From Acidobacteriota bacterium (GTDB taxonomy: Bacteria > Acidobacteriota > Blastocatellia > RBC074), in NCBI GenBank assembly GCA_016196035.1, contig JACPYM010000041.1:1-37440 (forward strand): a stretch of DNA of 37,440 nucleotides, read 5' to 3'. The notes beneath the pieces are model-generated. The model had not been told where the DNA came from, ran no database searches, and saw nothing but the letters and a program-made list of their open reading frames with translations. Below are positions 1 through 37,440 of the stretch, piece after piece. Position 1 is the first letter of the stretch. Every line of letters starts with the position of its first letter. A program made the position numbers and the translations under genes.

Positions 1-163
1 AAACCAAGCACTGCCTTTAACCCATGAACTACGCTGACTTGTCACATCACGCGAATCAAAAAAATCGTCGCGCCGCGCCGGGCGGGGCGCAGCCTGCTCA
101 TTTTCCGCTTGACCCCGAAACCGTCTTTAGAGATGTTCCGTAATCTCTTCCTCTCCCAGAGAT

Positions 164-200
164 CGTATTTCTACGGACTTACCCTCCGTATTTCTACGGA
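164..200. promoter_or_regulatory. Repeated palindromic motif upstream of response regulator (candidate operator)
   Basis: The 14-mer CGTATTTCTACGGA occurs at 164-177 and again at 187-200, a 23-bp offset or about two helical turns. The second copy sits inside a perfect inverted repeat (TCCGTA, TTTC spacer, TACGGA, 185-200). A weaker third version (ACCGTAATTCAGCGGAT) follows near 207-223. Helically phased palindromes ahead of a gene suit binding of a dimeric regulator. No regulator is identified and no -35/-10 pair is clear. Positions 1-163 hold no gene that I can support. Confidence 0.35.
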
Positions 201-288
201 GAAAAAACCGTAATTCAGCGGATACCCAAAGCCGCGCCGCCACGCCATGCTCCCGCCGTTCATATTCCGCACTGTTTCAGCAAACCAA

Positions 289-636
289 ATGATGATCTTG
301 ATTGTGGAAGACAATCCGTTGATGCGCGCGATGCTCCGCGAAACCGTAAGCGAATTTGCCGACACCATCATCGAATGCGCCGATGGCGACGAAGCTTTCG
401 CCGCGTATCAAACCAATCTTCCACACTGGGTGTTAATGGATATTCAGATGGCGCGCGTAGACGGTTTTACCGCGAGCCGCCAGATCAAGGCCCGTTATCC
501 CGCCGCCAACATTTGCATCGTGACCGCTTATGGCGATGCGCGAACACGGCGGCAAGCTGCTGAAGTTGGCGCGGTGGCGTTCGTGCTGAAAGAAAATCTG
601 GAAGAGTTGAAAACGTTGCTTGGCTCAAGCATTTGA
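289..636 (+). CDS. Single-domain response regulator (receiver domain)
   Basis: A 115-residue CheY-like receiver with no output domain. Family knowledge: a partner histidine kinase phosphorylates a conserved aspartate and the domain then acts through protein contacts. Seen here: the acidic pair E7-D8, the phosphoacceptor D51 in VLMDIQM, the switch residue T79 in IVTAYGD, and K101 in VLKEN. An upstream in-frame ATG at 247 would add 14 residues, but the receiver fold begins at MMILIVEDN, so 289 is preferred; neither start has a strong ribosome-binding site. No kinase gene lies in the window, so the partner is unknown. The phased palindromes at 164-200 lie about 90 bp upstream and may control it. 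The receiver call is secure; its pathway is not. Confidence 0.85.
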   Translation: MMILIVEDNPLMRAMLRETVSEFADTIIECADGDEAFAAYQTNLPHWVLMDIQMARVDGFTASRQIKARYPAANICIVTAYGDARTRRQAAEVGAVAFVLKENLEELKTLLGSSI

Positions 637-764
637 AGCCTGGGCGGCTTGTCTACGCTCAAGCACCGCTCCCCCGCTGTCTGGTTTGAGATTGTCATCA
701 ACAGGCGCTTTGGCAGTCTCGACAATCATCCGGTAAGTGCCCAACCCAAAATAGGAGACAAATT

Positions 765-1361
765 ATGTTCGTTGGAATCAATGAGAAAGATATGGAAAAG
801 AGGTTCTCGAAATTACTCAACGAGATTAACTCGAGTCCGGCCAAGAAAGCCGCCTTCCAAAAGAACCCGCTCAAAGTTCTCACCTCGGCAGGCATTCCCC
901 TCGTGCTGAATTTCCCCACCGCAGTTACGGTGGGAGCACCAGCCCCCGCCCCCGGCGCGGTGAAGAAGTCCAAGCTTACAAAAAACGCGAAGGGCGTGAC
1001 GGCGGCGGGCAATATCAGTGTGACCACCCATTGGTGGGGCATCAAGATCGTGACGGATGAGCAGTTCACCACGGACATCGTTGACGGCATCACCGACGCC
1101 AAAAAAATTGCCGCCGCTTTGGCCGGGCCACTGGCGGCGGCGGCGGGTGTGAGTGCTGCCGTGGCTGGCCCGATTGCGGCGGCGGTGGCGCTGGTTTTCG
1201 TGATCAAAATTGCGCAGATCAAGCTGACCGACTGGAATCACACCGGTGTCTATTGGCCGCTGACGTGGCTGCAAATTTTTATGCTGGCGGCCTCGCTTCC
1301 CCTGGGGCCGACGGGCTTAGCCGGATCGGCAGCGGTCTTTGTACACCCCATTCCCAATTAG
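765..1361 (+). CDS. NHLP-leader-like protein with WWG motif and hydrophobic Ala/Gly segment
   Basis: A 198-residue protein I cannot assign to a named family. Its start is well supported by AGGAG at 753-757. Residues about 11-56 resemble the nitrile-hydratase-like leader (NHLP) of some ribosomal peptide precursors: helix, then NP-x-x-VL-x-x-AGIPL. A Pro/Ala/Lys-rich linker (57-80) follows, then a THWWG motif (88-92). Next is a 40-residue Ala/Gly-rich hydrophobic stretch (113-152) that could form a membrane-inserting helical hairpin, then an aromatic segment with GVYWPLTW (161-168) and a hydrophobic tail. There is no classical signal peptide. It could be a bacteriocin-like or pore-forming peptide precursor, or simply a small membrane-associated protein. 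No maturation or ABC-transport gene is adjacent in the window, which weakens the RiPP reading. Confidence 0.6.
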   Translation: MFVGINEKDMEKRFSKLLNEINSSPAKKAAFQKNPLKVLTSAGIPLVLNFPTAVTVGAPAPAPGAVKKSKLTKNAKGVTAAGNISVTTHWWGIKIVTDEQFTTDIVDGITDAKKIAAALAGPLAAAAGVSAAVAGPIAAAVALVFVIKIAQIKLTDWNHTGVYWPLTWLQIFMLAASLPLGPTGLAGSAAVFVHPIPN

Positions 1362-1385
1362 AGCAGTTGGCCATTGGCGTGCCGC

Positions 1386-1420
1386 GCGGGTGGGACGATT
1401 TGCCAAATCGTCCCACCCGC
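1386..1420. terminator. Perfect 16-bp hairpin between genes
   Basis: GCGGGTGGGACGATTT (1386-1401) and its exact reverse complement (1405-1420) are separated by GCC. The hairpin starts 25 bp after the stop of the WWG protein. No T-run follows, so it may be an attenuator or a dispersed extragenic palindrome rather than an intrinsic terminator. Confidence 0.5.
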
Positions 1421-1476
1421 TGCGTTACTCAACTTTCCCATCCACGCGCAAACCCCAACGAGGTGTAAAGATCGCT

Positions 1477-4400
1477 ATGTCAGACCTTCGCAAATTCACG
1501 CTACTCACCCTGATCGTCGTCAGCGTGGCCTGGTTGGGCCAGCGGTTGTCCAGTGCCCAAGCCCAAAAACAGGTGCCGCCCGCCGCGCCCGCGCGCGTAC
1601 CAGCGGCCAACACTGCGGCACCGGCAAGCCCGGCGGGTACGACTGTGATCTTCGGCAACAACGCGCCGATCACCATCAACGACGCCACCACCGCCTCGCT
1701 CTATCCTTCGACCATTACAGTCAGCGGCGTGAGTCCGGCGACGGTCACCGGAGTCAGCGTCAGGTTGCTGGGGTTCTCGCACACCTTCCCCGACGATGTA
1801 GACATCATCCTCGTTGGCCCGCAGGGGCAGCGCGCTGTGATTATGTCGGACGCGGGCGGCGGCAATCCGGGCGTCAGCGGCCTCAATCTGACTTTTAACC
1901 CGACTTCGACGAATGTCTTGCCGGATGAAGGGCCGCTCGTAACCGGCACAACCCGCCCGGCGAATTACGACCCGGCGAATGCGGACTTTTTCCCCGCGCC
2001 ATTTCCCGCGCCCAACACGCTGACCGATGCGGCGGCGGATTTGAGCGTCTTCAATCTGACCAATCCGAATGGCGATTGGAAGCTCTATGTCGTGGACGAT
2101 GCGGGGCAGGATGTGGGCAGCATTTCAGGCGGCTGGCTGTTGACCCTGACCGTGCCGACGGTGTTCACGGTCAATTCCACCGCCGACCCCGGCAACGGCG
2201 TGTGCGATGCCGCCGAATGCACTTTGCGCGAGGCGCTTAACGCGGCGCTGGCGAATACGGGCAACGGCGATTTGGTAAATTTCTCAGCGCTCTTCAATAC
2301 GCCGCAGACCATCAACCTCCTGACCGTCTTGCCCGACATCAGCGAGAGCCTGACCATCCAAGGCCCCGGCGCGAATCTGCTCACCGTGCGGCGGGCCGAC
2401 ACCGCGCCCGACTTTCGCATCTTCAACATTCTGTCCGGCATTCCCAATGTCTCCCTCAGCGGCCTGACCATCAGCAACGGACGCGCTACCACCGGAGGGG
2501 TGGGCAGCACCGGCGGCGGCATTCTCAGCCAAAGTAATCTGACGCTGACGGGTGTTCACGTCACCGGCAATCAAGCGCTTAACAACGGCGGCGGCGGCGG
2601 GGTTGAATTAAACTCCGCCGACGGAGTTTTTACCGGCTGTACTTTCAGCAACAACACGGCAACTTTTGGCGGCGGGATTATCTATAACGGTAACGGCGGA
2701 GGAACTTTGCGCCTGATTAACAGCACCGTCAGCGGTAATATTGGCTCGTCTAACAGCGGCAGCGGTATCATCAATTTCAGCTTCAGCGGCAACAGCAGAT
2801 TGGAAGTGACGAACAGCACCATTGCGGGCAATACCAATGGCAGCGGCATTCTCACCTCCACACAGAACGCCGGCAGTACCGCCACGACGACGCTCCGCAA
2901 CACTATCATCGCGGGCAACACGCCAAACAACCTGGCAACCCAAATGGACTTCGGCGGCGGCGCGGCGACGTTCCAGACGCTCGGCTTCAATCTGAGCGAC
3001 AACTTCAACAACCAAATTACGCCCGCCGTCAACGACATCACCACCGCGACGCCGCGCCTCGGCCCGCTTGCGCTCAACGGCGGCACGACGCCGACCCACA
3101 CTCTGCTCGGCGGCAGTCCCGCGCTCGATGTGGGCAACGCTTCCGGTTCGGCCACCGACCAACGCGGCGTCGCCCGCCCCGCAACCCTAGCGGACATCGG
3201 CGCGGTGGAGATGCAGTCCATCCTCGTCAGCAACACCAACGACAGCGGCGCGAACAGTCTGCGCGCAGCCATCAACACCGCCAACACCAACGGCGCGGGG
3301 CTGGACGACATCATTTTCGACAACAACGTCTTCAACACGCCGCAGACCATCACGCTCACGTCGGGTGAACTCGCCATCAACTCAAGCCTCACTATCAACG
3401 GCCCCGGCGCAAACCTGCCGACGATTTCGGGCAACAACGCCAGCCGTGTGTTTAATATCAACTCCGGCTTTACCGTGAGCCTGAACGGAATGACCATCAC
3501 CGGCGGGAATGACGGCGAGGGCGGCAGCATTCGCAACAACGGCACGTTGACGGTGACCAACACGACCATCGCCGGCAATACGGCAACCGGCATCGGCGGC
3601 ATCGGCGGCTTCGGCGGCGGCATTTTCAACGGCGGCACGTTGACGGTGACCAACTCGACCGTCTCCGGCAATACGACAAACACCGGCTTCGGCGGCGGCA
3701 TTTTCAACGGCGGCACGTTGACGGTGACCAACTCGACCGTCTCCGGCAATACGGCAGCATTAGGCGGCGGCGGCGGCATTAGCAATGGCGGCGGCACGTT
3801 GACGGTGAGCAACTCGACCATCTCCGGCAATACGGCAAACGGCGGCGGCAGCGACCGCGGCGGCGGCATTGAGAACCAGGGCAACCTGACCGTCACCAAT
3901 TCGACCATCAGCGGCAATCGCGTGCCCAACGGGGACAACAACGGCGGCGGCATCTATAACAATAACGCCAACGCAACCATCACCAACTGCACCATCACCA
4001 ACAACTCGGTGGGGGGCGCATTCAGCGTGGGCGGTGTTTTCAGGCAAGCAGGAACTGTCACCATCCGCAACAGCCTCATCGCGGCGAATGTCAACAACGC
4101 GACTCAGCCGGATGTGAGCGGCGCATTTGCTGCGGCTTCCGCCTTTAATCTGATTGGCAACGTCGGCACGGCGACAGGCTTTACGCCCGCCAACCAAAAC
4201 CAAACCGGCAATGGCACAACGCAAATCAATCCGTTGCTCGGCCCGCTCACCAACAATGGCGGCACAACGCCGACGCACGCCTTGCTGCCGGGCAGTCCCG
4301 CGCTGGATAAAGGCGGTGCGGGCGTCACGACCGACCAACGCGGGCTGACGCGCCCGGTCAACATCACCAGCATCCCGATGGCCAGCGGCGGCAACGAGTC

Positions 4401-7400
4401 CGACATCGGCGCGTTCGAGTTTCAAGGCCAGCTTTTGACCGTCACCAAAACCGCCGACACCAACGACGGCGTGTGCGACGCCGATTGCTCATTGCGCGAA
4501 GCGCTGGCGGCGGCGGCGGCGGGCGATGGCATCGCCTTCGCGGCGCTCTTCAACACATCGCAGACCATCACACTCGGCGGGACGGAACTTGCCATCGGCA
4601 AAAACTTAACCATCAACGGCCCCGGTGCGAACCTGTTGACCATTTCGGGCAACAACACCAGCCGTGTGTTCAATATAGGCTCCGGCTTTACCGTCAGGCT
4701 GAGCGGGATGACCATCACCGGCGGGAATGCCGACTCCGGCGGCGGCATTCGCAACGACGGCACGTTGACGGTGACCAACTCGACCATCTCCGGCAATACG
4801 GCAAACGGCCTCGTCGGCGGCGGCGGCGGCGGCATTTCCAACGACGGCACGTTGACGGTGACCAATTCGACCATCTCCGGCAATATGACAAGTGACTTCG
4901 GCGGCGGCATTCGCAACAACGGCACGTTGACAGTGACCAACTCGACCGTCTCCGGCAATACGGCAGAATTAAGCGGCGGCGGCATTTTCAACAGCGGCAG
5001 CAGTACGTTGACGGTGACCAATTCGACCATCTCCGGCAATACGGCAAACGGCCTCTTCGGGAGGGGCGGCGGCATTGAGAACTTGGGCAACCTGACCGTC
5101 ACCAATTCGACCATCAGCAGCAATCGCGTGCCGAACGGGGACAACAACGGCGGCGGCATCCGAAGCGATCTCGGCAACGCAACCATCACCAACAGCACCA
5201 TCACCAACAACTCGGCGGCGGGCGCAGCCAGTGCCAGCGGTGTTTTCAGAGTCAGCGGCGCTGTCACCATCCGCAGCAGCCTCATCGCGGCGAATGCCAA
5301 CAACGCTGCGCAGCCCGATGTGGTCGCCAACGGCGGCACGGGCATTACCTCCACCGGCTTCAACCTCATCGGCAATCGCGGCGCGCTTACGTTCAGCGGC
5401 ACGGGCGACCAGAGCGGCACGGGCACGAATCCGCTCAACCCGCGCCTCGGCCCGCTGCAAAACAACGGCGGCCCGACGCTCACGCACGCCTTGCTCGGCG
5501 GCAGTCTCGCGCTCGATGCGGGTAATAACACAGGCTCAGGCCAAATCACCGACCAACGCGGCTTGGCCTTTAATCGCACCGTTGATTTGCCCGGCACCGT
5601 GCCGGGCAGCGACAACACCGACATCGGCGCGTTTGAGGCACAGACCATTCCCGCCGCCGCGCCGCCGCTGGTGGTGTCTATCGTGCGGGCGAGTTCCAAT
5701 CCGGCCAATGCGGGCACGAGCGCCGGTTACACCGTGACGTTTAGCGCCAATGTTAATCCTGCCGGTGTCGGCGCCAGCGATTTCACGCTCACCACGACGG
5801 GCGGGCTGACCGGAGCGGCGATTACCGGTGTTTCAGGCAGCGGGGCGGTCTATAACGTGACCGTCAACACCGGCACGGGCAGCGGCACCCTGCGGCTCGA
5901 TGTCACGGACGACGACACGATTGTGGATGGTTCAGGCGTGCCCCTTGGCGGCTTGGGCGCGGGCAACGGCAACTTTACGACGGGCGAAGCATATACCGTC
6001 AACGCGCCGCCGACGGCCAACGCCAACGCCGCCAATGTCACGACAAGCGGCGCGATCAGCTACACGTTCACCGTTACTTACACTGACGATCTGGGCCTCA
6101 ACGTCGCCACGCTCGACAGCAGCGACGTGCGCGTCACCAGTCCGGTCGGCAGCTTCAACGCGGCAGCGGCGTTTGTCAGCGTGAACATCAACACCAACGG
6201 CTCACCGCGCACAGCCACCTATTCCATCGCGCCACCGGGCGGCAGTTGGGATTTCGCCGACAACGGCACCTACAGCGTCGTGATGCAGGCCAGTCAGGTT
6301 GCCGACACCAACGGCAGTTTCGTCGCGGCGGGCACGCTCACCACTTTCACCGTGAGTGTCTGCCCGGCCATCACAGTCAATCCGGCGAGCTTGCCGCTGG
6401 GCATCGCGGGCGTGCCGTACAGCCAAATCTTCACGCAAAGCGGCAGCGCGGGCGCAATCAGTTGGAGCGTCAGCGCGGGCGCCTTGCCAGCGGGCTTGAC
6501 GCTGAATGGCTCAACCGGCCTTTTCGCGGGTCTCTCAGCGGTCAAGGGCGTCTTCAACTTCACCATCCGGGCCACCGATATAAACAATTGCAGCGGCACG
6601 CGCGCCTACACGCTGACCTTCAGACCCAAGGCCAAAGCCGATTTCGACAACGACGGCAAGACCGACCTGAGTATTTTCAGTCCCACCGCTGCGCCGCCGT
6701 TGACGAATTGGAGCGTCATCAACAGCGGCAATGGCGCGACCGCGACGCAGCAATGGGGCGCTGGTTATGCGCCGTATTTCGATGACATTGTGCCGGGCGA
6801 TTATGACGGCGATGGCAAGGCCGATCACGCCATCTGGCGCGGGGCCGATTCGATCTGGTACATCCGCAGGAGCAGCGATGGGCAACCTTTCGTGCAACTC
6901 TGGGGCGCGAACTATGCGCCGTATTTCGACATTCCGACGCCGGGCGATTACGACGGCGATGGCAAGACCGACATCGGCGTCTTTCGCCGCAGCGGCACCT
7001 GGTTCGTGCGGCGCAGCAGCGACGGGCAAAACATGATCGTCACGCACGGGCAGCAGGACGACATCCCCGTGCCAGCCGATTACGACGGTGATGGCAAGAC
7101 CGACCTGGCTGTTTTTCGACCTGGCGCCATTGCGCCCGCGCCGAACTGGATCATCCTGAATAGCTCAACGAACACCATCACCAGCATTCAATGGGGCGCA
7201 GGCTATGCGCCGTATTTCGACACGCCGGTGCCAGCGGACTATGACGGCGACGGCAAAGCGGACTTGGCGATTTGGCGCGGGGCGGATTCGATCTGGTACA
7301 TCCGCCCCAGCGCGACACCGGGCAGCCCGATCCTGCAATTCTGGGGCGCGAACTATGCGCCGTATTTTGATATTCCGACGCCGGGCGATTACGACGGCGA

Positions 7401-7533
7401 TGGCAAGGCGGATATTGCGGTGTGGCGGCGCTCGGGCACGTGGTTCGTCAAGCGCAGCACAGACGGTTCCTTCCTGATCCAAAACCAGGGGCAAAGCGGC
7501 GACGTGCCGGTGCCGGCGTTTGGCGTGCGGTAA
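1477..7533 (+). CDS. Giant exported beta-helix protein with P-domain, CSLREA and FG-GAP/VCBS repeats
   Basis: A 2018-residue exported protein. The start is set by ATG 1477, just before a signal peptide (about 1-30, ending SSAQAQ), with AGGTG 11 bp upstream; the frame is open to 1339 but the extra residues do not look like protein. Order: proprotein-convertase-like P-domain (55-228); a CSLREA segment (230-265, ECTLREA); beta-helix I ending in a choice-of-anchor DQRG...DIGA motif (to 579); beta-helix II (582-976); a second CSLREA (987-1015, CSLREA) and beta-helix III (to 1382); two Ig-like domains (about 1397-1627); a putative-Ig domain (1629-1718); six FG-GAP/VCBS blades with Ca-binding DYDGDGKxD loops (1722-2018). 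It is probably a surface or secreted adhesin or scaffold. No catalytic residues or sorting signal were recognised. Confidence 0.9.
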   Translation: MSDLRKFTLLTLIVVSVAWLGQRLSSAQAQKQVPPAAPARVPAANTAAPASPAGTTVIFGNNAPITINDATTASLYPSTITVSGVSPATVTGVSVRLLGFSHTFPDDVDIILVGPQGQRAVIMSDAGGGNPGVSGLNLTFNPTSTNVLPDEGPLVTGTTRPANYDPANADFFPAPFPAPNTLTDAAADLSVFNLTNPNGDWKLYVVDDAGQDVGSISGGWLLTLTVPTVFTVNSTADPGNGVCDAAECTLREALNAALANTGNGDLVNFSALFNTPQTINLLTVLPDISESLTIQGPGANLLTVRRADTAPDFRIFNILSGIPNVSLSGLTISNGRATTGGVGSTGGGILSQSNLTLTGVHVTGNQALNNGGGGGVELNSADGVFTGCTFSNNTATFGGGIIYNGNGGGTLRLINSTVSGNIGSSNSGSGIINFSFSGNSRLEVTNSTIAGNTNGSGILTSTQNAGSTATTTLRNTIIAGNTPNNLATQMDFGGGAATFQTLGFNLSDNFNNQITPAVNDITTATPRLGPLALNGGTTPTHTLLGGSPALDVGNASGSATDQRGVARPATLADIGAVEMQSILVSNTNDSGANSLRAAINTANTNGAGLDDIIFDNNVFNTPQTITLTSGELAINSSLTINGPGANLPTISGNNASRVFNINSGFTVSLNGMTITGGNDGEGGSIRNNGTLTVTNTTIAGNTATGIGGIGGFGGGIFNGGTLTVTNSTVSGNTTNTGFGGGIFNGGTLTVTNSTVSGNTAALGGGGGISNGGGTLTVSNSTISGNTANGGGSDRGGGIENQGNLTVTNSTISGNRVPNGDNNGGGIYNNNANATITNCTITNNSVGGAFSVGGVFRQAGTVTIRNSLIAANVNNATQPDVSGAFAAASAFNLIGNVGTATGFTPANQNQTGNGTTQINPLLGPLTNNGGTTPTHALLPGSPALDKGGAGVTTDQRGLTRPVNITSIPMASGGNESDIGAFEFQGQLLTVTKTADTNDGVCDADCSLREALAAAAAGDGIAFAALFNTSQTITLGGTELAIGKNLTINGPGANLLTISGNNTSRVFNIGSGFTVRLSGMTITGGNADSGGGIRNDGTLTVTNSTISGNTANGLVGGGGGGISNDGTLTVTNSTISGNMTSDFGGGIRNNGTLTVTNSTVSGNTAELSGGGIFNSGSSTLTVTNSTISGNTANGLFGRGGGIENLGNLTVTNSTISSNRVPNGDNNGGGIRSDLGNATITNSTITNNSAAGAASASGVFRVSGAVTIRSSLIAANANNAAQPDVVANGGTGITSTGFNLIGNRGALTFSGTGDQSGTGTNPLNPRLGPLQNNGGPTLTHALLGGSLALDAGNNTGSGQITDQRGLAFNRTVDLPGTVPGSDNTDIGAFEAQTIPAAAPPLVVSIVRASSNPANAGTSAGYTVTFSANVNPAGVGASDFTLTTTGGLTGAAITGVSGSGAVYNVTVNTGTGSGTLRLDVTDDDTIVDGSGVPLGGLGAGNGNFTTGEAYTVNAPPTANANAANVTTSGAISYTFTVTYTDDLGLNVATLDSSDVRVTSPVGSFNAAAAFVSVNINTNGSPRTATYSIAPPGGSWDFADNGTYSVVMQASQVADTNGSFVAAGTLTTFTVSVCPAITVNPASLPLGIAGVPYSQIFTQSGSAGAISWSVSAGALPAGLTLNGSTGLFAGLSAVKGVFNFTIRATDINNCSGTRAYTLTFRPKAKADFDNDGKTDLSIFSPTAAPPLTNWSVINSGNGATATQQWGAGYAPYFDDIVPGDYDGDGKADHAIWRGADSIWYIRRSSDGQPFVQLWGANYAPYFDIPTPGDYDGDGKTDIGVFRRSGTWFVRRSSDGQNMIVTHGQQDDIPVPADYDGDGKTDLAVFRPGAIAPAPNWIILNSSTNTITSIQWGAGYAPYFDTPVPADYDGDGKADLAIWRGADSIWYIRPSATPGSPILQFWGANYAPYFDIPTPGDYDGDGKADIAVWRRSGTWFVKRSTDGSFLIQNQGQSGDVPVPAFGVR
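3335..5290 (+). repeat. Intragenic duplication and minisatellite in beta-helix coding region
   Basis: The block at about 3335-4095 is repeated at about 4554-5290, giving beta-helix II and III of the same protein. Within each block a unit of roughly 60-80 bp coding for GGGIxNxGTLTVTNSTxSGNT recurs several times. Two stretches of 69 bp, 3607-3675 and 3685-3753, read as identical. This is in-frame coding repetition. Confidence 0.8.
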
Positions 7534-7554
7534 GCCAGTCTCAGCAAGTTGCTC

Positions 7555-7595
7555 AACAGGCCGTGAACGTGCGTGCGTTCACGGCCTGTTTTGTT
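7555..7595 (+). terminator. Rho-independent terminator after beta-helix gene
   Basis: AACAGGCCGTGAACG (7555-7569) pairs perfectly with 7576-7590 across a 6-nt loop and is followed by TTGTTTC. It lies 22 bp past the stop codon of the 2018-residue gene. Confidence 0.8.
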
Positions 7596-7706
7596 TCATC
7601 AGCGTAGCTTGGCCAACTGCCGCGTCATCTGGCCCGGCGCGAATTGTCCGCGCTGATGGCGTTGTGCTAAGTTTCCGCGCGCATCATCTCGGCGGAGAAC
7701 ACTGTT

Positions 7707-8276
7707 ATGGCTTCAAGCACGACAGATGACATCACACGTTGGCTGCACGATTGGCAGAACGGCGATCAGACGGCCCTGGCGCAATTGATGCCAGCGGTCT
7801 ATCAGGAATTGCGCAAGATCGCGCACGGCCATTTTCGCGGCGAACGCGCTGCGCATACCTTGCAAACTACCGCGCTGATTCACGAAGCCTATCTGCGGCT
7901 GGCGGGCCATGAGTTTCCGGCCTGGGAGAATCGCGCGCATTTTTATGGCATCGCCGCGCAGTTGATGCGGCAAATCCTGGTCGAATACGCGCGCAGCCAG
8001 AAGGCCGCCAAACGTGGTGGCGGCGCGGCCAAGCTCCCGCTTGACGAAGCGCTCACCGTCGTACCCACCGAAATGTCCAATCTAGTGGCGCTGGATGACG
8101 CGCTGCGGGCGCTCGAAGCCTTCGATGCGCGCAAATGTCGTGTGATTGAATTGCGCCACTTCGGCGGGTTGAGCAACGAAGAAATCGCCACCGTCTTATC
8201 CATCTCGCTCGCCACGGTCGGGCGCGAAATACGCCTGGCCCAGGCGTGGTTGCAACGGGAACTGACGAAGAAGTAG
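7707..8276 (+). CDS. ECF RNA polymerase sigma factor, TIGR02999-like
   Basis: A 189-residue sigma-70 family factor of the extracytoplasmic-function class; length and sequence fit the TIGR02999 type common in Acidobacteria and Planctomycetes. Sigma region 2 covers about 10-100 (ELRKIAHGHFRGER, TTALIHEAYLRL, FYGIAAQLMRQILVEYAR). Region 4 covers about 135-185 (CRVIELRHFGGLSNEEIA, then the helix-turn-helix SISLATVGREIRLAQAWL). GGAGAA at 7694-7699 sets the start. The stop codon forms the first three bases of a heptamer repeat array. The next gene is a transmembrane Ser/Thr kinase; in these phyla such sigma factors often lie beside kinases, and regulation by phosphorylation or interaction is a reasonable inference. 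No classical anti-sigma gene is visible. Confidence 0.92.
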   Translation: MASSTTDDITRWLHDWQNGDQTALAQLMPAVYQELRKIAHGHFRGERAAHTLQTTALIHEAYLRLAGHEFPAWENRAHFYGIAAQLMRQILVEYARSQKAAKRGGGAAKLPLDEALTVVPTEMSNLVALDDALRALEAFDARKCRVIELRHFGGLSNEEIATVLSISLATVGREIRLAQAWLQRELTKK

Positions 8277-8340
8277 TCGGTAGTCGGTAGTCAGTAGTCA
8301 GTAGTCAGTAGTCAGTAGTCAGTAGTCAGTAGTCAGTAGT
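8274..8340 (+). repeat. Tandem heptamer array TAGTCRG, about 9.5 copies
   Basis: Two copies of TAGTCGG are followed by seven of TAGTCAG and a partial TAGT. The array begins on the stop codon of the sigma factor gene. Its reverse complement recurs at 8414-8450, so the two can fold on each other. Confidence 0.95.
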
Positions 8341-8413
8341 TTGAGAGATCAGCGCCCAATGGCATTTCATTACCCATTATCCCTTACTGCTCCTCGCTAC
8401 CGCTCACCACTCA

Positions 8414-8450
8414 CCGACTACTGACTACTGACTACTGACTACCGACTACT
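8414..8450 (-). repeat. Reverse-complement heptamer array CYGACTA, five copies
   Basis: CCGACTA, three CTGACTA and CCGACTA in tandem, ending 10 bp before the kinase start codon. This is the exact complement type of the array at 8274-8340, including the C/T variant units at the ends. The 73 bp between the two arrays are low complexity (short CATTACCC-like and CTCACC-like repeats). Confidence 0.95.
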
Positions 8451-8460
8451 TCCTCCACCT

Positions 8461-11331
8461 ATGACTCCTGAACGCTGGCAGCAAATCGAAGCTCTCTTCC
8501 AAGTCGCGGTTGAGCAGGAACCGGCGCGGCGCGGCGCTTTTCTGGCGCAAGCTTGCGGGGAGGATGCGGCGTTGCGCGCCGAGGTGAAATCGTTGCTGGC
8601 GCAGGAACAGGCCGACAGTTTCATTCAGGCGCAGGTCAAAGGCGTGGCGCGCGAATTCACAGCGCAGCAAGATGAGTTGACCGGCCAGCACATTGGGGTG
8701 TACCGCATCGGCGAACGCCTGGGCGAAGGCGGCATGGGTGTGGTTTATGCGGCGGTGCGCGACGACGCGCAATTTGAAAAGCAGGTCGCGCTCAAAGTCG
8801 TCAAACGCGGCATGGATACTGAATTCGTGCTCAAACGGTTCTGGCGCGAGCGGCAGATTCTCGCGCGCTTGGAACATCCTTGCATCGCGCGCTTGCTGGA
8901 TGGCGGCATGACCGGGGATGGGCGGCCTTATTTCGTGATGGAATACGTCGAGGGGCAGCCGATCACCGCCTATTGCCAGGCGCGCGGCTTGGGCGTGCCC
9001 GAACGCCTGAAGCTGTTTCGCCAGGTGTGTGCGGCGGTGCAATACGCGCATCAGCAATTGGTGGTGCACCGCGACCTCAAGCCGAGCAATATTCTAGTAG
9101 CGCCCGCGCCCGACAGTCGGCCCGATGGCCCGGAAGATCAAGTGGGCTTGCCGAAGCTGCTCGATTTCGGCATCGCCAAATTGTTGGCGGCGGCTGATGA
9201 CGCTGATCCGCAAACCCAAACCGCGACCGAGTTGCGGTTGCTGACGCCCGAATACGCCAGCCCTGAACAGATGCGCGGCCAGACGCTGACCACCACGACT
9301 GATGTGTATTCACTGGGCGTGGTGCTTTACGAATTGTTGACGGGACAGCGTCCGCACCAATTCAACACGCGCGCCACAGCCGCCGTGGAGCACGCCGTCG
9401 CCACCGCGCCGCCCAAACCGAGCGAAGCCGTCAGCCCGACGGGCGCGCCGAAATTGCCCAAACAACTGGCGGGCGATCTAGACAACATTGTGCTGATGGC
9501 GTTGCGCGCCGAGCCTGAACGCCGCTATCAATCGGTCGAACAATTCAGCGAGGACCTGCGCCGCTATCTGGCCGGCTTGCCGGTGACGGCGCGCGCCGAC
9601 ACCTTCACCTATCGCGCCAGCAAATTCGTGCGGCGCAACCGGCTGGGGCTGGCGGCGGCGTTGTTGGTCTTGCTCAGCCTGCTGGGCGGCATCGGCGTGG
9701 CGACCTATCAGGCGCGCCGCGCCGAACAGCGCTTTCAGCAGGTGCGCAAACTCGCCAACACTTTCCTGTTCGACTTTCACGACAAGATTCAACACCTGCC
9801 CGGCTCGACCGAAGCGCGCGAATTGCTGGTGAAAACGGCGCTCGAATATCTGGATTCACTGGCGCGCGATGCCAGCCGTGATGCCGCGCTCGAACGCGAA
9901 CTGGCCGTGGCCTATCAGCGTGTCGGCGATGTGCAGGGCGATCCGTTCACGTTCAGTCTGGGCCATAGCGAAGCAGCGATGGAGAGCTATCAAAAAAGCC
10001 TGACGCTGGCCCGCCAGCAATTTGCCCGCGACCCGGCCAATCGTGAGGTGCGGCATATCCTGGCGGACGGTTATTTCAAGCTCGGCGTGCTGCAATCGGA
10101 AAACGGCGACAAAGTCAGCGGCTTACAAACGCTGCAACAGGCTGTCAGCGTAGGCGAACCATTGGCGCAACAGACGGGCAACGACCGCGATTTGGTCACA
10201 ATCGAGAATGCCTACGACCGCATTGGTGATATTCAATTGGACAGCGGCGACCCGGCGCACGCGCTCGAGAGTTATCGCCATACACAACAACTCACCACGA
10301 AGCGCGCGGCAGAGCACCCTTCCGACAAGGCGCAGTACGCCGTGGGCGCTTGTTACAGCCACATCAGCGAGACGCTCGCAGCAATGGGCGATTTGGCGGG
10401 CGCGTTACAAAGTTATCAGCAGTCTTCGGCGATTAATGCGGTGCTGGTCGAACAATTTCCTGACAATGCGTTTTACCGCCGGGCGTTGTTGGTCAGCGAG
10501 GGCTGGGTCGGCAATTTTTATGGCAATCCGTTTTACCCCAATCAGGGCGACCGGCAAGCCGCGCGGCAGCATTACGAACGCGCATTGGCGCTAGCGGAGG
10601 CTTTGGCGGCGGGAGACCCGAAGAACGCCGCTTCGCAAATGGACTTAGCGAATGCCCAGGCGCGGTTGGGTACGCTCGCGGCGGATGGCGATGCCAAAGC
10701 GGCAGTGCAGTCTTATCGCCGGGCGCTCGCCGTCATCCAGGCTTTGCTGGAAAAGTCACCCAACGAATTCCGTTTTCTGCGCCGTCAGGCGAATTACTGG
10801 CGCAGCCTGGCGGTGCCGTTGTTGCGGCTGGGAGATCGTGCAGGCGCGCTGCAAACTGCGCGACAGGTGCTAACCCTTACTGAAACGCTGGTGACCAGAC
10901 ACCCCGCTGATCCCGATCTGCAAAACGATTTGCGCGCGGCGCTGCACACACTCGCCGATTGTTTACTGGCGACAGGCGATCACGCGGCGGCGCTGGAGTA
11001 TTACCGCCGCGCGCTGACCATCAGCGAAACCGCGGCCAACGCGCATCCAGCCAGTTTTTATGAACGCTGGCATCTGGCCGACAGTTACGCCAACCTCGGT
11101 CGTTATTACGCGACGCTCGCCGCCCAGCCGCAGCCCGCCGCGCAACGCCTTACCCACTGGCGCACCGCGCAACAATGGCAGCGCCAAGCGCTGGCCGTTT
11201 GGGACAACTGGCTGGCGGCTCATCCGCCCAATACCTTCACCCAAGCGCAACGTGCCCAAGCCGCGCAACATCTGGCACATACCGAAGCCGCCTTGGCACA
11301 ACTCACGGGCAGTGCTGTTCCCGGCCAGTGA
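8461..11331 (+). CDS. Transmembrane Ser/Thr protein kinase with C-terminal TPRs
   Basis: A 956-residue kinase of the bacterial PknB type. An N-terminal helical segment (1-75) leads to the kinase domain (about 80-372): Gly loop GEGGMG (88-93), VALK lysine K112, catalytic HRDLKPSN (203-210), DFG (235-237) and the TPEYASPEQ activation segment (262-270). All catalytic residues are present. One transmembrane helix (396-416) is followed by a periplasmic or extracytoplasmic TPR array (about 430-930) with repeated AL-x-x-YRRAL patterns. There is no visible ribosome-binding site at 8461; the bases before it belong to a heptamer repeat, which may affect translation. The ECF sigma gene upstream is the likely functional partner (inference). 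A truncated paralogue lies at 20855-22690. Confidence 0.93.
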   Translation: MTPERWQQIEALFQVAVEQEPARRGAFLAQACGEDAALRAEVKSLLAQEQADSFIQAQVKGVAREFTAQQDELTGQHIGVYRIGERLGEGGMGVVYAAVRDDAQFEKQVALKVVKRGMDTEFVLKRFWRERQILARLEHPCIARLLDGGMTGDGRPYFVMEYVEGQPITAYCQARGLGVPERLKLFRQVCAAVQYAHQQLVVHRDLKPSNILVAPAPDSRPDGPEDQVGLPKLLDFGIAKLLAAADDADPQTQTATELRLLTPEYASPEQMRGQTLTTTTDVYSLGVVLYELLTGQRPHQFNTRATAAVEHAVATAPPKPSEAVSPTGAPKLPKQLAGDLDNIVLMALRAEPERRYQSVEQFSEDLRRYLAGLPVTARADTFTYRASKFVRRNRLGLAAALLVLLSLLGGIGVATYQARRAEQRFQQVRKLANTFLFDFHDKIQHLPGSTEARELLVKTALEYLDSLARDASRDAALERELAVAYQRVGDVQGDPFTFSLGHSEAAMESYQKSLTLARQQFARDPANREVRHILADGYFKLGVLQSENGDKVSGLQTLQQAVSVGEPLAQQTGNDRDLVTIENAYDRIGDIQLDSGDPAHALESYRHTQQLTTKRAAEHPSDKAQYAVGACYSHISETLAAMGDLAGALQSYQQSSAINAVLVEQFPDNAFYRRALLVSEGWVGNFYGNPFYPNQGDRQAARQHYERALALAEALAAGDPKNAASQMDLANAQARLGTLAADGDAKAAVQSYRRALAVIQALLEKSPNEFRFLRRQANYWRSLAVPLLRLGDRAGALQTARQVLTLTETLVTRHPADPDLQNDLRAALHTLADCLLATGDHAAALEYYRRALTISETAANAHPASFYERWHLADSYANLGRYYATLAAQPQPAAQRLTHWRTAQQWQRQALAVWDNWLAAHPPNTFTQAQRAQAAQHLAHTEAALAQLTGSAVPGQ

Positions 11332-11410
11332 AAGCCGCCTGTTCGACCATCTCTTAATACTGTCCGCCATAATTCCTTTGAGGGTTGTTCGTCACGTTTT
11401 CGCCGCGGTT

Positions 11411-11569
11411 GCGGCGGCTGACTTTAGCCGTGGGTGTAACCCACGGAGAACGCCGTTGAGATTTTGGCGTCGCGTCAGCGACGCCTGAATTCAAGCGTCG
11501 CTGACGCGACGCAGAAAACATCGCTATCCTTCCCGGCGTTGAAAACGCCGGGCTAAAGTCAGCCGCCGC
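11411..11569. repeat. Nested palindromic intergenic element (REPIN-like)
   Basis: The outer arms GCGGCGGCTGACTTTAGCC (11411-11429) and 11551-11569 are perfect inverted repeats of 19 bp. Inside lie three further hairpins: CCGTGGGT with ACCCACGG (11428-11446), an 18-bp perfect pair (11467-11484 with 11495-11512) and CCCGGCGTT with AACGCCGGG (11532-11552). No reading frame is supported here. The layout is that of a non-autonomous palindromic element and it may also end transcription of the kinase gene. Confidence 0.7.
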
Positions 11570-11653
11570 TCACGCGGCGCAGAGGTAGTGATTGAACCCT
11601 CAACGAATTTACGGCGACCATCTCTTAGCATTCAGTCTTCCCTGATAACTTTT

Positions 11654-11760
11654 TTGGAGTGCGGCGACTCGTCGCCGCTTTGCGTTGGCTTGCAACAACT
11701 GTAGGAAACCAGCGACCGTCCGCCGCGAATGAAAAGCGGCGACGAGTCGCCGCACTCCAA
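11654..11760. repeat. 107-bp element with perfect 28-bp terminal inverted repeats
   Basis: Arms at 11654-11681 and 11733-11760 are exact reverse complements of 28 bp around a 51-bp centre. Each arm contains its own palindrome (GCGGCGAC TC GTCGCCGC). Two REP-like palindromes in inverted order is the definition of a REPIN. No coding frame is supported. The flanks 11570-11653 and 11761-11839 show nothing else recognisable. Confidence 0.75.
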
Positions 11761-11839
11761 ATCTGGTACCGCAAAATTTAGCCCAAGAAATTTTTCCTGG
11801 ACGTGAGCGATTTGGGCGGCATTTTTCGCGGGTGTAGGT

Positions 11840-11885
11840 GAAGGCGGAAGTCGCCTTCGACACTAAGCAAAGCCTGACGCTTTGC
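11840..11885 (+). promoter_or_regulatory. Two small hairpins in the leader of the 125-residue exported protein
   Basis: GAAGGCG pairs with CGCCTTC (11840-11846 and 11852-11858), and GCAAAGC with GCTTTGC (11867-11873 and 11879-11885), each with a 5-nt loop. They lie 40-85 bp before ATG 11925 and could be leader RNA structure. No riboswitch class is recognised. Confidence 0.3.
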
Positions 11886-11924
11886 CGCACGATTAACTTT
11901 TTGAGCAACGAAGGAGAAGACACT

Positions 11925-12302
11925 ATGAAAAACAAATTCTATTTGACCCTGACCACACTGGCACTGGCGAGCGCGTTGATGCTGACGGCACTGGCCCAAG
12001 GCCGCCAAGCGCCGCCGCCCACGAACATCAACCCATATGCGGGGATGACCGTGACGCCCTCGAAGAAGGTGATCCTGCCCTGCAAGAACAGCGGCGGTCA
12101 TCAGGATGTCTCGAAAAATATGAGCATCACCAATACGACCGGCAAGACGCTGGCGGCGAACACCGAGGTCTTTTACAAGGCCAGCGATGGCGACAGCGGT
12201 TCCAACGATCTGAGCGCCGCGCTCGCGGTCAATGCGCAAGGGACCATTCACGGCAAGGCCGGACAGAATTACACCTGTCAGGCATGGGTGTTCGTTAAAT
12301 AA
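11925..12302 (+). CDS. Small exported protein of unknown function
   Basis: A 125-residue protein with a clear signal peptide (KNK basic start, hydrophobic core to about residue 22, cleavage probably after ALA before QGRQ). The start is set by AAGGAG at 11911-11916, 8 bp before ATG; an upstream open frame to 11838 covers leader hairpins and is not used. The mature part contains two cysteines (in ILPCKNSGG near 53 and YTCQAW near 119) that could form a disulphide, and Ser/Thr/Gly-rich beta-like sequence (NMSITNTTGKTL). No family is recognised. It is followed by a terminator hairpin and then a globin gene, so the two are probably separate units or linked by read-through. Confidence 0.75.
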   Translation: MKNKFYLTLTTLALASALMLTALAQGRQAPPPTNINPYAGMTVTPSKKVILPCKNSGGHQDVSKNMSITNTTGKTLAANTEVFYKASDGDSGSNDLSAALAVNAQGTIHGKAGQNYTCQAWVFVK

Positions 12303-12358
12303 CCAGCCGCGCGGACAGGCGCCGCTGATCCCACACAACGCAATCATCAGGACGAAAC

Positions 12359-12383
12359 AAAGGGGCACCCGGCGTGCCCCTTT
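12359..12383 (+). terminator. Intrinsic terminator between exported protein and globin
   Basis: AAAGGGGCAC (12359-12368) pairs perfectly with GTGCCCCTTT (12374-12383) across a 5-nt loop and is followed by GCTTTG. It ends 36 bp before the globin start. Confidence 0.7.
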
Positions 12384-12419
12384 GCTTTGCCCAAACCAGC
12401 CAGAGAAGGAGAACCAACG

Positions 12420-12842
12420 ATGAAGCAGGCACAAAAAGTTTTGGTGCAAACCAGCTTCGCGCAAGTCGCCGAAAGCGCCGAGACCACCGCCGCGCTCTTT
12501 TATCAACGGCTTTTTGAACTCGATCCAGCCTTGCGGCCACTTTTCAAAAGCGACCTGCGCGAACAGGAGCGCAAGCTGATGCAGATGCTGGCCGTGGCCG
12601 TCAGCGGACTCGACAACCCGGCGGCGCTCAAACCCGCGTTGCAACGGCTGGGCGCGCGGCATATCGCCTACGGAGTTCAATCACACCATTACCAAACCGT
12701 CGGCGCGGCGCTGCTCTGGACGCTCGAACAAGGGCTGGGCGCGGCGTTCACCGACGAGATGCGCGCGGCCTGGACGGCGGTTTATACGCTGGTCAGCGAG
12801 ACGATGCAACAAACCATGCAAGAGGCGGCGGTTGCTGCCTGA
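12420..12842 (+). CDS. Single-domain globin (bacterial haemoglobin-like)
   Basis: A 140-residue haem globin of the Vitreoscilla-haemoglobin / flavohaemoglobin-globin type, without a reductase domain. Visible markers: B10 tyrosine Y28 (ALFYQRLF), CD1 phenylalanine F42 in LRPLFK, the proximal F8 histidine H81 in GARHIAYGV, and an H-helix tryptophan W118. Length is usual for the family. AAGGAG at 12406-12411 sets the start at 12420; an open frame extends 11 codons upstream without support. Family roles are O2 binding or NO detoxification; which applies here is not visible. The distal E7 position lies in KLMQMLAV, where no histidine is seen. The next gene starts 38 bp downstream and has its own ribosome-binding site. 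Confidence 0.88.
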   Translation: MKQAQKVLVQTSFAQVAESAETTAALFYQRLFELDPALRPLFKSDLREQERKLMQMLAVAVSGLDNPAALKPALQRLGARHIAYGVQSHHYQTVGAALLWTLEQGLGAAFTDEMRAAWTAVYTLVSETMQQTMQEAAVAA

Positions 12843-12880
12843 CCTGAAACACAAAGACGAAACAGAAGGAGAGGAACATT

Positions 12881-13600
12881 ATGTTACGCAAGTACGACAC
12901 AATTTCACGGCAGGCGCTGCGGCTGGTTTTGGCCGTCAGCGTAATAACACTCTTGCTCACCGGCGCGGCGCGGTCGCAAACGGCGGCGGACGGCTTCAAT
13001 CCCAGCGTCAACGGCAACGTCTTCGCAATGGCGGCGCAATCCGACGGCAAGCTCATCATCGGCGGCAGCTTCAGCGTGGTGAATGGGCAGCCACGCAGCA
13101 ATCTGGCACGGCTCAATGCCGACGGCAGCCTTGATGCGAGTTTTAATCCGGGCGCGAACAACGGCGTCTATGCCCTGACGGTGCAAGCGAACGACCAGAT
13201 CATTGTCGGCGGCGGCTTCACCACGTTGGGCGGGCAAGCGCGCAGCCGCCTCGCGCGGCTGAACGGCAATGGCACTCTCGACAACACGTTCAATAATTCG
13301 GGCGCGAATAACGTGATAGGGGCCATCGCCCTACAGCCGAACGGACAGATACTGGTCGGCGGCGCATTCACGGCGCTGGCTGGGCAAACACAAAACAGAG
13401 TCGGGCGGCTCAATAGCGACGGTACGCTCGACGCCGGTTTCAGCGCCGCCGCCAACTTCGATGTCCGAGCCTTCGCCGTGCAAGCCGATGGGCGCATAGT
13501 GATCGGCGGCGAATCACGACCGTCAACGGGCAAACGCGCAATCACCTGGCGCGCGTCAATGCCGACGGCACGCTTGACGCCGGGTTTAATCCAAATGTGA
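12881..13600 (+). CDS. Delta-60 repeat surface protein, fragment 1 (5' part, frameshifted)
   Basis: This is the 5' part of a gene that should run 12881-16892. AAGGAG lies 9 bp before ATG 12881, and a signal peptide (about 1-33, ending GAARSQ) follows. The frame then encodes the first delta-60 repeats, each about 53 residues with the signature ALxxQxDGKxxxGGxF...GxxRxxLARLNxDGTLDxxF. After GRIVIGGE near 13512 the frame turns to unrelated sequence ([11 protein letters not shown]) and stops. The repeat continues in the next frame as [20 protein letters not shown]. One T missing from GAATTC (read as GAATC, 13511-13515) restores it. Function of delta-60 proteins is unknown; a beta-propeller-like surface role is inferred. 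Confidence 0.8.
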
Positions 13601-14706
13601 TGGGCCTTAACAATGCTACTTCCATCCTGGCGTTGGCTGTGCAAGCCGATGGCAAACTGGTGGTCGGCGGTTATTTCAATGCCGTCGGCGGACAGCCGCG
13701 CGGCAATCTCGCGCGGCTCAACCCGGATGGCAGTGTGGATGGCGGCTTCCTGGCGAATACCAGCAACGGGGTGTACGCCCTGGCGCTGCAAGCCGACGGC
13801 AAAATCATTCTTGGCGGCGTTTTCAACACCGGCGGCGGACAGCCGCGCAGCAACCTGGCGCGGCTCAATTCTAACGGCAGCTTGGGCAATTACAGTTCCG
13901 GCACGGATCAGGATGTCGCCGCGTTGTTGGTGCAAGCTGACGGCAAGGTGGTCGTGGGCGGCGCCTTTAACACCTTGAACGGTTTGGCGCACAGCAGCCT
14001 GGGGCGGCTTTACCCGAATGGCGGGCTGGATGACAACCTGGCGCTCAACGCCAACAACGCCGTGCATGCCTTCGCCGTGCAACCGGACGGCGCGGTGGTG
14101 GTGGGTGGCAGCTTCACCAGCCTGGGCCTTGTCTCGCTTGTCCGGCTGGGACGCGTGAGCGGCGCAATTGATTTGACATTCAACCCCGCGCCGAATGCCG
14201 ACGTGCATACCGTCTGCGTGCAGCCGGACGGCAAGCTCATCGTCGGCGGCCTCTTCACGCAAATTGCCGGGCAGGCGCGCGCGCGGCTGGCGCGGCTCAA
14301 TCCCAACGGCACGCTGGACGCGAGCTTTGCGCCGGAACCGAACGGCACGGTCGAAACTATCGTTCTGCAACCCGACGGGAAGATTTTGGTGGGCGGCGCA
14401 TTCACCAGCCTGGGCGGTCAGGGACGCCAGCGCATCGCGCGGCTCAACGCCGACGGCACGCTGGATGTCAGCTTTAACGCGCAGTCGGCGGCCAGGTGTA
14501 TGCGCTGGCGCGGTACGCGAACGGCCAAATCGCGGTGGGCGGCGCTTTCGCCACTATCAATGGCGCGGGGCACGCCAACCTCGGGCGGCTCAATGCCGAC
14601 AGCAGTACTGACACGTCCTTCAACCCCGCGGCGAACGGGGCGGTTTTCGCGTTGTATGCTGAGGGCACCGATAATCTTTACGTGGGCGGCAACTTTACGA
14701 CGCTGA
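13597..14706 (+). CDS. Delta-60 repeat surface protein, fragment 2 (middle part, frameshifted)
   Basis: This is the middle of the same broken gene. True homology in this frame begins at about 13516, before the nominal ATG, and ends near 14485. It carries delta-60 repeats 5-10 (for example [33 protein letters not shown]). After VSFNAQS the frame degenerates ([10 protein letters not shown]) while the next frame continues [21 protein letters not shown]. Adding one G to TCGGCGGCC near 14489 restores the repeat at exactly the spacing seen in the other units. There is no independent ribosome-binding site at 13597, so it is not a separate gene. Confidence 0.75.
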
Positions 14707-16892
14707 ACGGCCAGCCGCGCGGCTATTTCGGAGAATTGAATGGAAGCGGCGCGCTGTTTGTATATCCGGGCGGAAACCTGAATGGGCCGGTTTACAGCTT
14801 CGCTCCGCTCGCTTCCAACACACTGGTGCTGGGCGGCGGCTTCACGACCGTGGACGGACAACCGCGCCAACATCTGGCGCGCATATTCCAAGTGAACAAT
14901 GCACTCGATGCGAATTGGAATCCGGGCGCGGACGGCTTGGTCAATGCGCTTGCCTTGCAAGCGGACGGCAAGCTGCTGGCCGGCGGCCCGTTTGCCACCC
15001 TTGGCGGCCAGGCGCGCGCGAATCTGGGCCGCCTGTCCGCCACGGCGGGGAGCATGCTGCGATGGAGTTTGTTCAACAACGCTACTCAGATTGGCTTTTT
15101 GTGGAGCGGAGACCTTCCTGACGTCACCCGCCACACGTATGAGTACTCGACTAACGGCATCAATTACAGTTTTCTGGGAACGGGTCTTTCGGTGCCTGTG
15201 GCGGGACTGCCGGTCGCGCAAAACATCTACTTGCGCTTTCGTGGCTACTACAGCACGGGCGAAGGCAACGGCTCCGGCTCCATCGTTGAATCGGTGTGCC
15301 AGTTTTATCTGCCGTCCTGCACGTTCACGCTCAATCCCGCGAGCCAGAACTTTGCGGCGGCGGGCGGCGCGGGCAGCGTTGCCTTGACGGCTTCCAACGC
15401 GAATTGCGCGTGGACGGCGCAGAGCAATGCCGCGTGGCTCACGCCTAACGTGAACAGCGGCAGTGGCAGCGCCAACATCGGCTTCACCTTCACGGCCAAC
15501 CCCGGCAATGGGTCACGCACCGGCACGTTGACCATCGCCGGGCAAACCGTAACCGTCACGCAAACGTCCGCACTGCCGTCCGGTTGCGGCTCGCTCACCT
15601 TGAATCCAGCAGCCTTGCCGAATGCGCAGATGAATGCCGCGTATAACCAGACAGTGACGGCCACAGGCGGCGCGGGGGGCTACAGCTTCGCGGTCACCAA
15701 CGGCGCGTTGCCCAACGGTTTGCAATTGGCCGCCACTGGGCAATTGACCGGCACCCCCACACAAAGCGGCGCGTTCACGTTTACCGTTACAGTTATTGAC
15801 GGGGTCGCTTGTACCAAAGCAAATAGCTACACGCTGACCGTCAACCCGGCGCAACAGGCCAAAGCCAAGAAAGGCGATTTCGACGGCGACGGCAAAGCCG
15901 ATCTCGCTGTCTGGACGCCCAGCACCGGCGATTGGGCAATTGTGAAGAGCGGCAACAACCAGACACAAACTGTCAAATGGGGCGCGGGCTTTGCGCCCTA
16001 CAACGATGTGCTTGTGCCGGGTGACTATGATGGCGACAGCAAGACCGATCAGGCCATTTGGCGCGGGGCCGATAGCATTTGGTACATCCGCAAGAGCAGC
16101 GATAACCAAGCCATTCTCGATCTCTGGGGCGCGAACTATGCGCCGTACTTTGACGTGCCCACACCAGGTGATTTTGACGGCGATGGCAAGACCGATCTGG
16201 CGGTCTGGCGGCCCACGAATGGCACCTGGTACGTCAAACGCAGTTCCGACAGCAGCTACCTGATCGAAGTCTGGGGGCAGCCGGGCGACACGCCCGTGGC
16301 GGCGGATTACGACGGCGATGGTAAGACGGACTTCGCGGTTTGGCGGCCCGGCACGGGCGACTGGCTCATCAAGCAAAGCAGCGGCGGCACGCAAACCATC
16401 CAATGGGGCGCGGGCTATGCGCCGTACTTCGATGTGCCGGTGGTGGCGGATTACGACGGCGATGGTAAGACGGATTTCGCGGTGTGGCGGCTCAGCACGG
16501 GCGATTGGCTCATCAAGCAAAGCAGCGGCGGCGCGCAAACCATTCAGTGGGGGGCGGGTTATGCGCCATACTTCGACGTGCCGGTGGCGGCGGATTACGA
16601 CGGCGATGGCAAGGCCGACCTGGCGATTTGGCGCGGGCAGGATTCGCTCTGGTACATCCGCCCCAGCGCCACGCCCAGCAGCCCCGTGCTGCAACTGTGG
16701 GGGGCGAACTACGCGCCCTATTTCGATGTGCCGGTGCCGGCGGATTATGACGGCGACGGTAAGGCCGACATCGCGGTCTGGCGGCCCACGACGGGGACGT
16801 GGTATGTGTTGCGCAGTTCGAACCACACGAACCTGATTCAAGCGCACGGGCAACAGGGTGATGTGCCGGTGCCCGCGCAGGGCGTTAAATAA
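14496..16892 (+). CDS. Delta-60 / BACON / VCBS surface protein, fragment 3 (3' part)
   Basis: This is the 3' part of the frameshifted gene; the ATG at 14496 is an internal methionine-like codon boundary, not a supported start. It encodes delta-60 repeats 11-14 (to about 15045), a beta-sandwich segment ([14 protein letters not shown]), a BACON domain (about 15318-15576, [16 protein letters not shown]), a putative-Ig domain (about 15594-15846, [20 protein letters not shown]) and seven FG-GAP/VCBS blades with DYDGDGKxD calcium loops. Restoring one base at each frameshift makes the span 12881-16892 divisible by three: 1337 residues with 14 delta-60 repeats. Its C-terminus is closely related to those at 6640-7530 and 31396-32271. 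Confidence 0.82.
16308..16595 (+). repeat. 144-bp tandem coding duplication of one VCBS blade
   Basis: Units 16308-16451 and 16452-16595 encode nearly the same 48 residues ([14 protein letters not shown] ... [16 protein letters not shown]). They differ mostly at third codon positions. This explains why this protein has seven blades where its two relatives in the window have six. Confidence 0.8.
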
Positions 16893-16923
16893 GCGCTTGC
16901 GAGTTAGCGCCATCGCAAACCGT

Positions 16924-16961
16924 CCGGGCTGTGCAAGCTGCTTCAAGCTGGCACAGCCCGG
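16924..16961 (+). terminator. Hairpin after delta-60/VCBS gene
   Basis: CCGGGCTGTGC (16924-16934) pairs with GCACAGCCCGG (16951-16961) across a 16-nt loop that itself contains CAAGCTG and CTTCAAG. CGCATTTTCC follows. It lies 32 bp after the stop codon. Confidence 0.65.
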
Positions 16962-17048
16962 CGCATTTTCCACTGCGTTTGGCACCGCAGTCGCTTTTAG
17001 CGGCGATACCGTGGCGGTGGATTTTGAGCGCAAGAGCTGCGGCGTTAA

Positions 17049-17186
17049 AGACATGGTTTTGCCGCAGCCTTGCCTTTGCGTACCGGACTGGTCGAACTCA
17101 CCTCTGCCGAACCCAATTTGTTGCGCTGCCCGGTCATTCGCAAAGGCCAAAATTTCGTGATCGGTTTCGCTCAAGCGGCGCTGTAA
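17049..17186 (+). pseudogene. Decayed C-terminal remnant of an ArsC/Spx-family reductase-like gene
   Basis: In the frame ending with TAA at 17184-17186 the sequence reads LRTGLVELTSAEPNLLRCP followed by VIRKGQNFVIGFAQAAL. The pattern (N-L-L/I-R-x-P-x-x-x-K-G-x-x-x-V-G-F) is that of the C-terminus of ArsC/Spx/YffB thioredoxin-fold proteins. The frame is closed upstream by TAA at 17046 and no start or CxxxxxR active-site region is visible, so only a tail remains. A hairpin at 17196-17222 lies just downstream, as expected for an old gene end. The rest of 16962-17722 holds only that hairpin and a MITE-like repeat. Alternative: chance similarity. Confidence 0.4.
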
Positions 17187-17195
17187 AACCTGTAT

Positions 17196-17222
17196 GTGTG
17201 GCGTTGCCAGCCCGCGCCACAC
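17196..17222 (+). terminator. Hairpin after ArsC-like remnant
   Basis: GTGTGGCG (17196-17203) and CGCCACAC (17215-17222) pair across an 11-nt loop, 10 bp after the remnant's stop codon. No clean T-run follows. Confidence 0.5.
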
Positions 17223-17405
17223 TCGCCGCTGTCTTCTACCTCAAAAAAATAAACGAACTTAGTTTGAGGCCGGAGGGGAAGATTTCTTTCGGCGGTTGGC
17301 GGGTTCTGTCTGCGGACTGCGCATGTGTAAGTGAAGGCGATCTTGATTAGCGTAAATAAGCGTTTCTACAGCCCATCCATTGCTAGCGCAAGCGGGCTTT
17401 GGGAT

Positions 17406-17582
17406 TAGATCGGTTTTCACTTCGGTGTACGGGAAAACACTGAGCGGCGGGACGGTACCGCGCGCGTCAGCCAGCGGTGTTTGAGCCGTTGAACCATTGG
17501 TGCAACGACGCTGTGCCGCTTGCTGACGCGCGCGGTACCGTCCCCACACGCTGCCCCGTATACGCAATTGCAAACTGATCTA
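17406..17582. mobile_element. MITE-like repeat, copy 1 (177 bp)
   Basis: Imperfect terminal inverted repeats TAGATCGGTTTTCACTT / CAATTGCAAACTGATCTA bound two inner arms, GGGACGGTACCGCGCGCGT and its near-complement ending GGTACCGTCCC, around a variable loop. It is related to the copies at 23322-23502 and 37346-37440. It encodes nothing by itself. TA dinucleotides lie at both outer ends, compatible with TA target duplication. Confidence 0.75.
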
Positions 17583-17722
17583 GTGCGCTGTTTCAAAGTA
17601 AAGGTCGCACATCGCTGCTTTTTCATGCAGGTCGTCACCAGTTTTTAACGAGCGGCGCGCTATGCCAGCAGTACGAAATCGCCTGCTCCACCCACTGTCG
17701 TTTACCGCAAAGGATAAGAACC

Positions 17723-20671
17723 ATGAACCGAATCAACCCTTCTTTGTCAGTTCCGTGCCTGGTCTTGGCTGGCCTTGTGCTGGCCTTGTCAGTTTACTTG
17801 TATCCCGCGCACGCGCAGTCGGAGCAAAATCCGTCAGCGCAAGAACCGCGCGTCAGCAGGCCCGTACCGTCTGTGGAGGCAAACGTCAGCGCGCAAACCG
17901 CCGCGCCCAGTGCTCCCGCAGCCGTCTTCACCGTGTCGAATCTCAATGACAGTGGCGCAGGTTCGTTGCGGCAGGCGTTGCTGGATGCCAATGCGAATGG
18001 CGCGGGAGCGGATACGATCAACATCACGGTGAATGGCACGATCAATTTGGCCGGGGTGCTGCCTGACATTGCGAGCAATCTGATGATTAACGGGCCGGGC
18101 GCGAACCTGCTGACCGTGCGCCGCAACACCGGCGGGGATTACCGCATTTTCCAGATCAATAGTGGCGTGAGCGTCGATCTTACAGGTCTGACGATTTCGA
18201 ATGGCAGCGTCCCAACCGGCGAAGGCGGCGGGCTTAGAAACAGCGGCGTGTTGACTATCACCAACTGCGCGATCACTGGCAATCTAGCCAATGGCGGAGG
18301 CGGCATTTATAACCAGGGTGCGCTGGCCGTTATTCGTAGCACGATCAGTGGTAACACCGTCAATTTCGACGGCGCGGGGCTATACAATGTGGGGAGCGCT
18401 GATGTGGTCAACAGCACGATCAGCGGCAATACCGCCAATAATGGTACTGCTGGAATCATCAACATAAATTTTGGCGGCCCCACGCGGACCCTCGTTGTGG
18501 TCAACTGTACCGTCACAGCCAACAAGGGCGTGCCCGAAGGCGGGATTGGGACATATGATCAAGGAGGGACGGCCCAGACCATCTTGAGAAACACCATTGT
18601 GGCCAATAACTCCGCGCTGAACCTGATAAAAGGAGGCACGAACGCCAGCGTCTTATCGCAAGGCAATAATTTGGCCAGCGACAACGGCGGCGGTTTTCTG
18701 ACCCAATCCAGCGACAAGCTCAACACCGACCCGCAACTCTTGCCGCTGGGCAACTACGGCGGCGCGACGCAAACGCATGCCCTGCTGGCGACCAGCCCGG
18801 CGGTGGATGCGGGCACCACAGTCGGCGCACCCGACATTGATCAACGCGGCTTGGCGCGCGGTGTGAATGGCAAAGGCTCAGGCGCGGCGGGTTTCGACAT
18901 CGGCGCGTATGAGTTACGTTCAAAATTCGTCAACGGCGTCACCGGCAACGACGCCAATAGCGGAGAGACACTGGCGTTGGCTTTCAAAACGATTGCGCGC
19001 GGCATTGCGGTCGCCGTCGCGGGCGATGATCTGGTGATCGCGGGCGGCACTTATCCTGAAAACAATCTGGTCGTCGGCAAAAGCATCAACTTGCAGGGGG
19101 CCAGCGCGGCAACGACGACGGTGAATGCGGGCAAGCTCAACCGCGTTTTCCAGATTAATGCTGGCGTGATGGCAGGCCTCTCCAATTTGACCATCACCAA
19201 CGGCAGCGTCCCAACCAGTGAAGGCGGCGGCATCCTGAACTCCGGCACCTTGGTCGTTAATAATTGCAGCATTACTGGCAATCTGGCGAACGGCGGCGGC
19301 GGCATTTTTAACCTTGACGGGAGCTTGACGATCAGCGGCAGCACGCTCAGCGGCAATACCGCGAACTTCGACGGCGGCGGGTTGTATCACATTGGCAATA
19401 CCACGAATGTCACGGCCACTTTGACCAACTGCACCATTTCAGGAAATGCGGGGGCTTCCAGCGGAATTGCGACCGCCGCCGCCAGCGGGCAAACCGCAAC
19501 AACGATCCTGACAAATTGCACGGTAGCAGCCAACACAGGCAGTTCCCCTGCGATCAGAAACATCAACTTTGGCGGAGCCATTGCCGTGACCACCCAACTC
19601 AGGAACACGCTGGTAGCTGGAAACAGCGGTATCAACTTCCAGATACAGTCCAACACGACGTTGACCTCGCTGGGCTTCAACTTGGACAGCGACGGCACTA
19701 GCGGCTTCACCAATACCAACGGCAACGTCGTCGGAACCGCCGCCAACAAGGTAGACGCCAAGCTTGGCCCGTTGGCGAACAACGGCGGCTCGACGTTGAC
19801 GCATGCATTGCTGTTCGGCAGCCCGGCGCTGGATAAAGGCAACAGTTCCGGCGCGGCCACCGATCAGCGCGGCGTGGGGCGGCCGGTGGATGATCCCGGT
19901 CTGCCGAATGCCACGGGCGGCGACGGCGCGGACATCGGTGCTTTTGAGCGCGGCGGATTGGCGGTCGTTTCATCAGCCAATTTCAAAGGCGCGCCGCTGG
20001 CGCAGGAAAGCATCGTCAGCGTCTTTGGCGAGAACCTGACGACAGGGACAGCGGCGAACAACGGGTTGCCGCTGCCGCTGACGCTCCTGAACACCAGTGT
20101 GCTCGTCCGGGATGCCGCGAATACGGCGCGGGCGGCTTCGCTCTTTTTCGTCTCGCCGGGGCAGTTCAATTTCCAGATTCCGCCGGGCACCAGCACTGGC
20201 GCGGCGACGATTTCAGTCGTGCGTGACGGCAATCTCGTGGCTTCCACCAACACCACCATCAGCGCCGTCGAACCAGGGCTATTCACTGCCAACGCCAATG
20301 GCGCAGGGGTGCCGGCCGCCGTATTGGTGCGTGTGCGGGCCAATGGAGCGCAGGTTGTTGAACCGGTGGCGCAGTTGCAAGGCGGCGCGTTCGTCCCCGT
20401 CCCGATCAGTCTGGGGCCGGTTGGCGAACAGGTCATCCTGGTGCTGTTCGGCACGGGCATCCGCAATCGCAGCGACCTGAATGCCGTGACGCTGACCATC
20501 GGCAACGCCCCGGCGCAGGGCGTGGACTTTGCCGGCACCCAAGGGCTGGTCGGCCTTGATCAAATCAACTCAAGGGCGCTCCCACGCACCCTGGCGGGTG
20601 CTGGTACGGTGTCTGTGCGGTTGACCGTGGATGGGAAAGTTGCCAACGTGGTCACGCTCAACATTCAATGA
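17723..20671 (+). CDS. Exported beta-helix protein with TIGR03437 C-terminal domain
   Basis: A 982-residue exported protein. A signal peptide covers about 1-31 (LAGLVLALSVYLYPAHAQ) and AAGGATAAG precedes ATG 17723. First beta-helix with choice-of-anchor motif: about 70-395 (NDSGAGSLRQALLDAN opening, DQRG...DIGAYE closing). A DUF1565-like start (NGVTGNDANSGETLALAFKT, 398-417) opens a second beta-helix to about 744. The C-terminus, 748-982, matches the TIGR03437 pattern known mainly from Acidobacteria (VVSSANFKGAPLAQESIVSV, FFVSPGQFNFQIP, FGTGIRNRS). It lacks the VCBS propeller of the other large proteins. It is likely surface-located; substrate and partner are unknown. A hairpin terminator follows at 20683. 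Confidence 0.9.
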   Translation: MNRINPSLSVPCLVLAGLVLALSVYLYPAHAQSEQNPSAQEPRVSRPVPSVEANVSAQTAAPSAPAAVFTVSNLNDSGAGSLRQALLDANANGAGADTINITVNGTINLAGVLPDIASNLMINGPGANLLTVRRNTGGDYRIFQINSGVSVDLTGLTISNGSVPTGEGGGLRNSGVLTITNCAITGNLANGGGGIYNQGALAVIRSTISGNTVNFDGAGLYNVGSADVVNSTISGNTANNGTAGIININFGGPTRTLVVVNCTVTANKGVPEGGIGTYDQGGTAQTILRNTIVANNSALNLIKGGTNASVLSQGNNLASDNGGGFLTQSSDKLNTDPQLLPLGNYGGATQTHALLATSPAVDAGTTVGAPDIDQRGLARGVNGKGSGAAGFDIGAYELRSKFVNGVTGNDANSGETLALAFKTIARGIAVAVAGDDLVIAGGTYPENNLVVGKSINLQGASAATTTVNAGKLNRVFQINAGVMAGLSNLTITNGSVPTSEGGGILNSGTLVVNNCSITGNLANGGGGIFNLDGSLTISGSTLSGNTANFDGGGLYHIGNTTNVTATLTNCTISGNAGASSGIATAAASGQTATTILTNCTVAANTGSSPAIRNINFGGAIAVTTQLRNTLVAGNSGINFQIQSNTTLTSLGFNLDSDGTSGFTNTNGNVVGTAANKVDAKLGPLANNGGSTLTHALLFGSPALDKGNSSGAATDQRGVGRPVDDPGLPNATGGDGADIGAFERGGLAVVSSANFKGAPLAQESIVSVFGENLTTGTAANNGLPLPLTLLNTSVLVRDAANTARAASLFFVSPGQFNFQIPPGTSTGAATISVVRDGNLVASTNTTISAVEPGLFTANANGAGVPAAVLVRVRANGAQVVEPVAQLQGGAFVPVPISLGPVGEQVILVLFGTGIRNRSDLNAVTLTIGNAPAQGVDFAGTQGLVGLDQINSRALPRTLAGAGTVSVRLTVDGKVANVVTLNIQ

Positions 20672-20682
20672 TTGAACGCGTT

Positions 20683-20713
20683 GGAGTGGGCAACGGCAGC
20701 GGTTGCCCACTCC
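20683..20713 (+). terminator. Terminator hairpin after TIGR03437 protein
   Basis: GGAGTGGGCAAC (20683-20694) pairs perfectly with GTTGCCCACTCC (20702-20713) over a 7-nt loop, 12 bp past the stop. It directly abuts the 144-bp inverted-repeat element. Confidence 0.7.
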
Positions 20714-20857
20714 CGCGGCTTTGCACAAAAACCTCTAAAAATGACGGACTTTTTGTGCAGGTTGAAAAAAAGCGGCGATAAGTCATTTGGATTTGCGCGC
20801 GCTTCTACGCAATCACTCGACTTTTTGTGCAAACGGGACTTTTTGTGCAAAGCCGCG
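20714..20857. mobile_element. 144-bp inverted-repeat element at the kinase truncation point
   Basis: Perfect 18-bp ends: CGCGGCTTTGCACAAAAA (20714-20731) and its reverse complement (20840-20857). CTTTTTGTGCA also occurs at 20749-20759 and 20821-20831, so the element is internally repetitive. Kinase homology begins at its right edge. The element has no transposase and may be a MITE or a deletion scar. Confidence 0.65.
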
Positions 20858-22690
20858 CTGCGCAAAGAACCGGAGCGGCGTTATCAATCGGTCGAACAGT
20901 TTTCTGACGATCTGCGGCGTTATCTGGAGGGCTTGCCGGTGCAGGCTCGCCCCGACACCTTTACGTATCGCACGGGCAAATTCGTGCAGCGGCATCGCGT
21001 GGGTGTGGCGGCGGTGGCGCTGGTGTTGCTCAGCCTGTTGGGCGGCATCCTGGCGACGGCCTATGCGGCGCGCCGGGCACAGGCCGAACGCGCGCGCGCC
21101 GAATACCGTTTCGCCCAGGTGCGCGCGTTGGCGAATAAATTTCTCTTCGATTTTCACGACAAGATTCAGAACGTACCCGGCACCACCGAAGCGCGCGGAC
21201 TGGTCGCCAAAACGGCGCTGGAATATCTGGATAACCTGGCGCAAGAAATGACGGGAGACCCGCAGCTTGCGTGGGAACTGGCGGTGGCCTATCAAAAAGT
21301 CGGCGATGTGCAGGGCGATCCCTGGGCCGCCAATCTGGGCCATTCGCAAGAAGCCATGCAGAGTTATCAAAAGGGCCTCAAGCTGGCGCAACAACTCAAC
21401 CGCAATGGCAACCCTGAGCTGAAAATGACGCGCTTGCTGGCGCAGGGATATTTCAAACTCGGCATTTTGCAAGCGCAGTCCGGGGGCATGGCGGCGGCGC
21501 ACGAGACGTTGCAGCAGGCCCTTGCCACCGCTGAAAAACTGGCCGGGCAAACTGCCGCGCTGGAAGACATCCGCCTCTTGCAAAATTGCCACACTCGTTT
21601 GGGTGACACCTATCTGGACACGGGTGATCCGGTCAGCGCACTCGACAGTTATCGCCGGGAAATACGGTTGTCCGAGCGCCGCCTCACGGCGTTTCCGACT
21701 GATGGCTCGCGCTTGACCTTGGCGATGAGTCATTCCCGTGTGGCCGAGCCGCTGGTGACGCTCGGAGACTTACCGGGCGCGCTGGCCGGTTATCGCAAAT
21801 CGGTGGAATTGGTGGACGAATTACTGCCCGCGCACGTGGCTGATCCGATCTATCTGCGGGTGCGCATGATCGGCCTGATCTGGCTCGGCAATCTTTCCGG
21901 CAATCCGCGCTTTATCAATTTGGGTGAGCCACAGACGGCGCTGCAACATTACCGCGCGGCTTTGGCGATTGCCGAACAATTGGCCGCGCTCGATCCCAAA
22001 GATGCGTTCGCGCGCCGCGATTTGGCGGGCGGCCATCGGCTGGTGGGAGAAATTCTGACGCTCAATCAGCCTGCGCAAGCCGTCGAACAATTCCGGCAGG
22101 CGCTCGGCATCATGCGCGAAATGCTGGCGGTCACACCCCAAGACGCGCAACTGTTGCGCCGCGAAGCGCAATACCTCAAAGGTTTGGCGGATGCCTTGCG
22201 CCGTCTGGGCGACCGGCCCGGCGCGTTGCAAAACCTGCGGCAGGCGCGCCAAACCTGGCAGGACTTGCTGGCGCGCGACGCCGCCAACCTGAAAACACGC
22301 GCTGAATTGCATGCGGCGTTGCTGGCGCTGGCGGATACAACGCTGGAAGCTGGCGATCACGACAGCGCGTTGGCCCATTACCGCGCGGCGCTCACCCTGG
22401 CCGAAACGCCGCCTGTCGAACAATGGCTGATCTCTATGTGCGTTGGCGGCTAGCCGATTCTTACGCCGGGCTGAGCCGCTATCACGCCGCGCGCGCCACC
22501 GCCGCGCCAGTCGGCGAACGGCTCAACCATTGGCGCGAAGCCCGTCAATACGCGCAACGTTCGCTCAGCCTTTGGGAAGAATGGGGCCGACATGCAACCT
22601 CCACCAGTTTCGATCAACGGCAGCGTGAACAGGCCGCGCGCGCCGTGGCGAAATGCGAGGCCGCCTTAGCCAAACTGGACGCGAGAGCGC
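20855..22690 (+). pseudogene. Truncated Ser/Thr kinase-TPR gene lacking the catalytic domain
   Basis: From ALRKEPERRYQSVEQFSDDL onward this is a close paralogue of the kinase at 8461, starting at about residue 347 of that protein. It has the last kinase helix, a transmembrane helix (VAAVALVLLSLLGGIL), FLFDFHDKIQ and the TPR array. The Gly loop, HRD and DFG are all absent. The frame is open back to a TTG at 20672, but that covers a terminator and a mobile element and has no ribosome-binding site. Near 22415 the frame shifts: the first frame ends at 22453 (WLISMCVGG), while the TPR tail continues from about 22423 as ADLYVRWRLADSYAGLSRYH, open to 22947. One A missing from CAAATGG explains it. 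It is probably non-functional; no ECF gene accompanies it. Confidence 0.8.
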
Positions 22691-22723
22691 CTAAGCATAA
22701 AGCGCTGTCGCACAATCCCAACC

Positions 22724-22897
22724 TTACTTGCCTGCCTTACGTTCCGCCCGGCATAGCTGGCAGACGCCAAGCAAATATCCGACAAAAGCCACCAGCGTCA
22801 GCGCCGTCAGCATCGTCACAAACGGAGCCATTACGCTCAGCGCCAAGCGCAGCACGCGCAGTTGTTCAAACACTCCCACAAATCCGTTGCCATTCAT
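22724..22897 (-). CDS. Possible small membrane protein
   Basis: A 57-residue ORF on the minus strand, starting MNGNGFVGVFEQLRVL, with AAAGGGGGC 4-12 bp before its ATG at 22897. It has one strong transmembrane helix (LSVMAPFVTMLTALTLVAFV) and a C-terminal CQLC pair followed by basic residues. It lies antisense to the decayed reading frame of the truncated kinase, beyond its homologous part. No family is recognised; the good ribosome-binding site and the hydrophobic pattern are the only support. Confidence 0.4.
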   Translation of the reverse strand: MNGNGFVGVFEQLRVLRLALSVMAPFVTMLTALTLVAFVGYLLGVCQLCRAERKAGK

Positions 22898-22947
22898 CAC
22901 GCCCCCTTTCATCAGTTACAGGCGAAACCCGGAGGTGTAATTGCTGA

Positions 22948-23321
22948 CGGCAGTGACGAAATTTTCTTCTGAAAAAAATCTTGTGCGTGACTAGCAGTTT
23001 CGCGTGCGGCTTTCGCATGTGACGGCGAGCAACCAAGACGTTGTTCAGAACCACAGCGCAGGCACGTCCGGTGCGCCGGAGGTGTGCTTACGCAACCGTA
23101 AGAGTTCAGTACCAATGAGGAGAAAATTCATGAAACATCGCTTAAGTAGGCAGCAAAATATTCCTGGACAACCACGAAGCAACGAAAAGCGCGAAGAAGA
23201 ACAGGAAGGAGAAGATAGGAGGCCGATCAACATTGATGTTTTCTTCTCTTTCTTCTCTTTCTTCGTGCTCTTCGTTGCTTCGTGGTGAATAGTTTTTGTC
23301 AAAGGACTTTTTGCAGATCAC
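22948..23321. other. Intergenic region with interrupted short ORF and inverted repeat
   Basis: No full gene is supported. GAGGAG (23117-23122) precedes an ATG at 23130 that opens a 52-codon frame to 23288. From about 23171 that frame is made of the two arms of an inverted repeat, so it is probably a gene start cut by repeat insertion. 22948-23115 shows nothing recognisable. Confidence 0.4.
23171..23286. repeat. 116-bp inverted repeat of CACGAAG type
   Basis: ACCACGAAGCAACGAA (23171-23186) and its exact complement (23271-23286) flank purine-rich (GAAGAAGAACAGGAAGGAG) and pyrimidine-rich halves that can also pair partly. The motif CACGAAG / CTTCGTG recurs in both arms. Confidence 0.75.
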
Positions 23322-23502
23322 TTAGATCGGTTTTCATCTCGGTATATGGGAAAAGTTGCGCAGCGGGACGGTACCGCGCGCGTGAGCAAGCGGAGCCTGG
23401 GCGGTTTAGCCAACGGCGTAATCTTGACGCACCGCTTGCTCACGCGCGCGGTGCCGTCCCGGCCCAACGCGCTCCCGTAAACGCAATTGCAAACCGGTCT
23501 AA
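23322..23502. mobile_element. MITE-like repeat, copy 2 (181 bp)
   Basis: Same architecture as the copy at 17406: TTAGATCGGTTTTCA at the left end, CAATTGCAAACCGGTCTAA at the right, and inner arms GGGACGGTACCGCGCGCGT / GCGCGCGGTGCCGTCCC. The central loop differs completely from copy 1. It ends 35 bp before the methyltransferase start, so it forms most of that gene's upstream region. Confidence 0.75.
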
Positions 23503-23536
23503 TCCGTTCACACCACGGATACCAAGGAGAAAAACC

Positions 23537-24382
23537 ATGAATGCAGCAACCACGACCGTAACCGAATTGGCAAATTTGAAGGCCAAGCTGAAAGCCACCT
23601 GGATGGCGGGTGATTTCGACAAAATCGCGGAAATCATTTGGGCCGGCGGCGCACAATTTATCACGCGCCTGCAATTGAAACCCGGCGCACGCCTGCTCGA
23701 CATCGCCTGTGGTACAGGCAATCTCGCGTTCCCGGCGGCGCGTGCTGGCGCGTTGGTGACTGGCGTAGACATCGCGCCGAACTTATTGGAAACAGCACGC
23801 GCACGGGCCAAAGACGCAGGCGTGCAAATTCAATTTGACGAAGGCGACGCTGAAAACCTGCCTTATGCCGACGCCGCGTTTGACGAAGTTGTGACCATGT
23901 TCGGCGCGATGTTCGCTCCGCAACCCAATCTGATTGCGGTGGAACTGGCGCGCGTCTGCCGTCCCGGCGGGCGCTTGGCGATGGCGAATTGGACGCCCGC
24001 GGGGTTCATCGGCCAGATGTTCAAAGTCACCGGCCAACACGTGCCGCCGCCGCCAATGCCCTCGCCGCTTTTGTGGGGCGATGAAGCGACGGTGCGTGCA
24101 CGCTTGCAAGGCGATTTTGTCAAGCTGCAATGCCGGCGGCGCGACTTGGTGATGGCGTTTCCCATGACACCAACGGCGGCGGTGGAATTCTTCCGTACCT
24201 GGTACGGCCCCACGCAGCGGGCATTTGCGGCGCTGGATCAAGCTGGTCAAGCCGCGTTACGCCGCGACCTGGAGCAACTTTGGACGGCGCACAACCGCGC
24301 CACCGACGGCACGACGCAAATCGTCGCCGAATATCTGGAAGTCATTGGCACGCGCGCCAATGTCGGCATGCATCAGCAGTGA
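23537..24382 (+). CDS. Class I SAM-dependent methyltransferase
   Basis: A 281-residue methyltransferase of the Methyltransf_11/UbiE-like type. SAM-binding motif I is LLDIACGTGN (53-62), the acidic residue after strand 2 is D78 in TGVDIAP, and DAENLPY (104-110) is the usual motif next to the adenine site. ARVCRPGGRLAMANW (about 136-150) is motif III. The C-terminal half has MAFPMTPTAAVEFFRTWYGP, which may form the substrate lid. AAGGAG at 23523-23528 sets the start at 23537; the frame is open further upstream only through the MITE. The diiron oxygenase gene begins 69 bp downstream in the same direction, so the two are probably co-transcribed and may modify the same small molecule (inference). 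The substrate is unknown. Confidence 0.88.
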   Translation: MNAATTTVTELANLKAKLKATWMAGDFDKIAEIIWAGGAQFITRLQLKPGARLLDIACGTGNLAFPAARAGALVTGVDIAPNLLETARARAKDAGVQIQFDEGDAENLPYADAAFDEVVTMFGAMFAPQPNLIAVELARVCRPGGRLAMANWTPAGFIGQMFKVTGQHVPPPPMPSPLLWGDEATVRARLQGDFVKLQCRRRDLVMAFPMTPTAAVEFFRTWYGPTQRAFAALDQAGQAALRRDLEQLWTAHNRATDGTTQIVAEYLEVIGTRANVGMHQQ

Positions 24383-24451
24383 TGCCACGTTCAACGCACA
24401 TCAACCACAACCATCTTTATCCGAATTTTATTCAAAAGCAGGAGCTTACAA

Positions 24452-25393
24452 ATGATGATCGCAACACAAACACAAACCGCGACGAAACCAACTTACAGTT
24501 ATCAAGACACGCTGGCCGCCTCGCAAAAGGTGAACTGGCGCATCGAAGACATCATCGGCGGCGACAAGCGGATTAGTTTCACCCAGCCGCTGATGTCGGA
24601 ATCGTTCGCGCGCGTCGAGGAACTCAGCTTCCTGACGCCCGCCGAAAAGCTGACGCTCAATCAGATTCGCGGCTTCGATTACCTCTGCGCCTTTGGGCTG
24701 GTCGAAGAGTCCATTCTGCCCTTCGTGCTCGATCACGCGCGGCCGCACTTGCAAGGCGACGATTACCGCACCCGCGCCTTTCTGCAATTCGCCGCCGAAG
24801 AGGCCAAACACATTCACCTCTTCAAGAAATTCCGCGCCGAGTTTGAAGCCGGGTTTGGGTCGGAATGTCTGTTCATCGGCCCGCCGGAGGAAGTCGCCCA
24901 GGCGATTCTCGCGCACGATCCGCTGGCCGTGGCGCTGACCATCCTGCACATCGAATGGATGTCGCAGCGGCACTACACCGAAAGCATTCGGGACAACCAG
25001 CAACTCGACCCGCAGTTCAAGAGCCTGCTCAAGCATCACTGGATGGAAGAAGCGCAACACGCCAAGCTCGACACGCTGATGGTCGAAGCGCTGGCCGAAG
25101 GGCGCAGCGAGGCCGAACTGAACAAAGCCTTTGATGAATACCTGGAAATCGGCGGCTTCCTCGATGCGGGGCAGCGCCAGCAGGCCGAATTCAATTTGGA
25201 AAACCTGCAACGCAGCACGGGCCGCACGCTGAACGCGGACGAACGCGCCGAGTTTCTGACCAAACAACATCGGGCGTTGCGCTGGACGTTCTTGGGTTCG
25301 GGCATGACGCACCCGAACTTCCTCGCTACGCTCGAACGGCTGTCGCCAAAGTTGCGCCAGCGCGTCGAAGAGGTCGCGCCGGTCTTCTGCTAG
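24452..25393 (+). CDS. AurF-like diiron oxygenase
   Basis: A 313-residue ferritin-like helical protein. Candidate iron ligands: E86 (or E85) in LVEES, E117 and H120 in EEAKH, E168 in HIEWM, H196 in KHHWM, and E200 and H203 in EEAQH. The H-x3-E-x2-H spacing of the last three equals that of AurF, the p-aminobenzoate N-oxygenase, whose extra histidine separates it from ribonucleotide reductase R2 and most ferritin-like diiron enzymes. AGGAG at 24440-24444 lies 7 bp before the ATG. Family chemistry is O2-dependent oxidation, in AurF of an arylamine to a nitro group. The substrate here is not visible. An R2-like or other ferritin-like role remains possible. A strong hairpin terminator follows at 25408. 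Confidence 0.7.
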   Translation: MMIATQTQTATKPTYSYQDTLAASQKVNWRIEDIIGGDKRISFTQPLMSESFARVEELSFLTPAEKLTLNQIRGFDYLCAFGLVEESILPFVLDHARPHLQGDDYRTRAFLQFAAEEAKHIHLFKKFRAEFEAGFGSECLFIGPPEEVAQAILAHDPLAVALTILHIEWMSQRHYTESIRDNQQLDPQFKSLLKHHWMEEAQHAKLDTLMVEALAEGRSEAELNKAFDEYLEIGGFLDAGQRQQAEFNLENLQRSTGRTLNADERAEFLTKQHRALRWTFLGSGMTHPNFLATLERLSPKLRQRVEEVAPVFC

Positions 25394-25407
25394 GCGCATT
25401 GAAGACG

Positions 25408-25444
25408 GAGTTGTCAGGTCGGTTCCCAGCCGATCTGACAACTC
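25408..25444 (+). terminator. Terminator hairpin after diiron oxygenase
   Basis: GAGTTGTCAGGTCGG (25408-25422) pairs with CCGATCTGACAACTC (25430-25444) with one G-T wobble over a 7-nt loop, 15 bp after the stop. No long T-run follows. Confidence 0.65.
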
Positions 25445-25504
25445 GCTCGCGGAAAACCAACCATACCCGCGCCCGAGACGCGGGAACAGCAGGTGAAGAG
25501 GACA

Positions 25505-25603
25505 ATGACGAACCTGCCATACGTAAGGCGAGGTGTAGTGTGCGCGGTCTTAAGCGCGCTCTGGGTCGCCGCGCGCGTTGGCGCCAGTCAAGTGAAACCA
25601 TAA
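25505..25603 (+). CDS. Possible 32-residue signal-peptide-like ORF
   Basis: The frame reads MTNLPYVRRGVVCAVLSALW and continues to VKP with a TAA at 25601. GAGGACA precedes the ATG. It has a basic RR start, a hydrophobic core and a small-residue end, like a signal peptide with nothing behind it. It may be a decayed gene start, a tiny membrane peptide, or chance. Confidence 0.25.
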   Translation: MTNLPYVRRGVVCAVLSALWVAARVGASQVKP

Positions 25604-25731
25604 ACCTGGCACCATTGCGCGGCCCGCCTTGCCGCCTCCAGCCATTTTTTTCCGGCTAGCCGCAGCGCATTTGATAGAATGCCCCCGCCTCGAACTGAAC
25701 TCTCTTTGGCGCCTCAAAGAAAGCTGCAACG

Positions 25732-28700
25732 ATGACCAACATCACGACACCGCCGGGCCGGGGCTGGCGGTTGAATAGCCGTTCCCGTTCCCGTTCCACT
25801 CAGGTGCTGGCGCTGGCTGTAACGCTGCTCGCGCTGGCCGCCGGCAGCGCAAGCTGGCGCGCGCTGGCCGGACGCCAACCCGCCAGGGCCGCACAAGGCC
25901 GTGCGGCGGCGCTGCTCAATCTTCAGCTTCAACCCGTCGCCACAGGGTTGAACATTCCGGTCTATGCGACACACGCCCACGACAGCCGTTTATTTATCGT
26001 CGACAAAGCGGGGCGCATTTTTCTTTATCAAAACGGCCAGCTTGCCGCCACGCCGTTTCTCGATCTGGCGGCGCGCGTGATGTCGGTCAGCCGGTTTGAT
26101 GCGCGCGGCTTGCTGGGGCTGGCGTTTCATCCGCAATATCCGGCGGTGCCGTATTTTTTCGTTTACTTCACGGCGAACGGCACACCCCTCGTTGACGGCG
26201 GCGCGCCTGCCGTCAACGACAACGTGCTGATGCGCTATGCGGTTTCATCCGCCAACCCGAATCTGGCCGACGCCAATTCTGGCAAGACCATGCTGATTAC
26301 GCCGCAAACTTCGTTTAACCATAACGGCGGCACACTTGATTTCGGCAACGATGGTTTTTTGTACCTCTCCAAAGGCGACGGCGGCGCGGCCAACGATCCG
26401 GAAGGCAACGCGCAGAACATCAACAACCTGCTCGGCAAGATTTTGCGGATTGACGTGGATCAAAACGTCAATGCCGCGCCGTATTACGCGATTCCCCCGT
26501 CGAATCCTTTCGCCGGGGCGACGCCGGGCGCGGACGAGATTTACCTGCTCGGCTTGCGCAATCCGTACCGCTTTGCGTTTGACCGCGTGACGGGCGATTT
26601 GTGGATTGGCGATAACGGCGAAAGCGCGCGCGAAGAAGCCGACCGCGTGCCGATCAACGCCGCGACCGGCGGCGACAATCTCGGCTGGCGCGTGCTCGAA
26701 GGCGCGCTCTGCACGAACCTCGATCCTTGTGTCACACCCGCGAGCTACGTTGCGCCGGCGCTCGAATACAGCCACACGGGCGGGCGCTGTGCGATCATCG
26801 GCGGCTTTGTTTACCGGGGCAGCCAGCTTCCGGCGTTGCAGGGAAAATATGTCTATGCCGATTACTGCACCGGCGAAATTTTCAGCTTGCAGGGCACGAC
26901 GCAGACGGTCGAACTCGACACGCCGTACAACATCACGGGCTTCGGCGCAGATCAAAACGGTGAACTTTACGTCGTGAATGACGCGGGCAGTCTCTTCAAA
27001 ATCCAGGCGCAGGCGACAGCCAGCCTGACGCGCGGCCCTTATTTGCAACTGGGCACGCCCACCAGTTTGCGCCTGCGTTGGCGCACCGACACGGCCACCG
27101 ACAGCCGCGTGCGTTATGGCGCGGCGCCCAACGCGCTCAACTTGCTGATGGATGATGCCGCTGTGACAACCGAACACTCCGTCACGCTGACAGGGCTGAC
27201 GCCGAATACAACGTATTACTATTCCGTCGGCACGACGGCGGCGACGTTAGCGGGCGGCGATGCCAATCATGTGTTCGTGACCGCGCCGACGGTGGGCAGC
27301 ACTCAGCCGGTGCGCGTGTGGGTGCTGGGTGACGCAGGTTGGGCGGGCGTGGGCTTGCCCGAAGGCCAGCGCGCCGTGCGCGATGCTTACTATGCTTTCA
27401 ACGGCACGCAGCGCACCGATCTGTGGTTGATGCTGGGCGACAATGCCTACAACACCGGCACCGACACGGAATATCAAGCCGGGGTGTTCGATATGTATCA
27501 AGCGATGCTGCGCCAGTCCGTGCTCTGGCCGGCCATTGGCAATCACGACACCGCCGGTTCGACCACGCCGCCGCCGACACTGCCGTACTTTCAGATTTTC
27601 GATTTGCCGCAGCAGGCCGAAGCGGGCGGCGTGGCGTCGGGCACAGAACTTTATTACTCGTACAATTACGGCAACATTCATTTCGTCAGCCTGGACGCGA
27701 TGGTTTCGCCGCGCACGCCGCCCAGCGCGATGTTGACGTGGCTGCAAAATGATCTAGCGCAAAACCACCAGGATTGGTTGATCGCGTATTGGCATCATCC
27801 GCCGTATAGCAAAGGCTCACACGATTCGGACACCGAAGCCAATCTGGTCGAAATGCGCGCGAACGTACTGCCGATTTTGGAAAGCTACGGCGTGGATTTG
27901 GTGCTGAGCGGCCACAGCCACGCTTACGAACGGTCGTTTTTGATTGATGGGCATTACGGGCTGTCAACGACGTTCACCAACGCGATGAAAAAGAACGGCG
28001 GCGACGGGCGGCCCGGCGGCAACGGCGCTTACACCAAATCCACGCGCGGCCCCAGCGCGCACGAAGGCGCGGTCTATGTCGTGGCGGGCACGTCGGGCAT
28101 CACCAGCGGCGGGTCGCTCAATCATCCGGCGATGTTCACCTCGCTCAATCAACTCGGCTCGCTGGTGTTGGACATCAGCGGCAATCAGCTCGACGCCAAA
28201 TTCCTGCGCGAGACGGGCGCAGTGGATGACAGTTTCACGATTAGCAAAGGCACGGGCGTGATTCCGCCGCCTACCATCACGGCGCAACCCGCCGATCAAT
28301 CCGCCTGTCCGGACGGCAACGTCAATTTCAGCGCCGCCGCCAGCGGCAATCCCGTGCCCACCGTGCAATGGCAAGTCAGCACCGACGGCGGCGCGAATTT
28401 CAGCAACCTGCCCGGCGCGAACAGCATCACGCTGGCGTTGACGGGCCTCACCACGGGGCTGAACGGCCAACGTTACCGCGCCGTATTCACCAACTCCGGC
28501 GGCACGGCGACGACCAACGTGGCGTTGCTGACGGTCTATTCCGCCACCGGCATCGCCGCGCAACCAGTCGCACAAACTGTTTGCAACGGCGCGGCGGCGG
28601 CGTTCGCGGTGACGGCCAGCGGCACGGGGCCGTTTACCTATCAATGGCGCAAAAACAACACGAACTTGCCGGGCGCGACGGGGGGCAGTTACGCCCTCGC

Positions 28701-31700
28701 GGCGGCCACCGCAGGCGACGTGGGGGTGTATGACGTGGTGGTCAACGGCCTGTGCGGCAGCGTGATTTCGCAGGCTGCCACGTTGACCGTCAACAGCGCG
28801 CCGGGCATCAGCGTGCAACCGGCGGCGCAAACCGTCTGCGCAGGCGCGCCCGTTTCGTTTTCAGTTAGCGCCAACGGGACAGGGCCGCTGACCTATCAAT
28901 GGCGTAAGAACAATCTCAACCTGCCCGGGGCCACCGGCAGCAGTTATCAAATCGTCGCCGCCAGTACGAATGAGGTCGGCGCGTATGATGTGCTCGTCAC
29001 CGGCGCTTGCGGTAGTGTGATCTCACAGGCCGCCACGCTGACGGTGAATAGCGCGCCCAGTGTCAGCGTGCAGCCCGTAGCCCAGTCCGTCTGTCCAAAC
29101 GGTAGTGCCACATTCACAGCCACAGCGAACGGCAGCCCTACACCTGCGGTGCAGTGGCAAGTCAGCAATGACGGCGGCGCGCATTTCGCCGATGTCGCGG
29201 GCGCGCAAGGCACGACGCTGAGCTTGAACAACGTAAGCGCCGGGCAAAGCGGTACGTTGTATCGCGCCGTTTTTACCAACACCTGTGGCACGACGGCCAG
29301 CGTGGCGGCGGCGTTGACGGTGCATAGCTTTGTGTTAACACCGCCCGCGCAAAATTTTGCGGCCAGCGGCGGCACTGGCGCGGTCACGGTAATCGCCACA
29401 GGAGCATGTCCCTGGTTGGCCACCAGCAATGCGCCCTGGCTGATCATCACGACGGGAGCGACGGGCAACGGTTCGGGCGCGGTCAGTTACAGCGTGGGCG
29501 CGAATACCAGCCCCGCGCGCACGGGCACACTGAGCATCGCCGGGCAAAACTTCACGGTGACGCAGGCGGACGGTTGTGTCTTTGCCATCAACCCCGCCGC
29601 CGCGAGCTTTGCGGTGGGCGGAGGCAGCGGCACGGTCAATGTCACGGCGGGTGTGGGTTGCGTGTGGACGGCGGTGAGCAATGCGCCTTGGCTAACGCTC
29701 AGCAGTGGCGGCAGCGGCAACGGCGCGGGCGCGGTGAATTACATCGTCGCCGCCAATCAGGGCGCGGCGCGCACGGGCACGCTGAGCATCGCCGAGCAAA
29801 CGTTGACGGTCACGCAGGCGCTCAATTGTGCGACGCAACCGATCACGCTCAACCCCGCGACGCTGCCCGCCGGCGTGACCGGTGCGAGCTATAGCCAAGC
29901 GTTGTTGGCCAGCGGTGGCCCGGCTCCTTACAGTTTCGCTTTGCTGGCGGGCGCGTTGCCTGTGGGCTTGAGTTTGGCGGCGGATGGCATGCTGAGCGGC
30001 ATGCCCGGCACAGCGGGAACGTTTAACTTCACGGTCAGCGCCACGGCTGCCACAAGTTGCGTGGGCACGCAGGCTTATACGTTGAATATCGCGTGCCCCG
30101 CGATCACGCTCAATCCGCCCACATTGCCCAGTGGCACGACGGGGACACCGTATCAACAAAGCTTCACGCAAAACGGTGGCATGGGAGCGATTACGTACAG
30201 CCTCAGCGCCGGTCAATTGCCCGCCGGGATGACCCTTACTCCCAACGGTGCACTCGGCGGTGTGCCGACGCAGGCAACCAGCGCAGTCTTTACCGTGAAA
30301 GCGACCGATGCGAACGGCTGCCTGGGGACGCGCGCCTACACGCTCTCAATCAATTGCCCGATGATCACCGTCAGTCCGGCGACTTTAGCAGCAGGCAGTG
30401 TGGGTACGCCGTATCAGCAGAGCTTCACGCAAACCGGCAGTGGCGCGATCATCTTCGCCTGGCAAGGCGCGCCGGTGCCGGGCCTGACGTTTACGCCGGG
30501 TACGGGATTGCTGACGGGCACGCCGACGCAAAGCGGCAGCTTCAGCTTTAACCTGACGGCCACGGATGCGAATGGTTGCGCGGGCCAGCAAAGTTACACG
30601 CTGACGATCAATTGCCCGGCTCTCAACATCGCGCCGGTCAATTTGCCGGGCGCTACGACAAGCACGGCGTATAGCCAGCAGTTGACCGCGACGGGCGGCA
30701 CTGCGCCGTATGGTTTCAGTTTGCTCAACGGCGCGTTGCCAGCGGGGCTGACGCTTTCAACGGCGGGCTTGCTCAGTGGTTCGCCCACGGCGGCAGGCAC
30801 GGCTAGTTTTACCGTCAAAGCTAATGACGCGAATGGTTGCGCGGCGTCGCAGCCGTTCACGCTGGCCGTCACGTGCGCGACACTCAGCTTGACGCCGCTT
30901 GTGCTGCCCAGCGGACAAACCGGCGCGCCCTACAATCAGACGCTTACTGCGACGGGCGGGAGTGCACCATACGCCTTCAGCATCATTTCAGGCGCATTGC
31001 CTGCCGGGTTGGCGCTTTCGAGTGCGGGCATCTTGGGCGGAACGCCCACCGTCAGCGGCAACGCGACCTTTGTCGTTAGGGCGGTAGATGCGAATGGCTG
31101 TGCGGTCGAGCGGCCATACCAACTCAGTCTCAATTGCCCGGCGGTTTCGCTGAATCCGGCGACGCTGCCAGGCGCTGTGCAGTGGACGGCGTATCAACAA
31201 ACCTTGTCCGCCACGGGCGGGACTGCGCCATACAGTTACAGCTTGGTGAGCGGCGCATTGCCAACGGGGCTGAGCCTGGCAAACGAAGTTGTGACGGGCA
31301 CGCCCGCTATTCCTGGCAGCTATAACTTCACGCTCAAAGCAACCGATGCGCATGGCTGTGCGGGCATTCGCGCTTACGTTTTGACGGTACAGGCCAAAGC
31401 GAAGAAGGTTGATTTTGACGGCGATGGCAAAACGGATTTTGCCGTTTGGAACGGCCCGACAGGGAATTGGGCGGTGCTCAACAGCGGCAACAGCGCGCTG
31501 CAAACGACGCAATGGGGCGCGGGCTATGCGCCATACAACGATGTGATCGTGCCGGGCGATTACGACGGCGATGGCAAGATTGATCACGCCATCTGGCGCG
31601 GCGCGGATTCGCTCTGGTACATCCGCAAATCCTCCGATAGCCAAGCGGTGTTGCAATTGTGGGGCGCGAACTATGCGCCGTATTTCGATATTCCGACGCC

Positions 31701-32274
31701 GGGCGATTTCGATGGTGATGGCAAGACTGATCTCGCGGTTTGGCGGCCATCGAACGGTACTTGGTACGTCAAGCGCAGCTCCGACGGCAGCTATCTGATC
31801 GAAGTCTGGGGCCAGCCAGGCGATACGCCCGTGGCGGCGGATTACGATGGCGATGGCAAAACGGACTTTGCGGTCTGGCGTCCGGCGGATGGCAATTGGC
31901 TGCTCAAGCTGAGCGCGGGCGGCACGCAAACCATTCAATGGGGCGCGGGCTATGCGCCGTATCTCGATGTGCCCGTGCCCGCCGATTACGATGGCGATGG
32001 CAAGGCGGACTTAGCAATCTGGCGCGGCGCGGATTCGCTCTGGTACATCCGCAAATCCACAGATGGCCAAGCGGTGTTGCAATTGTGGGGCGCGAACTAT
32101 GCGCCGTATTTTGATATTCCGACACCGGGCGATTATGACGGCGACGGCAAGGCGGACATTGCAGTGTGGCGGCCTACGTCGGGGACGTGGTTTGTGCGGC
32201 AAAGTTCGGACGGCGCGAACCTGATTCGGCAGCACGGGCAGCCGGGCGATACGCCAGTGCCGAAGGTCCAATAA
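25732..32274 (+). CDS. Exported fusion: PQQ-type sugar dehydrogenase, purple acid phosphatase-like, Ig/BACON, VCBS
   Basis: A 2180-residue exported protein. A long basic N-terminus leads to a hydrophobic signal segment (about 23-42). Residues about 63-425 form a glucose/sorbosone-dehydrogenase-like propeller (LLGLAFHPQY, FNHNGGTLDFGNDGFLYLSK, LGLRNPYRFAFD). 434-520 is a fibronectin-like purple acid phosphatase N-domain. 527-840 is a metallophosphoesterase with ligands D534, D570, Y573, N604 (GNHD), H689, H728 and H730 (GHSHAYER), all present. Then come Ig-like domains (845-1200), two BACON domains (1200-1363), six putative-Ig domains (1367-1888) and six VCBS blades with DYDGDGKxD loops (1889-2180). 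It may oxidise sugars and release phosphate outside the cell; each module's activity is inferred from motifs. The start has only AAAGAAAG as a possible ribosome-binding site. Confidence 0.9.
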   Translation: MTNITTPPGRGWRLNSRSRSRSTQVLALAVTLLALAAGSASWRALAGRQPARAAQGRAAALLNLQLQPVATGLNIPVYATHAHDSRLFIVDKAGRIFLYQNGQLAATPFLDLAARVMSVSRFDARGLLGLAFHPQYPAVPYFFVYFTANGTPLVDGGAPAVNDNVLMRYAVSSANPNLADANSGKTMLITPQTSFNHNGGTLDFGNDGFLYLSKGDGGAANDPEGNAQNINNLLGKILRIDVDQNVNAAPYYAIPPSNPFAGATPGADEIYLLGLRNPYRFAFDRVTGDLWIGDNGESAREEADRVPINAATGGDNLGWRVLEGALCTNLDPCVTPASYVAPALEYSHTGGRCAIIGGFVYRGSQLPALQGKYVYADYCTGEIFSLQGTTQTVELDTPYNITGFGADQNGELYVVNDAGSLFKIQAQATASLTRGPYLQLGTPTSLRLRWRTDTATDSRVRYGAAPNALNLLMDDAAVTTEHSVTLTGLTPNTTYYYSVGTTAATLAGGDANHVFVTAPTVGSTQPVRVWVLGDAGWAGVGLPEGQRAVRDAYYAFNGTQRTDLWLMLGDNAYNTGTDTEYQAGVFDMYQAMLRQSVLWPAIGNHDTAGSTTPPPTLPYFQIFDLPQQAEAGGVASGTELYYSYNYGNIHFVSLDAMVSPRTPPSAMLTWLQNDLAQNHQDWLIAYWHHPPYSKGSHDSDTEANLVEMRANVLPILESYGVDLVLSGHSHAYERSFLIDGHYGLSTTFTNAMKKNGGDGRPGGNGAYTKSTRGPSAHEGAVYVVAGTSGITSGGSLNHPAMFTSLNQLGSLVLDISGNQLDAKFLRETGAVDDSFTISKGTGVIPPPTITAQPADQSACPDGNVNFSAAASGNPVPTVQWQVSTDGGANFSNLPGANSITLALTGLTTGLNGQRYRAVFTNSGGTATTNVALLTVYSATGIAAQPVAQTVCNGAAAAFAVTASGTGPFTYQWRKNNTNLPGATGGSYALAAATAGDVGVYDVVVNGLCGSVISQAATLTVNSAPGISVQPAAQTVCAGAPVSFSVSANGTGPLTYQWRKNNLNLPGATGSSYQIVAASTNEVGAYDVLVTGACGSVISQAATLTVNSAPSVSVQPVAQSVCPNGSATFTATANGSPTPAVQWQVSNDGGAHFADVAGAQGTTLSLNNVSAGQSGTLYRAVFTNTCGTTASVAAALTVHSFVLTPPAQNFAASGGTGAVTVIATGACPWLATSNAPWLIITTGATGNGSGAVSYSVGANTSPARTGTLSIAGQNFTVTQADGCVFAINPAAASFAVGGGSGTVNVTAGVGCVWTAVSNAPWLTLSSGGSGNGAGAVNYIVAANQGAARTGTLSIAEQTLTVTQALNCATQPITLNPATLPAGVTGASYSQALLASGGPAPYSFALLAGALPVGLSLAADGMLSGMPGTAGTFNFTVSATAATSCVGTQAYTLNIACPAITLNPPTLPSGTTGTPYQQSFTQNGGMGAITYSLSAGQLPAGMTLTPNGALGGVPTQATSAVFTVKATDANGCLGTRAYTLSINCPMITVSPATLAAGSVGTPYQQSFTQTGSGAIIFAWQGAPVPGLTFTPGTGLLTGTPTQSGSFSFNLTATDANGCAGQQSYTLTINCPALNIAPVNLPGATTSTAYSQQLTATGGTAPYGFSLLNGALPAGLTLSTAGLLSGSPTAAGTASFTVKANDANGCAASQPFTLAVTCATLSLTPLVLPSGQTGAPYNQTLTATGGSAPYAFSIISGALPAGLALSSAGILGGTPTVSGNATFVVRAVDANGCAVERPYQLSLNCPAVSLNPATLPGAVQWTAYQQTLSATGGTAPYSYSLVSGALPTGLSLANEVVTGTPAIPGSYNFTLKATDAHGCAGIRAYVLTVQAKAKKVDFDGDGKTDFAVWNGPTGNWAVLNSGNSALQTTQWGAGYAPYNDVIVPGDYDGDGKIDHAIWRGADSLWYIRKSSDSQAVLQLWGANYAPYFDIPTPGDFDGDGKTDLAVWRPSNGTWYVKRSSDGSYLIEVWGQPGDTPVAADYDGDGKTDFAVWRPADGNWLLKLSAGGTQTIQWGAGYAPYLDVPVPADYDGDGKADLAIWRGADSLWYIRKSTDGQAVLQLWGANYAPYFDIPTPGDYDGDGKADIAVWRPTSGTWFVRQSSDGANLIRQHGQPGDTPVPKVQ

Positions 32275-32286
32275 GCGCTTTGACTG

Positions 32287-32339
32287 AAAATGAAAGAGAC
32301 CCGCGTGCAGCATTTACTGCACGCGGGCCTCTTCATTTT
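32287..32339. terminator. Bidirectional terminator between convergent genes
   Basis: GAAAATGAA-AGAG with CCCGCGTGCAG (from 32287) pairs with CTGCACGCGGG and CTCTTCATTTT (to 32339), with one unpaired base on each arm around CATTTA. The A-rich left and T-rich right flanks let it end transcription of both the VCBS fusion gene and topA. Confidence 0.85.
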
Positions 32340-32350
32340 AGACCAGCCAA

Positions 32351-34897
32351 TTATTCGCCTGCTTTGGCAGCGCGTTTGGCTTTTGTGGCTTTAGCCGGGG
32401 CTTTGGCCGCTTTGACCGCTTTGGGCGGCGGCGCGTCGCCGCTCTTGTAATCGCACTTTTCCTGCGCGCAGGATTTCACGGTCTCTTCCTTCTTGGCGTT
32501 GTATTTTTCCAGCAGGAAGGGCGCGTTGCATTGCGGGCAGATTTCGGCGACGGGTTTGTCCCAGAACACGGCATCGCACTTCGGATATTCCGAACAGCCG
32601 TAAAAGATTTTGCCGCGTTTGGATTTCTTGACGATGATTTCGCCCTTGCAACCGGCGCGCGGACAAGCCACGCCGGTTGATTCGCGTTTGATGAACTTGC
32701 ATTCGGGGTAGCGCGAACAAGCGGTGAATTCACCATACGGCCCTTGCCGAATCGCCAGTTGCGAGCCGCAATCCGGGCAGAACGCATCAATCAAGACAGG
32801 GGCCGCCGCGACCGCGCCCGTCTTGGTGATCTTGCGCGTCGTCTTGCAATCGGGATAGCCCGTGCAAGCCAGGAACTGACCGAAGCGGCCTTTCTTCAAG
32901 GCCATCGGCTTGCCGCAATTTTCGCATTTCTCATCGGCGTAAGGGTTCTCGGCATCGGCGGCGGTCGCTTCACCATTGCCATTCGCCGGTTTCGCCATCT
33001 CGCGTGTGTTCTTGCATTCGGGGTAATTGGTGCAGGCCAGGAACTGGCCGAAGCGCCCGAACTTGATCGCCATTTTGGAGCCGCACTTGTCGCAGACTTC
33101 GTCGGTGATGATCTCCTGGCGCTTGACGTCGCGCATGTGCTCCTGCGCTTTTTTCAGGTCAACCGTGAACTTGTCGTAAAAGCCGTGCAGCGCCTGCGTC
33201 CATTTCAGCTTGCCGTCTTCGACCTCGTCCAGGTTCGCTTCCATCTGCGCGGTGTAGGCAATGTTGAACAGTTCAGCAAAGCTCTCAACCAGCAGGTCGT
33301 TGACCAGCGTGCCCAGATCGGTCGGGAAGAATTTGTTTTCCTTCTTCTCGACGTACTCGCGATCCTGAATCACCGACATGATCGAAGCGTAAGTCGAAGG
33401 TCGCCCGATGCCTTTTTCTTCTAGGGCCTTGACCAGTGTGGCTTCGGTGTAACGCGGCGGCGGTTCGGTGAAATGCTGATTGGGTGTCAGCGCGTTGAGC
33501 TTCAGGTTCTCGCCCTTCACAACCTTTGGCAACTTGGCCGCGCGTTCGTCGTCTTCGTCGTCCTTCTCGTCCTTGCCCTCTTCGTAGACGGCCAGGAAGC
33601 CGTCGAATTTGAGCACCGAGCCGGTCGCGCGGAAGAGATACTTTTCGCCCGCCGCAATATCAATCGTCGTCTGGTCAAAGATCGCCGGCATCATCTGCGA
33701 CGCCAGAAAGCGCTGCCAGATCAGGCGATAAAGCGCGAGTTCATCTTTGTCCAGATACGGCGCGACGCTCTCCGGCGTGCGTTCCGCCGCCGTCGGGCGG
33801 ATGGCTTCGTGCGCGTCCTGCGCGTCCTTTTTCGAGCGGTAGTGAATCGCTTTTTCGGGCAGGTAATTCGGCCCGTACTGTTTGCCGATAAACTCACGCA
33901 CTTCGCCCAGCGCGCTCTCGGCCACGCGCGTCGAATCGGTGCGCATATAGGTGATCAAACCGACCGCGCCCTCGCTGCCCAGTTCTTTGCCTTCGTAAAG
34001 TTTCTGCGCGATCTGCATCGTGCGCTTGGCCGAAAAGCGCAGCTTGCGCGAGGCTTCCTGTTGCAGCTTCGAGGTGATGAAAGGCGGCACCGGATTGCGC
34101 TTTTTCTCTTTGGTGCTGACCTCGCTCACGACGTATTGCGCGCCTTGCAGTTCAGTCAGAATTTGCTGCGCCATGCCTTCGTTCGTGATGTGGACTTCAG
34201 ACTTTTTGACGCCATCGTCAAAACCCGCCGTCTTCACGGTCTTGTCGGCAATCTTGTAGAGTCGCGCGTCAAAGGCGGGCGGCAATTGTGCCGAAAGGTT
34301 CGCAATGACTGACCAGTATTCGGTTTTGACAAAGGCTTGAATCTCGCGCTCGCGTTCGACCACCAGCCGCACGGCCACGGTTTGCACGCGCCCGGCGGAA
34401 AGGCCGCGCCGCACTTTGTCCCAGAGCAGCGGACTGACTTTGTAACCGACGATGCGGTCGAGCACACGGCGCGCCTGTTGCGCGTCCACCAAGTCCTGGT
34501 CAATCTGGCCCGGTTGTTTGAAGGCATCCTGCACCGCCGACTTGGTGATTTCGTTGAACATCACGCGGAAGATCGGTTTCTTGGCGTTGCCGCGCCCGCT
34601 GGTGACGATCTCGGCCAGATGAAAGCCGATGGCCTCGCCTTCGCGATCCGGGTCAGTTGCGATGTAAACGGTCTCGGCGTCTTTGGCGGCCTCTTTGATT
34701 TCGCGGACGACTTTTTCTTTGCCGGGCATGACTTCATAGGTCGGCTCGAAGTCGTTCTCTAAATCCACGCCCAGCCCTTTTTTCGGCAAATCTTTGACGT
34801 GGCCGACCGACGCCAGCACTTTGAAATCTTTGCCCAGATATTTGTTGATGGTTTTCGCTTTGGAAGGTGACTCTACGATGACTAATGATTTCGCCAT
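32351..34897 (-). CDS. topA: DNA topoisomerase I (type IA)
   Basis: 848 residues. It relaxes negatively supercoiled DNA by cutting one strand through a tyrosine. The Toprim part has E9 in VESPSKAKT and the metal triad in TDPDREGE (D82, D84, E86). The catalytic tyrosine is Y317 in GLITYMRTDS. At the C-terminus there are five four-cysteine zinc ribbons: CDKC...CTNYPEC, CENC...CTGYPDC, CPDC...CSRYPEC, CPRAGC...CSEYPKC and CPQC...CAQEKC. A Lys/Ala/Pro-rich tail follows (KAVKAAKAPAKATKAKRAAK), likely a DNA-binding extension. The start is taken at MAKSLVIVES (34897) by family comparison; an open frame extends to 34924, and neither has a strong ribosome-binding site. It is the only clear housekeeping gene here. 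Confidence 0.96.
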   Translation of the reverse strand: MAKSLVIVESPSKAKTINKYLGKDFKVLASVGHVKDLPKKGLGVDLENDFEPTYEVMPGKEKVVREIKEAAKDAETVYIATDPDREGEAIGFHLAEIVTSGRGNAKKPIFRVMFNEITKSAVQDAFKQPGQIDQDLVDAQQARRVLDRIVGYKVSPLLWDKVRRGLSAGRVQTVAVRLVVEREREIQAFVKTEYWSVIANLSAQLPPAFDARLYKIADKTVKTAGFDDGVKKSEVHITNEGMAQQILTELQGAQYVVSEVSTKEKKRNPVPPFITSKLQQEASRKLRFSAKRTMQIAQKLYEGKELGSEGAVGLITYMRTDSTRVAESALGEVREFIGKQYGPNYLPEKAIHYRSKKDAQDAHEAIRPTAAERTPESVAPYLDKDELALYRLIWQRFLASQMMPAIFDQTTIDIAAGEKYLFRATGSVLKFDGFLAVYEEGKDEKDDEDDERAAKLPKVVKGENLKLNALTPNQHFTEPPPRYTEATLVKALEEKGIGRPSTYASIMSVIQDREYVEKKENKFFPTDLGTLVNDLLVESFAELFNIAYTAQMEANLDEVEDGKLKWTQALHGFYDKFTVDLKKAQEHMRDVKRQEIITDEVCDKCGSKMAIKFGRFGQFLACTNYPECKNTREMAKPANGNGEATAADAENPYADEKCENCGKPMALKKGRFGQFLACTGYPDCKTTRKITKTGAVAAAPVLIDAFCPDCGSQLAIRQGPYGEFTACSRYPECKFIKRESTGVACPRAGCKGEIIVKKSKRGKIFYGCSEYPKCDAVFWDKPVAEICPQCNAPFLLEKYNAKKEETVKSCAQEKCDYKSGDAPPPKAVKAAKAPAKATKAKRAAKAGE

Positions 34898-34972
34898 AAA
34901 TATCCAATCAGAACAGCATTGCACGGCCCGGTTCGTGTGATTGTTTTACACAGTGGCCGCAAAAGGTCACAT

Positions 34973-35002
34973 CAAATAGCACGAAGGCAGGCAGTAGTTC
35001 AA
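34973..35002 (-). promoter_or_regulatory. Candidate topA promoter
   Basis: On the minus strand TTGAAC (35002-34997) is followed after 18 bp by TATTTG (34978-34973), about 75 bp before the topA start. Both boxes deviate from consensus, so this is a suggestion only. Nothing else is recognised at 34898-35082. Confidence 0.3.
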
Positions 35003-35082
35003 GCGAGCGACTTGGACAGGTTGATTAGCGTGCTCGCGCCGAACCAGACTCAGACACTGAGGAGAGCGTTTCATCTAATCAA

Positions 35083-35131
35083 AAAACGGGGAGAGCGGAG
35101 GTTGCTTTCCTTGCCCCGCTCTCCCCGTTTT
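35083..35131 (-). terminator. Terminator of the 674-residue minus-strand gene
   Basis: A perfect 16-bp stem: AAAACGGGGAGAGCGG (35083-35098) with 35116-35131, over a 17-nt loop. On the minus strand it lies 40 bp past the stop and its 3' arm runs into T6, so it separates this gene from topA. Confidence 0.85.
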
Positions 35132-35170
35132 GTTTGGCTAATTGGACGCTGCGAAACCGGTTTAGCGTCG

Positions 35171-37195
35171 TCAGCTTCGATTGGTCAACTGGTTCAAGTC
35201 GCCAGTGAGTTGATTGAACCGCTTGAGCAGATAATCCAGGTATTGATTGCGGTAGCGCAGCGCTTGCTCGACCCGCGCCAGCACCTGCTGCAATTGCGCG
35301 ACCTGTGGAATCGCGTTGATACCGCGCTGACATTCTGTCTGAGCGGCAGCGAGACTTTCGCGTACCGGGCCGACGGTAGCCTGAATGCGTATGGCGGTGT
35401 CGCGCGTCAAGCTGGCGAAAGCGGCGCCGTTATAAAAATTGAACTGTGTTTGACCGACGGTCTCACAAAAGACTGCCGCAGCGCTCATCAGCTTCGCATA
35501 GTTGGTGTCGTACAACGCCACGACACTGCGATCAAAGTACGGATTACTTTGATTGCCTGCATTGTAGGCGCGGTTGATGGCGGCATAGACTTGTGCTTGA
35601 AAATTCTCCAGGCGGCTGGCGACGCTGCTCGCTTCCAACATACCGAATCCAGCGTCATTTTTGAGCGCGCCATTGAGCCGTTCGCTGAACCGTTCCAATT
35701 CGGCATAGTAACCCGTGCTGCCTATGAGCGCGCCGACCTGCGTCAGGTAGCGGTTGTAATACCAGTTAATGTCGTTGGATACCCGCGCGTCCTGCGCCAC
35801 CGTGGCCGCGAGGTTCGCCGCATATTTAACGTCCGCCTCATTACTGAGGGCCGACGCCATCTGATTCAGTTCTTCATTCACCTGTGTGTACTCACGCAAC
35901 ATGGGGTAAGCGTTCAGCAATTGCTCAAAGCCGTTGCGGATGCTGGCCATCTCTGCCGAAGTCGCCAAGGCCGTCTGCCAGCGGCTTTGCCAGGCTTGTG
36001 CGGTCAGGCCATTCGTGACGGCTTGCTGCTCCCATAACAGTTGATAACGAGCGGTCACAGCAGTCGCAGCATCGCTGAACCATTGCGCCAGGCTGGGACG
36101 CGCAGCGACGTAGGCGATGGCTTTCTGCTGCACCTTCAATTGCAGGTTCGCCAGTTGCAGACGTTGGCGATAACGCTCATTCAACGTTGTTTGATTGTTG
36201 GGCGGCGCCGTCCACGTGGCTACGGTGGCGGACAGGCTGGCTGCCGCGCGATACGAAGGGCATTGATTATAGATCGTGCGCGTCTGTAGCGTCAGTGCGT
36301 AGTTCCAATAGAGCAAGAAGGGATCGCCGTAAGTCAGCCGCAACACCACTTGGTTGTATTCTTTGCGTAAACCGGCCAGCGTTTGATCGGTTTGCGAATA
36401 ACGCGCCAGCCGCTGCATTAGCGCGTTGTAGCGCGTTTCCAAATCGCTCGCTTCCACTCTGGCAAAGGCACTCTCGGCACCAAATCCCAGCAAGCCGAAA
36501 CCGCCGTAATTGAGAAATGCCAAGTCCGGAAAGTAGCGGCTGACGAGGAGCGAGTTGTCGCCCAGCAACCCGAAGTTGGTGCGGTTCGCGAAGTCGAATA
36601 ACCGACTGCCAACCCAATCGAACTGCGCGCCGATGAGCGACAATTGACTGGGTGAAAACCCCAGATCGCGGTAGACCGAGCCATAGGTGCGCGCGAAGAT
36701 GTTGCCGCCAAATCCTTGCAACCCGCCGCCCAAAATGCCGCCCGACTTGGAAAGAAAGCCCGCGAGCGGATCATTGCCGCTATTCAAAAGAGCCAGCGCC
36801 GACCGCTGATTGAGTCGCCCGGCCAGTGTGTTCGGATTGTTGAGTTGATTATTGAGGAAGTTGCTGAAGAGGTCACCACTCACTTTAACCAGCGGCTCTT
36901 GCGGGTGCGGTTCCGGCATGGCAATGAGCAGCGTTTGTGCTTCTTCATCCGTCAGGAGCGGGCCTGCCGCCAATTCCGGTGCGTCGCCGGTGAGCCGCAG
37001 ATGCTGGCTCAGATCAACTTCGGGCAAGTGTGGCAACGAACGTGCCGGCGTCGGCGTTTGCGCCGGCGTAGGCGTCAAACAGAGCAACAGCGCGCTGCTC
37101 AACAATAAGACTGGCAGCAGCGCCTTGTGCCATCTTTGTTCGGGACGTGCGTTCGTGTTGCGAATGGTTATGCGGGCTTCCTTTGTGCTCTTCAT
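35171..37195 (-). CDS. Large exported helical protein of unknown function
   Basis: A 674-residue protein with a strong start (AAGGAG 7 bp before the ATG at 37195) and a signal peptide with a long basic N-region and hydrophobic core (LLPVLLLSSALLLCLTPTPAQ, about 26-46). After a Pro-rich linker there is a Gly/Phe-rich segment (SGGILGGGLQGFGGNIFART, about 150-170), then predominantly helical, Gln/Ala/Leu-rich sequence with heptad-like spacing up to the end (LNQLTNRS). Three or more cysteines are scattered (NQCPSYR, FCETVG, TECQRG). No enzymatic motif, transmembrane segment beyond the signal, or known domain is recognised. It is monocistronic between a terminator and a repeat-rich region. A periplasmic or surface structural role is possible but unproven. 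Confidence 0.8.
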   Translation of the reverse strand: MKSTKEARITIRNTNARPEQRWHKALLPVLLLSSALLLCLTPTPAQTPTPARSLPHLPEVDLSQHLRLTGDAPELAAGPLLTDEEAQTLLIAMPEPHPQEPLVKVSGDLFSNFLNNQLNNPNTLAGRLNQRSALALLNSGNDPLAGFLSKSGGILGGGLQGFGGNIFARTYGSVYRDLGFSPSQLSLIGAQFDWVGSRLFDFANRTNFGLLGDNSLLVSRYFPDLAFLNYGGFGLLGFGAESAFARVEASDLETRYNALMQRLARYSQTDQTLAGLRKEYNQVVLRLTYGDPFLLYWNYALTLQTRTIYNQCPSYRAAASLSATVATWTAPPNNQTTLNERYRQRLQLANLQLKVQQKAIAYVAARPSLAQWFSDAATAVTARYQLLWEQQAVTNGLTAQAWQSRWQTALATSAEMASIRNGFEQLLNAYPMLREYTQVNEELNQMASALSNEADVKYAANLAATVAQDARVSNDINWYYNRYLTQVGALIGSTGYYAELERFSERLNGALKNDAGFGMLEASSVASRLENFQAQVYAAINRAYNAGNQSNPYFDRSVVALYDTNYAKLMSAAAVFCETVGQTQFNFYNGAAFASLTRDTAIRIQATVGPVRESLAAAQTECQRGINAIPQVAQLQQVLARVEQALRYRNQYLDYLLKRFNQLTGDLNQLTNRS

Positions 37196-37345
37196 GATCG
37201 TTCTCCTTTGCGTTGAATCCGGTGTGCGGCCTCATTACCGCTTTCATCAAAGACACGCGGAAGCGCGCCGCCAAAAAGCTCACCGCAACCAAAAAATCTA
37301 TCCCGCCGCCTCGTTTTTCTGCCTCACTGCACTCAACCGCTTTCT

Positions 37346-37440
37346 CAGATCGGTTTTCAGTTGCGTGTACGGTAGGCGCGCCGCGCCGGGACAGTACCGC
37401 GCGCGTGAGCAAGCGGCGCGTCAAGCACGGCTGACTGACG
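37346..37440. mobile_element. MITE-like repeat, copy 3 (cut by window end)
   Basis: CAGATCGGTTTTCAGTTGCG opens the copy, and the inner arm GGGACAGTACCGCGCGCGTGA with GCAAGCGG follows as in copy 2. The right half lies beyond the window. The outer dinucleotide is CA rather than TA. The 150 bp before it (37196-37345) contains the ribosome-binding site of the minus-strand gene and nothing else recognised. Confidence 0.7.

Follow-up and report, generated by a model that had tools for sequence, protein, structure and literature searches.

An AurF-like diiron protein and its changing gene partners in Acidobacteriota and other bacteria

AurF-like enzymes have been described in Dirammox and in pathways that make antibiotics or N-N bonds. 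A stretch of 37,440 nt from an Acidobacteriota genome (contig C41; hereafter the window) carries a gene for a protein of this kind directly after a class I SAM methyltransferase gene (MTase), and a first-pass annotation had read the two as a "two-step tailoring module" for nitro or N-hydroxy products. We asked whether the protein belongs with the AurF-type oxygenases, whether the pair is conserved, and what the genes around its relatives suggest about its function. The host genome is 9.59 Mb in size and 97% complete, and it contains a single copy of the diiron gene.

A new AurF-like diiron subfamily

Searches of Pfam with the window protein at E <= 1 returned only AurF (PF11583; 24.1 bits, E 2.4e-5) and Metal_hydrol (E 0.061, below cut-off; matched by 13 of the 23 homologues from a whole-protein search, set A1), and no R2 or ferritin profile. 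Each of the 23 A1 sequences hits PF11583 at E <= 0.01, the strongest at 8.8e-10, and three homologues of the subfamily lie above its curated cut-off (30.0-35.2 bits). The expectation that AurF, and not R2 or ferritin, would be the best profile match was borne out, but the window protein itself misses the cut-off of 29.6 bits; we therefore describe it as belonging to an AurF-like subfamily and not as a formal member of PF11583. A search of NCBIfam gave no match. Sequence comparison with the PDB found nothing believable (best E 0.18), and a search with the protein's profile returned a transcriptional regulator (E 0.0059) and an R2-type protein (E 0.18), neither of them believable.

Fold comparison was the only route to a believable match among solved structures. 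An AlphaFold2 model built from A1 (mean pLDDT 92.2, pTM 0.90) was aligned by VIA-align to CmlI and AurF at ranks 1-6 (Z 18.9-20.0), the best being CmlI at Z 20.0 over 266 residues and AurF at Z 19.6 over 273. The fold is common to these proteins and ours over nearly the whole chain, at 10-13% identity over the structural alignment, and the likeness to AurF and CmlI put forward in the first-pass annotation is upheld. Proteins of the R2 and R2lox type, which also form a ferritin-like diiron bundle, came next, at Z no higher than 15.8. Foldseek placed R2lox and R2 rows first by E-value (1e-4) and gave AurF the highest TM-score, 0.65, among the 50 matches listed. An R2 or R2lox identity was set aside on Z, on the profile result and on the extra helix-4 His, which R2 proteins are not known to have.

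The metal site gives the same picture. AurF and CmlI have the seven-ligand layout E/ExxH/E/HxxxExxH found in the subfamily, and in the window protein all seven AurF-type positions are present and aligned: E85, E117-x2-H120, E168 and H196-x3-E200-x2-H203, counted from the ATG at 24452 (the analysed protein, P0001, begins one codon later, and its numbers are one lower). E117, H120, E168, H196, E200 and H203 had been named exactly by the first-pass annotation; the seventh ligand, E85 (E84 in P0001), was absent from it. The seven columns are identical in 23/23 sequences of A1 and in 90/90 of a wider set, where conservation is partly built in for L027-L106 through contig-scan patterns that included E84-E85 and E115-E116-H119; the A1 sequences, and residues E167, H195, E198, E199 and H202, are free of this bias (P0001 numbering). 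Alignment by hhalign with eight AurF-type oxygenases (set A4; probability 79.5, E 1.5e-5) brought the ligand columns into register, with P0001 E84, E116, H119, E167, H195, E199 and H202 paired with conserved acid or His columns in the printed alignment. Because the pattern is invariant in both sets and aligns with the conserved AurF-type ligand columns, it is not a product of chance. The aligned column would place H196 at the metal site, and we infer that three His and four Glu bind two irons. Profile, fold and ligand columns together show that the product of the second gene represents a new AurF-like diiron subfamily: the name AurF-like is justified by fold and ligands, though not by the Pfam cut-off. 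At the metal site the window protein would work like AurF and CmlI; N-oxygenation is a putative activity.

Further residues are invariant in 90/90 sequences, namely E115, H173, W196, E198, D206 and Q243 (P0001 numbering). Two of these, E115 and E198, replace by Glu the second-sphere acids D135 and D226 of AurF, as those residues are given in PMC12101540. The resulting EExxH/HxxEExxH signature is present in all ten plasmid relatives that we found (27-46% identity). It was dropped as a mark unique to the subfamily, since fetched AurF-type proteins (A4) also have Glu at one or other of the two places. Among named systems, the AurF homologue DnfA has ligands E88, E123, H126, E182, H209, E213 and H216, in the same order as here (PMC9478400); the helix-1 and helix-2 Glu are 32 residues apart in the window protein and 35 in DnfA. 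PMC9478400 also describes DnfA as a hydroxylamine oxidase of Dirammox that has the AurF-type ligand set, a case in which an AurF-like protein need not make a natural product; its partner genes are a reductase and an amidotransferase, whereas the flanks here are the MTase and a large repeat protein.

Layout of the two-gene locus

Both open reading frames were confirmed at the coordinates of Table 1, and the MTase does lie upstream of the diiron gene on the same strand, as the first-pass annotation had stated. An AGGAG resembling a ribosome-binding site precedes each of the two starts by 7 bases. We looked for promoter-like and terminator-like sites in the gap between the reading frames and found none; the sole terminator-like site of the region falls inside the MTase gene, and this count is below that in shuffled sequences. 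The short gap, the common strand and the bounding inverted repeats lead us to infer that the MTase and diiron genes may form one short transcription unit. The downstream repeat is a candidate for its transcript end, a possible one; it has no T tract, and the terminator scan did not report it as terminator-like.

Table 1. Coordinates of features around the diiron gene, in positions of the window
Feature	Positions	Strand	Description
TPR protein	20672-22453		593 aa
Palindromic intergenic stretch	23165-23292		45-nt arms; part of a dispersed repeat
Inverted repeat	23364-23461	none	33-nt arms, 94%, 32 nt between; ends 75 bases before the MTase start
Class I SAM methyltransferase (MTase)	23537-24382	+	281 aa; first gene of the putative unit; Methyltransf_11 match; coding span 23537-24379, then stop codon
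Intergenic gap	24383-24451	+	69 bases; AGGAG at 24440-24444, 7 bases 5' of ATG 24452
AurF-like ferritin-fold diiron protein	24452-25393	+	313 aa; four-helix protein; ATG at 24452, stop ends at 25393
Inverted repeat	25408-25444	none	15-nt arms, 93%, 7-nt loop; begins 14 bases after the diiron stop
Large repeat protein	25732-32274		2180 aa; GSDH, purple-acid-phosphatase-like and metallophosphatase domains; Ig/BACON/He_PIG and FG-GAP repeats

The dispersed repeat that includes the palindromic stretch has 46 matches genome-wide, with the two orientations of each copy counted separately. We take the N-terminal part of the TPR protein to resemble the tail of a Ser/Thr kinase; a domain search of this protein for a kinase domain found none. 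Kinase-like ORFs, judged from sequence, occur in 21/88 of the loci compared below, within each retrieved stretch.

Distribution and partners of the diiron family

At E <= 1e-5, 24 of the 98 genomes searched (the window's own included) carry the family, with full-length homologues at 57-83% identity. A scan of species genomes confirmed 153 relatives, and the best 80 of the 153 were kept; these come from Pseudomonadota (mostly Alphaproteobacteria), Acidobacteriota, Planctomycetota, Myxococcota and one Binatota bin. The nearest named contigs that bear a homologue are from Acidobacteriota, including Blastocatellia. Plasmid records contributed the ten further relatives mentioned above, which are annotated "hypothetical protein" in the three whose annotation includes the gene, and the phage records searched gave no match. 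Phyla are intermixed on a quick tree (15 changes for 5 groups), a count to be read with caution as many of its rows are metagenome bins. The diiron protein of L053, from a bin assigned to Candidatus Kuenenia, is almost identical to that of a sphingomonad row, and L053 is probably a mis-binned contig. In the open-access literature we found, among the matches listed, no paper that describes or names the diiron family or that links AurF-like proteins to OsmC.

We compared gene neighbourhoods in 88 loci, made up of the window, the best 80 of the 153 relatives and seven other genome stretches. Duplicates (13 stretches) were removed, the set does not include the G058 and G081 copies or a second, partial G003 copy, and several loci have short flanks. 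Within 2.6 kb of the diiron gene, OsmC was found in 33/88 loci (32 on the same strand), some MTase in 14 (all on the same strand), GNAT1 in 8, GNAT2 in 5 and DUF3455 in 6. At least one of OsmC, MTase and GNAT was present in 49 loci; the other 39, some of them through short flanks, had none of the three, so that no single partner is required. The diiron enzyme of about half of its relatives is located beside stress or detoxification genes, OsmC the commonest, rather than antibiotic-making genes, and these stress-type neighbours set the subfamily apart from AurF and CmlI.

Counts of ORFs near the diiron gene (within 2.6 kb; 356 kb) and far from it (2.6-9 kb; 767 kb) gave, on the same strand, near/far values of 32/0 for OsmC, 17/3 for MTase, 13/0 for GNAT, 6/2 for DUF3455 and 4/4 for ECF. 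On the opposite strand they were 15/1 for ECF sigma factors, 30/5 for AraC/BTAD/hydrolase-type regulators and 1/0 each for OsmC and GNAT; a regulator divergent from the diiron gene is thus a frequent companion of these partners. Because these counts treat related loci as independent, binomial values calculated from them overstate significance. Three MTase seeds gave the same 14 loci, and the Cyc, AraC and BTAD seeds overlap, so that the regulator classes are not cleanly separated. Pfam scans assigned 23 of 72 downstream adjacent ORFs to OsmC, 7 to MTase and 4 to GNAT, and of 74 upstream adjacent ORFs, 11 to alpha/beta-hydrolase, 8 to ECF sigma, 6 to Trans_reg_C, 6 to GNAT and 5 to AraC; these scans omitted 13/85 downstream and 12/86 upstream ORFs, the window's own among them, and the other omitted ORFs were picked by eye, chiefly as the longest. 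At L093:5875-7722 a Cupin_6 domain, an AraC HTH and an alpha/beta-hydrolase are joined in one upstream ORF that is divergent from the diiron gene, and in several other alphaproteobacterial loci the alpha/beta-hydrolase domain follows an unassigned N-terminal part. On the quick tree, which has many weak forks, the minimum numbers of changes were 17 for OsmC, 12 for MTase and 6 for GNAT, as expected if partners have been exchanged between loci.

The OsmC partner has a distinctive sequence: one invariant Cys, and a Ser-Pro later in the chain, each in 33/33 proteins. Its nearest solved relative, the hypothetical protein 2opl, has both features in the alignment. With one invariant Cys, and Ser-Pro in place of Cys-Pro, the partner may not be an ordinary two-Cys peroxidase. 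OsmC genes also adjoin the diiron gene in 3/10 of the distant plasmid relatives. Four proteins of the OsmC family are encoded in the window's own genome, all of them on other contigs, and a profile search of that genome found no good match to the one-Cys subfamily: three of the four scored weakly against the partner profile (25 bits or less) and the fourth was not reported. Two of these host copies, compared by eye, have Cys-Pro where the partner has Ser-Pro. An example of the one-Cys subfamily is L063:8815-9510, with 32 homologues.

The window's own partner, METHYLTRANSFERASE (MTase), matches Methyltransf_11 (1.3e-22) and Methyltransf_25 (4.8e-22), and has homologues in other related genomes at 49-78% identity; among solved MTases even the nearest (MitM and others) resemble it over the common SAM domain only. 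Six of the 24 carrier genomes (G000, G009, G031, G058, G061 and G064) have a gene of this MTase family no more than 2 kb from the diiron gene; the two genes share a strand in every case, with the MTase upstream in two genomes and downstream in the other four. Adjacency is kept in these six; in the other 18 carriers, the majority, the two genes are not neighbours. MTase homologues with 49% identity or more are present in 13/24 carriers versus 5/20 hand-picked non-carriers (one of the five a partial match), a co-occurrence per genome that is not significant (Fisher p 0.07). The MTase is a real, recurrent same-strand partner of the diiron gene, but a facultative one. Away from the diiron gene, the most frequent neighbour of the MTase family is DUF3455, in 7/14 stretches examined (five of the seven confirmed by Pfam, two by clustering only), which suggests that the MTase may have its own job. 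The MTase homologue and DUF3455 stand side by side on one strand in L174, L175, L179, L180 and L183, and this pairing recurs.

Readings of the function

We favour, at a little short of an even chance, the reading that the protein is a diiron oxygenase that activates O2 and belongs to a regulated stress or detoxification module with a variable second enzyme. Its two irons, bound through three His and four Glu, would activate O2 to a peroxo-diferric species, and the enzyme would oxidise a small nitrogen- or carbon-containing molecule within a regulated stress or detoxification response. The neighbour enzyme (the MTase in the window, OsmC or GNAT at other loci) would make the reactive product, or the same toxicant, harmless by capping it, reducing it or other means. 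All three of these partner families are common, so the term "detoxification" is read from the gene context. Against it stand the 39/88 loci that have none of the partner types, the window's genome with no good match to the one-Cys OsmC, the preference of the MTase for DUF3455 elsewhere, the non-significant co-occurrence of MTase and diiron gene per genome, and NRPS-type genes near the diiron gene in L102 and on the Nostoc plasmid. A bolder version, possible but doubtful, is that this widespread AurF-like branch left natural-product chemistry to become the oxidising step of a general stress module with dedicated regulators and an exchangeable second enzyme (one-Cys OsmC, MTase or acetyltransferase), in which the one-Cys OsmC would be the principal partner, acting on the oxygenase product and not as an ordinary peroxidase.

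The first-pass view, in which the MTase and a diiron N-oxygenase decorate one amine-bearing metabolite, draws on the AurF/CmlI fold and ligand set and on the company kept by true AurF-type relatives: an Azospirillum plasmid copy has a SAM methyltransferase on one side and an NRPS gene on the other, and two Streptomyces copies adjoin carrier-protein genes. Of our subfamily's relatives, the Nostoc plasmid copy has an NRPS-type gene with an adenylation domain at a distance of about 3 kb, on the opposite strand and separated from it by two transposases, and a single NRPS seed gave strong matches in 1/88 loci (L102). Length and score make single acyl ligases the probable source of the weak matches in L081 and L105. 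No ketosynthase match was found in the 88 loci. A search of the whole 97% complete genome at E <= 1e-10 found a single ketosynthase, of FabF size, and no condensation domain of the NRPS type; a scaffold-forming enzyme of the PKS or NRPS types looked for was found neither nearby nor in the genome. With OsmC, MTase or GNAT and regulators as the dominant neighbours, the tailoring module is not supported, and we consider this explanation quite unlikely. That the two genes of the window are neighbours by a coincidence of gene order, functionally unlinked, is less likely still. The 18 carriers that keep them apart would agree with it, as would the nearest diiron homologue (L028, 83%), which has no such MTase in its fetched stretch, and the more frequent pairing of the MTase with DUF3455; the constant strand in the six carriers, and in all 14 loci that have some MTase within 2.6 kb, and the 17 near against 3 far ORFs argue against it.

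If the site were rubrerythrin-like, it might reduce organic or inorganic peroxides while OsmC, MTase or GNAT handled damaged lipids or thiols, and nothing would be oxygenated. The commonest neighbour, OsmC, fits this idea, and the Rubrerythrin profile is touched weakly by 2/23 A1 members (E 0.0055 at best). The one-Cys, Ser-Pro character of the partner OsmC argues the other way, as does the ligand set, for PMC12101540 describes three His with four carboxylates as a set that, within the ferritin-like diiron oxygenases, is largely confined to N-oxygenases; we regard peroxide handling as unlikely. C-H oxidation or halogenation, as in the dimetal halogenases CylC and NocO, is improbable. PMC12101540 gives these enzymes an AurF-like fold, the three-His and Glu layout and an HxxxExxH motif of HxxDExxH type, and the closest plasmid relative (45.5% identity) is from Nostoc, a cyanobacterium like the halogenase hosts. 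Their signature, however, is a Gln before the helix-2 Glu (QExxH), at the first second-sphere acid place (AurF D135; PMC12101540), and this residue is Glu (EExxH) in 90/90 sequences of our subfamily. A halogenase identity was set aside on this difference.

The closest 80 scanned of the 153 relatives, spread over several phyla, keep 57-83% identity; in this branch the metal site never varies, and the association with OsmC and regulators recurs. Such conservation and context suggest a general physiological reaction that lacks a name. Some carriers of the gene are in culture (Sphingomonas sp. ID1715, Dongia mobilis, Azospirillum canadense and a more distant Novosphingobium), so its deletion can be tested directly. 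OsmC adjoins the diiron homologue in Sphingomonas sp. ID1715 and in Novosphingobium pentaromativorans US6-1. The window's genome also encodes a second, distinct AurF-profile protein (L133, G000:C34:11629-12285), which at 53 bits is over the cut-off; it is about 22% identical to the window protein and has motifs of the EExxH and HxxDExxH types.
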